Positions 1 to 64,000 of a stretch of 64,000 nt of DNA are shown piece by piece (within the stretch, counting starts at the first letter, position 1; each line of letters starts with the position of its first letter). Source of the stretch: Arthrobacter sp. TMP15. Its GTDB lineage: Bacteria > Actinomycetota > Actinomycetes > Actinomycetales > Micrococcaceae. The stretch is from positions 2,418,001-2,482,000 of the forward strand of contig NZ_CP154262.1 in NCBI RefSeq assembly GCF_039529835.1, read 5' to 3'. Made by a program: the position numbers and the translations under genes. Under the pieces are notes generated by a model. The model was given only the letters and a program-made list of their open reading frames with translations, did no database searches and was not told the origin of the DNA.

Positions 1-92
1 GGGTTGGCCAAAATGGCCTCACGCTCCGCGCTGCTCTTAGGGCTTTCATTGCGCTGCTGAGAAAAGGAATGCTCATTGGCGATCTGGGTCAT
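1..92 (-). CDS. ilvE: Branched-chain amino acid aminotransferase, N-terminal fragment cut by the window edge
   Basis: Reads leftward off the window; only 30 codons are visible. The start MTQIANEHSFSQQRNESPK, continuing to EREAILANP, resembles the N-terminus of actinobacterial IlvE, which transfers the amino group between glutamate and the branched-chain keto acids. The ATG at 92-90 is preceded by a GGAGG Shine-Dalgarno about 5 nt away, so the start is well supported. It lies downstream of leuB on the same strand, a usual pairing for leucine/valine/isoleucine synthesis. The 197 bp between leuB and this start show no clear hairpin terminator and no convincing promoter. Family is inferred from the N-terminus only. 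Confidence 0.75.
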   Translation of the reverse strand, partial: MTQIANEHSFSQQRNESPKSSAEREAILAN

Positions 93-289
93 GCTTCCTC
101 CACATGGTTGTGCCCGCCATCGGTAGTTCCAGCTTGAGGCGGAGTTCGGTACTTTTTTGGCGGATCCGACACTCCCGGACCCGCACTGTGAAACTACCTC
201 AACTGTAGTACCTACCCGGCGTGCTGTGACCCACTGCGCGTACTAGATTCATGTGCTGGCCAGTGGCAAGGCGCAGAAGTACGACGCCG

Positions 290-1372
290 TTAGAGAGCCG
301 CCGCTATAGCGTCACCAATGGCGCTGGTAGACCTGGGCGAGCCCGCTTCGCGGGTGGCAATATCTGCTGCAACTGCCGCCTCTATCTTTTGCGCTGCATT
401 GCTGTGACCCGCGTGGTGCAGCAGTAGCGCCGCTGAGAGGATGGCCGCCGTTGGATCCGCTTTTTGCTGGCCGGCAATATCCGGGGCAGAACCATGGACG
501 GGTTCAAACATGGACGGAGCCGTGCGGTCCATGTTGATATTTCCCGAGGCGGCCAAGCCGATTCCGCCTGTGACCGCCGCTGCCAGATCGGTCACGATGT
601 CCCCAAATAAGTTGTCGGTGACGATCACATCAAAACGTGCGGGATCGGTCACCAAAAAGATCATGGCAGCATCCACGTGCAGGTAATCTACTTTGACCTC
701 AGGGAAGTCCGCCGCCACAGCTTCAACTGTGCGCTTCCACAAGTGCCCGGCGTAAACCAGCACGTTGTGCTTGTGCACGTAGGTGAGCTTCTTGCGGGGA
801 CGCTCATTGGCGCGGCGGAAACCATCGCGGACCAAACGTTCCACACCGAATGCGGTGTTCACAGAGACTTCCGTGGCCACCTCGTGCGGGGTACCTTTAC
901 GCAACACTCCGCCGTTGCCAACATAAGGGCCCTCGGTTCCTTCGCGAACCACCACAAAGTCAATGGTGCCCGGATTCGCCAAGGGTGAGGCCACGCCGTC
1001 GTACAAGAAAGAAGGGCGCAGATTGACGTAATGATCCAGGCTAAATCGCAGCTTCAGGAGCATCTCGCGTTCAATCAGCCCGGAGGGAATGGAGGTATCC
1101 CCAGGTGCTGCACCCACGGCGCCAAAAAGAATGGCGTCATGGCTGCGCAGGGCCTCAATAGTGGAATCCGGCAGTGTCTCACCCGTGGCCAACCAGTGCT
1201 CAGCTCCGAGCAAGTAGTCAGTGAGCTTCAGGCCAAGGCCGTCACTGGCGCACACTTTTTTCAGGACCTTCACGGCCTCGGCGGTCACTTCGGGGCCAAT
1301 ACCGTCGCCTGCAATAACAGCAACGTCCAACACGGAAGGGTCCAGCACGGCAGTTTCAGTTGATGCGCTCAT
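290..1372 (-). CDS. leuB: 3-isopropylmalate dehydrogenase
   Basis: 360 residues, the usual size for LeuB. It oxidises and decarboxylates 3-isopropylmalate to 2-ketoisocaproate with NAD in leucine synthesis, in the cytoplasm. Seen: N-terminal [13 protein letters not shown] nucleotide/substrate loop (about residues 17-29), the metal-binding segment [12 protein letters not shown] (about 250), and [13 protein letters not shown] near 290, all typical of the isocitrate/isopropylmalate dehydrogenase family. The N-terminus carries about 15 extra residues ([15 protein letters not shown]) before the core; a slightly later start cannot be excluded because no strong Shine-Dalgarno precedes the ATG. An inverted repeat at 1413-1429 lies 41 bp upstream and may be its operator. 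ilvE follows on the same strand. Confidence 0.95.
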
Positions 1373-1412
1373 AGTTTCAGGGTAACGAAACCATCCACAT
1401 GATGGTCAAAGC

Positions 1413-1429
1413 ATCTCACATAATGAGAT
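1413..1429 (-). promoter_or_regulatory. Candidate operator upstream of leuB (perfect inverted repeat)
   Basis: A 17-bp palindrome, ATCTCA-CATAA-TGAGAT, lies between the photolyase stop and leuB, 41 bp before the leuB start. On the leuB strand it contains TATGTGAGA, similar to the IclR-type LtbR/NdgR site recalled for leucine genes in actinobacteria (recalled form CA[TC]ATAGTGxGA). A related sequence precedes ilvB at 29858-29869. Assignment to that regulator is inference. Confidence 0.4.
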
Positions 1430-2826
1430 TAGGCCTTAATGGATGCGTAGCTTTCCAGTGCTTCGCGTCGGGTGACCTGCAGATCCACAATAGGCTCCGG
1501 GTAATCACTGGACAAAACCTCCGGCACCCACCGGCTGACATATTTCGCCGCAGGATCGAATTTCTTAGCCTGAGTCAGCGGATTAAAGATCCGAAAATAC
1601 GGAGAGGCATCCGCACCAGAACCTGCTACCCATTGCCAGTTTGCCGGATTGGAGGCAGCATCCGCATCAATTAAAGTATCCCAGAACCACTGCTCCCCCA
1701 CCCGCCAATCAAAGCCAAGGTTCTTCACCAGAAAACTGGCCGCAACCATCCGGACTCTGTTGTGCATCACCCCTGTGTGCCATAATTCCCGCTGACCGGC
1801 ATCCACCATTGGGATTCCTGTCTTACCCTGCTGCCAAGCGGCCAGGTGCTCGGCGGAACGTTCATCGCCACCGGCAGTCCGCCATGGAAAGTGATCAAAC
1901 TGTGGACGCAGATTGGTGGTGGCCAAATCCGGGTGGTGATACAACTGGTGCCAGCAAAATTCACGCCAGCCCAGCTCGGAGGCAAACACGGCGGGACCAG
2001 TTGATCCAGCCGGCGTGGAACTATGGGAGGTGGGACCGCTCTGGCGGATCTGCGCCAGTCCAGCCCATATCTGGAACGGGCTCAGCTGCCCCCAACGCAA
2101 GTAAGGTGAAAGCCGGCTTGTTCCGCGTTGGTCAGGCCTGTCGCGCGCGTCAGAGTAATCCCCTACCCGCTCATTGAGGAAATCAGCCAGCAGTTCATGG
2201 CCGGCCGCCGCCGTGGGCTGCCAGTTTTCACGCAGCCCGCCGGCCCAATCGGGGGTGGTGGGTAGCAAGTTCCAGCTTTCTAGCCCATCGCTTTCTGGCA
2301 GCGGAGCGCCAAAGCCTGATCCGGGGTCGGGATGGCCAAGCGGTGCCCTGAAGTCCTCGGTGGAGACTGTTCGCCAGAAAGGTGTGAAAACCTGATATGG
2401 ATTACCTGCCCCGGTGCGCACTTTCCATGGTTCATGCAAAAGGTTGGCTTGGAAGCTTTCGGCGTGGATGCCCTTGTCTCCCGCCCAGGACTTGACCGCT
2501 GCATCGACCTCTCGTTCCGGGCCGCCATAGCGTCGGTTCCAGTAGAGGGCTCCCGCTCCCAGCTCGGCGGCCAACTCGGTGACAACCCCAACGCCGGGGC
2601 CACGGCGCAGGATTAGCTCAATACCCAGCTGGGCAAGTTCAGCTCGAAGGTCTACAAGTGCGTAGTGTAGCCACCACTTCACGGCCCCACCCAGTGCCCG
2701 GATACCCGGGGACTCCTCATCCAGGACGTAGAGCGCCACAGCGGAACCTTCCCCGGTAGCAGCTAGTAAAGCGGGGTTGTCGGCCACGCGCAAGTCATCG
2801 CGGAACCAGACGATAGAGACATTCAT
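1429..2826 (-). CDS. phr: Deoxyribodipyrimidine photolyase (cryptochrome/photolyase family, class I)
   Basis: 465 residues. Repairs UV-induced cyclobutane pyrimidine dimers using FAD and blue light. The N-terminal alpha/beta domain begins NVSIVWFRDDLRVADNPAL (antenna-cofactor domain). The FAD-binding helical half shows TSRLSPYLRWGQLSPFQIW, SELGWREFCWHQLYHH, and the family signature around WFWDTLIDADAASNPANWQW followed by GADASPYFRIFNP. Start ATG at 2826 has AAAGG about 8 nt upstream. It reads in the same direction as the carotenoid genes and begins 101 bp after crtEb, so read-through from the crt operon is possible; both protect against light damage. The exact lesion specificity cannot be told from sequence alone. 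Confidence 0.93.
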   Translation of the reverse strand: MNVSIVWFRDDLRVADNPALLAATGEGSAVALYVLDEESPGIRALGGAVKWWLHYALVDLRAELAQLGIELILRRGPGVGVVTELAAELGAGALYWNRRYGGPEREVDAAVKSWAGDKGIHAESFQANLLHEPWKVRTGAGNPYQVFTPFWRTVSTEDFRAPLGHPDPGSGFGAPLPESDGLESWNLLPTTPDWAGGLRENWQPTAAAGHELLADFLNERVGDYSDARDRPDQRGTSRLSPYLRWGQLSPFQIWAGLAQIRQSGPTSHSSTPAGSTGPAVFASELGWREFCWHQLYHHPDLATTNLRPQFDHFPWRTAGGDERSAEHLAAWQQGKTGIPMVDAGQRELWHTGVMHNRVRMVAASFLVKNLGFDWRVGEQWFWDTLIDADAASNPANWQWVAGSGADASPYFRIFNPLTQAKKFDPAAKYVSRWVPEVLSSDYPEPIVDLQVTRREALESYASIKA

Positions 2827-2843
2827 GAGTAGGCCTTTCGGTA

Positions 2844-2893
2844 CTTGAGTAGCTGGGTCGCTTGGGTAGCTGGGTCGCTTGGTTACTGGGTCA
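2844..2893. repeat. Short tandem repeat, three 16-17 bp units
   Basis: Three consecutive degenerate units with the core CTTGxGTAGCTGGGTCG occupy 2844-2860, 2861-2877 and 2878-2893 in the gap between crtEb and the photolyase gene. No function is evident; copy-number change here would alter the spacing between the two genes. Confidence 0.75.
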
Positions 2894-2926
2894 CTTCGAA
2901 GCGGAGCGGTTCCAGGGCAACGATTA

Positions 2927-3778
2927 CTAGCTGCCTCGGAGAATCAGCCAGATCAAAGTCAACGTGACAAGGAATCCGGTGAGGTAGTTCAGCCATAGGA
3001 ATCTCTTCCAAGCAACATTGGCGCTTGCGGAGGTGGCATCGGTGACACGTAGATAGGGGCCAACATTGATTAAGTAAGGCACGGCCAACACGGCAGCAAA
3101 GGGTGCTGGGGTCCATAGCATCAGCACGCCCGCCATGGCGTAGGCAATAAAGGAAAACCACGCGGTGAAGCGGGCACCAAGCACTGTACCAATGGAGGCA
3201 ATATTCGCCTCTCGATCCGGTACAACATCCTGCACAGCACCAAAGGCATGGCTGGCCATGCCCCACAGGAAGAAGGCCAATAACACGGCCCAAACTGCGG
3301 GGGAAAACTCAGCGTTAACCAAGGCCAAGCCGTATACGGCAGGAGAGACAAAATGCGTGCTTGAGGTAATGGAATCCAGGAACGGACGTTCCTTGAAACG
3401 CAGAACTGGCGCGCTATAAGCCACTACGGCGAACAAGGATACGGTTAGAACAATATTTGCACCCACACCCCCTTGGGTGGCCAGGACCAGCACAAATGGT
3501 GCAGTGGCAATGACGGCGGCCCAGAGCACAAAACGGTGGTGGCGGCGGTCCAAAACCGCGCCTTCTACTCCCCCTTTGCGGGCATTGAGTAGATCCGATT
3601 CGTAGTCAAAAACATCATTGATGCCGTACATCAAGAGGTTGTAAGGGATCAGGAAGAATATTGTTCCCACCACAAATACCCAGTCGATCCGTCCCGTCAC
3701 CAAAAAGTAGGCTGCTGCGAAGGGATAGGCCGTATTGACCCAAGAAACAGGGCGTGAAGTCACAAATAAATTCTTCAT
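2927..3778 (-). CDS. crtEb: Lycopene elongase (UbiA-type prenyltransferase, CrtEb)
   Basis: 283 residues, polytopic membrane protein of the UbiA family. CrtEb adds C5 units to both ends of lycopene to give the acyclic C50 carotenoid flavuxanthin. Seen: first Asp-rich motif NDVFDYESD (about residues 52-60) and second motif QDVVPDREANIAS (about 180), both needed for Mg-diphosphate binding, with about eight hydrophobic segments. The chosen start MKNLFVTSRP at 3778 overlaps the crtYf stop as ATGA and has GGAGG about 8 nt upstream; a 10-residue upstream extension is possible but less likely. Last gene of the coupled crt cluster. Confidence 0.93.
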   Translation of the reverse strand: MKNLFVTSRPVSWVNTAYPFAAAYFLVTGRIDWVFVVGTIFFLIPYNLLMYGINDVFDYESDLLNARKGGVEGAVLDRRHHRFVLWAAVIATAPFVLVLATQGGVGANIVLTVSLFAVVAYSAPVLRFKERPFLDSITSSTHFVSPAVYGLALVNAEFSPAVWAVLLAFFLWGMASHAFGAVQDVVPDREANIASIGTVLGARFTAWFSFIAYAMAGVLMLWTPAPFAAVLAVPYLINVGPYLRVTDATSASANVAWKRFLWLNYLTGFLVTLTLIWLILRGS

Positions 3779-4083
3779 GATTTTTTCCTCCCTGTCAGCA
3801 ACAACCAAAGCCCTGGTAGCAGCAGCACCCCACCAAGCGGGTACGCAAAGTCTTCAATGGGAGCCAGACCAATGTGCAAACCGTTAAGCGTCTCACCAGC
3901 GTAGTCAAAGAGACCCGAAGCAATCATCAGGTTGTCGAAGACCACCGTCAGCCCCACCATGACGAGCAGAGAAACAAGAACAGCGGTACTCACCGTCCGT
4001 TTCTTTGGGCAGCGCCACAGGGCCGCTACGAAGATCAGAGCAGCTAGCGAAAGGAAGATTGCATTGAGCTGAAGAAAATTCAT
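3775..4083 (-). CDS. crtYf: C50 carotenoid epsilon-cyclase subunit CrtYf (lycopene cyclase domain)
   Basis: 102 residues with three hydrophobic helices, the normal size for one half of the heterodimeric bacterial C50 carotenoid cyclase. CrtYe and CrtYf together cyclise flavuxanthin to decaprenoxanthin in the membrane. The family feature LAPIEDFAYPLGGVLLLPGLW near residue 75 is visible. Overlaps crtYe upstream and crtEb downstream, each by ATGA, so the two cyclase halves and the elongase should be made together. Assignment rests on size, domain and position. Confidence 0.9.
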   Translation of the reverse strand: MNFLQLNAIFLSLAALIFVAALWRCPKKRTVSTAVLVSLLVMVGLTVVFDNLMIASGLFDYAGETLNGLHIGLAPIEDFAYPLGGVLLLPGLWLLLTGRKKS

Positions 4084-4451
4084 CCCTGCCCACCTCCTGG
4101 TTGGTGTTCCGGTTGGTGGTTTCCACGCCGGCGTCCACGCTTAGTTGCCCGCGATAGCACTCGCTGAGCTCCGGTAAAGAGAATCATCGTTTGATAGCAC
4201 AAGAACAGCAGGAAAAATGCTTCTTCCAGTGGCAGTTGCTCCCCGATCATGATCCCCGTCATCAGCGGGGAATCGCGGTGTAAGAAGATGCCAACAGCAA
4301 TGGCCCACACATCCCAGGCCAGGAAAAAAGCTGTACCCAGAAGAAGGACTGCGGCGCCGGCAAGTGGCTTGTCAAAGAGGAACAGTTTCCACCGGGCATC
4401 GATAAGTGCCATGCACCCTAACAGGGCCAGCAGAATAGAGAGATAAATCAT
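4080..4451 (-). CDS. crtYe: C50 carotenoid epsilon-cyclase subunit CrtYe (lycopene cyclase domain)
   Basis: 123 residues; three membrane helices and the acidic family motif QLPLEEAFFLLFLCYQT (about residues 71-87), matching the conserved P-x-E-E segment of lycopene cyclase domains. Partner of CrtYf. The last 20 residues (RGRRRGNHQPEHQPGGGQG) are polar and low-complexity. Overlaps crtI upstream and crtYf downstream through ATGA junctions. Confidence 0.9.
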   Translation of the reverse strand: MIYLSILLALLGCMALIDARWKLFLFDKPLAGAAVLLLGTAFFLAWDVWAIAVGIFLHRDSPLMTGIMIGEQLPLEEAFFLLFLCYQTMILFTGAQRVLSRATKRGRRRGNHQPEHQPGGGQG

Positions 4452-6103
4452 GTGGCATCCACCGGTGCATCCAAGGGCTGTGCATCCAAGGGTCCTGCAT
4501 CCAAGGGTCCTGCGGTGGTGTCACCGCGGACCAATTTAAGCACTATTTCTGCGCTGATCATGCACATGGGCACACCGATTCCGGGCCGAACGGAGCTTCC
4601 TGCATAGTACAACCCTGCCACCTTGGCGTTGCTGTTGCCCGGGCGCAGGAACGCACTTTGAGTCAGGGTGTGGGCCAGGCCTAATGCGCTCCCTTTCCAT
4701 GCGTTGAAGTTATCTTCAAAATCCGCTGGGCCGTAGCTGCGCCGGACCACAATGCGTTCTGCCAGATCCGGGGTGTTAGTCCACGTGGCAAGTTGGGCGA
4801 TGGCCGCATCGGCAACTTTTTCCACCTCAGGTGAGCCAGCGCCGTCGTGCCCGCCCTTCCCCCACTTCGTCAACGCCGGGGCCGGAATCAAAAAAAACAG
4901 GTTCTCGCTGCCAGCTGGAGCCACTGTAGGATCTGTGGCGCTGGGGCGACTGACGTACAAGGACGTGGTGCTGGCAAGCGCCTGGCCATCAGTGATGCGG
5001 GCAAAGTTGTCCTGCCAGTCGTCGGTGAAGAGCAGGTTGTGATGGGCAAATTCTGCCAAGGTGCCGCTGACACCAAGGCAGACAAGGACGGCGCTGATAC
5101 CCGGATCAGTCTTCTCCCATTTGCTTTCTTTTCGCATGCGCAATGGCTCCGGAAGCAGCGCCGTCTCTACGTGGTGCAGATCCGCAGCCCCCACAACAAG
5201 GTCGGCACTCAATCTGTGCCCAGCACCGGCGTTGTCTTGCCAGGCAACTCCCTCGCAGCGAGCTTTTTTCCCGGCCGTTTTGGTGAGAATCTGCGTTGCT
5301 GTGGCACTGGTGATGATATTTACCCCTGCCGTACGGGCCACACGCTCCATCGCATCAACAACGGCGGCGAATCCGCCTTGCGGGTACAACACCCCATCCT
5401 GTAAATCCAGATGGCTCATCAGATGATAAATAGAGGGCGCCTTGTAGGGGCTGGTGCCCAGAAAAACAGCAGGATAACCCAGCACTTTTTGTTGCAGTGG
5501 ATGTGTAAAGCGTGCCGCCACAAAGCCGTGCAACTTCTGCGTCAGAAGCTTGGCAAGCCTGGGCGCATGGCGAAGAACCTGAGGGCTAAGGAAGCCGCGA
5601 AGAGTACTAAATGGATCATAAAGAAAGTGCTTTTTGGCCAAGTTGTAGGCCAGCTCGGCGGAGTCCAGGTAGCGTTCCAGCTCTTCTCCGGAGCCCGGTT
5701 CTTGGGACTCGAAAAGGGCCGTGGCCAGTCCACGTCCTGTCCGGACTTCGGTTGAGTCCGTGCCTGGCTGCGCTTTCCCGTCACTGCCGATGCTGCCGAT
5801 GTTGGCCGCGGCAACCAAATTTGGGGAGTTCCATAATTTGTAGGCCGGATCCAGCCTGACTAGCTCCAGCTCGGCAGCCGCGCTAGTGCCCATCATGGCG
5901 AACCAGTGGTCAATGACTTCCGGCATGAGGTACCAACTAGGCCCGGTGTCAAAACTGAATCCTTCACTTTCCCACCTGCCCGCACGGCCGCCAAGCTGAT
6001 CCCCTTTTTCCAGAATCGTGACAGCGTGCCCGTCCCTTGCCAAGAGCCCAGCCGTGGCTAACCCTGAGATGCCTCCACCAATGACGACGCATGTTCGGTT
6101 CAT
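4448..6103 (-). CDS. crtI: Phytoene desaturase CrtI
   Basis: 551 residues. Introduces four double bonds to turn phytoene into lycopene, using FAD at the membrane surface. The N-terminus VVIGGGISGLATAGLLARDG is the dinucleotide-binding fold, followed by GRAGRWESEGFSFDTGPSWY; the C-terminal signature GLYYAGSSVRPGIGVPMCM (about residues 497-515) is typical of CrtI. Beyond this, the last about 25 residues contain three PLDA units (GPLDAGPLDAQPLDAPVDAT), encoded by a short direct repeat at 4455-4512 and not expected in the family core. Start overlaps the crtB stop as ATGA. Confidence 0.95.
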   Translation of the reverse strand: MNRTCVVIGGGISGLATAGLLARDGHAVTILEKGDQLGGRAGRWESEGFSFDTGPSWYLMPEVIDHWFAMMGTSAAAELELVRLDPAYKLWNSPNLVAAANIGSIGSDGKAQPGTDSTEVRTGRGLATALFESQEPGSGEELERYLDSAELAYNLAKKHFLYDPFSTLRGFLSPQVLRHAPRLAKLLTQKLHGFVAARFTHPLQQKVLGYPAVFLGTSPYKAPSIYHLMSHLDLQDGVLYPQGGFAAVVDAMERVARTAGVNIITSATATQILTKTAGKKARCEGVAWQDNAGAGHRLSADLVVGAADLHHVETALLPEPLRMRKESKWEKTDPGISAVLVCLGVSGTLAEFAHHNLLFTDDWQDNFARITDGQALASTTSLYVSRPSATDPTVAPAGSENLFFLIPAPALTKWGKGGHDGAGSPEVEKVADAAIAQLATWTNTPDLAERIVVRRSYGPADFEDNFNAWKGSALGLAHTLTQSAFLRPGNSNAKVAGLYYAGSSVRPGIGVPMCMISAEIVLKLVRGDTTAGPLDAGPLDAQPLDAPVDAT

Positions 6104-7005
6104 AGGTGTGCCTCCTGTGGCAAAAGCTTGCGGGGGTTGATCCGGGTAGTGCTGGTGAATACTCGCAAAGCTATACAGACTTTTTGCCAGTCAGGCACGC
6201 GGACTCGACGTTTCACCAGATTGGCGGCCGGTACTTTTCCGATCCGATCTACAAGCGCTAGAAACAAATCATGCGCCAAGCGCACAGCGCGTTGCGCCGG
6301 GGGTGCAAGAAACACCATGCCTGCCCTGGCTGCAGCAAGGTCGTCCCGGATGTCCTGCAGCAGTTCGCGTTTATGCGCATCGTTGAAAACAGACGGGTCC
6401 AACCCGGGAAAATAAAAACGGCCCAAGTCACCACTGTCAGCACCTAAATCACGCAAAAAATTCACTTTTTGAAATGCGGCACCCAAACTACGAGCGGAAT
6501 GGATCAGCTCCTGTTCATGACCGGGCACGGAGCCTTTCATGGTTTGGAAAACCTGCAGGCACATAAGACCCACCACTTCTGCAGAACCATAAATGTATTC
6601 CGCTAAAGTTTCCGCGGAATGCACTGTTTCAAGCACATCCGTTCGCATCGAAGCAAAAAAGGGTTTCGTCAACTGGGCATCAATGCCCACCTGCCGCGCC
6701 GTCAAGGCAAAAGCATGAACCACCATGTTGGTGCTGTAGCCACACTCCAAAGCCTTTTCGGTTTCCTGTTCCAAATTATCAAGTTGCCAACACACTTCTT
6801 GCGCATCGAGCCCGGCCGCGGCAGCAGCGCCGTCGACCACTTCATCAGCAATCCGGACCAAAGCGTAGATATTCTCGATGTGGCGGCGCTCTTTACGCCC
6901 CAAAATCCAGCAGGCCAGCCCAAACGAGGTTGAATAGCTGCCAATCACCACCCCTGCACTGCGGGTGGCGGTATCTGAGTAATGCCCTAAGGGATCCATT
7001 CCCAT
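6100..7005 (-). CDS. crtB: Phytoene synthase CrtB
   Basis: 301 residues. Condenses two GGPP into phytoene, the first committed carotenoid step. Seen: SYSTSFGLACWILG near residue 23, first Asp-rich motif RIADEVVDG (about residue 53-60) and second motif FLRDLGADSGDLGRFYFP (about 185). The start MGMDPLG at 7005 lies 2 nt after the crtE stop; the longer reading MPHLRSRPDK would overlap crtE and is not preferred. AAGGA lies about 11 nt upstream. The downstream junction with crtI is ATGA. Confidence 0.94.
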   Translation of the reverse strand: MGMDPLGHYSDTATRSAGVVIGSYSTSFGLACWILGRKERRHIENIYALVRIADEVVDGAAAAAGLDAQEVCWQLDNLEQETEKALECGYSTNMVVHAFALTARQVGIDAQLTKPFFASMRTDVLETVHSAETLAEYIYGSAEVVGLMCLQVFQTMKGSVPGHEQELIHSARSLGAAFQKVNFLRDLGADSGDLGRFYFPGLDPSVFNDAHKRELLQDIRDDLAAARAGMVFLAPPAQRAVRLAHDLFLALVDRIGKVPAANLVKRRVRVPDWQKVCIALRVFTSTTRINPRKLLPQEAHL

Positions 7006-7007
7006 GC

Positions 7008-8120
7008 TTAGTTTTTCCTTGTCAGGACGTGATCGCAGATGCGGCAAAGTTCGGAATAGAGCGCTTCTGGCAGTTCCAGCTGCCCTGCCTTATCCAAAGC
7101 ATCCGAAACCAGGGATTCGGCCAGACCCACAGCAAAGTCCTGCGCCCCTAGTTGGTGGAGGACCTCACGCATGGAATCCGTGCTTGCCCGCCCTGCCTTG
7201 AACGACTCCAAAGCAGCTACAAACTCATGGGAGCCTTGGGCAAAGGTGGTCAAGATGGTGCGTTTACCCTCGCGAAGGTCAGAGTCAACCGACTTGCCAG
7301 TCTGGGCGGATTCGCCGAATGTTCCCAGAACATCGTCAATGATTTGGTACGCAATGCCAATGTCGCGGCCCACCGAGGCCAACGCATCGGCAGTGTCTAC
7401 CGACTCGCCCGCCAACAACGCTCCGGCACGCAGGGGCATTTCAAAAGAATAAACAGCGGTTTTTAGCCGTTCCATGTTCAGCACTTCTGGCAGTTGGGCA
7501 TCCAAGCCCCCCAGTGAGAACAACAAGTCATCGAGTTCACCGGCGGCAGCGGCAAAAATTGCCTCGTGCATGGTTTCCAGGATCAGCATGCTGTGCGGGT
7601 GGGACAGTGCGGCCGAAGTAGCCAAGCGAAGTGATCCTGTCAGCAACAGATCTCCGGCAATAATGGCGGCGGAAAATCCGGCATGATCAGCGTCAGCATC
7701 ATCATGGCCAAGAGAGGCCGCCATATCCCGGTAATTTGCGCCAATGGTGGCCGTGCCTCGGCGGATAAAGTCCCTGTCAATGACGTCGTCATGCACCAGC
7801 AATGCTGCGTGCAGGATCTCAAAGGCCGCGGCCATGTCTGCGCAGGCACGCAGATTGCTGCCACCAAACGCCGAATATGTCATATAAACCAGCTTGGGAC
7901 GCATCCATTTACCACCATCGGTGGTCTGAGCCATCCGATTCCAAAGAGAGCTGAACGCCGGTGAGTAGTTGCGTGCGCGCTCCTCGTGTCCGGCAAAATA
8001 CTCGTGTAATGACGCCTGAACCTGCACCTTGAAAGAACCCCAATCCGGCGTCCCCGCACTGATCATAGGCTCTCCCAAAGCCGGTCTATCAGCCGAAACG
8101 CTGCTCCTGCGATCCGTCAT
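7008..8120 (-). CDS. crtE: Geranylgeranyl diphosphate synthase CrtE (polyprenyl synthetase)
   Basis: About 370 residues. Makes GGPP from IPP and allylic diphosphates for CrtB. Two Asp-rich motifs are visible: HDDVIDRD near residue 112 and QIIDDVLG near residue 262, plus a KTAVYSFEMPLRAGA segment between them. Start choice: ATG at 8120 (MTDRRSSVS) has a strong GAGGTGG 4-5 nt upstream. In-frame starts also exist at 8165 (ATG) and 8168 (GTG), overlapping the marR stop as GTGATG; these would add 15-16 residues and give tight coupling to marR. Second gene of the operon. Confidence 0.92.
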   Translation of the reverse strand: MTDRRSSVSADRPALGEPMISAGTPDWGSFKVQVQASLHEYFAGHEERARNYSPAFSSLWNRMAQTTDGGKWMRPKLVYMTYSAFGGSNLRACADMAAAFEILHAALLVHDDVIDRDFIRRGTATIGANYRDMAASLGHDDADADHAGFSAAIIAGDLLLTGSLRLATSAALSHPHSMLILETMHEAIFAAAAGELDDLLFSLGGLDAQLPEVLNMERLKTAVYSFEMPLRAGALLAGESVDTADALASVGRDIGIAYQIIDDVLGTFGESAQTGKSVDSDLREGKRTILTTFAQGSHEFVAALESFKAGRASTDSMREVLHQLGAQDFAVGLAESLVSDALDKAGQLELPEALYSELCRICDHVLTRKN

Positions 8121-8164
8121 GGTTCCACCTCGTAACGTGTCTGGACCTTGATTGGTTGTTGGCA

Positions 8165-8683
8165 TCACTGCACACCTTTAGCTAGTGCTTGGGTCTGGGT
8201 AAGGTCTGGAAATTTGGCTTCGAGGTCGCTAATGCGGCTGGTAATCGATTCCACCACACCGCTAAGGAAATCTACTAGCACCCGCTGTCCCTCGTCATCG
8301 TAACCGCGGGCTTTTCTATCCACTGCCAAGATCATGGGCATGAGTTTTTCCATGGTTGCACGGACCGATTCCGGGCTTGGACTGATCACTGAGCGGCGTC
8401 TGTCGGTGGGATGCGGTGTCCGCTGGACATGGCCTTTGCTCACCAACCGATCGATCACTGTGGTGGTGGCCGCAGGGGTCAGATGGAGTAATTGGGCTAA
8501 CTCGCCCGGAGACATCGACATCCGTTTCATCAGATGCTGCATTGCCGCAAAGTCCGTTTCATTGACGTCCATTGAACGCCGCATGATGAACTCCATTTCC
8601 TCGTTCAGAACGAGAATCTCGCGAACCAAAACCGAAGCCTGGTGCATCTGGCCCCGAGGTGAAATACCTTGGCCATTGACCAT
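8165..8683 (-). CDS. MarR-family transcriptional regulator heading the carotenoid operon (CrtR-like)
   Basis: About 172 residues with a winged helix-turn-helix: SMSPGELAQLLHLTPAATTT as the recognition unit and HPTDRRRSVISPSPE as the wing. In corynebacteria a MarR-type CrtR, at the head of the crt operon, represses it and responds to isoprenoid diphosphates; the same role here is inferred from position. Start: ATG 8683 (MVNGQG) has GGAG 6 nt upstream. A TTG at 8695 would add four residues but sits where the transcript would start if 8702-8707 (TATAAT on this strand) is the -10. Divergent from the SDR/DUF2867 gene. Confidence 0.88.
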   Translation of the reverse strand: MVNGQGISPRGQMHQASVLVREILVLNEEMEFIMRRSMDVNETDFAAMQHLMKRMSMSPGELAQLLHLTPAATTTVIDRLVSKGHVQRTPHPTDRRRSVISPSPESVRATMEKLMPMILAVDRKARGYDDEGQRVLVDFLSGVVESITSRISDLEAKFPDLTQTQALAKGVQ

Positions 8684-8697
8684 ATCCGACTCCAAAG

Positions 8698-8718
8698 TTT
8701 GATTATAAGAAAATCTAA
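8698..8718. promoter_or_regulatory. Divergent promoter with candidate MarR operator
   Basis: The sequence TTTGATT-ATAAGAA-AATCTAA is an imperfect inverted repeat (6 of 7 positions) with a 7-bp centre. On the minus strand it contains a perfect TATAAT (8707-8702) 19 bp before the marR ATG, so a bound regulator would block the crt promoter. No good -35 was found at 17 bp, consistent with a regulated or weak promoter. Autoregulation is inference. Confidence 0.5.
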
Positions 8719-8767
8719 CTACATAATGGTGGAACGAAGTCGTTTTGTCGAGCCGGAGGTAGTGAAC

Positions 8768-10300
8768 ATGGCCAGGATTGCTGTTGCAGGAGCTACCGGA
8801 TATGTTGGTGGCCGGCTAGTGCCTTTGCTCCTCGACGCCGGACATGAGGTAACCGTGCTGACCCGCAACAGCACCAAATTACGTGACGTCCCCTGGCACG
8901 ATCAGGTGAAAGTCGATGAAGGCTCCATGGAAGATGAACAGACGGCTGACGAGCTGTGCTCCAACGCAGAGATTGTCTACTATCTGGTCCATTCCATGTC
9001 AGGAGCAAAGGACGCGGTTGCCGATTTTGAGCGGATAGAACGTCTCTGCGCCATGAACTTGGGCAAGGCTGCCCGCGAGGCTGGGGTAAAACGCCTTGTT
9101 TATCTTTCCGGCCTCCACCCCAAAGGCAAACTCAGCCGCCATCTGGCCTCCCGCACAGAGGTTGGCGATATCTTGATGGCCTCCGGCACGCCCACAGCGG
9201 TTCTTCAGGCTGGTCTTGTTATTGGTTCGGGCTCGGCAAGTTTTGAGATGGTCCGCCACCTCACAGATGTTCTCCCAGTGATGCCGGCCCCTAAATGGGT
9301 TATGAACAAAATCCAGCCTATTGCCATCAGGGATGCTCTGCACTACCTGGTCGGTGCCACCACGCTTCCACCGCAGATCAACAGGACCTTCGATATTGGC
9401 GGGCCCGAAGTTCTGCGCTACGCGGACATGATGCGTCGCTATGCCCAGGCTTCGGGTTTCCGGCCTCCAGTAGTCATTCCACTGCCAGTGCTGACCCCAT
9501 GGTTGGCAGCCCAGTGGGTCAACCTGGTAACCCCAGTCCCCCGCAGTCTGGCGATTCCCCTCGTTGAATCGCTGCAACACGACTGCGTGTCCAGCGAAAA
9601 TGACATTGCCAATTACATTCCCGAACCTGACGGCGGCCTCACCACCTATAAACACGCGGTGGAACTAGCGCTGAATAAAATGGAAGCTGACACGGTAGAA
9701 ACTACGTGGGCCACTGCGCACGCACTGAGTGCACCCGCAGAGCCGCTACCCAGTGACCCCGACTGGGCAGGTTTAACAGTCTTCACCGATGAGCGAAGCA
9801 AAACAACTGATGTTCCTGCCAGCCAAGTGTGGGCGGTGGTGGAAGGGATCGGCGGAGAGAACGGTTACTACTCACTTCCTTTGGCCTGGTCGGTGCGGGG
9901 CTGGATGGACAAGCTTGCAGGCGGGGTTGGTCTAACCCGAGGACGGCGTAGCCCCACCCATCTCCAGCTCAATGACACAGTGGACTGGTGGCGGGTAGAA
10001 ACCCTGGATCGCGGCCGTCTGCTGCGGCTGCGAGCAGAGATGATTGTCCCGGGCCGGGCTTGGCTTGAATTTGAGGTCACCCCGTTAGCGGACGACGGCG
10101 GCGCCCCAGGCAGTGACTCAGGCTCCGGTTCTCAGGGGAAGCCCGATCCCGACTCTGGCGGGAGTATTTTCCGCCAGCGAGCGGTCTTTTTCCCCCGCGG
10201 GCTGTGGGGGCGTTTGTACTGGCTGGCAGTGCTTCCTTTCCACGGCATCATCTTCAAGAACATGGCGAGCCGAATCACGGCAGCTGCTGGCCGCCGCTGA
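8768..10300 (+). CDS. NAD(P)-binding SDR-like protein fused to a DUF2867 domain
   Basis: 510 residues. N-terminal half is an extended/atypical SDR (NmrA-like): RIAVAGATGYVGGRLVPLLL is the nucleotide loop, YYLVHSMSGAKDAVADFERIE resembles the YLVHSM motif of this subgroup, followed by PIAIRDALHYLVGA. The C-terminal part from about residue 350 (SQVWAVVEGIGGENGYY to FFPRGLWGRLYWLAVLPFHGIIFKNM) is DUF2867. Function unknown; quinone- or lipid-related chemistry is only a guess. Start ATG 8768 has GGAGG 9 nt upstream. It is divergent from the CrtR-like gene and shares its control region, so a link to carotenoid or membrane physiology is plausible but not shown. Confidence 0.85.
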   Translation: MARIAVAGATGYVGGRLVPLLLDAGHEVTVLTRNSTKLRDVPWHDQVKVDEGSMEDEQTADELCSNAEIVYYLVHSMSGAKDAVADFERIERLCAMNLGKAAREAGVKRLVYLSGLHPKGKLSRHLASRTEVGDILMASGTPTAVLQAGLVIGSGSASFEMVRHLTDVLPVMPAPKWVMNKIQPIAIRDALHYLVGATTLPPQINRTFDIGGPEVLRYADMMRRYAQASGFRPPVVIPLPVLTPWLAAQWVNLVTPVPRSLAIPLVESLQHDCVSSENDIANYIPEPDGGLTTYKHAVELALNKMEADTVETTWATAHALSAPAEPLPSDPDWAGLTVFTDERSKTTDVPASQVWAVVEGIGGENGYYSLPLAWSVRGWMDKLAGGVGLTRGRRSPTHLQLNDTVDWWRVETLDRGRLLRLRAEMIVPGRAWLEFEVTPLADDGGAPGSDSGSGSQGKPDPDSGGSIFRQRAVFFPRGLWGRLYWLAVLPFHGIIFKNMASRITAAAGRR

Positions 10301-10383
10301 GGTTCATATAGCCGGTACTCCATCTCTCCACCCCTGGCAGGATGCCGCGTGACCCCGCGCCACCTAGAGTTGGAGGTGTGATC

Positions 10384-11583
10384 ATGCATTCCATCTACGA
10401 TTGGTTCCGCCGGCACCGGTTTGCCGTGGATTTTATTCTCATGGCTGTCCTGTTGCTGATGGTTTTTCCCTTCAGCATGACGGACGTGGGCTATCCTGGC
10501 GCCCTTTCTAACACTTTAGTCAGTAGCATCTTCGCCGCAGCCTTGGCGGTTCCTTTAGCGTGGCGGCGCACACGGACTGTCTTGGCTGGGAGCCTTATTG
10601 CGGGGGTTGCGCTACTGCAGTGGGCCTTGCATGTTCCTCCGGCACCGGCCAATATTGCTGTGCCTCTTGTTGTTTACGCCCTTGCGGCGTTCGGACCCCG
10701 GTGGGCCAGCCTAGGCGGACTCGGCCTGGCTTTAGTGGGTGCCGTCCTGTTGGTCACCCGCTATTTTTACAACTTTGGGACAACCTCGTTGGCAGATCTG
10801 CCATCAGGGATTGTCACCATCATTTCGGTCTGGGTATTAGTCCTATTCAGCTGGACAGCAGGGGATTTAACCCGCACCAAACGCTTGCGCGAACAAGCCC
10901 TCTCCGACCGTGCCAACCGGCTGGAAATCGAAGCGCAGCATGAACGCGAACTGGCAGCCAGCGATGAACGTGCGCACATTGCCCGCGAAATGCACGATAT
11001 TGTGGCGCATTCTCTTTCCGTCATCATCACCCAGGCCGACGGCGCCCGGTACGCAGCAGTGGCCAATCCTGAGATTGCCCCTGAAACGCTGGCCACAATC
11101 GCCGCCACGGGCCGTTCATCTCTGCAAGAAATGCGCCGGCTTTTGGGCGTGTTGCGGGGTGACGCCGAGGCCTCAACCCGCCCGCTGCCAGGCCTGATGG
11201 ACCTTGACGAGCTTCTTTTGGGTATCCGCGCAGCCGGACTACCCGTGGGTTACAGTGTCACTGGCGATTCAAGACGCCCGCTGCCTGCCGGGGCCGAACT
11301 CACCGCGTACCGCGCCGTTCAAGAAGCACTAACTAACGTCATGAAGCACGCAGGTCCCAACGTTCAAGCCACCGTCAATCTTGGGTGGAATGCCCGCGGG
11401 TTGGAAGTTAGTGTGAACGACGACGGCCGCGGAGCCTCCAGCCCAACCCCTGCCGGCGCCGGCGGAAACGGTTTGCGCGGTATGGCTGAACGGGTCAAGC
11501 TTTACGACGGAAAACTTAGCGCGGGCCCGCTCCCCGGTGGAGGATTCAACATCACAGCATTCATTCCCTATTCGGAGAACTAA
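10384..11583 (+). CDS. Sensor histidine kinase, NarL-partner (HisKA_3) type
   Basis: 399 residues. Four to five hydrophobic segments fill residues 10-165 with little extracellular sequence, so the input is probably within or at the membrane. The dimerisation/phosphoacceptor helix reads HIAREMHDIVAHSLSVII (about residues 200-217) with the expected His, and the ATPase domain shows EALTNVMKHAG (N box) and GNGLRGMAERV (G box). Start ATG 10384 has GGAGG 6 nt upstream. The response regulator follows after 4 bp, so the two form a two-component system. The signal is unknown. Confidence 0.92.
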   Translation: MHSIYDWFRRHRFAVDFILMAVLLLMVFPFSMTDVGYPGALSNTLVSSIFAAALAVPLAWRRTRTVLAGSLIAGVALLQWALHVPPAPANIAVPLVVYALAAFGPRWASLGGLGLALVGAVLLVTRYFYNFGTTSLADLPSGIVTIISVWVLVLFSWTAGDLTRTKRLREQALSDRANRLEIEAQHERELAASDERAHIAREMHDIVAHSLSVIITQADGARYAAVANPEIAPETLATIAATGRSSLQEMRRLLGVLRGDAEASTRPLPGLMDLDELLLGIRAAGLPVGYSVTGDSRRPLPAGAELTAYRAVQEALTNVMKHAGPNVQATVNLGWNARGLEVSVNDDGRGASSPTPAGAGGNGLRGMAERVKLYDGKLSAGPLPGGGFNITAFIPYSEN

Positions 11584-11587
11584 CCTC

Positions 11588-12295
11588 ATGACACCTAACT
11601 CCCCCATTCGCGTTGCCTTAGTGGATGATCAGCAATTGGTCCGCTCAGGTTTAGGCATGCTCATTAATTCTCAGGCCGATCTTAGCGTGGTGGTGCAGGC
11701 CGGCAACGGTATCGAGGCATTGCAGAGACTCGCCGTGACAGCCACGGATGTGGTCCTCATGGATGTGCGCATGCCCGGAATGGACGGGTTGGAAACTACA
11801 CGAAAATTGATGCAACGGATCAATGCTGCCCCGGAGGGATCATGGCTGGCCGATCTGAAAATTGTGGTACTGACAACTTTCGACTTGGATGAATATGCGT
11901 TGGCAGCCATTCAGGCCGGGGCTAGTGGATTCCTTCTGAAAGATGCCCCTCCGGAAGAGCTGCTCGGAGCCATCAGAACAGTTTTTGCCGGCGACGCGGT
12001 GATTGCCCCCTCCACCACACGGCGACTCCTAGATCATGTGGCACCCATGCTCTCAGCACCCAGTCTTGCCAATGACGCCAACGCAGCAGCCGTGGCCAGC
12101 CTCACCGGCCGTGAGCATGAGGTGTTTGTGTTGATTGCCAACGGGCTTTCCAACCCGGAGATCGCTACTCAACTCTTTGTCTCAGAGGCCACTGTCAAGA
12201 CCCATGTGGGCCATATCTTGGCCAAACTGAACGCCCGGGACCGTGTGCAAGTGGTGGTCATTGCCTATGAGACTGGGATAGTCTCCCCGCGCTAA
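11588..12295 (+). CDS. NarL/LuxR-family response regulator
   Basis: 235 residues. N-terminal receiver with the acidic pocket VDDQQLVRSGL and phospho-acceptor Asp in VVLMDVRMPGMDGLE (about residue 58), Thr in VVLTTFD and Lys in GFLLKDAP. C-terminal LuxR helix-turn-helix: LTGREHEVFVLIANGLSNPE, then FVSEATVKTHVGHILAKL. Receives phosphate from the kinase encoded immediately upstream. About 16 residues lie between the receiver beta-3 and the LTTFD strand (INAAPEGSWLADLKIV), slightly longer than usual. Targets unknown. Confidence 0.93.
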   Translation: MTPNSPIRVALVDDQQLVRSGLGMLINSQADLSVVVQAGNGIEALQRLAVTATDVVLMDVRMPGMDGLETTRKLMQRINAAPEGSWLADLKIVVLTTFDLDEYALAAIQAGASGFLLKDAPPEELLGAIRTVFAGDAVIAPSTTRRLLDHVAPMLSAPSLANDANAAAVASLTGREHEVFVLIANGLSNPEIATQLFVSEATVKTHVGHILAKLNARDRVQVVVIAYETGIVSPR

Positions 12296-12300
12296 CCCGC

Positions 12301-12355
12301 CGAGATTGGAGATAACTACCCCTCTCCCCCTTCGAGATTGGAGATAACTACCCCT
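12301..12355. repeat. Perfect 23-bp direct repeat, two copies 32 bp apart
   Basis: The 23 bases at 12301-12323 recur exactly at 12333-12355; both contain GAGATTGGAGATAACTACCC. They fill the short gap between two convergent units, the response regulator (+) and an ABC permease (-). A T-run (12386-12392) follows on the plus strand without a strong hairpin. The copies could be regulator sites or part of a dispersed intergenic repeat; this cannot be decided from one window. Confidence 0.85.
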
Positions 12356-12397
12356 TTGATTCGTGGTCGAGACACCCTATTCGCCGTTTTTTTGGAG

Positions 12398-13234
12398 TTA
12401 GCCCTTCACTGCACCTGCTGTCAGTCCCTGCACAATGAATTTGCTGGCGAAGGCAAAGATAACCAAGGTTGGGACAACCGTCAGCACGGCGGCAGCTGAC
12501 ATGGAACCCCAGTCAATGTTGAAGCTGGAGATAAAACCGGCAAGCGCCGTCGGAATGGTCTTGTTTTCATCGCTATTCATCAATGTCACCGACAGGAATA
12601 GTTCATTCCAGCAGTTGACGAAGTTGAAGATGAAGCTGGCAGCAATGCCCGGCATCATAACGGGCACCAAGACACGGAAGAGCGCACCAAGTCGTGAGCA
12701 GCCGTCAATCATGGCAGCCTCCTCCAACGCATCCGGCACGTTTTCAAAGAAGCCACGGAGCATGATGGTGCAGAACGGAATACAGATAGCGATGTAGACA
12801 AGAATCAGTCCGGTTTTAGAATCAACCAAATTGAAGTTTGTCATCATCATGTACAACGGGCCTAGTGCGATAAATCCCGGGATCATCTGGGTCAGCAGAA
12901 AGGCTCCCAAGACCGCGCCGCGTCCCGAAAATTGAAAACGTGCCAGCACATACGCCGAGAGCAGGGAGATCAGGGTCGCCACCGTGGCGGCAACTGTGGC
13001 CACCAACAAGCTGTTGATCATGTACCGGCCAAAATCGGACTTCGTGAACAATCCAACGTAGTTCTCCAAGGACAATTCCTTGGGCCAGTAGTCTAGGGGC
13101 AATGAATAGATTGTTCCGGGAGCCTTCAGTGACGTGACAACAATCCAGTACAACGGAAAGATCGTCACAATCAACGCGAGGCCCAAAAAGATGATCTTGG
13201 TGGTGCGCCCCAAAGCGGTTTGTTTATTGATCAT
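12398..13234 (-). CDS. ABC sugar importer permease, MalG-like (CUT1)
   Basis: 278 residues, six membrane helices. The EAA loop that contacts the ATPase reads EEAAMIDGCSRLGALFRVLVP (about residues 182-202), as in MalG/LacG-type carbohydrate permeases. Overlaps the upstream permease by 4 nt (ATGA). No ATP-binding gene accompanies the cluster; in actinobacteria a shared ATPase (MsiK-like) often serves CUT1 importers, which is the inference here. Confidence 0.92.
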   Translation of the reverse strand: MINKQTALGRTTKIIFLGLALIVTIFPLYWIVVTSLKAPGTIYSLPLDYWPKELSLENYVGLFTKSDFGRYMINSLLVATVAATVATLISLLSAYVLARFQFSGRGAVLGAFLLTQMIPGFIALGPLYMMMTNFNLVDSKTGLILVYIAICIPFCTIMLRGFFENVPDALEEAAMIDGCSRLGALFRVLVPVMMPGIAASFIFNFVNCWNELFLSVTLMNSDENKTIPTALAGFISSFNIDWGSMSAAAVLTVVPTLVIFAFASKFIVQGLTAGAVKG

Positions 13235-14202
13235 CGGTTTGCCTTTCGGGGACGCACGGCCATCAGGTAGAACGCGGCAAACAACATCAAGGTAAAGACC
13301 ACTATCAAGCCCAGTGCCGAGGCCTGACCGTAATCACCCTCTTGAGTAATTTTGATCATGTAGGTGGTGATGATGTGGGTTTGGTCAGCCGGTCCGCCGC
13401 CGGTCATAGCCCAGATGACATCCGGGAAGTTAAAGATCCAGATAATGCGCAAGAGAATGGTAAGCCCCAGCGTGACTGAAATGGCTGGCAGAGTAATGCT
13501 CAAGAAGGTCCGGATTTTCCCGGCACCGTCAATCGCCGCCGCTTCATACATGTCTTCGGAGACTGACTGCAGCGCGGCCAGAATCATAATGGCGAAGAAC
13601 GTCACGCCGTACCAAATATTGGCCACAATGATGGCGGTCATGGCGAAGCTGGGTTCGGCCAGCCACGGGATGGGCGAGTCCGTCAGCCCCGTCTTCATCA
13701 AAAGATCATTGACAACGCCGAACTCGGCGTTGAACATCCAGCGGAAGAGCATACCGATCAGGAATCCGGACACGGCCCATGGGAAGAAGATGAGCGCTTG
13801 GTATGCGCTGCGAAATCTGAAACGCCGTTTGAGGAACAATGCCAGCGCAAACCCGATAACCACCTGGGGCACCAACGAACCAACCACCCAGACAACAGTG
13901 TTGCGAACAATAGTGCCAAATTCTGGATTCTCGAAAAGAGTAACGAAGTTGCCCCAACCAACCCATGAGGTGTCGGAAAGATCGTTAAGGTTCCAATGAC
14001 GGAACGCCATCTGGCTGCCCGAGATCATTGGATAGTAGGTAAAGATGCCAACAAAGATTGCTGCGGGAGCCATGAAGGCCAGTAGCGTCAGTGCGGTCCT
14101 GGAGTTGAACCGTTTCTTCCGGGAGTAGACAGTCTGCGGTGCTGGTGGTGCGCCGGCAAGGCTCTGCCCGCGCACCCCCTCCTGCTTAGCTTTCAGTGCC
14201 AC
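13231..14202 (-). CDS. ABC sugar importer permease, MalF-like (CUT1)
   Basis: 323 residues, GTG start 6 nt after the binding-protein stop. Six helices and the EAA loop YEAAAIDGAGKIRTFLSITLP near residue 223-243; C-terminal GPADQTHIITTYMIKITQEG is typical of MalF-like subunits that handle oligosaccharides. Forms the membrane channel with the overlapping MalG-like subunit. Confidence 0.92.
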   Translation of the reverse strand: MALKAKQEGVRGQSLAGAPPAPQTVYSRKKRFNSRTALTLLAFMAPAAIFVGIFTYYPMISGSQMAFRHWNLNDLSDTSWVGWGNFVTLFENPEFGTIVRNTVVWVVGSLVPQVVIGFALALFLKRRFRFRSAYQALIFFPWAVSGFLIGMLFRWMFNAEFGVVNDLLMKTGLTDSPIPWLAEPSFAMTAIIVANIWYGVTFFAIMILAALQSVSEDMYEAAAIDGAGKIRTFLSITLPAISVTLGLTILLRIIWIFNFPDVIWAMTGGGPADQTHIITTYMIKITQEGDYGQASALGLIVVFTLMLFAAFYLMAVRPRKANR

Positions 14203-14208
14203 AGGTGA

Positions 14209-15504
14209 CTAGCCCGCCATCTTTTCGGTCCAGTAGCTGTCCCAGCTGGCCAAGAGTTCCGTGGTGGTCATCTTGCCGGTGAGAACGCGCTGCAGTTCGC
14301 CGTCGGACTTCTTAATCCATTCGGTCCACCAAGCCACGCCACGGGGCTGTACGGCCGAAATGTAAGTCTCTGGGTTCTCGGTCATGGTGACGTATGCGGC
14401 CCAGGGGCCTGTGCTGTAAAACGGATCCTCGGCAGCAGATTTCAGAATCGGGACCAGTGAGTTGTCCTTACTGAACTGGGTGGCCGGCTCGCCCTGAGAG
14501 AGGTACTTGATGAGTTTGATGGCTTCTGGCTTGGCGGTGCTGGACTCAGCGATACCCCAGCCTGCCGTTGCTACCGGTTGGATGGCTTTACCAGTGGGGC
14601 CAACAAGCAATGGTGCAACATTCCACTGGTCATCCTTGATGGATTTTGACTCCTTGATGGTGGCGATTACTTCAGGGTCCTGGAGCAGAAATGCTGTGGA
14701 ACCGTTACTGAAGCCTTGAACCATTTCCGGGTAGCCCCATGCCACGGACGACGGCGGAGATCCTTTCTTGAAAATCTCCAAGTAGTCATCCATGGCCTGC
14801 TGTGCCTCGGGAGCGGAGAAGATGGTTTTTCCGTTGTTGAGTTTGAAAGCATTCTCTAGATCAATCTGATCTGCTGTGTAGGCCTCGATTACGGCGACGG
14901 CGTTGGAGTTGGCATTGGGTCCTCCGCGGAAGGCGTAGCCGAACTTATTGGCGTCGGGTTCGTTCAGCTTTTCTGACTGTTTCAGGAGGTCCTGCCAGCT
15001 CGCCGGTGGTCCGGAGAACCCTGCCTCCTTCACCAAGTCCGTGCGGTAGAACAGCGAGAGCCCGTAGAAACCATAGGGAATGTAGTAGGTCTTGCCGTCT
15101 TGTTTGGAATAGTTAACTGCGTTATCTGTGAGGTTCGTCCAGCCGTCCCAGTCCTTCAGATCCGCGCTCATGTCATACAACCACTTATTCGCGCCGAAGG
15201 AGCCAACCGTGATGTCTCGGGCTTCAACCACGTCAATGCCTTTACCAGACTGCAGCATTTGCTGGATTTTTTGATCTGCCGAGTCCGTTGGTGGTGAGAT
15301 GAGGTCCACCTTGATACCAGGATTAGCTTTTTCAAATCCTGCCAAGAGTGATTTTAAAGTGTCCGTTCGGGTGGGATTAGTCAGGCTCTCAACCATTTTT
15401 AGGGTGACCGTGCCCTCTGCAGAGGAATTACCTCCGCCACAGCCGGATAGGACAAGAACTGCGGCAACGCCCAAGGCGGTGACGGTAGTGATTTTCTTTT
15501 TCAT
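14209..15504 (-). CDS. Sugar ABC transporter substrate-binding lipoprotein
   Basis: 431 residues. Lipoprotein signal MKKKITTVTALGVAAVLVLS ends in the lipobox LSGC (Cys21), so it is anchored on the outer face of the membrane. The mature part is a family-1 (MalE-like) extracellular solute-binding protein: KMVESLTNPTRTDTLKSLL, the segment WQDLLKQSEKL, and KPEAIKLIKYLSQGEPATQF. Three-gene importer with the two permeases downstream. The substrate is probably a sugar or oligosaccharide; nothing in the sequence fixes which. Confidence 0.92.
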   Translation of the reverse strand: MKKKITTVTALGVAAVLVLSGCGGGNSSAEGTVTLKMVESLTNPTRTDTLKSLLAGFEKANPGIKVDLISPPTDSADQKIQQMLQSGKGIDVVEARDITVGSFGANKWLYDMSADLKDWDGWTNLTDNAVNYSKQDGKTYYIPYGFYGLSLFYRTDLVKEAGFSGPPASWQDLLKQSEKLNEPDANKFGYAFRGGPNANSNAVAVIEAYTADQIDLENAFKLNNGKTIFSAPEAQQAMDDYLEIFKKGSPPSSVAWGYPEMVQGFSNGSTAFLLQDPEVIATIKESKSIKDDQWNVAPLLVGPTGKAIQPVATAGWGIAESSTAKPEAIKLIKYLSQGEPATQFSKDNSLVPILKSAAEDPFYSTGPWAAYVTMTENPETYISAVQPRGVAWWTEWIKKSDGELQRVLTGKMTTTELLASWDSYWTEKMAG

Positions 15505-15570
15505 GGGAGGCCTTTCATAGTGTAGCGGCGGTGGGTCTTGCGGAGAGCTACAGGGAGCGGTTCTGCGTGG

Positions 15571-16785
15571 CTAACGCAGATGTGCCAGCCGGAAAAGTTC
15601 AGGGACCGCTCGTTCGGCAAAGTATTCATAATCCCGGGCCGTGTTGTAGACATGGGTCGAAAGCCGCAGGAAGCCGGCCCCGCCAAAAGTGGTGATAGCG
15701 GTTTCAATGTTCAGAACCTCGGAGATCCAGGCACGTACGGCGTGGGAATCCTCGTGCGTCGTTGCCAACCCTTGGGGAAGCCTGACCAGCCGCAACTGAC
15801 CAACCTGCATTCCGACGTCGACCGCTGCATCCTGCCCCGTCTTGGCGGTGAGGGCATCTTGGATAATGGACTGGCCGTAATCTGCCAAGGCGCAGGAATA
15901 ACTACGGACAGCATCCCACCCATAGCGGGTTTCAATGGTGTCAAAAGCGGTCTTGGCCGCCATCCACGGGCTGACATCCTGAGTGCCCACATGATCAAAG
16001 TTCTCTGGAAATGCGTGCGGGAACCCCCAGGAATCGATCAGCGGGTGTAATAGTTCACGCAAAGGCCCGCGAGCCACAACCGCTGCCGTTCCCCGAGGAG
16101 CGCACGCAAATTTGTGCAAATTACCTACCCAAACGCCCTCAAAATCCGGCACGGGCTCAGCTTCAGCCCCGGGTGAGTGTGCCCCGTCCACCAACAACGG
16201 GATGCTTAATTTCTTGGCGGCCCGGGCGATCTCCAACACCGGAAGAGCACGCGCTGTAGCCGAGGTGGTTTGATCGATCACGATCAGGGCCGTGCGCTCG
16301 GTCACCTGCGCCATGATCAGTTCAGCGCTCTTGGCCGCATCGGCCTCTAGCGGCACGACGGCCACACGCACCTCACCGTTACATTCGCGGGCGACCCGGC
16401 GCGCACCTTCTAGAACGGCACCATAGGCATGATTTGTGGTCACAATCTGGGCGCCGGCGGCGAAGGTCAAAGAATTGTAAACAACACTGACGCCGGCACT
16501 GGCATTAGGGACCAAAGCCAAGTCATTGGCAGCCACGCCAAGGAAGTCAGCAATTTCTTGGCGGGTGGTGGCCAAGGCTACCGACTGGCCCATGAACCAG
16601 GTGCAGGGGTTGGCCTCCATGCGAGCCTTCAAGGCCAGCTGGTGCTCCTGAGCGGCACGGGGCACGGCGCCGAACGAACCATGGTTGAGATGAAGTTTGT
16701 CAGCGCTCAGCGACCAATCAGTCAGGGCGGGCTGCCCCTCCGGAGTCAGAAGCGCGGATGGTGCTGTGCTGCAAGAAGAAGCCAC
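15571..16785 (-). CDS. Aminotransferase class V-fold PLP enzyme (isopenicillin-N epimerase-like)
   Basis: 404 residues. PLP fold type I of the class V group: NHGSFGAVPRAAQEH at the N-terminus, the pyridoxal-contacting LLVDGAHSPG (about residues 215-224), and the Schiff-base Lys in VGNLHKFACAPRGTA (about 242-256). Such proteins include epimerases, selenocysteine lyase/desulfurase relatives and aminotransferases; the reaction cannot be assigned. GTG start with a weak upstream AGAAAG. It reads with the sugar importer 66 bp downstream and diverges from a FadR-like regulator, so it may act on the imported compound. Confidence 0.85.
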   Translation of the reverse strand: MASSCSTAPSALLTPEGQPALTDWSLSADKLHLNHGSFGAVPRAAQEHQLALKARMEANPCTWFMGQSVALATTRQEIADFLGVAANDLALVPNASAGVSVVYNSLTFAAGAQIVTTNHAYGAVLEGARRVARECNGEVRVAVVPLEADAAKSAELIMAQVTERTALIVIDQTTSATARALPVLEIARAAKKLSIPLLVDGAHSPGAEAEPVPDFEGVWVGNLHKFACAPRGTAAVVARGPLRELLHPLIDSWGFPHAFPENFDHVGTQDVSPWMAAKTAFDTIETRYGWDAVRSYSCALADYGQSIIQDALTAKTGQDAAVDVGMQVGQLRLVRLPQGLATTHEDSHAVRAWISEVLNIETAITTFGGAGFLRLSTHVYNTARDYEYFAERAVPELFRLAHLR

Positions 16786-16933
16786 GGAGTACTTTCTGTT
16801 GGCGGCTGATAACGATTCATCAGTAAGCTACCTCACATTTTGAATGAAGACAAGAGATGAATTAGAAAACTTGTCCGATGACTTACTCTATTTGCCAGCA
16901 ATTAGGCCATTATTGTTGGAAAATACTTGGAAG

Positions 16934-16962
16934 ACATATGAGGACTTTTGCAACACATATGA
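16934..16962. promoter_or_regulatory. Paired ACATATGA boxes in the divergent promoter region
   Basis: ACATATGA occurs at 16934-16941 and again at 16955-16962, a 21-bp period (two helical turns), in the 230-bp gap between the PLP enzyme (-) and the FadR-like regulator (+). Paired same-face boxes suggest a dimer-binding operator; the binding protein is likely the adjacent GntR regulator, by inference. The region is A+T-rich and must hold both promoters. Confidence 0.35.
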
Positions 16963-17015
16963 TGAGTCTGTAGATTTCGAAGGACCATGATAACAGTTAC
17001 CGAAAGGGACCTCCG

Positions 17016-17708
17016 ATGAGCGCAGTGGAGACGGCCATGCACGGGTTACGGGCCAAGATCGCATCCGGTGAGCTGCTGCCTGGCCAGAAATGCCCGCCCG
17101 AAGGCGAACTGGCCGCACAACTTGGTGTTTCGCGTAGTTCCCTACGCGAGGCAATCCGCGCCATGTCTGCCTTGGGCGTTATGGAAGCTAGACACGGCTC
17201 TGGAACCTATGTTTCCTCCCTTGAACCGGCACAGATCCTCAAGGGCTTCGCGTTGCTAGTGGACCTTTTCCCCTTTGACAGCGTTCTTGAACTTTTCGAA
17301 ATACGCCGCTCCTTGGAATCACATGCTGCCGCCGGGGCAGCGGCCCGGGCAACACCTGAGCTCATGGCAGAATTGGATGATCTGGTGGCCAAAATGGAGG
17401 CCACCGAGAACTCCGCTGACATCTCCGACTTAGATGCCCGCTTCCACGAAGCGATTTGTGCCGCTGGCGGCAATTCAACTCTGACCTCATTGATGGGTCT
17501 TTTTCGGTCCCGAGGCCGGCATTTCAATGTTTTTGACAGCGTTGAGGGAGCGAACGTGCGCGAGGCCAGCAACAAGGGCCATCGGGACATTGTTGAAGCG
17601 ATTAGAAATCGGGACCCTTCCTCCGCAGCCACAGCGACCGCCGGGCACATTGCGCAGACGGAGTTCTGGCTTAAGAAACTCAGGCCCGCGCCCGACCTTG
17701 ACCGCTAG
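17016..17708 (+). CDS. FadR-subfamily GntR transcriptional regulator
   Basis: 230 residues. N-terminal winged HTH: LRAKIASGELLPGQKCPPEG, then LAAQLGVSRSSLREAIRAMS and the wing EARHGSGTYVSS. C-terminal FCD ligand domain with the metal/ligand residues in DLDARFHEAICAAGGN (about residue 144-159) and the closing GHRDIVEAIRNRDPSSAATATAGH. Divergent from the PLP enzyme and importer, which it probably controls in response to a small acid or metabolite. Confidence 0.92.
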   Translation: MSAVETAMHGLRAKIASGELLPGQKCPPEGELAAQLGVSRSSLREAIRAMSALGVMEARHGSGTYVSSLEPAQILKGFALLVDLFPFDSVLELFEIRRSLESHAAAGAAARATPELMAELDDLVAKMEATENSADISDLDARFHEAICAAGGNSTLTSLMGLFRSRGRHFNVFDSVEGANVREASNKGHRDIVEAIRNRDPSSAATATAGHIAQTEFWLKKLRPAPDLDR

Positions 17709-17854
17709 GTCCGGCTCCGGCCCATTTTATGGACCCAAACTGGCCCCTCCGGGACCGCACTCCACCCCTGGTAGGAGGTTCCGGCGTCGAACCCTACCCT
17801 CATATCCACCCTTACTCCGATCCGCCAAGCCAGTAAAAAAAATAGGCTGAAACC

Positions 17855-18607
17855 ATGATCATCACAACAGAGCAAAAACAACGTACGCTAGCGGTTCAGG
17901 CCCGCGGATTGCGTAAAAGCTACGGCAAAGGCGAGACAGAGGTGACCGCGCTGAAGAACGTGGATCTGGATTTCCCCGCCGGCCAGTTCACCGCGATCAT
18001 GGGCCCCTCAGGCTCCGGAAAATCAACACTGATGCACTGTTTGGCTGGCCTGGACTCAGTCTCTTCAGGCACCATCCATCTAGGCGACACCGAGCTAACC
18101 GCACTGAACGACAAGGCTTTAACACAACTGCGCCGGGACCGGATTGGCTTCGTCTTCCAAGCCTTCAATCTAGTCCCGACCCTGACCGCAGAAGCCAACA
18201 TCACTTTACCGGTGGCCCTGGCAGGCAGCACAGTGGACAAGGAATGGTTCACCTTCATCACCACCACGCTGGGTTTAACCGACAGGCTCAAACACAAGCC
18301 GCACGAGCTTTCCGGAGGCCAGCAACAACGTGTTGCCGTTGCCCGAGCTCTACTCACCCGCCCCGATGTCATTTTCGGCGATGAGCCCACCGGAAACCTA
18401 GATTCGCGCTCCGGCGCCGAAGTCCTGGGCATGTTGCGCCGCTCATCCCGGGAGATGGGTCAGAGCATTATTATGGTCACCCACGATCCGGTGGCAGCCT
18501 CTTATGCTGACCGCGTGGTTCTGATGAACGACGGCGAACTGGTGGGCCAGTTGGAGAATCCCACCGCCGAGTCGGTGCTGGCTTCGCTGGCTTCCTTGGG
18601 GGCATAA
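17855..18607 (+). CDS. ABC transporter ATP-binding protein, MacB/LolD type
   Basis: 250 residues. Walker A GPSGSGKST (about 50-58), Q loop FVFQAFNLVPTLTAEANI, signature LSGGQQQRVAVARAL, Walker B VIFGDEPTGNLDS, His switch in MVTHDP. The QAFNLVPTLTA segment is characteristic of the MacB/LolD/FtsE group that works with FtsX-fold permeases. The permease begins 3 bp after this stop. Likely exports or senses a peptide or lipid at the membrane; mechanotransmission rather than simple transport is known for the family. Confidence 0.94.
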   Translation: MIITTEQKQRTLAVQARGLRKSYGKGETEVTALKNVDLDFPAGQFTAIMGPSGSGKSTLMHCLAGLDSVSSGTIHLGDTELTALNDKALTQLRRDRIGFVFQAFNLVPTLTAEANITLPVALAGSTVDKEWFTFITTTLGLTDRLKHKPHELSGGQQQRVAVARALLTRPDVIFGDEPTGNLDSRSGAEVLGMLRRSSREMGQSIIMVTHDPVAASYADRVVLMNDGELVGQLENPTAESVLASLASLGA

Positions 18608-18610
18608 GTC

Positions 18611-21124
18611 GTGTTGCACGTTTCCCTGAGCCAACTTAAAACTCATTCGCGGCGGTTTATCGCCATTACTTTGGCCGTGCTCCTAGCGGTCGCATTTCTT
18701 TCGGCAACACTGATGGTCAATGCCTCCACAAAGGCATCCTTGAAGGCCAGCATCGGCCAGGAATATGCATCAGCCGATTTGCTCATCTCCCCCACAAACG
18801 AGCAACTGTTGACGGCGAGTTCGGCTGAAATGGTTGCCTCATCTTCACTGGTGGCTCAGTCCTACCCCCTGATTTCGGTGTATGCCCAGTCTGATCTAGG
18901 CAACACTTCCCTTGGCGCGTCCTTCCGGAATATGCCGGACAACTCAGCCTTGGAGCCTCTCGCGTTGCTTTCGGGAGCATGGCCCTCCAGTAAGAACGAG
19001 GTGGTGGTGGATGCGCAAACCGCCAAGCGCAATTCCCTCACGATAGGTAGCAAAGTAACTGTGAAAGGTGAGGCCGTATCCGGCAGTAATACTGCCTCCG
19101 CAGATGCCACCGGTGGCGCTGCTGCAACCAGTCTGCAGGCAAGCATCACCGGCATCATGGCCTCCTCCACAAACCCCATGTTGCAGGGCTCCGCGCAATT
19201 TGTAGGCACACTGGCCGCTGTGCGCACCATTGCGCCCGGCGACGCTAACTTTGACAGCATCGCTATGAAGCTAAAACCCGGTGTCACCGTGGATGAGGCC
19301 AAATCGGCGCTCTCCACCAGTCTGGACCGTCCTGCAACAACAATCCTGACAGCGGATGAAAAGACCACTGAAATGGTGGCCATGTTCACAGGGGGTCAGG
19401 ACCAACTGACCATCATCTTGTTGGCATTCGCCGCCGTTGCCTTGCTAGTTTCGGCATTGGTGGTCTCCAATACGTTCTCCGTGCTGGTTGCTCAGAGGAC
19501 TCGGGAGTTGGCACTGTTGCGCTGTATTGGAGCCAGCCGGAAACAGATTCGCAACTCCGTCATAGTTGAAGCACTCATTGTGGGCTTCGTGGCCTCGATA
19601 CTGGGTGTTCTTACAGCGGCGGGTATCATGGCCTTGATCTTGGCGCTGCTGGCCAACAACCCTGACTTCACCTTTGCCACTTTGGCGGTACCGCCGTCGG
19701 CCATCATTGCCGGGCTTGTGGTAGGAACCTCGCTCACGGTACTGTCCGCTCTAGTTCCCGCCCGAGCTGCAACAGCTGTGGCACCTCTGGCTGCGTTGCG
19801 GCCCGTTGATGACGCCTCACTGCAGAATGCTGGCGGCCGCGCACGTCTAATAATCGGGATTGTGCTCACGCTGCTCGGCGGCGTGGGGCTGGTTGTTGGC
19901 GGCCTGAGCGCAAACCTACTCTTGGCGTTGCCCGCCGGAGCTGCCTCCTTCATAGGCATCCTGATGATGGCCACTCTCATTGTGCCCCAGCTGGTCTCAC
20001 TAGCTGGGATACTGGCTCGTCCCGCCGGGGTCCCGGGGCGAATGGCCGCCGCCAACGCGGTGCGGAATCCGCGTAGGACCACGGCAACGGCCTCAGCCCT
20101 CCTCATTGGAGTGACTCTTGTAACCATGATGATGACTGGCGCAGCAACAGCCAGACACGCCTTTGATACCGAGCTTGACGGCAGTTATCCGGTAGATATC
20201 ACCGCCCAGAGCTATCCCGGGGCAACCCCGATTTCGCCGGCCGATATCGCAGCAGCAGCGGCACTCCCAGGCGTCAAGCATATTGCCAAACTGGAGCTGG
20301 TTGGTTCCATAGTGGTCGGGGATACGCAGCTGCCTGCCTACGCAATATCAGAGTCCGATGCGCTGGCTTTACTGGCGAATCCCGCCAACCGTCCCGGCCC
20401 TACATCAGCAGTACTGCCCAAGAGTTTCCAAAGCACCTCGGTCAGTCTGGCCGCCGGAACTCAAACAACCACTCTGAGCGCAACCCCGGCCACAACCGAT
20501 GGCTCAAATGCTCTGGTTTCCTTGGCGAGCTTCCCTGCGCTGGATGCCGGCGACCCGCTGCACAGCCAAGAAATTGCTCCCCTATGGATTTCCGTTGACG
20601 AGTCACTAGATGCTAGCGCCCTAACGGATCTGCGCACATCTCTGGCCAGTGCGTTGCATATTGACGATTACCAGGTCAGCGGTGCCGTTCTGGAGAAGGC
20701 CATGTTCAACCAGATCATCGATATGTTGCTGCTTGTGGTTACAGGGCTGCTGGCCGTGGCCGTGTTCATTGCGCTGATCGGCGTGGCGAACACGCTGTCA
20801 TTGTCCGTGTTGGAACGGACCCGGGAAAATTCCTTACTGCGGGCCTTGGGTCTCACACGAGGTCAGCTGCGAGGCATGTTGGCGCTGGAAGCGGTCCTGA
20901 TTGCCGGAGTTGCCGCGCTCATAGGCTCCTTCATGGGCGTCATCTACGGTTGGGCTGGCGCGCAATCGGCCCTAGGCAACTTTGCCGACGTCCCAGTCAT
21001 GGTCCCTTGGGGTCAAATCTTGCTGGTGGTGCTCGTAGCTGGCGTTGCCGGTCTCCTGGCCTCAGTAGTGCCGGCTCACCGCGCTGCGAAGCTCTCACCT
21101 GTTGAGGGAATGGCCATGGACTGA
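18611..21124 (+). CDS. ABC transporter permease with two FtsX domains
   Basis: 837 residues, GTG start. One N-terminal helix (about residues 16-36), a large extracellular segment (37-255), then a helix triplet beginning QLTIILLAFAAVALLVSALV with the FtsX motif RTRELALLRCIGASRKQIR; two to three central helices; a second extracellular domain (about 505-690); and a C-terminal triplet containing RTRENSLLRALGLTRGQLRG. This duplicated layout is that of single-polypeptide FtsX-like permeases of Gram-positive bacteria, used for antimicrobial-peptide resistance or lipoprotein handling. Partner of the ATPase just upstream. Confidence 0.92.
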   Translation: MLHVSLSQLKTHSRRFIAITLAVLLAVAFLSATLMVNASTKASLKASIGQEYASADLLISPTNEQLLTASSAEMVASSSLVAQSYPLISVYAQSDLGNTSLGASFRNMPDNSALEPLALLSGAWPSSKNEVVVDAQTAKRNSLTIGSKVTVKGEAVSGSNTASADATGGAAATSLQASITGIMASSTNPMLQGSAQFVGTLAAVRTIAPGDANFDSIAMKLKPGVTVDEAKSALSTSLDRPATTILTADEKTTEMVAMFTGGQDQLTIILLAFAAVALLVSALVVSNTFSVLVAQRTRELALLRCIGASRKQIRNSVIVEALIVGFVASILGVLTAAGIMALILALLANNPDFTFATLAVPPSAIIAGLVVGTSLTVLSALVPARAATAVAPLAALRPVDDASLQNAGGRARLIIGIVLTLLGGVGLVVGGLSANLLLALPAGAASFIGILMMATLIVPQLVSLAGILARPAGVPGRMAAANAVRNPRRTTATASALLIGVTLVTMMMTGAATARHAFDTELDGSYPVDITAQSYPGATPISPADIAAAAALPGVKHIAKLELVGSIVVGDTQLPAYAISESDALALLANPANRPGPTSAVLPKSFQSTSVSLAAGTQTTTLSATPATTDGSNALVSLASFPALDAGDPLHSQEIAPLWISVDESLDASALTDLRTSLASALHIDDYQVSGAVLEKAMFNQIIDMLLLVVTGLLAVAVFIALIGVANTLSLSVLERTRENSLLRALGLTRGQLRGMLALEAVLIAGVAALIGSFMGVIYGWAGAQSALGNFADVPVMVPWGQILLVVLVAGVAGLLASVVPAHRAAKLSPVEGMAMD

Positions 21125-21140
21125 GCGGCTCCTGCAGCGC

Positions 21141-21206
21141 TAAAGCCGCCGGTTGCGGATAAAGCCACTCGGCGCCGGGTGGCTTTATCCGCAACCGGCG
21201 GCTTTA
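21141..21206. repeat. 66-bp perfect palindrome (28-bp arms), first of a matched pair
   Basis: Arms at 21141-21168 and 21179-21206 are exact reverse complements around a 10-base centre. The inner sequence AAAGCCGCCGGTTGCGGATA recurs in the palindrome at 22318-22383. It follows the permease stop and ends in TTTA on the plus strand, so it can act as a terminator for either direction, but the identity of the two copies suggests a repeat family. Confidence 0.9.
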
Positions 21207-21221
21207 CCCAATGGGTCGAGG

Positions 21222-21247
21222 TTGTGCACAGCCGGGAGTTATCCACA
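21222..21247 (+). promoter_or_regulatory. Two DnaA-box-like sequences upstream of the AbiEi-like gene
   Basis: TTGTGCACA at 21222-21230 and TTATCCACA at 21239-21247 both fit the consensus TT[AG]TNCACA; the second is the strict E. coli box. They are in the same orientation, 17 bp apart start to start, 53-78 bp before the downstream start codon. A replication or DnaA-linked role is possible but unproven; no origin genes are near. Confidence 0.5.
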
Positions 21248-21299
21248 ATTGCAACCGTGCCTCTTTCACTCTCGCTCTCCGGGTGGAACGCTCGGATGT

Positions 21300-22304
21300 A
21301 TGAACTTGCCACGCCTGATCCGTCCGGCCGATCTTGAAAAGGTGGGACAAGACCGCCGCGCACTTGTCACGCTTACCAATAAAGGTGAGCTGACACGCCT
21401 ACGGCGTGGCATCTATATGAAATCTACCGAGTGGACTGAACTCAATCTGCCACAAAAATACGGCATGAAGACGCTCGCTTACCAACAACAAACACTGCGA
21501 CAGCCCGTTTTTACGCATGCCACCGCTGGGCTCCTATGGGGTCTTTGGCTAGTGCGAACACCCCAGAAGCTGCACGTCATGACGGATGTTATGACCAGCG
21601 GCCGGTCCAAGAACGGGGTGGTCCGTCACCGCGGTTCGATGACTGAAGGGATGCTGCGCTGTGGCCCGTTCTTACTAACAGACAAAATTACAACCGTCAT
21701 GCAACTGATTCTGTCACTTGATTTTCCCTCCGCGGTGGCCATCTGCGACTCAAGTTTGCGCATCCCAAACCGCAACTACATGCTCAATCACTTCACTCCC
21801 GCAGGTTCGGAGTCGGACTTCACCGAGCCAACATGGCAGAGCACAGACCCACAAGGTCCGCCATTACAGCTTGCGGACCTTGTGAACTCAGCAGAGCTCC
21901 TACCCACCAAGGCCGCGCAGCGACGAGCCCTTGCCATCATCAACTTCAGCTCCTCCCTCTCAGGATCGGCCGGCGAGTCGATCAGCCGTGCAAAAATGCA
22001 CCAATGGGGATTCCCCGCGCCCGTACTGCAAAAACATTTCACACTACGTGATGGCAGCAACGCGTTTGTGGACTTCTGGTTCGAGGAGCAGAAAATAGTG
22101 GGTGAATTTGATGGCAAGGGCAAGTACCTGCGCGGTGATTGGGGAGGTGGGCTCAGCATTCAACAACGCGTGTTGAAGGAAAAGCAACGTGAGAACCAGA
22201 TCCGTGCCCAAGGAAATGGTTTCGTGCGCTGGGATTGGAAGGAAATGATGAACAGGGAACGGTTCATCTACCTTTTACGCGAAGCGGGACTGCGTCAAAA
22301 ATAG
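21300..22304 (+). CDS. AbiEi-like winged-helix protein with a DUF559/Vsr-like C-terminal domain
   Basis: 334 residues from ATG 21300 (MNLPRLIRPADLEKVGQDRR); a longer reading would start inside the upstream palindrome and is rejected. The N-terminal TLTNKGELTRLRRGIYMKS is the winged-helix of the AbiEi antitoxin/DUF4095-like family. The C-terminal part FVDFWFEEQKIVGEFDGKGKY and EKQRENQIRAQGNGFVRWDW resembles the DUF559/Vsr endonuclease fold (D, E-x-D, and Q/R positions). Such proteins are frequent and mostly uncharacterised in Micrococcaceae. No AbiEii-type toxin neighbour is present, so a toxin-antitoxin role is not supported. Bounded by two matching palindromes. Confidence 0.75.
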   Translation: MNLPRLIRPADLEKVGQDRRALVTLTNKGELTRLRRGIYMKSTEWTELNLPQKYGMKTLAYQQQTLRQPVFTHATAGLLWGLWLVRTPQKLHVMTDVMTSGRSKNGVVRHRGSMTEGMLRCGPFLLTDKITTVMQLILSLDFPSAVAICDSSLRIPNRNYMLNHFTPAGSESDFTEPTWQSTDPQGPPLQLADLVNSAELLPTKAAQRRALAIINFSSSLSGSAGESISRAKMHQWGFPAPVLQKHFTLRDGSNAFVDFWFEEQKIVGEFDGKGKYLRGDWGGGLSIQQRVLKEKQRENQIRAQGNGFVRWDWKEMMNRERFIYLLREAGLRQK

Positions 22305-22317
22305 CGCCGCCCACCAC

Positions 22318-22383
22318 AAAAGCCGCCGGTTGCGGATAAAGCCACCGCGCGCGGGGTGGCTTTATCCGCAACCGGCGGCTTTT
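22318..22383. repeat. 66-bp palindrome (29-bp arms), second of a matched pair
   Basis: Arms 22318-22346 and 22355-22383 are exact reverse complements around 8 bases, with the same 27-bp arm core as the copy at 21141-21206; only the centre differs. It sits between the convergent AbiEi-like gene and metG and ends in TTTT on both strands, so it is suited as a bidirectional terminator. Confidence 0.9.
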
Positions 22384-22398
22384 AGGTAATAAGGAAGA

Positions 22399-23973
22399 CT
22401 ACGCCTCGGCCGGCTCCTCATACCGTGGGAAGATCGGCGTCGGAGCGGGCAGCACGGTTCCGGCCACCAAGGGAGTGGAAATGGCCGTGAACTGGCGAAG
22501 CGTATCCTCTGCTTCGGTGCCCTGGCCCAAAATTGTCAGCAGCTTACCGGCCGCGTCAGGCATCACGGGCTGGATGAGGATCGAAACAATGCGCAGGATC
22601 TCCAATGTCACGTACAAAACTGTTTCCATCCGCGCCACATCAGTCTTGCGCAGCACCCATGGGGCCTGCTCGGCGAAGTAAGCGTTGGTGTCGCCCAAAA
22701 CAAGCCAGATCTTCTCCAACGAGCCATGGAAATCCTGCACCTCATAAGCGTTGCGTGAGTGCTCAAGCAGCCCATGTACAGCAGCCAAAATCTCCTCGTC
22801 GGCAGAGGTGAATGCACCAGGGGCAGGCACGGTACCTGAGCAGTTCTTCGCCACCATGGACAGTGAACGTTGGGCTAGGTTGCCCAGGTTATTAGCCAGG
22901 TCAGCGTTCATACGACCCACCACAGCGTCATGGTTGTAGGAGCCGTCGGCCCCGAAGTGAACTTCACGCAGCAAGAAGAAGCGCACCTGGTCCAACCCGT
23001 ATTGGGCAACCCAGTCGGCAGGAGCCACCACGTTACCCAGCGATTTGGACATCTTCACGCCATTGTTGTGCAGGAAACCGTGGATCATTACGCGCTTGGG
23101 CAATTCAAGTCCGGCGGACATCAAAAATGCCGGCCAGTACACGGCATGGAACCGGGAGATATCCTTGCCGATGACGTGAACATCTGCCGGCCAGTAATTT
23201 TTGAAAGCCTCTGAGTCCACATCAGGGTAGCCCACACCTGTTAAGTAGTTGGTCAGCGCATCAACCCAGACATACATGACGTGTTTGTCGTTGCCAGGAA
23301 CCGGCACTCCCCAGTCGAATGTGGTCCGGCTAACCGAGAGGTCTTCTAGCCCTCCCTTGACGAAGCTGATGACCTCGTTGAAGCGCGTTCGGGGGGCACC
23401 AAATTCGGGTACAGAGTCGTATAGTGCCAGCAGTTTGTCTTGGTAATTGGAGAGTCGGAAAAAGTAGCTTTCCTCCTCGGTCCAGGTCAGTACAGTATCG
23501 GTGACCTTGGAGTAGCGGTTTCCGTCCTCGCGCAGTTCCGTCTCATCTTCGCCGTAGTAGGCCTCGTCACGAACCGAGTACCAGCCCTCGTACTTGCCTA
23601 AGTAAATATCCCCGGCCTCTTCCATCTTCTGCCAGATGGCCTGAGAGGCGGCATAATGATCGGCGTCGGTGGTGCGAATAAAACGGTCATAGCTAATGCC
23701 AAGGGCCGCATGGGTTTCCTTGAAAATTGTGACGTTGCGGTCAACGAGTTCTTTGGGCGTGAGGCCCTCTTTTTCAGCCGTCTGGGCAATCTTCATACCG
23801 TGCTCATCTGTGCCAGTCAGGAACATGACATCAAAACCGTCAAGGCGCTTGAACCGGGCCATGGCGTCGGTAGCAATGTATTCGTACGCGTGCCCAATGT
23901 GCGGAACGCCGTTGGGGTACGTGATGGCGGTTGTCAGGTAGTAAGGCGTCTTGGCCGAGTCAGTAGTTCTCAC
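22399..23973 (-). CDS. metG: Methionyl-tRNA synthetase
   Basis: 524 residues. Charges tRNA-Met (initiator and elongator). HIGH-type motif in [12 protein letters not shown] (about residues 19-30) and KMSKS in [12 protein letters not shown] (about 308); [10 protein letters not shown] between. No C-terminal EMAP/tRNA-binding extension, as usual for actinobacterial MetRS. GTG start with only a weak AGG nearby, so the exact start is less sure. Convergent with the AbiEi-like gene. Confidence 0.96.
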
Positions 23974-24047
23974 CCTATGAATTTACCGTGAAAATCCTTA
24001 AACGTAGATTCCTGGAACACCGCATGTCCACGCTTGGAAAGTGAACC

Positions 24048-24083
24048 ACGGCGCGGTCCCCACCAAAGTGGGGACCGCGCCGT
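24048..24083 (-). terminator. Hairpin terminator downstream of serA
   Basis: Sixteen-bp perfect arms (ACGGCGCGGTCCCCAC / GTGGGGACCGCGCCGT) around CAAA, 27 bp after the serA stop. No T-run follows on the serA strand, so it may be a strong stall hairpin rather than a classical intrinsic terminator. Confidence 0.65.
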
Positions 24084-24110
24084 TGTTGTACCTAGGAAGA
24101 GGTGTGGAGA

Positions 24111-25706
24111 TTAGTCTTCCAGGTCCACTTCGCGGGCCATGGTGGCACCGATCTCAACCTTGATGGCTTCCAACAGTGACTGCGGCACGGAGCTGTCAAC
24201 CGTGATCAGGGCCAGCGCCTGCCCTCCTTCTGTGTGGCGAGCAACCTGCATGCCGGCAATGTTGACCTGGTTTTCCCCCAGCAGGCGACCCAACGCGCCA
24301 ACAACGCCGGGACGGTCCGCGTAGGCGATCACCAAGAGGTGATCGCTCATCGGGATTTCAAGTTCATAGCCATTGACCGAAACGATCTTCTGAATCTGCT
24401 TCGGGCCCGTCAAAGTACCTGAAACGGAAATCTGCGAATCATCCGAGAGCGCCCCGCGGATAGTCAGCACGTTGCGGTAATCAGCAGACTCCAAGGTGGT
24501 GATCAGGTTGGTCTTGATGCCGCGCTGCTCGGCCAAAACCGGTGCGTTGACGTAGGAGACCTGCTCGGAAACAACATCCTTGAAGACACCCTTAAGTGCA
24601 GAGAGTTCAAGGGCTTTGACATCGTGGGCGGCAATTTCACCGGCAACTTCAACATCAATGGCGGTGACAGAAGCGTGGCACAGTGCAGTGAAGATCCGGC
24701 CCAGCTTCTCAATCAGCGGGATACCGGGGCGAACGTCGGGGGCAATGACGCCACCGGCCACGTTCACGGCGTCAGGAACCAGCTCGCCGGCAAGGGCCAG
24801 ACGTACTGATTTGGCAACGGAGACGCCAGCCTTTTCCTGTGCTTCATCCGTGGAGGCTCCGAGGTGGGGTGTGGCAATGACGTTATCCAGACCCAGGAAG
24901 TCAACGTCGGTGGCGGGTTCCTTGACGAATACGTCAATGCCAGCTCCGGCAATGTCACCGTTGCGCAAGGCGATGTTCAGGGCAGCTTCATCGATCAAAC
25001 CACCACGGGCCACGTTGATGACGTAGGCGGTTTTCTTCATCTTGGCGAATGCTTCGGTGCCAATCATGCCCAGTGTTTCTGGGGTGCGGGGCATGTGGAT
25101 GGTGATGAAGTCCGACTGCTCCAGCAGCTCGTCTAGGGACAGGAGCTGTACTCCCAGGCTGGCGGCGCGTGCTGAGGTGACGTAGGGATCGTAGGCAACG
25201 ATCTCCATGCCAAATGCCTTGGCGCGCTCGGTGATCAGGGCGCCGATACGGCCCAAACCAATGATACCGAGCTTCTTTTCCAGCAGTTCGGTTCCGGTGT
25301 ACTTGGAACGCTTCCACTCACCATTTTTCAGCGCGGTACTGGCGGCCGGAATGTGCCGGGCCAGGGAAAGAATGTGACCGATTGTCAGTTCGGCGGCAGA
25401 AACGATGTTCGATGTTGGTGCGTTGACCACCATGACCCCGGCCCGGGTTGCGGCCTTGATATCAACGTTATCCAGCCCCACACCCGCACGTGCAATGATC
25501 TTCAGTTTCTTCGCCGCGGCGATGGCCTCGGCGTCTACCTGCGTTGCGGAGCGAACCAGGATCGCATCAACGTCAACAATGGCGGAAAGCAAAGCGGAGC
25601 GATCTGCGCCGTCTGCATGTCGGATCTCAAAATCGGGCCCCAGGGCCTCGATCGTGGCGGGTGACAGTTCCTCAGCGAGGAGTACTACTGGCTTGGTGGC
25701 GCTCAC
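24111..25706 (-). CDS. serA: D-3-phosphoglycerate dehydrogenase, long type with ACT domain
   Basis: 531 residues, the type I layout of actinobacteria: catalytic/NAD domain (residues 1-315; GLGRIGALITERAKAFGMEI as the Rossmann loop, active-site His in VIATPHLGASTDEAQ), an intervening ASB domain (about 320-450), and a C-terminal ACT domain (LLVIAYADRPGVVGALGRLL) for serine feedback. First step of serine synthesis from 3-phosphoglycerate. GTG start with GAGG 8-10 nt upstream. Separate from ilvC by a 319-bp gap with its own hairpin, so probably an independent transcript. Confidence 0.96.
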   Translation of the reverse strand: MSATKPVVLLAEELSPATIEALGPDFEIRHADGADRSALLSAIVDVDAILVRSATQVDAEAIAAAKKLKIIARAGVGLDNVDIKAATRAGVMVVNAPTSNIVSAAELTIGHILSLARHIPAASTALKNGEWKRSKYTGTELLEKKLGIIGLGRIGALITERAKAFGMEIVAYDPYVTSARAASLGVQLLSLDELLEQSDFITIHMPRTPETLGMIGTEAFAKMKKTAYVINVARGGLIDEAALNIALRNGDIAGAGIDVFVKEPATDVDFLGLDNVIATPHLGASTDEAQEKAGVSVAKSVRLALAGELVPDAVNVAGGVIAPDVRPGIPLIEKLGRIFTALCHASVTAIDVEVAGEIAAHDVKALELSALKGVFKDVVSEQVSYVNAPVLAEQRGIKTNLITTLESADYRNVLTIRGALSDDSQISVSGTLTGPKQIQKIVSVNGYELEIPMSDHLLVIAYADRPGVVGALGRLLGENQVNIAGMQVARHTEGGQALALITVDSSVPQSLLEAIKVEIGATMAREVDLED

Positions 25707-25880
25707 CTGGTGACCTCTTTAGCTTTCGATTGTAATCTTGTGGAGATTCTTGGTGACTGGTTCTTGTCTTATTAATTCAACAACAAAAGACGGGCTTCAG
25801 TTTATGGGAGGCCGGTTTGATCAGACGTAACAATTGCAACAAAGTACGTCGCAAGCGATGTAGGTCACACAGCAAATTCA

Positions 25881-25920
25881 GCGTGCGCCGGGCGTGCGCC
25901 GAGCGTGCGCCCAGCGTGTG
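25881..25920. repeat. 11-bp tandem repeat upstream of serA
   Basis: GCGTGCGCC occurs at 25881, 25892 and 25903, followed by a partial GCGTGTG at 25914, giving an 11-bp period over four units, 175-215 bp before the serA start. The near-helical spacing would suit stacked protein binding, but chance or slippage is equally possible. Confidence 0.75.
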
Positions 25921-25957
25921 TTGACCTCCGCAAAGACTGTGTCTGCAGTGGCAAAGC

Positions 25958-26002
25958 ACGACGGCGTCCGCTGGACCAGGCAGGTCCGGCAGACGCCGTC
26001 GT
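25958..26002 (-). terminator. Hairpin downstream of ilvC
   Basis: Arms of about 20 nt (ACGACGGCGTCTGCCGGACC and its near-complement) around a 5-nt loop, 24 bp after the ilvC stop; one or two mismatches. No T-run on the ilvC strand. Likely ends the ilvBNC transcript. Confidence 0.65.
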
Positions 26003-26025
26003 CGAAGGTTGATAGATAAGCTGCG

Positions 26026-27655
<1,630 letters not shown>

Positions 27656-27657
27656 GT

Positions 27658-29547
27658 CTAGTCCTCCTCGTCCCACACTGGGGTCATGTTCCTGGCAACT
27701 TGAATTTGATCATTGCTGACACCTGAGGGCACCATAGGCCAAACCATGGAGTCCGGGCTAACAACGAAATCGATGATCACTGGACGGTCATTGATGGCCA
27801 AGGCCGCTTCAATGGTGGCGTCAATGTCTTCAACGCGTTCGCAGCGCAGACCAACACAGCCATAGGCTTCAGCAAGCTTGACGAAGTCAGGGACCCGAAT
27901 GGTGTCGTGGCCGGTGTTCAGGTCCGTGTTTGAGTAGCGGCTGTTGTAGAACAGTGTCTGCCACTGGCGCACCATACCCAAAGAGGAGTTGTTGATGATG
28001 GCAACTTTGATCGGAATGTTGTTAATCCGGCAGGTGGCCAGCTCCTGGTTGGTCATCTGGAAACAGCCGTCACCGTCAATTGCCCAGACAACGCGGTCGG
28101 GGTTGCCAACCTTTGCTCCCATGGCAGCAGGCACCGAGTACCCCATGGTGCCAGCGCCTCCTGAGTTCAGCCAGGAACGGGGACGCTCGTACTTGATGAA
28201 CTGCGCCGCCCACATCTGGTGCTGGCCAACTCCGGCAGCATACACAGCCTCGGGACCTGACAATGCTCCGATGCGGGAGATGACGCGTTGAGGAGACATA
28301 AGCCCGTCTTCGGGCTCGGTCCAGCCCAGCGGGTACGTGTCACGCAGATTGCCCAGGAATGCCCACCAATCACCCAGATCCGGGGTGCCGTTGGCGTCCA
28401 GCTCCGTTTTGAGTGCGACGGTCAGGTCGGGGATGATTTCTTTCAAAGACCCCACGATCGGCACATCGGCCGTGCGGTTCTTGGAAATCTCCGCAGGGTC
28501 AATATCTGCGTGGATAACCTTTGCATGCGGTGCAAAGCTGCTGAGCACGCCGGTCACGCGGTCATCGAAGCGGGCGCCTAAGGTGATCAGCAGATCTGAC
28601 TGCTGCAGTGCCGTGACTGCGGAAACGGCGCCGTGCATGCCGGGCATGCCAACGTGCAGATGGTGCGAGTCCGGGAATGCTCCGCGAGCCATCAGAGTGG
28701 TGACGACGGGGATACCAGTGAGTTCCGCCAGTGCCATGAGCTCGGTGGCGGCGTTGGCCTTGATGACTCCCCCGCCAACATAAAGTACCGGCTTCTTTGA
28801 TTCACGGATCAACCGGGCAGCTTCACGCAACTGCTTGGAATGGCCGCGAAAAACCGGGCGGTAGCCGGGCAGGTCAATGACTGGCGGCCAGGAAAAGGTC
28901 ATTTGGCCTTGCTGGGCGTCCTTGGCCACGTCAACCAGAACGGGGCCGGGGCGCCCGGTGGAGGCGAGGTGAAATGCCTCGGCCAAAACGCGAGGGATGT
29001 CATTGGGGTCAGTCACTAAGTAGGAGTGTTTAGTGATCGGCATGGTGATGCCAACAATGTCTGCTTCCTGAAAAGCATCGGTGCCAATGACTGAACTGGA
29101 TACCTGGCCGGTGATAGCCACTAACGGAACCGAGTCCATGTGCGCGTCCATGATGGGCGTTACAAGGTTGGTGGCACCGGGGCCGGAAGTCGCAATACAA
29201 ACACCAACATTGCCTGTGACCTGTGCGTAGCCCTGGGCAGCGTGACCGGCGCCTTGTTCGTGTCGCACAAGAACGTGATTGAGGGAAGATGCCATGAGCG
29301 GGTCATACGTGGGAAGGATGGCTCCACCGGGCAAACCAAAAATGTCCTTGACACCAAGCTCTTCAAGGGCACGCACAAGCGCTTCGGAGCCTGTCATCTG
29401 AATAGGTGCCACAACATTGTTGGGACCTACGACGTCGGAGGCTGGCTTGAGGGTGCTCACTGCGCCAGAAGTGGTGCTGGCTTGGGCACCGTGTCCAGAG
29501 GATTTGGCTGCCATCAGCGATGGGCTGCCGGGCGTTCCTTTACTCAT
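27658..29547 (-). CDS. ilvB: Acetolactate synthase large (catalytic) subunit
   Basis: About 629 residues. ThDP/FAD enzyme making 2-acetolactate and 2-aceto-2-hydroxybutyrate. Seen: [15 protein letters not shown] with the downstream catalytic Glu in [16 protein letters not shown], and the ThDP motif starting [14 protein letters not shown] and ending [12 protein letters not shown]. The first about 45 residues (Ser/Thr/Ala-rich) precede the catalytic core. ATG 29547 (MSKGTPGS) has AAGGAAG 6-8 nt upstream; an ATG eight codons earlier (29571) is weaker. Preceded by an attenuator-like leader. Confidence 0.96.
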
Positions 29548-29652
29548 CGGTTCTTCCTTCGGGAAACTCATGCTCTTAGGTGTTTCTTATTTATTTGCGT
29601 TCAGTTCTGGGTGCCGAACGCAGTTATACGAGTTGCCGCTGGTGGTGGAAAC

Positions 29653-29692
29653 AAAAAGAACCCCTCAGCCCATAAGGCTCTCAGCGAGGGGT
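29653..29692 (-). terminator. Attenuator-type hairpin in the ilvB leader
   Basis: On the ilvB strand ACCCCTC ... GAGGGGT with an inner AGCC/GGCT pair is followed by TTCTTTTTG, an intrinsic terminator 106 bp before the ilvB start and within its own transcript. A terminator between promoter and first gene is the mark of transcription attenuation, known for actinobacterial ilvB leaders. Its 5' arm overlaps the end of a candidate leader peptide (29681-29758). Confidence 0.7.
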
Positions 29693-29758
29693 ATGCACGT
29701 GTCGTGAAGTTCTCTCATTGGAGAACGCCACTGGAGCCATGACCATGGGTGCGGTCAT
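29681..29758 (-). CDS. Candidate ilvB leader peptide (25 codons)
   Basis: A 25-codon frame starting MTAPMVMAPVAFSN stops (TGA 29683-29681) inside the 5' arm of the attenuator hairpin, the geometry expected of a ribosome-controlled attenuator. It has four Val codons but no Ile or Leu run, unlike classical ilv leaders. A weak GAGGCG precedes the ATG. A second short frame lies just upstream, so which is used is open. Confidence 0.35.
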   Translation of the reverse strand: MTAPMVMAPVAFSNERTSRHVHTPR

Positions 29759-29771
29759 TTCGCCTCACGCG

Positions 29772-29804
29772 CTAGCTAATGACGCTTGGAAGCTTTCGTT
29801 GCAT
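29772..29804 (-). CDS. Alternative short ilvB leader peptide (10 codons)
   Basis: MQRKLPSVIS, ending in Leu-Pro-Ser-Val-Ile-Ser before TAG, with GGGAG about 9 nt upstream on the ilvB strand. It contains one Leu, one Val and one Ile codon in a short peptide, as a control peptide might. It ends 80 nt before the terminator hairpin, so an intermediate RNA structure would be needed. Confidence 0.25.
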   Translation of the reverse strand: MQRKLPSVIS

Positions 29805-29857
29805 GTGTGTAAGTCTCCCGTTTTCAACGCTTAAGTGTCAAACAGCGAACGATACCG

Positions 29858-29869
29858 TCTCACTATATG
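29858..29869 (-). promoter_or_regulatory. Candidate ilvB promoter -10 and LtbR/NdgR-like site
   Basis: On the ilvB strand CATATAGTGAGA matches the recalled LtbR consensus CA[TC]ATAGTGxGA at every specified base and contains TATAGT, a good -10. A separate TTGACA lies downstream (29841-29836) without a clear -10. If the -10 is used, the leader is about 310 nt and includes both short peptides and the attenuator. Confidence 0.4.
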
Positions 29870-29919
29870 GACCCGAAGTCCACTCTGTGGGCAGGTGCTT
29901 CGGATGGTCACGAACGGGA

Positions 29920-29956
29920 CCCCGTAAAGTAGCTCCCTACCTGCCACTCTACGGGG
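29920..29956 (-). terminator. Possible hairpin downstream of ilvD
   Basis: CCCCGTA (29920-29926) and TACGGGG (29950-29956) form a 7-bp stem with a 23-nt loop holding a small inner pair, 17 bp after the ilvD stop. No T-run; weak candidate for the ilvD transcript end or for an ilvB upstream element. Confidence 0.35.
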
Positions 29957-29972
29957 AGGAATGCGCTTACCT

Positions 29973-31721
29973 CTAGCTGCAATAGGCGCCCGTCGAAGCG
30001 CTGTTGACCAACTTTGCATACTTAGCCAAAACGCCTGTCGTGAACTTGGCCGGCAATGGTGTCCAACCAATTTTGCGGGACTCCAATTCGGCGTCGTCAA
30101 CCAGTAGGTCAAAACTGCGATTCCCAATATCAACACGAATCTTGTCCCCGTCGCGGACAAAAGCGATGGGACCGCCGTCGACCGCTTCAGGGGCAACGTG
30201 GCCAATGCACAGCCCCGTGGTGCCCCCGGAGAACCGGCCGTCGGTGAGCAAGAGAACGTCTTTACCCAGCCCGGCACCCTTAATGGCACCGGTAATGGCA
30301 AGCATCTCTCGCATCCCCGGCCCACCTTTGGGGCCTTCATAGCGAATAACGACCACGTCACCGGCCTGAATTTCGCCCTTTTCCAAAGCCTGCAGGGCAC
30401 CCTGCTCACGCTCAAACACACGGGCGGTACCTTCAAAGATGTCAAGGTCGAACCCGGCACTTTTAACGACGGCACCCTCCGGTGCCATGGAACCGTGCAA
30501 AATGGTGATTCCACCGGTTTTGTGAATCGGGTTATCCATAGCCCGCAGGACCTTGCCATCTGGATCCGGCGGGTTGATCTCAGCCAGATTCTCGGCAACT
30601 GTTTTGCCCGTAACGGTGAGAGCATCACCATGGAGGAGGCCGGCGTCGAGCAGGGCCTTCATAATCACAGGCACACCGCCAATCTTATCGACGTCGAACA
30701 TCACGTAGCGGCCAAAAGGCTTGAGATCACCCAGGTGCGGGACCTTATCGCCGATCCGGTTGAAGTCATCCAGGCTCAGATCCACCTCGGCTTCGCGAGC
30801 AATGGCCAGCAAGTGCAGCACGGCATTGGTGGAACCGCCAAATGCCATGGTGACGGCGATGGCGTTTTCAAAGGCTTTCTTCGTCATGATGTCGCGGGCG
30901 CGGATGCCCTTTTCAAGCAGGTGCACCACGGCTTCACCGGACTTGCGCGCATACATGTCACGACGGCGGTCGGCGCTTGGCGGGGCGGCGGAGCCTGGCA
31001 GGGACATGCCTAGCGCTTCGCCGATGCAGGCCATTGTATTTGCTGTGTACATTCCACCGCATGCGCCTTCGCCGGGGCAGATGGCGCGCTCAATGGCGTC
31101 AAGATCCTTCAAACTCATGGTGCCTGCGGCGCAGGCGCCGACGGCTTCGAAGGCGTCAATCAAGGTGACTTCCTTCTCCGTGCCATCCTCCAGCTTTGCA
31201 AAGCCGGGCATGATTGAACCGGCATAGAGGAAGACGCTGGCAAGATTCAGCCGGGCGGCGGCCATGAGCATGCCGGGCAAGGACTTATCGCAACCGGCCA
31301 GCAGCACGGAGCCGTCCAAACGCTCAGCCATCATGACCGTTTCCACAGAGTCGGCAATGACCTCACGCGAAACTAGGGAGAAGTGCATTCCCTCATGACC
31401 CATGGAGATTCCGTCGGAGACCGAAATGGTGCCGAATTGCATGGGGAAGCCGTCGGCTGCGAAAACACCTTCTTTGGCACCTTGAGCAAGGCGGTTCAGG
31501 GAGAGGTTGCAGGGCGTGATCTCATTCCAAGAGCTAGCCACACCAATCTGAGGCTTCCTGAAATCGTCATCTCCCATGCCCACAGCACGGAACATGCCGC
31601 GCGCTGGGGCGGCATGAATACCGTCCGTAACAACCCGGCTCCGGGGTTTGATGTCCGGCTTGCCATCGGCGGTACGGATGATGCCCTCTGATGATTCCGC
31701 TGAATTGATATTCACACTCAT
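29973..31721 (-). CDS. ilvD: Dihydroxy-acid dehydratase
   Basis: About 582 residues. Fe-S enzyme that dehydrates dihydroxy acids to the keto acids of valine, isoleucine and leucine. Seen: [33 protein letters not shown] and [20 protein letters not shown], the three Cys positions that hold the cluster, and [17 protein letters not shown] near the C-terminus. ATG 31721 ([10 protein letters not shown]) was chosen; ATG 31730 adds three residues and neither has a strong Shine-Dalgarno. Lies upstream of ilvB on the same strand with a 425-bp gap, so the two are probably separate transcripts. Confidence 0.95.
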
Positions 31722-32053
31722 GAGCGCCATTCTATGGCTGAAGTAGCGACAGAGGCCACCATTAAACTTTGTTCCCCTGCCGCGCTTCATAAAGTTGACA
31801 CAAGCCAGTAGGCCACGCGCAGGGTTCAACGGAGAGGACCCAACGCGGAGTGGAGGAAACTTTTATGGTGGCTTTTCTGCACCTAAACCTGTGTCTTCAC
31901 AGGGAAGAGCGGGAGATTTAGTGTGATACACAACTCAAAACCGGCAAAAGCTGAGACTTCGATTTCACACGGAACCAAAAAGGCCGTATAGTTTCATGTC
32001 GTTGCGAGGAACACGATGGACACAAACCGAAGTGCTTCTACGCGGTGAAAGTT
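31722..32053. other. Intergenic region between ilvD and the tRNA-Lys genes
   Basis: 332 bp that must hold the ilvD promoter (minus) and the tRNA promoter (plus, 31964-31992). It also has an 18-codon plus-strand frame at 31865-31921 (MVAFLHLNLCLHREEREI) with GGAGG 8 nt upstream, and a small hairpin CCTGTG-TCTT-CACAGG inside it. No larger gene is present. Confidence 0.6.
31964..31992 (+). promoter_or_regulatory. Promoter of the tRNA-Lys unit
   Basis: TTCACA (31964-31969), 17 bp, TATAGT (31987-31992): near-consensus sigma-70-type elements with the ideal spacing, 61 bp before the mature 5' end of the first tRNA. Confidence 0.65.
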
Positions 32054-32126
32054 GCACCCCTAGCTCAATTGGCAGAGCAATTGACTCTTAATCAATGGGT
32101 TTCCGGTTCAAGTCCGGAGGGGTGCA
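32054..32126 (+). tRNA. tRNA-Lys(CTT), first copy
   Basis: 73 nt cloverleaf: acceptor GCACCCC/GGGGTGC, D stem GCTC/GAGC, anticodon stem ATTGA/TCAAT with loop CTCTTAA (anticodon CTT, reads AAG), T stem TCCGG/CCGGA with loop TTCAAGT, discriminator A. CCA is not encoded. All stems pair perfectly. Own promoter upstream and terminator downstream. Confidence 0.97.
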
Positions 32127-32135
32127 CTGGTATTG

Positions 32136-32177
32136 CCGCTCCAGCGCTGGTAACAACCGGTGTTGGTGCGGTTTTTT
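32136..32177 (+). terminator. Terminator after first tRNA-Lys
   Basis: CCGCTCCAGCGCTGGT pairs, with G-T pairs and mismatches, with ACCGGTGTTGGTGCGG, followed by TTTTTT. Related in sequence to the terminator after the second copy. Confidence 0.75.
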
Positions 32178-32207
32178 ACTGCAAAGAGAAATACATAAGA
32201 ATAGTCT

Positions 32208-32280
32208 GCACCCCTAGCTCAATTGGCAGAGCAATTGACTCTTAATCAATGGGTTTCCGGTTCAAGTCCGGAGGGGTGCA
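32208..32280 (+). tRNA. tRNA-Lys(CTT), second copy, adjacent to the prophage
   Basis: Identical over all 73 nt to the copy at 32054-32126. No strong promoter is visible in the 30 bp between the preceding terminator and this gene. The phage integrase gene lies 119 bp downstream, so the 3' part of this gene is the likely attachment core. Confidence 0.96.
32208..32280. other. Candidate attL within the second tRNA-Lys
   Basis: Tyrosine integrases commonly use the 3' half of a tRNA, and the integrase gene here points toward this tRNA end. The core would lie somewhere in the tRNA 3' portion; the matching attR must lie beyond 64000, so the core length cannot be defined from this window. Confidence 0.55.
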
Positions 32281-32286
32281 CAGGGT

Positions 32287-32333
32287 AAAACCGCTCCAAC
32301 ACTGGCAAGCGCCGGGGTTGGAGCGGTTTTTTT
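32287..32333 (+). terminator. Terminator after second tRNA-Lys
   Basis: AAAACCGCTCCAAC and GTTGGAGCGGTTTT are perfect 14-nt arms around a 16-nt loop, followed by more T residues. Strong intrinsic terminator, possibly bidirectional, so it could also end the integrase transcript coming from the right. Confidence 0.85.
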
Positions 32334-32356
32334 ATTTAACGCTTAATGCTCCAGGT

Positions 32357-32378
32357 CCACGCTTATTCCACGCTTATT
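32357..32378. repeat. Tandem 11-bp repeat beside the integrase gene
   Basis: CCACGCTTATT occurs twice in direct succession (32357-32367 and 32368-32378), with a similar AACGCTTAATG about 20 bp upstream. Short direct repeats next to an att core are typical arm-type binding sites for tyrosine integrases; the assignment is inference. Confidence 0.45.
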
Positions 32379-32398
32379 CCGTGACTTCTGGTGAAAAA

Positions 32399-33532
32399 TC
32401 AGGCCTTCGCGGGTCGTTTCGTGACCCACTTGTCCAGCGTCGAGCTCGCGTCCGGGGCCAATTTATCCCTAGCGATGTAGTGCTTCTTGGTCACGGCGTC
32501 CGAGCTGTGGCCCAGCTGCAGCGAGGCAGCCACGGAGCCGGACTCGCGCTCGATGAGTGTGGCCACTGCCTTCCGGAAGCTTCGCGGCTGGACGTAGGCC
32601 CACTTCTCCCCACGCGCGTCACGCCACTGTCGGCGGAAGTTAGACGGCTCCATGAGGTCACCAGACCGGCTGGCGAAGACCAGGTCAGACTTCGCCGACA
32701 GCCGCCGGCGCCGGAGTACCTTGGTGCCAAAGTACGGCAGCGTGAGAATGCGCTCGCCGGACTCCGACTTGGGATAGTCCTGCCGGTGCAGACCCTTGAC
32801 TGAGTCGCGCTTCACCGTGCCCGTGACCTCGATGGTGTTGGCGTTGAAGTCAATGTCACTGAACCGCAGCGCCAGCAACTCCCCCGGCCGCAGCCCGGTG
32901 GCCAGGAAGACATCCACCGAGTCCCGCACCTGGTCACGCCCGGGACGTTCTTTGGCCCACCGTTCGATGTCAGCCCGCAGAGCCTGAACCTCGTCAACAC
33001 TCAGCGCGGTGACTTTCTTCTTCTCTTGGGCGACCATCAGCACCTCCCCCACCGGGTTGACCGTGATGGCGTCATGCCTGACGGCCATGCCAAACATCAG
33101 GGACAGCACCGTGCGCGTCATGCGGGCAGTCGTAGGGGTCTTTGCCTGCAGCGCTCGCAGGAAGGCTTCTAGGCGGCCTGTGGTGGCTTCGTGGATTGCG
33201 AGGTCTCCCAGGGCGGGGACGATGTGCTTGTCTACTTTGTCCTGGTACTGGTCGGCGGTGGCTGTGGACTGGCTCAGCGTGCGGAGCCACAGCAGGGCCA
33301 GCTGGGCGATGGTGGTGTGCCTGGTGATGTCCTCTCCGCCAACGCGGCCGCGGTTCTTCAGCTTCTCTTGGAGTCGGAGTTTTGCTTTGCCCTGGGCCGG
33401 GGCTGAGGCGGTGACTTGCCTGGTCTCGCCGTCCGTGTCCCGGTAGCGGCACTGCGCTTGCCAGCTGTTGCCGACTCTGACCACGTTGATGTCGCCGTGA
33501 GCCCCGATGGGGAGTTTTGGCCTGCCTCGCAT
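32399..33532 (-). CDS. int: Phage tyrosine integrase
   Basis: 377 residues. N-terminal AP2-like arm-binding region (GNSWQAQCRYRDTDGETRQV), core-binding SAM-like domain (about 75-165), catalytic domain from about 175. Catalytic residues: Arg in ATGLRPGELLALR (about 213), Lys in YPKSESGERIL, Arg of the third motif in PRSFRKAVATLIE, His in LQLGHSS and Tyr in KKHY (about 351). The third motif is RSFR where HxxR is usual. Catalyses integration and excision at tRNA-Lys. Reads toward the tRNA, the common arrangement. Confidence 0.96.
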   Translation of the reverse strand: MRGRPKLPIGAHGDINVVRVGNSWQAQCRYRDTDGETRQVTASAPAQGKAKLRLQEKLKNRGRVGGEDITRHTTIAQLALLWLRTLSQSTATADQYQDKVDKHIVPALGDLAIHEATTGRLEAFLRALQAKTPTTARMTRTVLSLMFGMAVRHDAITVNPVGEVLMVAQEKKKVTALSVDEVQALRADIERWAKERPGRDQVRDSVDVFLATGLRPGELLALRFSDIDFNANTIEVTGTVKRDSVKGLHRQDYPKSESGERILTLPYFGTKVLRRRRLSAKSDLVFASRSGDLMEPSNFRRQWRDARGEKWAYVQPRSFRKAVATLIERESGSVAASLQLGHSSDAVTKKHYIARDKLAPDASSTLDKWVTKRPAKA

Positions 33533-33562
33533 GGCATGTCCTGTCTGATCAACCCGGAAGGG

Positions 33563-33970
33563 TTAGCGTGTTTGGTGCTCGACAAGAGACAGCTGTGCTG
33601 CTTCTTGGGGCGTGAGTGTTTGGATTCTGTCGGTGACGACTTCAGGGGTGACCCAGAGATCTTCGGCCAGCTCATCAATGGAGGCGGCCCAGGCAGCGTG
33701 TGTGCAGAGTGCTTCTATGGGGATGAGGCGTCGCGCGGTTTCGGCGCGGACCTCGTATTCAATCCTCGGCGCTTGGCAGCCGGCATGCCCCAGCTCCATG
33801 TGGACGAGCTCGTGCACCAGTGTGCACCGCCGCTCGTCTTGCTGGAGTCTGCTATCCAACCAGATTACTCGCAGACCGTCTGTGCGCCCAGGGGCACCGT
33901 CGGGCATGCGAACAAAGCTGATGTGTATGTGTGTAAGCCGCCGAAGCGCTCCCCAAGGATCGAACATCAT
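33563..33970 (-). CDS. ImmA/IrrE-family metallopeptidase
   Basis: 135 residues with the zinc-protease motif HELVHMELGH (about residues 52-61). ImmA-type proteins cleave phage or ICE repressors to start induction; here it lies in the lysogeny operon with repressor and integrase, so cleavage of the repressor encoded two genes upstream is the likely role. ATG pair at 33970/33967; the exact start is open. Confidence 0.9.
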   Translation of the reverse strand: MMFDPWGALRRLTHIHISFVRMPDGAPGRTDGLRVIWLDSRLQQDERRCTLVHELVHMELGHAGCQAPRIEYEVRAETARRLIPIEALCTHAAWAASIDELAEDLWVTPEVVTDRIQTLTPQEAAQLSLVEHQTR

Positions 33971-34052
33971 TCAGACACTAGACCTAGGTTCTGACAAACT
34001 ACGGGAACATAGATACTAAAACTACACAGGGCGGTTTATGACACGGCTGTGC

Positions 34053-34946
34053 TTAGCCGTTCGCCAGGGTGAGAAGGTCGCGGAAGTCTTTCTCCGTGAT
34101 GATCTTTATGTCCTGGCCGGCGGCTATGTAGGTGCGGGCTTTCGCTTCTTTGCCCGTCCCGGTGGTTGCTGCCACCAGGTGTGTGGTCTTCTTCGTGACG
34201 CCGTTGCCACAGCTGGCACCATGCTTAGCGACGGCGGCCATGGCGTCGTCGCGCTCCATGGTCTCCATGTTTCCGGTGAAGACGAAGACCTGCCCGTACA
34301 GCGGGTTGGTTTCGTCGGCGTCCGCTGCTGCTTGTGGCAGGTCTGACAGCTTCTTGGACGTCCATTCCTTCGGCTGGCTTCGGCCCGAAGCCTTGGTAGT
34401 GGCAGCAGCGGACCAGAGGCCCTCCATGGTGTCCTGCCCAAAAAGTCGGGCCATTTGAAGTACAACGCCGGCGCATGCCATCGCATCAGCAGCAGCATTG
34501 TGGTGGTCGGTGAGGGATACGCCGAGTGAGCCGGCCACTGTGGGCAGCTTGTAGTCGATCAGTTGCATGCGTCCCTGGGCAAGCTGCAATGAGCACAGGA
34601 ATTCAGGGGTCGGGACTGCAAGACCATGGATGGCGGTTGTGGCTTCGAAGACGCTCTGATCAAAGGAGGAATTGTGAGCAACCAGGGGCGTGCCGTCGAT
34701 GAAGGCCATGACGGGCAGTAGGAGTTGGTCCCATGTCGGCGCACCTGCGACCTGCTGGGCAGTGATGCCGTGGACCCTCACGTTGTGCGGGGCAAACTCT
34801 GCATGTTCTGCATGTGGCCGGATCAGGCTACGAGCAGTCCCGATGATCTTGCCGTCCACAACCCGAGCCAGTCCAACGGAGCATGCCGAGGCCCGGCGGC
34901 CGTTGGCCGTCTCGAAGTCGATCGCGGTGAAAGTCAGTCCCGTCAT
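34053..34946 (-). CDS. DnaQ-like 3'-5' exonuclease fused to a BRCT domain
   Basis: 297 residues. DEDDh nuclease: Exo I FTAIDFETANG (Asp10, Glu12), Exo II LVAHNSSFDQSVFE near 95-108, Exo III HHNAAADAMACAG near 148-160. After a linker, a C-terminal BRCT domain (about 215-294) begins GQVFVFTGNMETMERDDAMAA and continues through KKTTHLVAATTGTGKEAKAR, as in NAD-dependent ligases and DnaQ-BRCT exonucleases. Its start overlaps the repressor stop as ATGA, so it is expected to be made in the lysogen. It could process host or invading DNA; its phage role is unknown. Confidence 0.88.
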   Translation of the reverse strand: MTGLTFTAIDFETANGRRASACSVGLARVVDGKIIGTARSLIRPHAEHAEFAPHNVRVHGITAQQVAGAPTWDQLLLPVMAFIDGTPLVAHNSSFDQSVFEATTAIHGLAVPTPEFLCSLQLAQGRMQLIDYKLPTVAGSLGVSLTDHHNAAADAMACAGVVLQMARLFGQDTMEGLWSAAATTKASGRSQPKEWTSKKLSDLPQAAADADETNPLYGQVFVFTGNMETMERDDAMAAVAKHGASCGNGVTKKTTHLVAATTGTGKEAKARTYIAAGQDIKIITEKDFRDLLTLANG

Positions 34947-35545
34947 TGGTCCCCCTCAATATCCTGCGACTCTTCGCCGCGTTTTTGCCAACGCTCGTCG
35001 TCCTCGGCGCCCAGGTTGCGGGAGCCGTCGGCGGCGAGTTCGAAGTAGTTGGCCGGCAACGGAATGTTACCGGCGCTGTCTGCATCTGGGTGGGCGTGCG
35101 GATCCACATAAGGGACCTTCACAGCCTTGGGGTTGGCAGGGCTTTCCCCTGCCTGGTTCATATGGGTGGGATGCTGTTCGACATTGCCCACCACCTCCTT
35201 GTTCATGTCAACGAGGACCCGCAGCATGTCGATCGCGGCCTTCCGTGCTTTCGCGGGAAGGTTATCGACACCTGGTGGTAGTTCCTCTGCAAAGGGAGGA
35301 CCGGGGACGGGTTGTCCCGCGGCCATGAATGCGACCTCGTCCTTGACGCCGGCCAGCCACGCAATCGCACGGATGGTCTCATCCGTTGGAGTGGACTTGT
35401 AGGTACCGCTCCGAATCTGGCCAAGCGTTGTATAGACAACCTTGTGGCCATGCGCCTTGGCGATGCTGCCAAGTTGGCGCACTGAGGTCTGATGCTTGGC
35501 CACGGCCAGGTCAACCAGCTCTCGTAGGCTTTGAGGTTCATTCAC
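34943..35545 (-). CDS. Probable phage immunity repressor (HTH)
   Basis: 200 residues. N-terminal region SLRELVDLAVAKHQTSVRQL then VVYTTLGQIRSGTYKSTPTD fits an XRE-like DNA-binding domain; the middle has LPPGVDNLPAKARKAAIDML typical of actinophage repressors; the C-terminal third is charged and probably disordered. First gene of the leftward lysogeny operon (repressor, DnaQ-BRCT, ImmA, integrase). Divergent from a Cro-like gene across the operator region 35600-35697, which supports the repressor call. Confidence 0.82.
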   Translation of the reverse strand: MNEPQSLRELVDLAVAKHQTSVRQLGSIAKAHGHKVVYTTLGQIRSGTYKSTPTDETIRAIAWLAGVKDEVAFMAAGQPVPGPPFAEELPPGVDNLPAKARKAAIDMLRVLVDMNKEVVGNVEQHPTHMNQAGESPANPKAVKVPYVDPHAHPDADSAGNIPLPANYFELAADGSRNLGAEDDERWQKRGEESQDIEGDQ

Positions 35546-35599
35546 GACGCCGACTCTTCCCTTTGCAACGACACTTGAGGAAGTGCCGAAAATGTTTTG

Positions 35600-35697
35600 T
35601 TGACAAGTAACTACCCCATCTTTGCAGAACCCGCGCGGGTTTCCTCGCTAGTCGGGTTGACAAGCTAGTGATAAACAATGCATGATGTACTTGTCAA
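35600..35697. promoter_or_regulatory. Lysogeny switch region with three TTGACAAG sites
   Basis: TTGACAAG lies at 35600-35607 and 35657-35664 (plus) and as its complement at 35690-35697. The last two form an inverted pair 25 bp apart. Each contains TTGACA, a -35 hexamer, so repressor binding and promoter recognition would coincide. A 12-bp palindrome ACCCGCGCGGGT (35629-35640) sits between the first two. Sites inferred from repetition and position. Confidence 0.6.
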
Positions 35698-35771
35698 AGC
35701 GAAACAAGAAGGGAATACTGATCATGCGACATACCCGCCGCACACTTTCAATCGTTCGTAAGGAGACCTGG

Positions 35772-36050
35772 ATGAAGGTCAAGGACCCTGCTGCATTGCG
35801 GCGGAAGAGGTTGAATCGCAAGTATTCCCAGCGCGACTTGGCGTTCCTCGTCAAGCGCTCGCAGAACGCCATTCACCTAATCGAAACGGGCGGCATGAAG
35901 ACGCTCAGCGAAGACTTGGCGCTGCTGATCGCGGCGCGCCTAGATGTTGACTGGGAGGACTACTTCACCCTCGAGGAGCATGAAGTCATGCCCAAAGTGA
36001 TAAGTAATTCACACACCATTGAGCACCACGAGAGCAAGGTGGCGTCATGA
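35772..36050 (+). CDS. Cro/XRE-type helix-turn-helix protein
   Basis: 92 residues from ATG 35772 (MKVKDPAALRRKRLNRKYSQ), with AAGGAG 6 nt upstream. HTH in RKYSQRDLAFLVKRSQNAIH, then LIETGGMKTLSEDLALLIAA and RLDVDWEDYF, a classical XRE/Cro domain. First gene of the rightward early operon; probably controls the switch as Cro or an activator. Overlaps the next gene as ATGA. Confidence 0.88.
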   Translation: MKVKDPAALRRKRLNRKYSQRDLAFLVKRSQNAIHLIETGGMKTLSEDLALLIAARLDVDWEDYFTLEEHEVMPKVISNSHTIEHHESKVAS

Positions 36051-36673
36051 GCCCATGGACACGTACAGCCGACGGAGGAGACAACTGGTTCCCATCCCCG
36101 TTGCGCTCGCAGGAGCAGGGCGTGTTGCTGGCGGAGGTACGCCGTCGCGATGGCGATGCCTGCCGGGTATGTTGCGTGGTGGTGTCACCCGAGGGGCCCA
36201 GGTCCCGCTATTCACTGAACTATCGCATCCTCAACCCCGGCACCACGCTTACAGTCGCCGGCGTCGTGGTTGTTTGCCGCCAGCACATGACAACCGGCGA
36301 GGTCCAGCCCGCCCCGGAGCGCCCGTTCCGGGCCAACCTCACCTCGGCCCAGCGCCGCGCGGCCAAGGCTGCGGCCGCCGTCGAGCGTGAAAAGGAACTT
36401 GCCGCCGAGGCAGCCGACATCTACGACAGCCACCAAAACGTGGCCGTCCCCTTGAACCAGATCAACATGCTGGTTGATGTCTGTGTCAAGAACGAGCTCG
36501 ACGGTTACCCGGTCCCGGGTAGCGGCGATCCAGTGGTAACCCTGCAGGAAGCGATCCACTGCGGCGCAGTGACCGTCACCAAGGGCCTGCCCGCCGCCGT
36601 TGAATTCCGCCGCAAACACCCCGGGGTGCTGCAGTGCAGCGGGGACAACGTCGATGCCCGGTCTGCGTCGTGA
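36047..36673 (+). CDS. HNH-like zinc-ribbon protein, apparently catalytically degenerate
   Basis: 208 residues. RRRDGDACRVCCVVVSPEGP and VVVVCRQHMTTGE align with the HNH module of the larger protein at 42766-43926 (RLRDGDACRYCGMVV, SCTGCNAGRG), but the DHRVP segment of that protein is replaced by NYRILNPG, so the catalytic His is missing. The C-terminal part (from about residue 100) is helical and unrecognised. Second gene of the early operon. A DNA-binding or structural role is more likely than cleavage. Confidence 0.55.
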   Translation: MSPWTRTADGGDNWFPSPLRSQEQGVLLAEVRRRDGDACRVCCVVVSPEGPRSRYSLNYRILNPGTTLTVAGVVVVCRQHMTTGEVQPAPERPFRANLTSAQRRAAKAAAAVEREKELAAEAADIYDSHQNVAVPLNQINMLVDVCVKNELDGYPVPGSGDPVVTLQEAIHCGAVTVTKGLPAAVEFRRKHPGVLQCSGDNVDARSAS

Positions 36674-36864
36674 CGGTCATGGCTGAGGCTCCGGTCCGGT
36701 ATATGACGCCGGTGGATCTGGCGGAGGTTTTGCAGATCCCAGTGGTCACGTTAGCCAACTGGAGGTCAGCGAAGAAGGGGCCCAGGTTCTTGCGCCTGGG
36801 CGGCCTGGTCCGGTATGACCCGGCGGATGTCGCTGTCTGGTTGGAAGAGCAGCGGGCCGACTAG
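36670..36864 (+). CDS. Excisionase-like helix-turn-helix protein
   Basis: About 64 residues: MTPVDLAEVLQIPVVTLANW and GPRFLRLGGLVRYDPADVAV are the two halves of the MerR/Xis (HTH_17) winged helix. GTG 36670 overlaps the previous stop as GTGA; an ATG at 36679 is an alternative. Likely helps excision with the integrase, or is a small early regulator. Confidence 0.8.
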   Translation: MTVMAEAPVRYMTPVDLAEVLQIPVVTLANWRSAKKGPRFLRLGGLVRYDPADVAVWLEEQRAD

Positions 36865-36911
36865 CGGTCAAGTACCCATCAAGTAAAAACTCAATCATAA
36901 GGAATGGTCTC

Positions 36912-37451
36912 GTGAGTGATTCCCCTAAGCCCAGCGCGCCCGCTGGCAAGTCCGCAGAGCTGCCGACGTTCCCGTCGCGGATGTTCTTCGACGCGCTGGA
37001 CTACCCCCAGGGCCGCGATCGCACCAACGTTGAAATCGCCCGCGGCAAAAGCGTGGCCCAGTTGCACAGGGACAAGGACCGTCTGGCCGTAGCGATCAGT
37101 CATCTGCGGGCTGCTGATGAAGTCGGCAAGGTCCAGGCGTCTTTTGAGGTGTTGGTAGCTTGGGCGGACGCTTTCCAGAAGTCCGTTCATGCGCTGGCCC
37201 GGCTGGCCCGAAACGCCGAGACCCGGTTCGACGATGCCAACCCCGTGGTCGAGGACCCGGCGCCGGACACGGCGGCAGTCACACCTGATGAGGCTTTGGC
37301 TGCGGAGCTTCAACGGCTGGCCCACGGCCCGCTGGTGGTCTCGACAGTTAACGTCGGGCCCGACGGGACGCGCCATCACCCGCGGACCATGGCTGAGGCC
37401 ATGCAGATCCGGAACGCCAAGCTAAGCGAGATAGCCGACGGTCGGGCATGA
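36912..37451 (+). CDS. Early prophage protein of unknown function
   Basis: 179 residues, GTG start with AAGGA 8 nt upstream. Mostly helical, acidic C-terminal half; VGPDGTRHHPRTMAEAMQIR near the end. No recognised domain. Next gene overlaps as ATGA. Confidence 0.75.
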   Translation: MSDSPKPSAPAGKSAELPTFPSRMFFDALDYPQGRDRTNVEIARGKSVAQLHRDKDRLAVAISHLRAADEVGKVQASFEVLVAWADAFQKSVHALARLARNAETRFDDANPVVEDPAPDTAAVTPDEALAAELQRLAHGPLVVSTVNVGPDGTRHHPRTMAEAMQIRNAKLSEIADGRA

Positions 37452-37714
37452 GCGGCTACCGGAAGACCCGGAACGCCGTGATCTACCCCAAAGGCGGCGG
37501 CGCTCCCTGGCGGCCGATCCGCAAGGTCACCTACAAGGACACCCACGAGCTGAAGAAGCAGTTGGTGACGATTTGCCGCACGCACTTTCCCCCGCCCATG
37601 GCCATTGTGGTCGAGATACATTCCCGCACGGTATTTGTCGATGGTACTGCCAGGGTGCAGTACGAGCTCGTGGAGCCGGCCCCGGCCAAGCAGCCCGCAG
37701 TAGGGATGTTCTGA
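37448..37714 (+). CDS. Small early prophage protein of unknown function
   Basis: 88 residues, basic (pI high): MSGYRKTRNAVIYPKGGGAP then a mixed alpha/beta stretch. Not recognised. Overlaps the previous gene by ATGA and the next by one base (TGATG). Confidence 0.75.
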   Translation: MSGYRKTRNAVIYPKGGGAPWRPIRKVTYKDTHELKKQLVTICRTHFPPPMAIVVEIHSRTVFVDGTARVQYELVEPAPAKQPAVGMF

Positions 37715-37914
37715 TGGGCGAGGTTGTGCGTCCGTCGGTGCGGGTGGCCGCAAACCGCCGTCGTGCTTTCCTGTGGCTGCCGGTACTGCTGACCGGCGCC
37801 CTGGTCTCTGTGGCTGGTGGGTCAATGATCACAGTTTTCAATTCATTGGACGCCGCCGGCCTGGTACTGCTGCTGGCCGGGTTGTTCGGATTCATACGTG
37901 AGGTGGAGAAGTGA
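37714..37914 (+). CDS. Small membrane protein with two hydrophobic segments
   Basis: 66 residues. RRRAFLWLPVLLTGALVSVA and LDAAGLVLLLAGLFGFI form two transmembrane helices with a short basic N-terminus. Starts at the ATG of TGATG with the previous stop. Role unknown; small membrane proteins in this position could affect superinfection or the host envelope. Confidence 0.75.
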   Translation: MGEVVRPSVRVAANRRRAFLWLPVLLTGALVSVAGGSMITVFNSLDAAGLVLLLAGLFGFIREVEK

Positions 37915-38363
37915 TGCCGGAGACAGTGAATGATCAGGCCCCAGCATTTGTAATCCCTAGGGGAACAGATGAGTTGGCGTGGAAGATGGCAGCCGCCTGG
38001 GCGGATGTGCCGGTGGCGTTGCTGTTAGCTGATACGGCCTCTGTGAAGTCAACGCATTACATTGCGGCGTTGCGGGTCTGCAAGTCACTGGACCTGTGGC
38101 TGGAACGTCATGACGCGGAAGCTGCTCAGCGTGCCGAGGAAGAGGCGGCTACCGGCAGTCCTTTGGCGGATGAGATTTCACAGCTCGGGGCTGAGAGCTT
38201 CATAAGAATCATGATGCTCGCGGAAGAGTTCGCGTCCCTGACTACACAGAGCCGTGACCGTGGGGATGCCGTGAGGGCGAGTAAGTATTCAGGTTTTGAA
38301 TCGGCTCTGCTGCAGGTAGCGGCTGGGCTTCAAGTAGATAACGACATAGAGGTGGGGAAGTAA
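37914..38363 (+). CDS. Early prophage protein of unknown function
   Basis: 149 residues, acidic, helical. ATG 37914 with GGAG 5 nt upstream chosen over GTG 37911. AWADVPVALLLADTASVKST and a coiled, Glu-rich centre; no known domain. Shares one base with the next start (TAATG). Confidence 0.75.
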   Translation: MPETVNDQAPAFVIPRGTDELAWKMAAAWADVPVALLLADTASVKSTHYIAALRVCKSLDLWLERHDAEAAQRAEEEAATGSPLADEISQLGAESFIRIMMLAEEFASLTTQSRDRGDAVRASKYSGFESALLQVAAGLQVDNDIEVGK

Positions 38364-39787
38364 TGGCTACACGTTTTGAAGAGATAGCGATAGGTCAGGT
38401 TCGGCCAAATAAGGCGAACATTCGTGAGGACTTGGGGGACTTGGACCGGTTGACGGAAGAGATCCGCACTCTTGGTGTTGTCTCTCCGCTGATTGTTTAC
38501 CCACACCCGGAGCTTGAGGGTGATTACCTGGTGAAGGATGGTCACCGTCGCCGTCAGGCGGCTGTGAACGCTGACAAGTCTTTCCTGCCCTGCATCGTTG
38601 TTGATGCACCAGTGCGTGGGGAGATGGACGATGTTGAGGCGATGCTGACCACCGGCCGTAACCACCGTGCCCTGACCGCGTTAGAGGAAGCTAAGGGTTT
38701 CCAGCGTCTTCTGGATTTGGGTTTGAATGAGTCCACTATTGGGAAGAAGTTCAAGAAGCCGAAGTCGGAGATCATCGCTAAGGCTCGGGTAAAGAGCTCA
38801 CCGGAGGCTGTGCAGCAGGCGTATGGGTTTGGGCGTTTGGACTTGGAGGGTGTGAAGAAACTCCAGGAGCTTGAGGACGCTGGCCAGCCGGGCTTGTATG
38901 CCCGGGTGGTGGAGACCATTGGTAATGCGGATAAGCGCTACACGCTGCACCTGGAGCGGACGATTGCCCGTGCAGAGCAGGAGCATGCACAGGCTGAGGT
39001 TCAGCAGCTCATGGATGCTTTGGAGGCCCCGCAAGCCCCGCAGGACGTTACCTACTCTAATAAGTGGGATCACGTCCCTGACGTCGAGGGCGAAGAGCTC
39101 AACGACGAGGAGCATGTGGCTGCCGGCCACTACTGGACTAACAGCACTTATAACCCTGAACCGAAGTGGTACCGGCCGCTGACCGTGGCCAAGCCTGATC
39201 TTTCAGAGGTGGAGAAGGAAGAGAAGAAGAAGCTCCGCGCTTTGAACGTGGAACTATCTGTCAGCTACCAGGTGCGGCGCCAGTTCATTGCGAACCAGAT
39301 CCTTTCAAAGGACGGGGCCGGTGAAGTAGCCGATAAGGAATTGCTGTTTGACCTTCTGTGGGGGGATATCACCAAGCTCGATGATGAGACCTTGGGTGAC
39401 ATTAGTAGCATTCATTGCCCTGTGCAGGCTAAGGAGTACGGCAAGGAACGCAATGATTGGTTGGCGCGAACGAAGGCAGCTGTACAGAAGCTCTCGTGGA
39501 AGCAGCTGGCACGTGCCGCAGCCTACGCAAATGCCAAGGACACTGACCGGCAGCTGCGGTTCGCAAAGAACTTCGATCGCACCGTTTATGACTGGTCGAA
39601 CCGTCAGCGCTGGCTTGAGCAGGTACAAACCCATTTCGGTCACCGCCTTGACCAGGCAGAACAGGACACGCTGGAGCTGTTCAAGACCAAGGGCGGGTCC
39701 TACTCCAGTAGAGAAATGACTGAGGGTCTGAACCGCCGTGTCGAGGAAGACGTCACCGTCATCAAAGACACTGAGGTAACCCAGTGA
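38363..39787 (+). CDS. ParB/sulfiredoxin-fold nuclease-like protein
   Basis: 474 residues. N-terminal ParB-like domain: IAIGQVRPNKANIREDLGDL, then LVKDGHRRRQAAVNADKSFL, which carries the conserved GHRR box (about residues 59-62); next a helical HTH-like part (NESTIGKKFKKPKSEIIAKA). The rest (170-474) is helical and acidic, unlike chromosomal ParB, which is about 300 residues. No ParA partner is present, so plasmid-type partition is not supported; such phage proteins may act in DNA modification, replication or regulation. Confidence 0.82.
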   Translation: MATRFEEIAIGQVRPNKANIREDLGDLDRLTEEIRTLGVVSPLIVYPHPELEGDYLVKDGHRRRQAAVNADKSFLPCIVVDAPVRGEMDDVEAMLTTGRNHRALTALEEAKGFQRLLDLGLNESTIGKKFKKPKSEIIAKARVKSSPEAVQQAYGFGRLDLEGVKKLQELEDAGQPGLYARVVETIGNADKRYTLHLERTIARAEQEHAQAEVQQLMDALEAPQAPQDVTYSNKWDHVPDVEGEELNDEEHVAAGHYWTNSTYNPEPKWYRPLTVAKPDLSEVEKEEKKKLRALNVELSVSYQVRRQFIANQILSKDGAGEVADKELLFDLLWGDITKLDDETLGDISSIHCPVQAKEYGKERNDWLARTKAAVQKLSWKQLARAAAYANAKDTDRQLRFAKNFDRTVYDWSNRQRWLEQVQTHFGHRLDQAEQDTLELFKTKGGSYSSREMTEGLNRRVEEDVTVIKDTEVTQ

Positions 39788-40116
39788 ACCCCGTGACCAG
39801 GCACAAGGAAATACTGGCCGCGAAAGCTGTCCCACTGCGCCACCCGTTCTCTGAGTTTCAGTTGAGCATGGCCACAACGATCGCCCGTGATTTGAGGTAT
39901 CCACGCGCAGGGGTAAGGCGCCAAGCAGACGGCCAGTGGTTGCTGCAGGTTTGGTACGCCCCGCAGGTCGTCCGTCATGACCTTGAACCGTTGACTTATT
40001 CCTCACCCTTGGGCGCGTTCGTGGACGCTCAGCGCAAGATCTATGCTGCCCGAGCTCAACAGCACCCAGCAGGCCAGCTCTGGCTCCGTGGCACCACTCG
40101 GGAGATGACCGCATGA
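39784..40116 (+). CDS. Early prophage protein of unknown function
   Basis: 110 residues, basic; RRQADGQWLLQVWYAPQVVR is the most ordered part. GTG start overlapping the previous stop as GTGA; next gene overlaps by ATGA. Confidence 0.72.
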   Translation: MNPVTRHKEILAAKAVPLRHPFSEFQLSMATTIARDLRYPRAGVRRQADGQWLLQVWYAPQVVRHDLEPLTYSSPLGAFVDAQRKIYAARAQQHPAGQLWLRGTTREMTA

Positions 40117-40232
40117 GCACCGACAACCCAGACATCTCCATGCTGAACCGCGACCGCCCCGTAGCACCACCCCGCTGCCACTCATGCGGGGCACCCATAG
40201 ACCCACACAACGGCGAATGCCGCTGCTCATAG
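40113..40232 (+). CDS. 39-residue zinc-ribbon mini-protein
   Basis: MSTDNPDISMLN... ending RCHSCGAPIDPHNGECRCS. CxxC and CxC pairs about 12 residues apart suit one zinc. ATG overlaps the previous stop as ATGA, and the coding frame is intact, which supports a real gene despite its size. Function unknown. Confidence 0.65.
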   Translation: MSTDNPDISMLNRDRPVAPPRCHSCGAPIDPHNGECRCS

Positions 40233-40245
40233 AGAGTGTGAACCC

Positions 40246-40965
40246 ATGAAAATAACAGTCCCAGCAGACGCACTAACCAACGCGCTCGCAGCCTGTGCGG
40301 CCCATACGTTTCAGGGCCAAGATGCAGGGTATTTGGCAACAGTGGATTTGCAGATGAGTGAGCATCTGGAATTGGTGGCCACCGCATCAGGTGGCATGAC
40401 AACAGGTGTTGCCCGGATACCGCTGGTAGAGCTTGATGGCACTATGGGCCGGGTCTCCCTGTCCAAGCAGGACATTAGTACCATTCGGAGTCTGTTCTCG
40501 GACAAGTTCAAGCAGTTAGAGATAACTGTCAGGACTTCTACCGTTCCGCCTGAGTCTCCGGATGATAAGCCTGAGCGTATTCATCAGATGGAGATTCGCG
40601 AGCTCGGTTCACTCTTCGGTGGGCGTTCAGTGAAGCTGACCATGCCTGACCACGGCAATCGAGACATCCCCGGACTGTGGCACCCCATAGCAGCAGCGTT
40701 GAAGCGCCGCGTAGCACCGAATGTCCCAATCACTTTGTTTCATCCGGCGAACATGGCCAAGTTCCGTGCCGCGTCTATGGCATATAGCGAAGAGCTCCGT
40801 ATTGAACCGGCCGATAACTACGGCAACCTCATCATTCATTGCGGTCCTCATTTTGTCGGGTACCTCCACGCAGACGCCCAAGTTAGCGAGACATTCACGG
40901 CTAACAGAACAGCCTGGGCAGACAGGCTCCCGATGAAACTTGCAGCCGTAAAGGACGGATCATGA
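40246..40965 (+). CDS. Sliding-clamp-like protein (possible DnaN-type fold)
   Basis: 239 residues. MKITVPADALTNALAACAAH, LELVATASGGMTTGVARIPL and LIIHCGPHFVGYL resemble the start, middle and end of beta-clamp subunits, but the protein is about 125 residues shorter than bacterial DnaN, which could mean two rather than three domains as in some phage or archaeal clamps. AGAGTGTG precedes the ATG by a few bases. The assignment is by fold-like pattern only; a structure prediction would settle it. Confidence 0.5.
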   Translation: MKITVPADALTNALAACAAHTFQGQDAGYLATVDLQMSEHLELVATASGGMTTGVARIPLVELDGTMGRVSLSKQDISTIRSLFSDKFKQLEITVRTSTVPPESPDDKPERIHQMEIRELGSLFGGRSVKLTMPDHGNRDIPGLWHPIAAALKRRVAPNVPITLFHPANMAKFRAASMAYSEELRIEPADNYGNLIIHCGPHFVGYLHADAQVSETFTANRTAWADRLPMKLAAVKDGS

Positions 40966-41060
40966 CAACACCTTGCACGCACGACCCTGACCGGGTCTGT
41001 GACCATTGCTCCCCGGCCCAGCTCCAAGCTGTACTGAACAACATCGGAGGAATCTCATGA
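40962..41060 (+). CDS. 32-residue Cys/His mini-protein
   Basis: MTTPCTHDPDRVCDHCSPAQ... has CTH and CDHC, four potential zinc ligands. Overlaps both neighbours as ATGA; its last codons contain the GGAGG that serves the next gene. Probably translated; function unknown. Confidence 0.55.
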   Translation: MTTPCTHDPDRVCDHCSPAQLQAVLNNIGGIS

Positions 41061-41455
41061 GCGCGGATATTGGAGTGGAAATCACCGATGGGGTACCAAG
41101 GTCTGATTTACGAAATGCAGTAGAGGAACTGGCAGCGAAGTGCCGAATGTTCTCTACTTACGAGGCGTTCACGCCCGGCGCACGGTCTGCCTACGGCCAC
41201 ATGTTGGACGACCTTGAATCCATTCTTGACGACTTTGCAGACGCTCTCGCCGCGCACCCCGACAACAGCGCCACCGAATGGGGCGTGCAGTGGAACGGGG
41301 AAGATGACGTCACCGAATACGAGCCAAGCGACAAGGCCACCGTCACAAGCGCCTTCAAAGCAGACATCGCATGGGCCAAGCGCAACGTCATCAGGACACC
41401 ACCCAAGGGTGAACTAGTCTCCCGCCAAGTTACCCCGTGGGAGCGGACCAAGTGA
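41057..41455 (+). CDS. Early prophage protein of unknown function
   Basis: 132 residues from ATG 41057 (MSADIGVEITDGVPRSDLRN), with GGAGG 5-6 nt upstream; an upstream extension would overlap the mini-gene in another frame. Acidic, mainly helical. Next gene overlaps by GTGA. Confidence 0.75.
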   Translation: MSADIGVEITDGVPRSDLRNAVEELAAKCRMFSTYEAFTPGARSAYGHMLDDLESILDDFADALAAHPDNSATEWGVQWNGEDDVTEYEPSDKATVTSAFKADIAWAKRNVIRTPPKGELVSRQVTPWERTK

Positions 41456-42021
41456 GCCGTGGGGAACGGGTAGAAGCTGCTTCCAAAGCGATGCTGTGGA
41501 GCGAAACCATGGGCCGATCATCACTGGATGAAATGGCGGACGCTGGCCTTCAGGCTTCTGATGCGCTGCTGACCAACGACGCCGCCGTGGAAAGAGTGGC
41601 GGATACATTCGCTCTAGCAATGCACGGCGAGGGTTTGACCAGCATCTCCGAATACCGCGCCGCACAGTGCCGCGTCCTTGCTCATGCCGCGATTACCGCG
41701 CTACTCGGCGGTGATCGCATGAATCCGGATTGTCGCGACGGTAAGCACAGGTCATGTGCTGGCGATGGCTGGGATGAAGCCCACGACCACGTCACCGAGT
41801 GCCAATGTAGCTGCCACACCATGCCGTTGTCCAGGGGTGGATTCAAAGGCACCGATATGACCGGGCTCCTGCCGGCACACACGTGTTCTCGCCCCAGCCC
41901 GTTATACCCGAGCGGGGTCATCTGGCAATGCCTGGAATGCAAGAAGACGTACCGCATGGAATCCGTGCGGGACCGCGGCATCTCACAGAGCGAATGGGCC
42001 CCGTTCGAGGTGACGTCTTGA
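41452..42021 (+). CDS. Cys-rich early prophage protein
   Basis: 189 residues, GTG start overlapping the previous stop. N-terminal helical half with a MADAGLQASDALLTND segment; C-terminal half carries CRDGKHRSC, CQCSCH and CLECKKTYRM, enough for one or two zinc sites. Not recognised. Confidence 0.7.
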   Translation: MSRGERVEAASKAMLWSETMGRSSLDEMADAGLQASDALLTNDAAVERVADTFALAMHGEGLTSISEYRAAQCRVLAHAAITALLGGDRMNPDCRDGKHRSCAGDGWDEAHDHVTECQCSCHTMPLSRGGFKGTDMTGLLPAHTCSRPSPLYPSGVIWQCLECKKTYRMESVRDRGISQSEWAPFEVTS

Positions 42022-42191
42022 GCCGACCGACACTCAATGCAGCGACGTTCGCCTTCGCCCGGGCAATGTTCTCTGACGGGTACATGGCCGAGCACGGATC
42101 ACTCCCCCACCGCGTCGTCTGGGACTGGTACGGCGGCGGCAGGTACGCACCCAAGCGCCGGCCCCTGCTGAAGAACGGACGCACACCATGA
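42018..42191 (+). CDS. 57-residue early prophage protein
   Basis: Starts at a TTG that overlaps the previous stop (TTGA) and ends overlapping the next ATG. FARAMFSDGYMAEHGSLPHR and VVWDWYGGGRYAPKRRPLLK are visible; no domain known. TTG start and size lower certainty, but the double overlap is that of this operon. Confidence 0.6.
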   Translation: MSRPTLNAATFAFARAMFSDGYMAEHGSLPHRVVWDWYGGGRYAPKRRPLLKNGRTP

Positions 42192-42445
42192 CGAACCCAC
42201 TTCCGGATCTCCGCCCGCCGGTTGACTCCACGGCACTCCGCATCATCGTCACTCAAGTTCTGCCCCTCAAGCCAACGCTGGCCCAAGACACCATTCGCTC
42301 AGTCCGGCATGGCCTCGCCGACGTCCTCAACTGGCTTGGAGAGGATGTGGGCCCCATACCCGGCGCCTTAACCCACGTGTTCAGGAGTGGGGGCAAACTC
42401 TTTGTGTCCGCTGAGATGTTCCGCGGTTTGGGAGGCATCCAATGA
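42188..42445 (+). CDS. Small early prophage protein of unknown function
   Basis: 85 residues: TQVLPLKPTLAQDTIRSVRH and a short helical end. ATGA overlaps at both ends. Not recognised. Confidence 0.7.
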   Translation: MTNPLPDLRPPVDSTALRIIVTQVLPLKPTLAQDTIRSVRHGLADVLNWLGEDVGPIPGALTHVFRSGGKLFVSAEMFRGLGGIQ

Positions 42446-42750
42446 CGAACCAGCTATTCCTCGAAGTCCTCGATGGCCGAATCCCACTGCCAGCCAAACC
42501 CAAGCCACCGACGCTCGCGGACGTCATCCAAGGCATCGAAGCCATGGTGCACGACATCTTCGCCCAGATCTTCAAGGCATTAATCCCACTCACCGAGAGC
42601 TTGCAGGCCCTCGGCGTCATTGAAAAGCCACTGCCCATCGAGCCACGTGCCCGGGCGCTCGCCGCCAAGCAGCGGCAGGGTAAGGGGCCGCCGTCGCCAG
42701 TGGACTGGCGGGGCAGGGAACGCAACAGAATTTTTAGGTCTCAACCATGA
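42442..42750 (+). CDS. Small early prophage protein of unknown function
   Basis: 102 residues; a helical centre (ADVIQGIEAMVHDIFAQIFK) and a basic C-terminus. No known domain. Confidence 0.7.
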   Translation: MTNQLFLEVLDGRIPLPAKPKPPTLADVIQGIEAMVHDIFAQIFKALIPLTESLQALGVIEKPLPIEPRARALAAKQRQGKGPPSPVDWRGRERNRIFRSQP

Positions 42751-42765
42751 AAGTAGGTGCACCTC

Positions 42766-43926
42766 GTGCCCTGGGGACGAATAGGCGACACCGCCGCCCA
42801 TCATCCGACTGTGTTGGCGGTGTTGGAGCATGAGGATGCTGATGACCGAATAGTGAACGAGTTGTTCGGGTTCGTGTTGAGGTGCGCCACCCAATCGGCG
42901 GCGCACCTCACGGACTACGTGATCAACCGGGGCACGGCCGTCTCGGTGGCCGGGGCGTCCAGGGCGAAGGCCTTGCTGGATTTCGGGATCTATGCCGGCT
43001 ACCTGGTCGAGATGGAAACCCTCGGCGAGGACGGCCACACCCGAAAGGTCTACAAGGTCATTGATGACCCGGACTTCATTCATATCCGCACCAAGGAAGA
43101 AATAGAGTTTGAGCGTCAGCGCAAGTCGGACAACTCCGACCCGGCGCTGATAGTACCGATACGTCTTCGCGACGGTGACGCCTGCCGCTACTGCGGCATG
43201 GTCGTCAACTGGAAGGCTCGCAAGGGTCGCCTCGCTGGCACCTACGATCACCGTGTCCCCGGCCAGAAGGCAACGGTAGACACGTACGTAGTGAGCTGCA
43301 CCGGCTGCAACGCCGGCCGCGGCAACGACATGGAAGCAGACAAGCGCTACCCGCTGCTCCCCGAGCCGCTCAAACCGTACTACTCGCCGCACACCCGTGA
43401 GTGGCTTGAAAACAATGACTGGCGTGAACGCAACGGCTTCAAGGTGCCCAAACCTCCGGCGTCTATCGTCCAGCCAGGCAAGCACGCAGGCAACGGCCAT
43501 TCCCGGCCTGCAACCATCCAGGGCAACGGCAGCACCACCGGCCCAACACCAACCGCAGCGCCGGCCCCGGCCACTGGTAGCAGCCCCTCAGAGGCTCCCA
43601 GCGGCGACGGAAAGCAGTCGAGCAGCACCGGGCAGGACTCGGCAGCGCCAGCGCCACCTGAGCAGCCCACGGATGGACCTGATAGATATCTGCGGATTCC
43701 GGTAGATCCAGCAGAACGTGAGTGTTCAGTATCTGGATTTACCGGGACGGGTAGGGACGGGCCGGGTCGGGACGGGGAGGGAAGGGGACCAGATCTCTTA
43801 CTCTCACCTGCAGCTCAACTGAAGAGACCGCCCAACCCATCAGGCATTCCCAAGCCATCCACCCAAGGGAAGAAGAACCGCCGTCGTACTAGGCCACGTA
43901 ACCGTAAGGGGAATCCCAATGTTTGA
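42766..43926 (+). CDS. HNH endonuclease-containing protein with N-terminal helical domain
   Basis: About 386 residues. N-terminal domain WGRIGDTAAHHPTVLAVLEH to about residue 115 is seen in phage replication-associated proteins. HNH module: RLRDGDACRYCGMVVNWKAR, TYDHRVPGQKATVDTYVVSC, TGCNAGRGN (two CxxC and the DH pair). From about 235 on it is Pro/Ser/Gly-rich and disordered, with a G-rich run GTGRDGPGRDGEGRG and a basic end. GTG 42766 preferred; GTG 42757 adds three residues. Possibly a replication initiator or homing-type enzyme. Confidence 0.78.
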   Translation: MPWGRIGDTAAHHPTVLAVLEHEDADDRIVNELFGFVLRCATQSAAHLTDYVINRGTAVSVAGASRAKALLDFGIYAGYLVEMETLGEDGHTRKVYKVIDDPDFIHIRTKEEIEFERQRKSDNSDPALIVPIRLRDGDACRYCGMVVNWKARKGRLAGTYDHRVPGQKATVDTYVVSCTGCNAGRGNDMEADKRYPLLPEPLKPYYSPHTREWLENNDWRERNGFKVPKPPASIVQPGKHAGNGHSRPATIQGNGSTTGPTPTAAPAPATGSSPSEAPSGDGKQSSSTGQDSAAPAPPEQPTDGPDRYLRIPVDPAERECSVSGFTGTGRDGPGRDGEGRGPDLLLSPAAQLKRPPNPSGIPKPSTQGKKNRRRTRPRNRKGNPNV

Positions 43927-44158
43927 CCTGGTGGAGCATCTGCCGATCAAGAATCCAACAGCTGACATCCTCCTATATCGGCGTGAGGTTCTGGAGAAGT
44001 TGAAGGCACGGGCATCGAAGCTGGGCTATGAGCCACCCTCGACGTTCCGGTTCAGAGTGGTCAAGTTGCCGCTGTCCAGGTACATCGAGTGCCGGGCGCT
44101 GGTTGTACCGCTTGATTTGGAGCGACTGTTGATTGAGCATCTGAGGGGGAAGATATGA
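43919..44158 (+). CDS. Small early prophage protein of unknown function
   Basis: 79 residues, basic. Overlaps the HNH gene by 8 nt and the next gene by ATGA. RREVLEKLKARASKLGYEPP is helical; no domain recognised. Confidence 0.7.
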   Translation: MFDLVEHLPIKNPTADILLYRREVLEKLKARASKLGYEPPSTFRFRVVKLPLSRYIECRALVVPLDLERLLIEHLRGKI

Positions 44159-44892
44159 CGACGTGTACGACTCCGGACTGCCACAGGATCACGAGCCTGT
44201 ATTTGTGCACGGATTGCATCATCGAGCTGGATGATCTGCTGAAGGATGTGGACGTGCTGCGGGTGTACCTGGTCGGGCCGCTCCGGAGAACGAGCGTGAC
44301 CAGGGCGCCGGGTGCCGGTGGGGCCGGTGGCGTGGCCGGGTCCACTCCGTCGATCAGCTTGGACGCGCTGTTGCTGCAGGCGTGGTTGGGGCAGCTGCCG
44401 GCCCGGGCCCATGCCGAGGCCATGGAGAACCCCGAAGCCGGGCAGACGTTGTTCATGGCACGGTTGTGGGTGGGGCAGGCCCGGGACTTGGTGTGGGGTC
44501 CGGAGGAGACCCGTGTGTATGGCGAGTGTGGCCGGCCGTTGGAAGGGCATGAGCCGGAGGTGTGCACCGAGCAGCTCGTGGCCAGTCCCGATGATGCCTC
44601 GGTGAGGTGCCAGGAGTGCGGGGAGGTTTACCGTGTGGCTGACCTGTTGGCCGCGATCAGTGTGAAGGTTCGGGGTGAGCCGATGGCGCCGCGTGCTGTG
44701 CGGGAGTACCTGCAGGCCAAGGCCAAAGTGCTCGTCTCTGTGTTCGACTTCAAGAACTGGGTGAAGCATGGGAAGCTGCCGCATGTTCTGGACAGGGTTA
44801 CGACCACAGAGAGGGCGCCGAAGCTCTATTATCCGGGCGATGTGCTGACTGTGTACGAGGACATGCAGGCAAAGCGGCGGCCCGGGCGTTGA
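44155..44892 (+). CDS. Zinc-finger/HTH protein ending the early operon
   Basis: 245 residues. N-terminal CTTPDCHRITSLYLCTDC ligands (like a small zinc finger), a second pair RCQECGEVYRV (about residue 149-159), and a C-terminal MerR-like HTH (VFDFKNWVKHGKLPHVLDRV, PKLYYPGDVLTVYEDMQ). Such proteins sit just before the packaging genes in actinophages and may control late genes; that role is inferred. Confidence 0.72.
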   Translation: MTTCTTPDCHRITSLYLCTDCIIELDDLLKDVDVLRVYLVGPLRRTSVTRAPGAGGAGGVAGSTPSISLDALLLQAWLGQLPARAHAEAMENPEAGQTLFMARLWVGQARDLVWGPEETRVYGECGRPLEGHEPEVCTEQLVASPDDASVRCQECGEVYRVADLLAAISVKVRGEPMAPRAVREYLQAKAKVLVSVFDFKNWVKHGKLPHVLDRVTTTERAPKLYYPGDVLTVYEDMQAKRRPGR

Positions 44893-45189
44893 TTGTAGTA
44901 GAGTAATTCCGAGGGGATAGCTGTCCCCAGAGGATTTATGCAAGGCCCCGGCGGGTATCGCCGGGGCCTTTGCTGTACCCCTCCCCCTATGCGAGGCCCA
45001 CCCCCACCCATCCCCCTCCGGCCACCCTCCCTGGCAGGCACTCCCGGCGTCCCCGGGCCAGCCTGCCGAGCAGGCGCCGGCCACCTCATCAGTTGGCCCA
45101 CCCCAACCGCGGAGGCCGCCCCATCCGGCACATCTCCCCCTCCAGTAAGGGGGCGGCGGGCCGGCATGTGTTGACTGTCTGGAGGAATC
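44893..45189. other. Early/late junction: terminator and C-rich spacer
   Basis: 297 bp without a gene. A small hairpin GGGGATAGCTGTCCCC (44914-44929), the terminator at 44942-44971, a very C-rich stretch (44980-45060), and a stem CCCCCTCCAGTAAGGGGG at about 45141-45160. GGAGG precedes the HNH gene start at 45190. A packaging site or late promoter may lie here. Confidence 0.55.
44942..44971 (+). terminator. Terminator of the early operon
   Basis: GGCCCCGGCG-GGTAT-CGCCGGGGCC flanked by AA and TTT: a perfect 10-bp G+C-rich stem, 50 bp after the last early gene. Confidence 0.85.
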
Positions 45190-45465
45190 ATGGCGACACC
45201 GAGAGCATCAACCACCGAACGCGGCTACGGTGCCGAGCATCAAGCCGAGCGCAAGCGGTGGGAACCTGCTGTTCAGGCCGGACAAGCGACCTGCAACCGC
45301 TGCAACGTGGAGATTGAGCCAGGAACACCTTGGGATCTCGGCCATAACGACGACCGCACGGCTTGGACAGGCCCCGAACACCAGGACTGCAACCGCCGAG
45401 CTGGCCAAGCCAACGCAGTGGCGGCCCGGACCGGCCGAGGGAAGATGACCATCCGCATCTGGTGA
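45190..45465 (+). CDS. HNH endonuclease next to the terminase genes
   Basis: 91 residues: CNRCNVEIEPGTPWDLGHND and GPEHQDCNRRAGQANAVAAR provide the CxxC, His and final H/N-C-N ligands of the phage HNH nuclease. Such enzymes next to the terminase help genome packaging in cos phages of the HK97 type. GGAGG is 5-6 nt upstream. Confidence 0.88.
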   Translation: MATPRASTTERGYGAEHQAERKRWEPAVQAGQATCNRCNVEIEPGTPWDLGHNDDRTAWTGPEHQDCNRRAGQANAVAARTGRGKMTIRIW

Positions 45466-45640
45466 CTTACCCGCCCGCCCGTCAGGGGTAGGGGGGTCAA
45501 AATCTCTGGCACTATAACACACGCCAGACTCTGCCTGGAGTCATTTACGTTTTCGGGACTTCTACGTAACGTTACCGATTCTGGGTTACGCGACGATACG
45601 GTAACGCGATCCGCCCGTCCGGTCAGTCAGGAGGGCCGCT
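45466..45640. other. Gap between HNH and small terminase; candidate cos/packaging region
   Basis: 175 bp with a G-run GTAGGGGGGTCAAAATCTCT (45488-45507) and a cluster of GTAACG/CGTTAC elements between 45564 and 45606 (TACGTAACGTTACCG, GGTTACGCG, GGTAACGCG). Iterated short motifs beside terminase genes would fit terminase binding, but this is not proven. Confidence 0.35.
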
Positions 45641-46084
45641 ATGGAGGTCATTTGCGCCACCTGCGAGCAGCCGTTCGCGGCAAAGCGCAGGACAGCCACC
45701 TATTGCAGCACCCAATGCCGGGTTCGGGCCCACCGAACCAAGCCGGCAGCCCTGCCAAGCATCGTCCAGGCTGCTGCCGCCAAGAAAACCGCCCACGGCA
45801 AGTCCCCACCGGCCCCCGACGCCGACGAACCGGGCAGCGTGGCCGACGCCGTGCGAGTCGAGCTTGAAAAGGCCGAGCGCGTAGGCACGGTCATGGGGCA
45901 AGCGGCCCTTGTTCTCGCCCGCCGCATTGATCACTCCGCCATGGACACGGGCTCCGCTGTGTCCTCCCTGGTCAAACAGCTCAGTGCCTCCCTTGATGCT
46001 GCGCTCGCAGGCGCTGTGGTCGAGGAAGACACCGTGGATGAATTGAGGCGGCGACGTGACATCAAGCTTGGCATCACTGGTTAA
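45641..46084 (+). CDS. Probable terminase small subunit with N-terminal zinc ribbon
   Basis: 147 residues. CATCEQPFAAKRRTATYCST followed by QCRVRAHR gives two Cys pairs for zinc; the C-terminal two thirds are helical and Ala-rich with RRRRDIKLG at the end. Position before the large terminase and overlap with it by 29 nt support a small-terminase (DNA recognition) role; no sequence motif alone proves it. Confidence 0.7.
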   Translation: MEVICATCEQPFAAKRRTATYCSTQCRVRAHRTKPAALPSIVQAAAAKKTAHGKSPPAPDADEPGSVADAVRVELEKAERVGTVMGQAALVLARRIDHSAMDTGSAVSSLVKQLSASLDAALAGAVVEEDTVDELRRRRDIKLGITG

Positions 46085-47531
46085 GCCTGCTTACTGTACG
46101 GGGCCGGAATATCACCAGACGTTCGGTCCGGAAGTTGCTGACCTTGCTTCTTCGGTTGGCTTCGCTCCCGATCCGGAGCAGGCGTTGGCGCTGGACATGA
46201 TGTTTGGCATCGACAAGGCCGGCAAGTCCACGGCGTTTGAAGCGGCGGTCATTGCGTGCCGGCAGAACATGAAGACAGGCCTGTTCAAGCAGGCTGCCCT
46301 GGGCTGGCTTTTCATCACCGACCAGGAACTGATTGTCTGGTCAGCTCACGAGTTCTCGACGGCGCAGGAAGCGTTCCGAGATATGGAGAACCTCATCATG
46401 GGCTCGCCGTCCCTGTCGAAGCGCGTGAAGCAGATCCATCGGGCCTCTGGCAGCGAGGGCATCGAGCTGAAGAACGGTCACCGCCTGAACTTCAAGGCAC
46501 GCACCAAGCACGGAGGGCGAGGGCTCACCGGAGACAAGGTGGTGCTGGATGAGGGATTCGCTCTTACGCCGGCGCACCTGGGCGCACTGTTGCCTACGCT
46601 CTCGGCCCGTCCTGATCCGCAGGTGGTCTATGGATCCAGTGCCGGGCTGCGCCATTCGGTGCCGCTGCGGAAGATCCGGGACCGCGGAAGGATTGGCAGC
46701 TCGCGCCGCCTGGTTTATCTCGAGTGGGGCGCGCCACGGCTCGCCTGTGCGAACGAGAAGTGCAGCCATGAGCCTGGCGAATTTGAAGGCTGCCAGATGG
46801 ACGACCAAGAAAACTGGTACATGGCGAACACTCTTTTGGGGCGGGTGCGTGCGAACGGCACGGGCATGACCATTGAGTACGTCCAAAGCGAACGGGATGC
46901 GTTGCCGCCCGAGGAGTTCGGCCGTGAGCGGATGGGCTGGTGGGATGACCCCACTACCTCGGAGCTGTTCGGCCCGAAGAAGTGGGAGAACGGCGAACGG
47001 CTGTCCCGTCCGGAGGATCTGGCTATCCAGGCATTCGGAATTGCCGTGTCCATGGACCTGACCAGCTCCTCCATTGTGGCCGGAGCGACCAACCCGGAAG
47101 GGTCCTGGATGAAGCCGCTGCAGCATGGGCCCAAAACAAGCTGGGTGGTGGACAGGGCCAAGGAGCTGCAAGACACCTACGGAGCCACGTGCGTCATTGA
47201 CGGGCGCGGCCCTGGCGCTGTCCTGATCCCCCACCTTGAGAAGGCCGGCGTCCGCCTGCACGTGGCATCCACCGCTGACGTGCTGGACGCCTGCGCCACC
47301 CTGGAGACCAAGGTCAAGGACGGCGAGCTGCTGCACACCCCGGCCGCAGAGCTGGACGATGCAGTCATCGGTGCTGTGAAGCGGCCGGTGGGTGACCGCT
47401 GGGCGCTGGGCCGCAAGGGCGCCACTGACGACATCACCCCGCTGGAAGCCGGCACGCTGGCGATCTGGCTGGCGGGCGTGGAAGTACCTGCCATATCGGC
47501 CTACGAAGAAGACGACCTGATGGTGGTCTAA
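46056..47531 (+). CDS. terL: Terminase large subunit
   Basis: 491 residues, GTG start within the end of the small subunit. ATPase domain: the variant Walker A segment VIACRQNMKTGLFKQAALGW (about residues 65-84), HEFSTAQEAFRDM, and Walker B GDKVVLDEGF (about 158-167). C-terminal nuclease domain with VSMDLTSSSIVAGATN (first acidic residue) and AELDDAVIGAVKRP. Packages DNA into proheads by ATP hydrolysis and cuts it. Typical of HK97-like siphoviruses. Confidence 0.93.
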   Translation: MTSSLASLVKPAYCTGPEYHQTFGPEVADLASSVGFAPDPEQALALDMMFGIDKAGKSTAFEAAVIACRQNMKTGLFKQAALGWLFITDQELIVWSAHEFSTAQEAFRDMENLIMGSPSLSKRVKQIHRASGSEGIELKNGHRLNFKARTKHGGRGLTGDKVVLDEGFALTPAHLGALLPTLSARPDPQVVYGSSAGLRHSVPLRKIRDRGRIGSSRRLVYLEWGAPRLACANEKCSHEPGEFEGCQMDDQENWYMANTLLGRVRANGTGMTIEYVQSERDALPPEEFGRERMGWWDDPTTSELFGPKKWENGERLSRPEDLAIQAFGIAVSMDLTSSSIVAGATNPEGSWMKPLQHGPKTSWVVDRAKELQDTYGATCVIDGRGPGAVLIPHLEKAGVRLHVASTADVLDACATLETKVKDGELLHTPAAELDDAVIGAVKRPVGDRWALGRKGATDDITPLEAGTLAIWLAGVEVPAISAYEEDDLMVV

Positions 47532-47540
47532 GGAGAACGC

Positions 47541-47828
47541 ATGCTCGAAGTACTTCTGCTCCTTCTGGGGCTGGCCGCCGGTGGCGTATCCGCCGCCTAC
47601 TGGCAGCCGGGCCACCGTAAGCCTCGCGGGTGGAAGAGCCTGCAGGCTGTCCGCATCATCGTGAACCTCAAGTCTGGCCAGTCCATTGACGGCTACCTGG
47701 TGCGGCAAGAAGCCCAGCTCCTGTTCATCCGCGATGCCGTTCTGATCGGCCAGTCGGACGAGCCCATCCCCATGGATGGGCAAGTCATTGTTGAGCGGTC
47801 CGAGATCGAATTCACCCAGTCCCCGTAA
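47541..47828 (+). CDS. Small protein with N-terminal membrane helix, between terminase and portal
   Basis: 95 residues: LEVLLLLLGLAAGGVSAAYW is a hydrophobic helix, followed by a beta-rich part (AVRIIVNLKSGQSIDGYLVR) that resembles a small Sm-like barrel. Not recognised; found between terminase and portal, so probably a head-module accessory. Confidence 0.65.
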   Translation: MLEVLLLLLGLAAGGVSAAYWQPGHRKPRGWKSLQAVRIIVNLKSGQSIDGYLVRQEAQLLFIRDAVLIGQSDEPIPMDGQVIVERSEIEFTQSP

Positions 47829-47838
47829 GGAGGCCACC

Positions 47839-49782
47839 ATGGCGGCAATCGTTTCAGCCGGGCAGATCACATCACTGTCCCGTGCAGTGTCCACAGGCTC
47901 GGCCTCCGTTCAGATCACGGTGGACTACAGCGCCACGTACGCCCTAATCTGGAAGCGGCACGGCAGCGTCCGCACGGTAGTGGATTTCCTCGGCCGCAAC
48001 ATCGCCAGTCTGGGCCTTCACCTCTTCGAACGGGTGGACGATTCTGACAGGCACCGGGTGACCGACCATCCACTGATCCAGATGCTGGACAGCCCCAACC
48101 CGTGGACAACCCATTACACGTTCTTCGATGCACTGATCAGGGACCTCGCCATTTATGAGCGCTTCCTGGCCGTAAAGATATCGGCCGGCGGACGGACCTC
48201 CTTGGTCCGTATCCCTCCGAGCATGTGGTCCGTCAAGGGTGAGAACTGGCTCATGGCCGAAGCCTTCGAGGTGCAGGGCACCAAGGGGAAGGCCATCTAC
48301 ACCCGCGACCAGGTGGTCTACATCGGCGGGTACAGCCCGGACGGCGACCTCGGCGGGGTCTCCCCTATTGAGTCGCTCCGCGAAATCCTCGCCGAGGAGT
48401 ACGAGGCAGCCCGCATGAGGGCCCAGACGTTCCGCAATGGCGCCCGCACCTCTGGCTATCTGGAACGCCCTGTTGGCGCCCCTGCCTGGTCCAAGGAAGC
48501 ACGGAACCGGTTCCGTGCTGGCTGGCGCTCGCAGTACGCAGGCGGCGGCACTGAGGCTGGCGGAACACCCATCCTTGAGGATGGGATGAAGTTCACCGAT
48601 GCCTCCCAGACGGCACGGGATCTGCAGTACATCGAGTCGCGAAAGCTGACCCGCGAGGAGGTCGCCTCGGCCTATTTCATCCCACCGCCCATGGTGGGGC
48701 TGCTGGACAAGGCCACCTTCTCCAACATCAAAGAGCAGCACAAGAACCTTTACCAGGACACTCTGGGCCCGTGGCTGCAGCGCATTGTGCAGGAGCTGGT
48801 GCTTCAGCTGTTCCCGGACTATGGGGGCATGGACAACTTCTATCTTGAGTTCAATCTTGAGGAGAAGATGCGGGGCAGCTTTGAAGAGCAAGCTGCCCAG
48901 CTGCAGGCCGCCGTGGGGGGCCCATGGATGAGCCGTAACGAAGCCCGGGCCATGCGGAACATGTATGCCGTGGAGGGCGGCGATGACCTGATCGTCCCGC
49001 TGAACGTGGTGACGGGCGGGCAGGCTTCGCCGCAAGATTCTGGGACTCAGAACGTAGGCGGCCAGTCCATGGCCCTGATGCCGCTCATCCGGAAGAAGGC
49101 AGCCAAGGACAACGAATACGAGATCAAGGCGCCAACCGATGAGGAGATCCCGGCCGAGCACGCCGGCTCACTGGCAGACGTGTTCTCCAAGTTCTTCTCC
49201 CGGCAGCGCGCCGTCGTGCTGGCCGCATACCGGGAGAAGTCCCCGACGTGGTGGGACGCCAAGCAATGGGAGGACGAGCTCGCAGAGGACCTGCTCAAGC
49301 AGTCCCTGTCCGTCACCGGGACGGTGGCGGCCGCGGCGCTGAAGGACATGGGCATGGACCCTGAAGCCTACAGCGTGGCCCGCACGGAGGCGTTCCTGAA
49401 GAAGGTTTCACAGCGTATTGCCGGACAGGTCAACGCGACCACTCTGGCCTCATTGGAGGAAGCCTTCGACGAGGACGGCATGGAAGCGGCCGAGCACGTG
49501 TTCAACGTCGCAGAAGAGTCACGCTCCGCCCAGGCAGGCATGACAGCGGCGGCAAACTTCGTAGGGTTCGCCATGGTGGAAGCATCACGGCAGACCCAGC
49601 CCAAGGCCACCAAGCGCTGGCAAGTCAATTCCGGCAACCCGCGGGCCAGCCACACATCCATGGACGGCGAAGAGCAGTCCATAGACGACGATTTCAGCAA
49701 CGGAATGAAGTGGCCAGGCTCCTTCAGTGGCGACGTGGACGACGTTGCCGGCTGCCAGTGCTCTGTCGTCATCATCACCTAG
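47839..49782 (+). CDS. Portal protein fused to a MuF/SPP1 gp7-like head protein
   Basis: 647 residues. Portal part (about 20-400): WKRHGSVRTVVDFLGRNIAS, MLDSPNPWTTHYTFFDALIR, and the clip/wing region YIESRKLTREEVASAYFIPP. After a linker, residues about 440-647 end with KRWQVNSGNPRASHTSMDGE and VDDVAGCQCSVVIIT, the MuF/gp7-type C-terminal signature of minor head proteins. In most HK97-like phages these are separate genes. Chosen start ATG 47839 follows AAGGAGG by about 7 nt. Confidence 0.88.
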   Translation: MAAIVSAGQITSLSRAVSTGSASVQITVDYSATYALIWKRHGSVRTVVDFLGRNIASLGLHLFERVDDSDRHRVTDHPLIQMLDSPNPWTTHYTFFDALIRDLAIYERFLAVKISAGGRTSLVRIPPSMWSVKGENWLMAEAFEVQGTKGKAIYTRDQVVYIGGYSPDGDLGGVSPIESLREILAEEYEAARMRAQTFRNGARTSGYLERPVGAPAWSKEARNRFRAGWRSQYAGGGTEAGGTPILEDGMKFTDASQTARDLQYIESRKLTREEVASAYFIPPPMVGLLDKATFSNIKEQHKNLYQDTLGPWLQRIVQELVLQLFPDYGGMDNFYLEFNLEEKMRGSFEEQAAQLQAAVGGPWMSRNEARAMRNMYAVEGGDDLIVPLNVVTGGQASPQDSGTQNVGGQSMALMPLIRKKAAKDNEYEIKAPTDEEIPAEHAGSLADVFSKFFSRQRAVVLAAYREKSPTWWDAKQWEDELAEDLLKQSLSVTGTVAAAALKDMGMDPEAYSVARTEAFLKKVSQRIAGQVNATTLASLEEAFDEDGMEAAEHVFNVAEESRSAQAGMTAAANFVGFAMVEASRQTQPKATKRWQVNSGNPRASHTSMDGEEQSIDDDFSNGMKWPGSFSGDVDDVAGCQCSVVIIT

Positions 49783-49798
49783 CCCGTAAGGAGGGCAC

Positions 49799-50494
49799 AT
49801 GCGTATCAAAAGCACCACCGCACGGGTCAAAGCCGGCCCCGAAGATGATCTGGAGGAAGGCGAGTTCATCGTCTACCCCAGCACGTTCACCCGGGAGCCG
49901 GATTCCTACGGCGACGTGATCGCCCAGGGCGCCTTCCTTGACGACATCAAGGCTTGGGCCGATTCCGGCAACACCATGCCTGGCCTCTTCGGTCACCGCT
50001 TCGACGATCCCGACTACTACGTGGCCGGCGCCTCGGACATGGGCGAGGACGACCACGGCTGGTGGGTCAAGGGGAAGTTCGACATGGACTCCCCCAAAGG
50101 ACCCCACACATACCGGCTGGTCCGAGACAAGAAGCTCACCCAACTGTCCTTCGCCTTCGACGTCCTCGACGAGGGCGCCGTCGAGCTGGAGGACGGTACG
50201 AAGGCAAACGAACTTCGCAAGCTGAAGGTCTACGAATTCAGTTTCGTGCCCATCGGCGCGAACCAAGACACCTCGGTGGTTGCTGTCAAGGCGCTCGCTG
50301 ATGGGATAAAGGCTGGTCGTGTCCTCGCGGCCAAGCACATTGACTCCTTGCGCTCGGCGCAGGATGCCATTGGGGCGGTCATTGCGGCTGCCGAAGTCGA
50401 GGACGACCAGGCGAAGGCGGCCAAGCCCGTCACTTCCCTGGCTGAGATGGCCGACGTGATGGGTCTTGAGCTGGAGCTCGAAGCCAGCGCGTAG
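49799..50494 (+). CDS. HK97-family prohead protease
   Basis: 231 residues. Serine protease of the U35 type: FIVYPSTFTREPDSYGDVIA, catalytic His in MPGLFGHRFDDP (about residue 63), and catalytic Ser in KLTQLSFAFDVLDEG (about 118), then ELRKLKVYEFSFVPIGANQD. Cleaves the scaffold part of the capsid protein and itself. The last 60 residues form a tail. AAGGAGG is 6 nt upstream. Confidence 0.93.
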   Translation: MRIKSTTARVKAGPEDDLEEGEFIVYPSTFTREPDSYGDVIAQGAFLDDIKAWADSGNTMPGLFGHRFDDPDYYVAGASDMGEDDHGWWVKGKFDMDSPKGPHTYRLVRDKKLTQLSFAFDVLDEGAVELEDGTKANELRKLKVYEFSFVPIGANQDTSVVAVKALADGIKAGRVLAAKHIDSLRSAQDAIGAVIAAAEVEDDQAKAAKPVTSLAEMADVMGLELELEASA

Positions 50495-50513
50495 CCGCCA
50501 GTACCAACCCCCT

Positions 50514-50542
50514 GACCTGCACACCCGTGTGGGTCTTTTTTT
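50514..50542 (+). terminator. Terminator between protease and capsid genes
   Basis: GACCTGCACAC-CC-GTGTGGGTC followed by seven T: intrinsic-type hairpin with a single internal mismatch. It may set different amounts of upstream and capsid transcripts. Confidence 0.7.
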
Positions 50543-50560
50543 ATGCCCAGGAGGCAAAGA

Positions 50561-51868
50561 ATGAGCAAGCTGAAGATGCTTCAGGACACCGCCCGGGCGG
50601 CTGTCAAGACCGCCCGCGAAATTGCGCAGAAGGCGGCGGACGAGTCGCGGTCGCTGACCGGGGAAGAGCTGGCCGATTACACCACGGCCATGGCGAAGTC
50701 CAAGGACTTCCTTGAGCAGATCAAGACTGCCAAGGCCGATGCCGCCATCCTTGACGACGCCAAGGCACTGGCGGCCGAGATTGGCGGGGACGCCGGCGAC
50801 CTGCTGGAGGCCCAGAAGGGCGCCAGCCCCGTCCAGCGCATGAAGAACCTGGGCCTTGAAGTTGTGAACTCGGCCCAGTTCAAGGACGCCATGGCCGCGT
50901 TCCCCGACGGCCGCGTCGGCGACAAGGCCAAGTTCTCCACGGCACCCATCAGCGTCAAGGGCTTGTTCGTCGGTGGGGACCAGACCTCTGCCGGCGCCTT
51001 CGTCACTCCGGAGCAGTCCGGCATCTTGGAGATGCTGGGCCGTCGCCCACTGACCATCCGTGATCTCATCAGCGTTCGCCGCACTGGCTCGGATGCTATT
51101 GAGTACGTCCGTCAGGTCTCTCACACCAACGCCGCGGCTCCTGTGGCCGAGGCGACCTCTGCCGATCGCCCCACGGCTCCGGAAGGCGCCGGCGCTCTGA
51201 TCAACAACCCCAACGGCGGCTACCGCCCGCAGGGGTCCTGGGCGTTTGAGCGCAAGGTCACCAACGTCAAGACGATTGCCGAGTGGGTGCCAGCCACCAA
51301 GCGTGCACTCTCCGATGTTGCCCAGCTGGAAGGCATGATCAACGACGAGCTGCGTGCGGACATTGCGGAGACCGAGGAGTTGCAGATCTTCAGTGGCAAC
51401 GGCACCGGTGATAACCTCACCGGCATCTTGAACGTCTCGGGCCTGCAGTCACAGGCATTCGATACGGACTTCTTCACCACCACACGCAAGGCCCAGACCA
51501 AGGCCCGCACGGTCGGCAAGGTCATCCCCAACGCTTGGGGTATGCACCCGGAAGATGTCGAGTACTTGGACCTCGCTCGGGAGAACGGTGCCACGGGCAA
51601 GTTCCACGGCGCCGGCCCGTTCGCGATGGGTCCCCGCACCCTGTGGGGCACTCCCGTTATCGAGACCGAGGGCGTCACCTCCGGTGTCCCCCTGCTGGGC
51701 GACTACTCCAAGGCTGTTCTCTGGGACCGCGAGCAGACCACGGTGAGCGTCTCCGACTCGCACGAAGACTTCTTCGTGCGTGGCCTGGTTGCAGTCTCTG
51801 CTGAAGAGCGAGTTGCCTTCGGTGTCACCCGCCCGTCCGCATTCGTCAAGGCCGCGGTTCGCGCCTAG
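50561..51868 (+). CDS. Major capsid protein, HK97 fold, with N-terminal delta domain
   Basis: 435 residues. Residues 1-about 105 are a coiled-coil delta (scaffold) domain (AAVKTAREIAQKAADESRSL, EQIKTAKADAAILDDAKALA). The capsid domain follows: GAFVTPEQSGILEMLGRRPL, SDAIEYVRQVSHTNAA, QGSWAFERKVTNVKTIAEWV, and the C-terminal FFVRGLVAVSAEERVAFGVT. AGGAGG 6 nt upstream of ATG 50561. Delta is expected to be removed by the protease encoded just before. Confidence 0.95.
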   Translation: MSKLKMLQDTARAAVKTAREIAQKAADESRSLTGEELADYTTAMAKSKDFLEQIKTAKADAAILDDAKALAAEIGGDAGDLLEAQKGASPVQRMKNLGLEVVNSAQFKDAMAAFPDGRVGDKAKFSTAPISVKGLFVGGDQTSAGAFVTPEQSGILEMLGRRPLTIRDLISVRRTGSDAIEYVRQVSHTNAAAPVAEATSADRPTAPEGAGALINNPNGGYRPQGSWAFERKVTNVKTIAEWVPATKRALSDVAQLEGMINDELRADIAETEELQIFSGNGTGDNLTGILNVSGLQSQAFDTDFFTTTRKAQTKARTVGKVIPNAWGMHPEDVEYLDLARENGATGKFHGAGPFAMGPRTLWGTPVIETEGVTSGVPLLGDYSKAVLWDREQTTVSVSDSHEDFFVRGLVAVSAEERVAFGVTRPSAFVKAAVRA

Positions 51869-51883
51869 TCAACCCCAATACTC

Positions 51884-51922
51884 GGCTGGCGGCCTTAGTC
51901 ACTTGTGGCGGGGCCGCCAGCC
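51884..51922 (+). terminator. Hairpin after the capsid gene
   Basis: GGCTGGCGGCC and GGCCGCCAGCC, perfect 11-bp arms with a 17-nt loop, 15 bp after the capsid stop; no strong T-run. Suggests a partial terminator or RNA-stability hairpin for the capsid message. Confidence 0.65.
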
Positions 51923-51946
51923 GCCCAACTTTTCAGGAGGTGTCCC

Positions 51947-52258
51947 ATGGCGGGATTGAAGGAATACGAAGTTGTCACATCTTCGGGGTACGTCACCACG
52001 TTTCAGTACTCCGATGATGACGCAGAGGTTCGGGGTCTGCTCGGTAAGGATGTGGAGTCCTTGAAGAACTCGGCGGCGGAGAAAGCCGAGGAGAAGCGCG
52101 AGCGTGCCGCGGCTGCTGCTGCGAAGAAGGCCGCGAAGGAAGCCGAGGAAGCTGCCAAGGCGACCGCCGACGCTGAAGCTGCGGCCCTGGACAAGCCCGA
52201 CGCGAAGGCAGCCCCAGCCCCGGCCAACAAGCAGGCTCCGGCCCCGGCGGACAAGTAA
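51947..52258 (+). CDS. Small Ala/Lys-rich protein after the capsid
   Basis: 103 residues from ATG 51947 with AGGAGG 7 nt upstream. A short folded start (LKEYEVVTSSGYVTTFQYSD), then a charged helix of AAKKAAKEAEEAAKATADAE type and a Pro/Ala tail. Probably a head accessory or decoration protein; unproven. Confidence 0.65.
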   Translation: MAGLKEYEVVTSSGYVTTFQYSDDDAEVRGLLGKDVESLKNSAAEKAEEKRERAAAAAAKKAAKEAEEAAKATADAEAAALDKPDAKAAPAPANKQAPAPADK

Positions 52259-52761
52259 TGGGAGGGGTGACCTTGGAGTCGCTGGTGCAGGGCAGTGAGC
52301 TGGTCGGTTTCAAGGGCGCCCCGTTCCCGCCCGCCGTGCTCAACGCAGCGGCAGAGTCCATCCGGACTGAGTGCGAGTGGCACATTGCCCCGCTGGCGAC
52401 GTCCACGGTGAAGCTTCGGGCCGGCACTTCGGACACTGTCCTGCTGCCGACCATGCACCTGGTGGAAGTCCTCGAGGTGACCAGCTCGGCCGGCGACGCG
52501 GTGACGGGGTGGGAATCCATGCAGGACGGGACCTTGGAGCGCCCGGGAGGGTTCCCCAGGTTCATCAACGTCCGCTTCTCCCACGGCCATGCGGCATGCC
52601 CAGCCGAGCTGCTTACCGTCATTGCCGAGCGGGCCGTGTCCGGGGCGGCCGGCCGCATCAGCCAGGAGTCCTTGGGTTCTCGGTCGGTGTCGCTGGAATC
52701 CGGGTACGACTCCGTGTCCATGGCGGTCCTGCAGAAGTACAAGCTCCAAGGGGCCCCTTGA
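52258..52761 (+). CDS. Head-tail adaptor (gp6/gp15-like)
   Basis: 167 residues with RTECEWHIAPLATSTVKLRA, typical of actinophage head-tail connector proteins. Shares one base with the previous stop. Follows the capsid gene, the expected place for the first connector ring. Confidence 0.75.
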   Translation: MGGVTLESLVQGSELVGFKGAPFPPAVLNAAAESIRTECEWHIAPLATSTVKLRAGTSDTVLLPTMHLVEVLEVTSSAGDAVTGWESMQDGTLERPGGFPRFINVRFSHGHAACPAELLTVIAERAVSGAAGRISQESLGSRSVSLESGYDSVSMAVLQKYKLQGAP

Positions 52762-53093
52762 TGGACATGTTCAGTGAGGAGTGCATCCTCCGCGTCCGGG
52801 GCCACGCCACGGATGAACGGAACGAGTATGGCAACCCCATCATCGCCCCTGGGCATGATGAGCCCTCGCCGTGCTGGTACGAGCCGATGGGAGCCACGGA
52901 GGACATGGTGGCCAAGGGCCAACAGACCTCCGGCTATTGGCTGTACCTGCCACTTTCCGCCCCCATCGGTGCGGTGGACGCCGTCGTGCTTGCAGGGCTC
53001 GCCTACCAGGTGATCGGAGAGCCAGCCCGGCAACCCAAGGGCTTCATTGTCCAGGGCTACATGAAACTGCAGCTGCAGCGGGTGACTGGCTGA
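52761..53093 (+). CDS. Head-closure/connector protein
   Basis: 110 residues: ILRVRGHATDERNEYGNPII and GLAYQVIGEPARQPKGFIVQ match the beta-barrel layout of head-closure proteins that replace or plug the adaptor. ATG of TGATG with the previous stop. Assignment by position and size. Confidence 0.7.
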   Translation: MDMFSEECILRVRGHATDERNEYGNPIIAPGHDEPSPCWYEPMGATEDMVAKGQQTSGYWLYLPLSAPIGAVDAVVLAGLAYQVIGEPARQPKGFIVQGYMKLQLQRVTG

Positions 53094-53365
53094 TGGCAGA
53101 AATGGAGATCTCACGGGAGCTCATGCTCAAGGCCATGCACCACCGGGACGTAAAAGCCCACCTGCAGGTGATCGCTGACCGGCGCAAAAAGCGTGTCGAG
53201 CAGCTCGCCAAGGCCGAAGGTGTGGAGATGACAGTGACGACGGTTGCCGGGGTAAGACCCGGCGGCCGGCCCTTCGTCAACATCGTCTCCGACAACGTCG
53301 ATCAGGAGTTCGGCACCTCCCGCACCGCGCGGCGCCGCATTCTCGGGCGGGCGGCTGCAGGATGA
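53093..53365 (+). CDS. Neck/head-tail connector protein, possibly HK97 gp10-like
   Basis: 90 residues. The VSDNVDQEFGTSRTARRRIL segment at the end is a recurrent feature of short gp10-type neck proteins. TGATG start; the next gene overlaps as ATGA. Confidence 0.65.
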   Translation: MAEMEISRELMLKAMHHRDVKAHLQVIADRRKKRVEQLAKAEGVEMTVTTVAGVRPGGRPFVNIVSDNVDQEFGTSRTARRRILGRAAAG

Positions 53366-53739
53366 GCCGCTGGCCCGACATCGAAAAGGCACTGGTGGCC
53401 CACCTCGAGGAGCAGACCAGCGTCCGCTGCGCCACCGAAGTGCCGGAAAAGGTCGAGGATCTGCCCGGATTCATCCGGATAGCCCGCGGCCCCGGCACTG
53501 ACGACCTGGTCACCGACGCCCCCGTTGTGGACGTCGAGTGCTTCAAGCCGGACTACGGCTCTGCAGGGGCGCTCGCAGAGGACGTCAGGCAGTTCTTCCA
53601 CGGCTTGATTGGCCGCAAGGCGGGCGGTGTCCTCATAGACCGCGTCCGCACGTCTGTCAGCCCGACATGGGTTGACTACAAAAACCCCGCGACGAACCGC
53701 TTTGTGGCTTCGTATCGCATCGAGTACCGACAGATATAG
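53362..53739 (+). CDS. Tail terminator protein
   Basis: 125 residues, DIEKALVAHLEEQTSVRCAT and a beta-rich end ATNRFVASYRIEYRQI; fits the tail-terminator/gpU-like fold that ends tail growth and binds the neck. Called from order: connectors, terminator, major tail protein. Confidence 0.72.
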   Translation: MSRWPDIEKALVAHLEEQTSVRCATEVPEKVEDLPGFIRIARGPGTDDLVTDAPVVDVECFKPDYGSAGALAEDVRQFFHGLIGRKAGGVLIDRVRTSVSPTWVDYKNPATNRFVASYRIEYRQI

Positions 53740-53751
53740 GAGGCCGCCATC

Positions 53752-54414
53752 ATGGTTGCCAAGACTTTCCAGGAACAGCAGGGGCACACGCCCGAGAACA
53801 TCCGCAAGATTCTCGAAATGGCGATCTTCGTCAAACCGAAGGAAGCCGCGGATACCGAGATCACAAACATTTGGACCGCTACTGATGGGCTGATCGTCCC
53901 GCCCGGCTACCTACCGGTGGGTCTGACCACCAAGGACGACGGCGCCTCCTGGTCCCGCGACCAGGAAGTCGTGGAAACTACCTCACACGGCTTCGCCGAG
54001 CCGACCCGTACCGACATCGTGGGGGATAAGTCCGGCCTCGCGTTCACGATGCAGGAATCCAAGCGCACCACCATGGAACTGTTCCATGGCATGGACCTGA
54101 CCACGGTCACCACCGACTCCGACGGGAACTTCTTCTTCGACAAGGCCGCCCGCCCGGTCAGCAAGCAATACCGGGTGCTGGCCATCGGCAAGGACGGCGA
54201 CGGCCCCGATGCCATCTACGTGGCCCGCTGGCTCCCGGACGCCAAGATCACCGAGAACGGCGAACAGGCCTGGTCCGAAGGCGACGAGGTCAAGTACCCC
54301 GCCACCTTCAGCGCCAAGACCGACGCCAAGGTCGGCACCTCCTTCCGCGAGATCTGGGGCGGCCCCGGACTTGACCACGAAGCCATGGGCTTCCCCGCAC
54401 CAGCAGGCCCCTAG
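53752..54414 (+). CDS. Major tail protein
   Basis: 220 residues, beta-rich. TTKDDGASWSRDQEVVETTS and KYPATFSAKTDAKVGTSFRE are the strands of the tail-tube fold. AGGAGG is 9-10 nt upstream, and a hairpin follows, as usual for a highly expressed tube gene. Confidence 0.88.
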   Translation: MVAKTFQEQQGHTPENIRKILEMAIFVKPKEAADTEITNIWTATDGLIVPPGYLPVGLTTKDDGASWSRDQEVVETTSHGFAEPTRTDIVGDKSGLAFTMQESKRTTMELFHGMDLTTVTTDSDGNFFFDKAARPVSKQYRVLAIGKDGDGPDAIYVARWLPDAKITENGEQAWSEGDEVKYPATFSAKTDAKVGTSFREIWGGPGLDHEAMGFPAPAGP

Positions 54415-54434
54415 CCCACCGCCCACCCTTATCT

Positions 54435-54470
54435 GGTGGCACCGGTTGCTTGGTAGGCCCACCGGTGCCC
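54435..54470 (+). terminator. Hairpin after the major tail protein
   Basis: GGCACCGGT (54438-54446) and ACCGGTGCC (54461-54469) with outer GGTG/CACC pairing form a stem with a 14-nt loop. No T-run; weak terminator or stabilising hairpin. Confidence 0.55.
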
Positions 54471-54512
54471 CCACCTTCTTACCCGCCTACCACCTCACCC
54501 AAGGAGTTACTC

Positions 54513-54737
54513 ATGTCCGATCTGATCAAGCTGATCTCCCCCGATGGCAAGCGCACATGGTCAACAACAGACCGCGTCGAAGCCACCAACCTCCGCGCCC
54601 AGGGCTGGCGCGCCCACACGGCACCCGCCAAGACCGACGCACCCGCACAGCCGTCCGCCGTCGAACCTCCCGAGGCGCTCGCGGACGTCCCCACCCCGCC
54701 GGCTGACAAGGCCGAACCGTCCAAGCCACGCAAGTAA
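54513..54737 (+). CDS. Small tail-module protein of unknown function
   Basis: 74 residues from ATG 54513 with AAGGAG 7 nt upstream. SDLIKLISPDGKRTWSTTDR then a Pro/Ala-rich tail. Similar in build to the post-capsid small protein at 51947-52258 (short ordered start plus low-complexity tail). Role unknown. Confidence 0.65.
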   Translation: MSDLIKLISPDGKRTWSTTDRVEATNLRAQGWRAHTAPAKTDAPAQPSAVEPPEALADVPTPPADKAEPSKPRK

Positions 54738-54754
54738 AGAAAGAGGCCTACCAA

Positions 54755-55153
54755 ATGTCACAGGAATTCAAGACTTGGGATCAGTACTCAGCTGAAGCCA
54801 AGCAGAAGCCGTTCCAGCTACCCGTCTCCGCTGAGGAGACCATCGTCATCGAGGCACCGACTGGCGCGTCCCTGCTGCAGTGGGCCCGGGCTTACCGTCA
54901 GGGCGACATGGAGGCCATGTTGATCACGCTGTGTGGCGAGCAGTGGCAGCGGGTGGAGCAGCTGCTGGCGGAGGCCGGAATGAAGGCGTTGGAGAACCTC
55001 ATCACCGACATGATGCTCCACTTCGAGCTGGCGGAAGCCGTGGTCCTGATCGGCCCGGGCGGCGGCAAAGTCACCGAGCGGGACCCCCGCAAGATCCGCC
55101 TGATGCTGAAACAGGGGTACACCACCCAGGGGGAAGCTCCTTCCCGTATCTAG
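54755..55153 (+). CDS. Tail assembly chaperone G (short form)
   Basis: 132 residues. LLQWARAYRQGDMEAMLITL and EQLLAEAGMKALENLITDMM are helices typical of the gpG chaperone that guides the tape measure. Lies between the major tail protein and the tape-measure gene; ends near an overlapping -1 frame, the classical G/GT arrangement. Confidence 0.82.
   Translation: MSQEFKTWDQYSAEAKQKPFQLPVSAEETIVIEAPTGASLLQWARAYRQGDMEAMLITLCGEQWQRVEQLLAEAGMKALENLITDMMLHFELAEAVVLIGPGGGKVTERDPRKIRLMLKQGYTTQGEAPSRI
55129..55135 (+). other. Candidate -1 frameshift slip site
   Basis: GGGGGAA sits 18 nt before the G stop codon. In the zero frame it reads CAG-GGG-GAA; slipping back one base reads GGG-GGA-AGC and enters the T frame. 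The P-site glycine codon re-pairs perfectly; the A-site does not, so this is not the ideal XXXYYYZ heptamer. No stop exists in the -1 frame from well upstream, so other sites remain possible. Confidence 0.55.
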
Positions 55154-55632
55154 TCTCCATGGTGGACAGGTACGGGGCCGAGATTGAAGCAGATTTCCAC
55201 CGGGAGTACTCCTTGGATCTCCTGGACTTCTTTCGAGGCAAGCACTCGTGGCGGAAGCTCCGCATCCTGCTGGACCGGCTGCCGGGAACGTCGCTGCTGC
55301 GGGAGTCAATCGCCAATGACGACGAGGTGGCCGCCCGGATCATGGCGGACATGGCGGCCGCGAAGAAGTCGGCGCCGTCGGATCCGGGCCCGCGGGTCTC
55401 GGAATACTCCCCCGAGGTTCAGCGGCTGGATGAGCTGGTCGACAAGGTCACCATCCTGACGACCACCGTGGTGGGGATGCTTGGCGGCAAGCCACGGCCG
55501 GGCCGCCCGGCCAAGCGTCCACAGACGGCGTTCACCCGGGCGCGCCAGGCGCTGGCCATGGCACGGCACCGCTCACTGCTGAATGAAGTAGCCGATGCAC
55601 AGGCCAGATGGTCTGAGCGTCATCAAAAATAG
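55129..55632 (+). CDS. Tail assembly chaperone T extension (made as G-T fusion by -1 frameshift)
   Basis: The -1 frame continues for about 166 residues after the slip: SSFPYLVSMVDRYGAEIEAD, FHREYSLDLLDFFRGKHSWR, KLRILLDRLPGTSLLRESIA, ending in a basic helix. The fusion with G would be about 292 residues. Y-SLDLLDFFRGKHSWRKL is a common T-domain pattern in actinophages. No ribosome-binding site for independent translation is evident. Confidence 0.8.
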   Translation, partial: GGSSFPYLVSMVDRYGAEIEADFHREYSLDLLDFFRGKHSWRKLRILLDRLPGTSLLRESIANDDEVAARIMADMAAAKKSAPSDPGPRVSEYSPEVQRLDELVDKVTILTTTVVGMLGGKPRPGRPAKRPQTAFTRARQALAMARHRSLLNEVADAQARWSERHQK

Positions 55633-55640
55633 GAGGCGCA

Positions 55641-58600
55641 ATGGCCCAGGCCGAAGACACAGTTTGGCTGCCGGTACTGCCGTCAATGAAGGGCTTCGGC
55701 CCGGCGCTCGTCAAGGGCTCCGCGGCTGAGTCCGACAAGGCAGGCGGCGAGGCTGGCAAGCGCTTCGGCAAGGCCCTTGTACTGGGCGTCGGCGCCGTTG
55801 GTGCTGGCGCCCTGGCCACAGGCGCAGCTCTGTACAAGGTTGGCGAGATCTTCGACGACGTCGCCGACACCATCCGCGTCGGCACCGGCGCGACGGGGAA
55901 GGACCTTGACGGGCTGGTCGATGTGGCCAAGCGTGTGGGCGCCTCTGTGCCGGCCGAGTTTGAAGACATTGGGGCCACCGTGGCCGATGTAAATACTCGC
56001 ATGGGCCTCTCCGGGGAGACTCTGGAGAAGGTGGCATCCCAGTATCTGGAGGCTGGCCGCATCCTGGGTGAAGAAGTAGACATCATGAAAACTGGTGCGG
56101 CCTTCAACGCCTTCAAGATTGAGGGCGATGACGTTTCAGGGGCACTGGATCACCTCTTCCAGGTCTCGCAGGCTACCGGCATCGGCATCAACGAGCTGGC
56201 CGACGGCGTGGCCAGGAACGCACCCGCCATCCAGGCATTGGGTTTCTCCTTCGAGGAGTCGGCGGCCATGATTGGCTCCTTCGACAAGGCAGGTTTGAAT
56301 TCGGGGGCGATCATGGCGTCCATGTCCAAGGGCCTGGTGACCTTGGCGAAGGACGGGGAAGAGCCCCAGAAGGCTTTTAAGCGTGTGGTCGGTGAGATCG
56401 ACGGATTCATCAAGTCGGGCGACGAGGCCGGGGCCCTGAATCTCGCTTCAAAGGTTTTCGGCACAAAGGGCGCCACTCAATTCATAGGTGCCATGAAGGC
56501 CGGCACCATGAACTTGGAGGACTTGGAGAAAGCTGCAGGCCAGACCGGCGACACCATTCTGGGCGCTGGTGCGGAGACGATGGACTTCGCCGAGCAGTGG
56601 ATGATGTTCAAGAACAAAATCCTTGTCTGGTTGGAGCCTGCAGCCTCGGCGGTTTTTGGGGCTATCGGAACGCTGATGGGCGAGATCACCGACGGCGTCA
56701 CGGCCTTCGGCGCCGCCTGGGCAGCCAACGATGGGGACATTACAAGCTCCGGCATTCCCGGTCTCATGGAGCAGCTCGCGTTCTACGCTCGCCAGACCTT
56801 CGATTATTTCAAGGACACCGTGATTCCGAACCTCCAAGAATTTGGTGGGTGGCTTCGGGAAAACGAAGGCACCATCGCGGCCGTGGCTGGCGTGATCGGC
56901 GTGCTGCTGCTGCCGATCTTTGTCCGGTTGGGCGTAGAGGCGCTCATCGCCGGCGGCAAGCAGGTTGCAAGCTGGGCCATGTCCGGCGGAGGTGCCGTGA
57001 AGACTGCCGGGCTCTACGTCATCAACAGCTACAAGATGATCGGCGCTTGGGTGGCCATGAGCCTCGCGGCCATCAAGTCCGGCGCCGAGACCGCAGCGAT
57101 CTGGCTGATGTACCGGCTGGACTCTCTGAAGGCCATGGGTGCCATGATGGCATCCAAGGTCTCCATCATCGGATCATGGATCGCCATGGGCGCCGCTGCG
57201 GTAACTTCCGGTATCCGAACGGCCGCTGTGTGGACGGGCACGATTATCCGCAGCGCGGTCTCTGGCGCAATCTCCTTCGGCATCCAAACGGCTCTGGTGG
57301 TTGGTGGCTGGGTCCTCATGGGCGTCCAGTCCCTGATCCAAGGCGCTCGCATGGCCGCGGCATGGGTGCTGGCCATGGGGCCCGTCGGCTGGGTCATCGC
57401 AGCCGTCATTGGTCTGGTGGCTCTGATCGTCGCGAACTGGGACAAGGTGTCCGAGTGGACACGGGTTGCCTGGGAAGCGGTGGTCGGCTGGATCGTCGGT
57501 GCCTGGAAAAATGTGGTCAACTTTACGACCATTTACTGGGGAATTGTCACCGGGATTTTTACCGGCGTCGTGAATTTCGTCAAGAATATTTTCGCTGCCG
57601 TGTTCACGTGGCTGCAGGATTACGTGATCAAGCCCGTTTTCCTCGGCATCCAGCTGTACATCAAGGCGTGGTGGTTCGTGGTCTCCACGATCTTCAACGC
57701 GGTCCGTAATTTCGTGATGGTCACGCTGGCCGGCGCCTTCATTTGGTTCCGCGACAGCGTCATCGTCCCCGTGTTCAACGGCATCCGGGACGTCATCAAG
57801 ACGGTCTGGGAAAAGGGCATCAAGCCTGTGTTTGATTTCCTGATGAATACCGTGACCAAATCCATTCCTGAAGCATTTCAAAAGGGCGTGGATGGGGCCA
57901 AGAAGATCTGGGAAACGCTCCTCGACATCGCCAAGAAGCCGGTGCGCTTTGTTGTCGACACCGTCGTCAATAAGGGCCTGATCGGGACGTTCAACAAGGT
58001 GGCCAAGTTCCTGCCAGGGATCAAGCCACTGGGTGAAGTCGTCCTGCCCCCAGGCTTCCGCTCTGGTGGGTACACAGGCAACCTGCCGTGGAACCATGTG
58101 GCCGGCATCGTGCACGGTGACGAGCAAGTGATCCGCGCCGAGTCACGCCGCTCCATTGAGGGACGTGTGCCTGGATTCTTGGACGCACTGAACCGCTTCG
58201 GCGCTTCAGCGTTGGATAAGGCCGGGTTCCGCACTGGTGGCCGGGTGAACCCGACAAAGAACATGACACTGACACAGGGGTACTCAGCAGCTCACGACGG
58301 CATTGACATTGGTGTCGGAGTGGGCACTCCTGTCTTCGCGACCGGCCCCGGCGTCGTCACACACGCCGGACCAGGCGCGAGAGCTCCCGGCGTCTGGGGT
58401 GGCAACGAGGTCCACATCAAGGGCGGCGGCATTGAGCGCTGGTTCGCCCACCTGTCACAGATCGGGGTGAAAGTTGGCCAGCAAGTAGCTACAGGGCAGC
58501 AAATCGCATTGTCCGGCAACACTGGCATCTCATCTGGCCCGCACTTGCACTTCGGCGCCTACTCAGGCGGCTGGCCGAACGCAATGGACCCCATGGCCTA

Positions 58601-59081
58601 CCTTGGTGGCGCCGCGGCACCCACGGGCGGCGGAGGGTTCTTCGATCCGCTCAGCGCACTGCACAGCCTGGCCGACGGCGTGATGAAGAAAGTCATCGAC
58701 GCAGTCCCCGGCGGCGGGTTCATGGTGGACGCGGCTGCCGGTATCGGCAAGAAGCTGATCACCGATGTGGGCGACTGGGCCAAGGACAAGCTGGGGATGG
58801 GCGCAACTGCCGGCCCCCAAGGCGCACACCTTGACCCGCTGCTGTATGACCAGGGCGGAATCCTCCGCCCTGGCTTCTCCAACGTCGTCAACAGAACCCG
58901 GGACCCCGAGTACATCCTCAACCCGCGCCAGTGGGAAGCGATGTTCAACCTGGCCGACCGGCCCGACGGTGGCGGCGACACCTGGAACGTGCAACTGCCT
59001 CCGGATGCCTCCGTAGGAGACCTGATGGACGAAGTGTCCCACCGCGACCGCGTCAACGCCCGAGGAGGTGCCAACAGATGA
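55641..59081 (+). CDS. Tape measure protein with M23 peptidase domain
   Basis: 1146 residues; length sets tail length. The first part is helical with a phage_tail_tape-type domain (about 60-330: TIRVGTGATGKDLDGLVDVA, RNAPAIQALGFSFEESAAMI), then several hydrophobic segments between about 410 and 720. Residues about 865-990 form an LytM/M23 domain: GYSAAHDGIDIGVGVGTPVF with His885 and Asp889, and GPHLHFGAYSG with His968 and His970, so the zinc ligands are complete. It should open cell-wall crosslinks during DNA entry. Preceded by AGGAGG. Confidence 0.94.
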   Translation: MAQAEDTVWLPVLPSMKGFGPALVKGSAAESDKAGGEAGKRFGKALVLGVGAVGAGALATGAALYKVGEIFDDVADTIRVGTGATGKDLDGLVDVAKRVGASVPAEFEDIGATVADVNTRMGLSGETLEKVASQYLEAGRILGEEVDIMKTGAAFNAFKIEGDDVSGALDHLFQVSQATGIGINELADGVARNAPAIQALGFSFEESAAMIGSFDKAGLNSGAIMASMSKGLVTLAKDGEEPQKAFKRVVGEIDGFIKSGDEAGALNLASKVFGTKGATQFIGAMKAGTMNLEDLEKAAGQTGDTILGAGAETMDFAEQWMMFKNKILVWLEPAASAVFGAIGTLMGEITDGVTAFGAAWAANDGDITSSGIPGLMEQLAFYARQTFDYFKDTVIPNLQEFGGWLRENEGTIAAVAGVIGVLLLPIFVRLGVEALIAGGKQVASWAMSGGGAVKTAGLYVINSYKMIGAWVAMSLAAIKSGAETAAIWLMYRLDSLKAMGAMMASKVSIIGSWIAMGAAAVTSGIRTAAVWTGTIIRSAVSGAISFGIQTALVVGGWVLMGVQSLIQGARMAAAWVLAMGPVGWVIAAVIGLVALIVANWDKVSEWTRVAWEAVVGWIVGAWKNVVNFTTIYWGIVTGIFTGVVNFVKNIFAAVFTWLQDYVIKPVFLGIQLYIKAWWFVVSTIFNAVRNFVMVTLAGAFIWFRDSVIVPVFNGIRDVIKTVWEKGIKPVFDFLMNTVTKSIPEAFQKGVDGAKKIWETLLDIAKKPVRFVVDTVVNKGLIGTFNKVAKFLPGIKPLGEVVLPPGFRSGGYTGNLPWNHVAGIVHGDEQVIRAESRRSIEGRVPGFLDALNRFGASALDKAGFRTGGRVNPTKNMTLTQGYSAAHDGIDIGVGVGTPVFATGPGVVTHAGPGARAPGVWGGNEVHIKGGGIERWFAHLSQIGVKVGQQVATGQQIALSGNTGISSGPHLHFGAYSGGWPNAMDPMAYLGGAAAPTGGGGFFDPLSALHSLADGVMKKVIDAVPGGGFMVDAAAGIGKKLITDVGDWAKDKLGMGATAGPQGAHLDPLLYDQGGILRPGFSNVVNRTRDPEYILNPRQWEAMFNLADRPDGGGDTWNVQLPPDASVGDLMDEVSHRDRVNARGGANR

Positions 59082-59938
59082 TGTTCCGCTACCAGGGCAT
59101 CGAGTTCGGCGGCGACACCGGATCTCTGCTGGTGACAGGCTTCAAGCCTGGCGCAGCAGAGATCCGGGGCAACGACACGGCCCGCCCCAACAGGGACGGC
59201 ACCATCGCAGGCCGAGAGTTTCTCGGCTCAGCAACATGGGCCTTCGACATCTCCACCAATGAGCAGGACCTCGCAGAGGCGCTGGCAACCGCCAGCGCCC
59301 TCGAGGCAGCATGGAAAGACCCTGCCGTCCGGCTGGCTCCCAACACGCTGGCCCCGCTGTCTTACGAGACAGCGGGCCGCTGGCGCCGCGTCTACGGCCG
59401 CCCCGGTCTCTACACCCCACCGGACGGCGACCACCTAACCACCCTTGGCGTCGGACGCATCACCGCCGACTTCAAAGTTCACAAGCCCGGCTCGTATGAC
59501 GACGCTGAAACCTCCGTGGCCCTAACCATCGTCCCCGCCTCCACCGGCGGGCTCATGGCACCACTAGTAGCGCCCCTGTCCACGGTCCGGTCCAGCGCAC
59601 CCCGGGCAGGCTTCGTCACCAACGCCGGCGACGCCCCAACCCCGCTCAAGGCCACTATCCACGGCCCTATCACTGAGCCGTGGGTGCGCTCGCCGGAGGG
59701 CTGGGAAGTGGGCCTGACGGGGTCATTGGCTTATGACGAGTCAGTGACCGTGGACCCTTTGGCGGGGACGGTGACGAGGCAGGACGGGTCTCCGGCCAAT
59801 GGGCGTTTGACTCGCAAGACCCGGCTTAGTGGGACGCTCCTGCAGCCGGGGATCACGGAACTGACCTTTGGCGGCATTGACCTGACGGGCACGGCGAGAG
59901 CTGTGCTGTCGTGGCGGAACGCTTACACATCAATTTAG
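59078..59938 (+). CDS. Distal tail protein
   Basis: 286 residues. MMFRYQGIEFGGDTGSLLVT, PNRDGTIAGREFLGSATWAF and LTRKTRLSGTLLQPGITELT match actinophage distal tail (Dit-like) proteins placed right after the tape measure. ATG 59078 overlaps the tape stop as ATGA; GAGGAGG lies upstream. Confidence 0.85.
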   Translation: MMFRYQGIEFGGDTGSLLVTGFKPGAAEIRGNDTARPNRDGTIAGREFLGSATWAFDISTNEQDLAEALATASALEAAWKDPAVRLAPNTLAPLSYETAGRWRRVYGRPGLYTPPDGDHLTTLGVGRITADFKVHKPGSYDDAETSVALTIVPASTGGLMAPLVAPLSTVRSSAPRAGFVTNAGDAPTPLKATIHGPITEPWVRSPEGWEVGLTGSLAYDESVTVDPLAGTVTRQDGSPANGRLTRKTRLSGTLLQPGITELTFGGIDLTGTARAVLSWRNAYTSI

Positions 59939-59947
59939 GAGGCCCCA

Positions 59948-60910
59948 GTGGCATTTGATTCGACCCCTTGGTTTGTGGGCGGCGGCGCGCAGCATTCGCC
60001 GGAGACGGCACGTGTGTTGGCGTATGCGGCGACGAATGGCGCGGAGGGGGTGGCCGGCGTCGATGATTTGAAGGTCCAGGCGCAGGCCGTGCCGAACGGG
60101 ACTGTGCAGGTCCTCACGGGCGCCGCGCTTCTGTTGAACCGGTACCCGGGCGGGAATGGCCAGACGTATGCGTTACGTAACGCAACGGCAACGGCGGTTA
60201 CGGTAACGCCAACGGGGTCCGGTGGTGGCCGAACTGATCTTGTGGTGGCGCGCGTGCTGGATCCGCAGTACGAGGGCGTGGCACCGCCCAACCCTCTGAC
60301 CTTCCAGTATGCATTCCCTACGATCATCCAGGGCGTGTCGGCCGGGACCAAGACGGCGAAGGAACTGAATCTTGGTTACCCCGCTGTGGCGCTGGCCAAG
60401 ATCACGCTGCCAGCGTCCACGGCGACGGTGACGGCGGGGATGATTACGGACTTGCGGCGGGTGGCGAACCCTCGCCGCGAGCGGGCCATGCGGACGGTCT
60501 ACGCGACGGCGGCTCTGTCCATGACGAACGCCTACGGATATTGGCCAATTAATGCAGCACAGCGGCCTATCGTTCATGTTCCCAGCTGGGCCACTCATTT
60601 GGACATTGTGGTGCATATCAGCGGCGCGAAGTTCGTCAAGGGCTCCACTGCTGACTTTGTGGCTGGTATCCGCACCATGTTTGGCGCTGGCAACTACGGG
60701 GAGCACAGCATCATTGTCCAGGACGCGGAGGACACTAACGGCCGGTACCACTACAGCTTGATCGGATCTCACAAGATCACGGCCGCGATGAGGGACACGG
60801 ACCAGTCAATTACGTTGCAAGCTCAGCGGACAAGCACCACCGGGAACGTAACTGCTGACCCTCAGACCAGCGTCATTATCGACTGGGAATTCAGTGAGGT
60901 TGCGGAGTGA
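59948..60910 (+). CDS. Minor tail protein
   Basis: 320 residues, GTG start with GGAGG 6 nt upstream. Gly/Ala/Thr-rich beta protein: GTVQVLTGAALLLNRYPGGN, then LVVARVLDPQYEG, with a distinct C-terminal domain from about 185 (SMTNAYGYWPINAAQRPIVH). Likely baseplate or receptor-related; exact role unknown. A stretch at 60170-60218 is rich in GTTACG/GTAACG units. Confidence 0.78.
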   Translation: MAFDSTPWFVGGGAQHSPETARVLAYAATNGAEGVAGVDDLKVQAQAVPNGTVQVLTGAALLLNRYPGGNGQTYALRNATATAVTVTPTGSGGGRTDLVVARVLDPQYEGVAPPNPLTFQYAFPTIIQGVSAGTKTAKELNLGYPAVALAKITLPASTATVTAGMITDLRRVANPRRERAMRTVYATAALSMTNAYGYWPINAAQRPIVHVPSWATHLDIVVHISGAKFVKGSTADFVAGIRTMFGAGNYGEHSIIVQDAEDTNGRYHYSLIGSHKITAAMRDTDQSITLQAQRTSTTGNVTADPQTSVIIDWEFSEVAE

Positions 60911-61995
60911 GCTGGCGTTTCCGACTACGGTCGCTCCCGTCTGGGGAATGGGTGGATCATGACCTGCAGTTGCTCACAGCCACCGTGACTGAGGCTGTGA
61001 ATGCTCCGGCGGACATTACCGGCGAGCTGCCTCTGGGGGATGTGTCGGGTGGGCAGATCACCCAGTGGGGGTCGCTGCTCGTGGCCGAGCAAGAGGGCAA
61101 AGACCCGGTCTGTGCCATTGTCGATCACCTCTCCAAGGAGGGGGACATGCTCAAGATCGGCGCCGGGGGGTTCAGCATGTATCCGACTGGGTTGCCGTGG
61201 CTGGGCAAGGACTTCGCCGGGGTGAAGGTTGACCCGTTGGATATGGTGCGGAAGGTCTGGGCTGAGGTCCAGTCTTACCCGGACGGTGACTTGGGCGTGG
61301 TTGTTGATCCGCTCAAGTCCCCTGTACGGATTGGCACCCCTGAGGTTGAGAACAATTTCACGACAGGGGCTGGTGAAGATGTCAGTTTTGTGTCTGGCCC
61401 GTTCCGGTTGGCGTGGTGGTCTACGGACGATCTGGGCAAGGTCTTTAGTGACCTCGCATCGAGCACCCCGTTTGAGTATGCGGAGCGCAGCGCCTGGGTT
61501 GGCGAGGACAGCGAAGAGTTGACTCACCGTATCCAGTTGGGGTATCCGACGATTGGGACGCGGAAGTCTGATCTTCATTTTGAGATCGGGGTGAACGTCA
61601 CCGCAGCCCCGTCTGTGTCTCAGTCTGCGTATGCGTCTGAGGTGATGATGCTGGGTGCTGGTGATGGTTCGGCCCGTGTGAAGGCTGACCGGCTCACGCA
61701 GGCTACTGGCCGGTTGCGACGGGTGCATGTTGCTGAGGATAAGTCTTTGAAGTCTAGGTCCGCGGCGACTGCTGCGGCCCGTCCTTTGTTGGCGAGTTTC
61801 AGTCCGGCCCATCTTATTGAGTCCATTGAGGTCATCGATCACGACAGCGCCCCATACGGTTCCTTTGCGCCGGGGGATGTGATCTTTGTCCAGGGCGATG
61901 CCGGGTGGGCTGACCTTGCACTGTGGGTGCGGATACATGAGCTGACCGTGAATTGTGACACCGGCAGCATGAGCTTGAAAGTTGGTGTGGAGTGA
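60907..61995 (+). CDS. Minor tail protein, Gp37-like (ReqiPepy6 type)
   Basis: 362 residues. SWRFRLRSLPSGEWVDHDLQ, WGSLLVAEQEGKDPVCAIVD and the end DLALWVRIHELTVNCDTGSM match the tail-tip (Tal-like) proteins annotated Gp37-like in actinophages. GTG start overlaps the previous stop as GTGA. Confidence 0.8.
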   Translation: MSWRFRLRSLPSGEWVDHDLQLLTATVTEAVNAPADITGELPLGDVSGGQITQWGSLLVAEQEGKDPVCAIVDHLSKEGDMLKIGAGGFSMYPTGLPWLGKDFAGVKVDPLDMVRKVWAEVQSYPDGDLGVVVDPLKSPVRIGTPEVENNFTTGAGEDVSFVSGPFRLAWWSTDDLGKVFSDLASSTPFEYAERSAWVGEDSEELTHRIQLGYPTIGTRKSDLHFEIGVNVTAAPSVSQSAYASEVMMLGAGDGSARVKADRLTQATGRLRRVHVAEDKSLKSRSAATAAARPLLASFSPAHLIESIEVIDHDSAPYGSFAPGDVIFVQGDAGWADLALWVRIHELTVNCDTGSMSLKVGVE

Positions 61996-64000
61996 CCCGC
62001 AAGGTAGAGCAGCAGGGCCGTTGGCTGGCCGACAAACTGAATGCCCAGGACAAGAAGATTGCCGCGCTGGGTTCGCGTGGCGATCTGGCCTACTCATCCA
62101 TTGAGGACGGGGCAATCGTAGAGAAGGATCTCGACGGGAACCTTGTATCCAGCGTGGGTAAGCAGCATGACGGATCACACGTCCAAGTCCCCTACGTGGG
62201 CCCGATTCCGGATGCGCCGGTAGCCGCTTCGCTGAAAGCCGTGCCGGGTGTGGTGGAGGTGCGCTGGTCGGGGAAATTCACTGGTGACGCTGTCTCGGCC
62301 ATGGACTTCAAGCATGTGGCAGTGCATGTGTCTACGACTCCGGTTGTGGATGCGACACCGTCCACGCAGGTGGCGACGATCCGTGGCGAGCTGGGCGACG
62401 TGGCAACCGTGACCGCTGTCGAGGGCATGCTCTATGTCGTGCTCGTGGCATGGTCCGCTGCAGGCAAGGCCTCTGACCCGTCCCCGGTGGCTGCGGTGGT
62501 GGTCCCTGGCACAGTTGATCCCGGTTGGATCAATGACAAGCTGGATGATCTGGATGAGAAGTATGACGGCGTGATTACTGAGGCCGGGCAGCTGGGCACC
62601 CGTCTGACGGATGCTGAAGCTGAGCTGGTCGTGCATGAGGGTCGTTTGTCAGCGAATGACACGGCGATGGGGACGTTGACGGGGACTACCTTGCCCAACC
62701 TGCGTACTGAGTTGGACGCGGCGAAGGCAACACTGGACCCACTGCCGGGGAAGGTGGCTGAGTCTGAGGCTGCGATTGCCACTGCGCAGGGTCAGGTGAC
62801 ACTACTCAAGGACACAACTGTCCCGGCCCTGTCCACGGACTTGACCGCTGCCAAGCTGCGCTTGTCCACAGCTGAGGGAACCTTGGCGCCGTTGCCGGGG
62901 AAACTGGCCACCGCTCAGACAGACCTGAGTACGGCTTTTGTGCAGCTGGGTACGGTAGATAGTCGAGTTGCTGCGGCTAAGGCTGCTGCGCTGACAGCTG
63001 CCGCAACGGACGCAACAGCGAAGGCCAATCAAGCCAAGGTGGACGCAACAGCGGCTGCTGCTCTCGTAGCCCAAGCGAAGGCTGACACCGCCAAGGCCGA
63101 GGCACTGACCGCAGCCGCTACAGACGCCAAAACCAAAGCCGACGCAGCGCAGGCCGCTGCTGTGGCTGCGGCTAAGACGGCTACTGATCTTGCCGCAGCA
63201 GGTGCGAAGGCTGAGGCAATCGCCGCTGCGACACTGGATGCCAAAGCTAAGGCTGACGCGGCTCAAGCCGCTGCTGTCACGGCGGCTGCAACTGCTGCCG
63301 ACTCCAAGGTGGCAACCGCGAAAGCTGCAACCCTGACCGAAGCCGCTACAGCCGCGCAAACGAAAGCTGACAAGGCGCTGGCGGACGCAAAGCTTGACGC
63401 ATCCACTAAGGCTGCTCAAGCGCTGACTGATGCGAAAGCAGACGCCAAGCTAAAAGCTGATGCGGCACAAGCGGCAGCGATTACGGCCGCTGCTACCACT
63501 GCCCAGTCGAAGGCCGATGCCGCGAAGACGGACGCGATCTTCGCTGCGTCAATCACCGCCCAGGCGAAGGCGGATGCCGCGAAGGCAGATGCGATCGCGT
63601 CAGCAACAGCCACGGCGGCTGCTGACGCTAAGACCAAAGCGGACGCCGCTCAAGCTGCCGCTTTGGCATCGGCTAAGTCGTATGCTGACCTTCAAGCTTC
63701 GGGGGCCTCGGCCAGCGCGATCGCCACCGCAGCAGCTGACGCTAAGACCAAGGCTGATGCTGCCCAGGCGGCGGCTATTTCATCAGCGGCGGCGACAGCC
63801 CAGTCCAAGGCCGACGCGGCTAAAGCAGCGGCTATCTCAGCCGCTGCTGCTGATGCGACGACGAAAGCTAACGCAGCAACGGCAGTAGCTAACGTGGCAC
63901 AGGCCAAGGCCGACGCTGCGCAGGCAGCCGCAGGGGCAGCGGGGGCCAATGCCACAGCAGCGTTGACGATGGCCGGGTCCAAGTCCAAGGTCTATTACGC
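61992..64000 (+). CDS. Tail fibre/minor tail protein with long Ala/Lys/Asp-rich coiled region, cut by the window end
   Basis: 669 codons visible with no stop. GTG start overlaps the previous stop (GTGA). Residues 1-about 175: a head with SVGKQHDGSHVQVPYVGP and a fibronectin-like beta part (AASLKAVPGVVEVRWSGKFT). From about 230 on, low-complexity alpha helix with repeats of KADAAQAAAxxxAAxxAxxK type; Ala, Lys, Asp and Thr dominate, which indicates a long rod. The last residues ALTMAGSKSKVYY start the short K-x-K-V-x-Y motif seen before the C-terminal receptor domain of many actinophage fibres. Receptor-binding part lies outside the window. Confidence 0.85.
   Translation, partial: MTRKVEQQGRWLADKLNAQDKKIAALGSRGDLAYSSIEDGAIVEKDLDGNLVSSVGKQHDGSHVQVPYVGPIPDAPVAASLKAVPGVVEVRWSGKFTGDAVSAMDFKHVAVHVSTTPVVDATPSTQVATIRGELGDVATVTAVEGMLYVVLVAWSAAGKASDPSPVAAVVVPGTVDPGWINDKLDDLDEKYDGVITEAGQLGTRLTDAEAELVVHEGRLSANDTAMGTLTGTTLPNLRTELDAAKATLDPLPGKVAESEAAIATAQGQVTLLKDTTVPALSTDLTAAKLRLSTAEGTLAPLPGKLATAQTDLSTAFVQLGTVDSRVAAAKAAALTAAATDATAKANQAKVDATAAAALVAQAKADTAKAEALTAAATDAKTKADAAQAAAVAAAKTATDLAAAGAKAEAIAAATLDAKAKADAAQAAAVTAAATAADSKVATAKAATLTEAATAAQTKADKALADAKLDASTKAAQALTDAKADAKLKADAAQAAAITAAATTAQSKADAAKTDAIFAASITAQAKADAAKADAIASATATAAADAKTKADAAQAAALASAKSYADLQASGASASAIATAAADAKTKADAAQAAAISSAAATAQSKADAAKAAAISAAAADATTKANAATAVANVAQAKADAAQAAAGAAGANATAALTMAGSKSKVYY

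Follow-up and report, generated by a model that had tools for sequence, protein, structure and literature searches.

The immunity repressor gene of an Arthrobacter prophage is followed by an overlapping gene for a DnaQ-BRCT nuclease with intact catalytic residues. Other genes take its place in a related prophage, a wide variety of open reading frames (ORFs) fills the same position across the repressor family, and DnaQ genes are placed repeatedly beside repressors in other phages and satellites. The nuclease is most likely a lysogen-expressed accessory gene in a slot like that of cI-rexAB, and its role is probably one in defence, as judged from gene order and sequence likeness. Our full reading, which we consider slightly better than an even bet, is that the gene is exchangeable slot cargo, read and translated with the repressor, whose product would act as a DNA-end exonuclease and protect the lysogen from competitors. 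Repressor-coupled lysogeny cargo is already known as an arrangement, as is the DnaQ-BRCT protein as a listed defence candidate; what is new is that DnaQ-BRCT genes are repeatedly placed behind repressors and that the cargo slot of this actinobacterial repressor family is so large. Genes coexpressed with a repressor are those likeliest to be expressed in a lysogen and so show what a phage offers its host while dormant, and the idea of a DNA-end exonuclease as a common lysogen shield becomes testable. The original prediction, that the nuclease is made along with the repressor in the dormant lysogen and could be an anti-DNA or repair factor, gains from the recurrent pairing, the variable slot and a match to the defence candidate PDC-S48, and loses from clusters with no repressor nearby and from the small weight that the gene overlap can bear.

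Prophage layout and the repressor-nuclease junction

The window, as we call the whole stretch of 64,000 nucleotides that was analyzed, comes from the 3.7 Mb genome of Arthrobacter sp. TMP15 and includes the left end of a bounded prophage of 37.2 kb. The prophage ends are two perfect copies of the 25-nt 3′ end of tRNA-Lys, at genome positions 2450258 (window 32258) and 2487495, with the right end ~5.5 kb outside the window. The left attachment site is the 3′ end of a tRNA-Lys(CTT) gene identified by ARAGORN (32208..32281, plus strand; repeat copy 32258-32282). Inward from it, the minus strand carries a tyrosine integrase of 377 aa (32399..33532; Pfam Phage_integrase, 1.5e-14; PHROG 1, 3e-48), an ImmA/IrrE-like metallopeptidase of the M78 type with 135 aa (33563..33970; Pfam Peptidase_M78, 2.1e-07; PHROG 87 metallo-protease, 3.4e-19), the DnaQ-BRCT gene as slot cargo (34053..34946; 297 aa, ATG start, RNase_T and BRCT profiles) and the immunity repressor (34943..35545; 200 aa, GTG start; PHROG 12831 "transcriptional repressor", 1.5e-16). 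A divergent Cro-like HTH gene opens the lytic strand (35772..36050, plus strand; Pfam HTH_3, 3e-06), with a possible earlier start at 35682. Genes of Mycobacterium and Gordonia phages that are annotated as immunity repressors share up to 59% identity with the repressor across residues 1-118; the repressor has no Pfam match of any kind, hence no S24 domain by Pfam.

Three TTGACAAG sites in the region separating the repressor from the divergent cro-like gene (35600 and 35657 on the plus strand, 35690 on the minus strand; span 35600..35697) are candidate operators, and exact copies are found in the corresponding region of two other loci of the analysis (two each in L146 and L147) and are absent from that of a third, L066. 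The 8-mer alone is not significant in the window, where 4 copies were found against 2.06 expected and at least 4 occurred in 14 of 100 shuffles. A promoter scan of the minus strand from 32000 to 36700 returned no site, using a sigma-70 type consensus that is little informative for an actinobacterium.

The original prediction had placed the two ORFs end to end with a shared ATGA, and both are present, with the repressor stop and the nuclease start forming ATGA on the minus strand (34943..34946, read from 34946 to 34943). A strong ribosome-binding-like sequence, GAGGGGG, lies inside the final repressor codons before the nuclease start. The overlap had also been taken to mean translational coupling; the overlap stands, but it is weak evidence, since four ORF pairs on the prophage's lytic strand overlap by 4 nt as well, at 36047-36050, 37448-37451, 37911-37914 and 39784-39787. 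The ATGA coupling is therefore ordinary by itself, and we dropped it as a sign of a special link between the two genes. What is noteworthy is which genes are coupled and where they stand, rather than the overlap.

The description of the protein as a DEDDh nuclease with a BRCT domain held up, as both Pfam profiles score above their cut-offs (RNase_T, 1.6e-13, 52 bits against 24; BRCT PF00533, 1.6e-09, 38.3 bits against 21.3) and the catalytic residues are kept. The DnaQ-type DEDDh exonuclease covers about residues 6-166 and the C-terminal BRCT domain about 213-292. Among the DEDDh residues (ExoI DxE, ExoII D, ExoIII H-x4-D), D10, E12, H149 and D154 are invariant across 38 aligned sequences, and D96 is found in at least 90% of them. 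The AlphaFold model (mean pLDDT 92.6) has two confident domains and a low-confidence linker at 184-194, and its top solved folds are the PolC exonuclease domain, S. aureus DinG, ExoX, Pol III epsilon and RNase T. In sequence, the BRCT half is like the BRCT domains of RFC1 and LigA in the PDB, which bind DNA ends. PHROG 192, "DNA polymerase exonuclease subunit", also matches the protein (6.4e-39), and PRK06195, "DNA polymerase III subunit epsilon" (NCBIfam NF004844), matches it over nearly its full length (5-290, 1e-55), but at 189.4 bits against a cut-off of 373, so that the two are related only. No membrane segment is predicted in the nuclease of the window, whose top 19-residue hydropathy is 1.36 against a threshold of 1.7.

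A variable cargo slot behind the repressor family

A search of 197 genomes, its own included, gave relatives of the repressor in 17 others, a few of the matches being weak. The genome contigs concerned belong to Arthrobacter, Pseudarthrobacter, Sinomonas, Glutamicibacter, Kocuria, Cellulomonas and others. Together, 20 genome contigs and 51 viral contigs gave 71 loci, or 66 once identical ones were merged. We called a slot empty when at most 250 nt separate the repressor stop from ImmA or the integrase, and counted plus-strand ORFs of at least 100 aa as cargo. By this measure the slot is occupied in 37 of the 66 distinct loci and empty in 20, and the other nine are unplaced, two with a longer gap that holds no plus-strand ORF of 100 aa and seven with no landmark in the stretch. 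The ImmA/IrrE-like gene at 33563..33970 is the first conserved gene past the slot.

The 37 occupied slots hold 74 cargo ORFs in 49 families, and the first ORFs alone make up 26 families, all counted from mechanical ORF calls. Close spacing to the repressor is frequent, as the first cargo ORF starts between -4 and +12 nt from the repressor stop in 19 of the 37 and at exactly -4 in eight. A direct exchange is seen in L146, whose DNA is 82% identical to the window from 36052 to 35001, that is, through the cro region and into the repressor, and again 78% identical from 33967 to 32410, through ImmA and the integrase; at the position of dnaQ it has ORFs of 316 and 196 aa and no dnaQ. The nuclease gene is thus directly downstream of the repressor, overlaps it and is exchangeable among relatives, as shown by the L146 swap and by the number of families per occupied locus.

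PADLOC and Pfam scans were run on 49 representatives taken from a preliminary slot count, and most of the cargo has no assigned function. One cargo pair (L173) matches PD-Lambda-5_A (1.9e-66) and PD-Lambda-5_B (1.7e-103), and PD-Lambda-5 is an experimentally tested defence system. A second pair (L202) matches PDC-M02A (2.3e-21) and PDC-M02B (1.1e-54). HipA-like kinase, PIN, Gp49-like and HIRAN domains were each matched once by Pfam among the 49 representatives, and a methyltransferase is also among the cargoes. Further cargoes are a pair of 316 and 196 aa in L168, an ORF of 406 aa in L157 and a DUF6932 pair in L176. DnaQ is a rare occupant of this slot, found besides the window in one of the 71 loci (L170, on the same contig as L066). 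The idea that genes read with the repressor often serve immunity is strengthened by such a variable cargo site with defence matches, and the slot, with its 49 families in 37 loci and its PD-Lambda-5 match, may yield new systems of phage defence in actinobacteria, Micrococcaceae among them. The slot could equally hold any lysogeny-expressed gene.

Recurrence of the pairing in other phages and satellites

Looking for the same pairing in other prophages, as the original prediction had suggested, we found that it recurs in unrelated temperate phages and in satellites. A tblastn search of phage records with the nuclease gave 56 matching records (25 from Staphylococcus, 18 from Streptococcus and 13 others). 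Ten of these were examined, and in nine the DnaQ gene lies on the same strand and 3′ of a repressor-like gene or of a small partner, where repressor-like means annotated as a DNA-binding protein, a regulator or a repressor, or unnamed but so placed. The nine are IPP44, satellite Javan542, Moraxella Mcat9, phi2958PVL, phi12, Javan549, Javan310, and satellites Javan175 and Javan739; the exception is Pasteurella phage Pmp8, where DnaQ is away from the repressor. One extra small gene separates the repressor-like gene from DnaQ in IPP44, and ~400 nt without annotation precede the DnaQ gene in Javan310.

In IMG/VR, a single-sequence search with the nuclease of the window found no relative, and an alignment-based search found 139, of which the best 80 were used. 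The 78 loci with an intact DnaQ frame (L073 and L074 were left out) formed 49 clusters at 70% identity, each judged on one member. In these clusters from the best 80 of 139, DnaQ is directly behind a repressor in nine and behind a repressor plus ImmA in four; a repressor lies at most 1.3 kb upstream in 12 more, and a convergent repressor lies downstream in four. The remaining 20 have no repressor nearby, a number that includes L128, which has only 110 nt upstream and cannot be judged. A position directly behind a repressor, or a repressor and ImmA, was found for 13 of the 49 clusters as against 4 of 279 control ORFs (Fisher p 6e-09), these being the remaining ORFs of 150 aa or more in the same IMG/VR loci, scored directly behind an HTH gene; the controls are handicapped, because DnaQ already fills the place behind the repressor. 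A second set of 80 loci pointed the same way, with a co-directional repressor within 1.3 kb in 11 of 20 new full-length loci as against 6 of 31 exonuclease-only loci (p 0.014), after 14 loci in neither group had been set aside and, from the other 66, six with too little upstream sequence and nine duplicates. HTH, integrase and ImmA labels come from custom profiles built from loci of this analysis, which makes the counts approximate, and Pfam results for 53 distinct upstream proteins (HTH_3 in 15, S24 in 10, M78 in 10) agree with these labels in kind.

The original prediction took frequent occurrence in lytic operons as a sign against it, and this sign is partly present, given the 20 of 49 clusters with no repressor nearby and some DnaQ copies that are apparently beside tail genes. 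Such clusters count against a purely lysogenic role. L066 repeats the gene order of the window, with a cro-like gene, a repressor of the same family, DnaQ-BRCT, ImmA and integrase, and L068 has repressor, DnaQ-BRCT and ImmA with a -4 overlap and the integrase on the other strand. In another genome of the bacterial family (L044), a repressor-like gene with a weak match stands in line with ImmA, DnaQ and integrase. A further candidate, L067, was dropped as an example of a lysogeny module, as its DnaQ lies just past the integrase and is identical in the compared columns to that of L024, a copy from a genome of the window's genus that falls within the group of chromosomal copies; the L067 gene is probably host DNA flanking a prophage.

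Phylogeny suggests that the pairing was made repeatedly. In a tree of 36 rows, chromosomal copies of the window's bacterial family form a group (100/98) that takes in the three copies from actinobacterial phages, and those from Firmicutes phages branch elsewhere. L066 and L068 were assigned as actinobacterial phage and L071 and L094 as Firmicutes phage by repressor type or G+C content. An AU test on the 36 chosen rows under LG+G4 rejected a single clade for the actinobacterial and Firmicutes copies (p 0.0002), and when one clade was required of the actinobacterial phage copies by themselves, the same test gave p 0.026, a result too weak to carry an argument. On a tree of 91 rows, placement beside a repressor must have changed at least 11 times. 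From the rejection of one clade together with these changes, we conclude that the DnaQ-repressor pairing probably arose more than once.

Possible roles of the nuclease in the lysogen

The mechanism we favor has four steps. The dnaQ gene would be transcribed with the repressor and translated by coupling, so that the nuclease would be present in the dormant lysogen; the BRCT domain may bring the 3′-5′ exonuclease to DNA ends or nicks; the enzyme would then trim foreign DNA at its ends as it enters or replicates; and this trimming could protect the lysogen and its prophage from competitors, in the manner of lambda cI-rexAB and CarolAnn gp43/gp44.

A role as an anti-DNA factor, raised in the original prediction, has become more plausible with the match of PADLOC defence candidate PDC-S48 to the whole nuclease (6e-36). 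The two share both domains in the same order, with the exonuclease half at profile positions 4-173 (8e-25) and the BRCT half at 322-406 of 411 (3.8e-12). The match covers positions 4-196 and 322-406 of 411, in a profile for which PADLOC has no curated cut-off, and the middle of the profile (~197-321 of 411) has no counterpart in the nuclease of the window. PDC-S48 is a candidate by its authors' own naming, and no experimental test of it was found among the literature matches listed.

As arrangements, lambda cI-rexA-rexB and genes 43/44 of the Gordonia phage CarolAnn also have accessory genes directly 3′ of the repressor, and CarolAnn gp43/gp44 are described as coexpressed with the repressor and conferring defence (PMC6426606). 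RexAB consists of two genes, one for a membrane protein, and CarolAnn needs two genes as well (PMC6426606), whereas a single DnaQ-BRCT nuclease gene follows the repressor here. No Rex-type match is listed in Pfam and PADLOC scans of four prophage proteins. A RexAB-type system has also been reported in a Pseudomonas putida prophage (PMC12894663). Among nucleases, the diDNases on Actinomycete genomic islands are DEDD-fold DNA nucleases on mobile elements with a suggested role in immunity (PMC11706625); they are NrnC-like deoxydinucleases, and BRCT does not occur in the text of that report (PMC11706625). Variable phage loci with antiviral systems are described as hotspots in E. coli P2-like phages and P4-like satellites (PMC9122126); the slot described here differs in its place, between the repressor and ImmA or integrase of prophages in actinobacteria, and its cargo often overlaps the repressor stop. 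Among the literature matches listed, none describes a DnaQ-BRCT gene positioned after the repressor of a prophage; these matches are mainly open-access and give weak evidence of absence.

The main rival to defence is a role in dormancy like that of Hex in phage 434, in which the nuclease would trim 3′ single-stranded ends, lower the RecA-ssDNA signal for induction and guard the prophage rather than act on other phages. Hex is a direct precedent for a repressor-coupled gene that prevents RecA-mediated cleavage of the repressor, and its frame apparently overlaps the repressor gene and lies on the same mRNA (PMC3564112); the dnaQ gene described here likewise overlaps its repressor gene. The likeness of the BRCT half to end-binding BRCT domains fits such a function, as does the finding of DnaQ behind both S24-type and M78/ImmA-type proteins (10 of each among the 53 upstream proteins). 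However, Hex acts on repressor cleavage and no nuclease is described in the abstract of that report (PMC3564112), the repressor in the window has no S24 domain by Pfam, and the methyltransferase and HipA-like kinase cargoes of the slot have no obvious link to RecA. We regard this role as rather unlikely.

It is also conceivable that the prophage captured a host DnaQ-BRCT exonuclease which, from a promoter active in the lysogen, would bring a modest benefit in DNA repair and no immunity. The grouping of the nuclease with chromosomal copies in the 36-row tree agrees with capture, and 393 of 395 genomes of the bacterial family have a match at E ≤0.001, a count that includes more distant DnaQ-type and BRCT proteins. 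The host chromosome itself has two relatives (42% and 39% identity), and a label for repressor, ImmA or integrase lies within ~1.5 kb of only two (L024 and L044) of the 29 best matches from other genomes (L018-L046); the enzyme type is therefore not inherently a phage gene, which counts against our main reading. A repair function has a parallel in MrfB, a DEDDh enzyme of related fold reported to repair DNA damage (PMC10889028). Yet the host already has these chromosomal relatives, and the repeated placement directly behind repressors, in the clusters and the AU test, suggests more than passive carriage, which makes this explanation quite unlikely.

Alternatively, the nuclease could degrade incoming single-stranded DNA as a barrier to transformation and so prevent the prophage from being cured by recombination. 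Pneumococcal prophages are reported to interact with transformation through regulators and genes of the lysogeny region (PMC12637031), although BRCT, DnaQ, exonuclease and words beginning with nuclease do not occur in the main text of that report. Streptococcal records are frequent among the matching phage records (18 of 56), and predicted membrane segments are attached to some copies, for example at the N-terminus in L089 and L119 and at the C-terminus in L068 and satellite L011. The pairing is nevertheless found also in phages of Staphylococcus and Moraxella as well as in Actinobacteria, and the nuclease of the window lacks a predicted membrane segment. An anti-curing role is possible in streptococci, and as a general account we find it improbable. 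A nuclease of lytic replication or recombination that came to lie on the repressor strand by chance would suit the PHROG 192 annotation and the 20 of 49 clusters away from repressors (among them L128, which cannot be judged), but it is highly improbable here, with dnaQ opposite the lytic-gene strand and overlapping the repressor gene, and with near relatives that have other genes or nothing in the slot and no dnaQ.

Defence of the lysogen by exchangeable, repressor-coupled cargo is the reading we retain, and a broader version of it is put forward tentatively, as somewhat short of an even chance. In this version, DnaQ-BRCT proteins and their membrane-anchored variants would form a widespread, repeatedly recruited immunity nuclease, expressed in lysogeny, placed directly behind repressors in independent events by temperate phages and by satellites across three or more phyla, and destroying DNA with exposed 3′ ends that enters or replicates in the lysogen. 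The actinobacterial slot would then be a defence hotspot coupled to the repressor, in which dozens of cargo families are still uncharacterised. Fusion to a membrane segment could place some DnaQ copies close to DNA entry, and in satellite L011, in an alignment read by eye, the membrane segment replaces the BRCT domain.

Cargo families behind the repressor

A two-gene cargo recurs in the variable slot between the prophage repressor and the ImmA/integrase genes, and was found at five of the compared loci (L168:5110-6670, L214, L183, L187 and L161). The first ORF encodes 316-371 aa and falls into two families by the criterion used, while the second encodes 183-211 aa and forms a single family (n=5). 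A PADLOC scan of both L168 ORFs returned no match, as did a Pfam scan of the first ORF of L168 and the second ORF of L161. We propose this pair as a candidate new lysogeny-expressed system.

The viral contig L173 (5149-7471) has a repressor from the same family as that of the window, with a PD-Lambda-5 A/B pair (PADLOC match) filling the slot behind it, and both of these cargo families are also present in a second viral contig, L181. In a count over 71 loci with duplicates included, the commonest cargo family accounts for 7 of the 89 ORFs; it occurs as the first cargo, with 343-426 aa, in L148, L150, L156, L157, L159, L174 and L179. In L157 and L159, two more genes come after it, the nearer one belonging to a HipA-like kinase family. 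Downstream of the repressor, L060 and L062 carry cargo proteins with the N-termini MHVFIDDSGD and MLVYVDDSGD, respectively, which we take from their sequence to be DUF3800-like.

DnaQ variants and placements

Membrane segments were predicted in the DnaQ nucleases of four loci (L089, L119, L068 and L011). In four viral clusters (L109, L110, L115 and L125), the DnaQ(-BRCT) gene is convergent with an HTH repressor-like gene and does not lie behind it.

Candidate operators and a ParB-like early gene

Three TTGACAAG sites lie between the repressor and cro (35600-35697) and may represent operators. Exact copies number two in L146, a close relative with other cargo, two in L147, and none in L066, a viral contig with the window's gene order. 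Among the early lytic-strand genes, 38363-39787 encodes a ParB-like protein (PHROG 6218, 3.8e-39), and a similar ORF is present at the corresponding region of L146.
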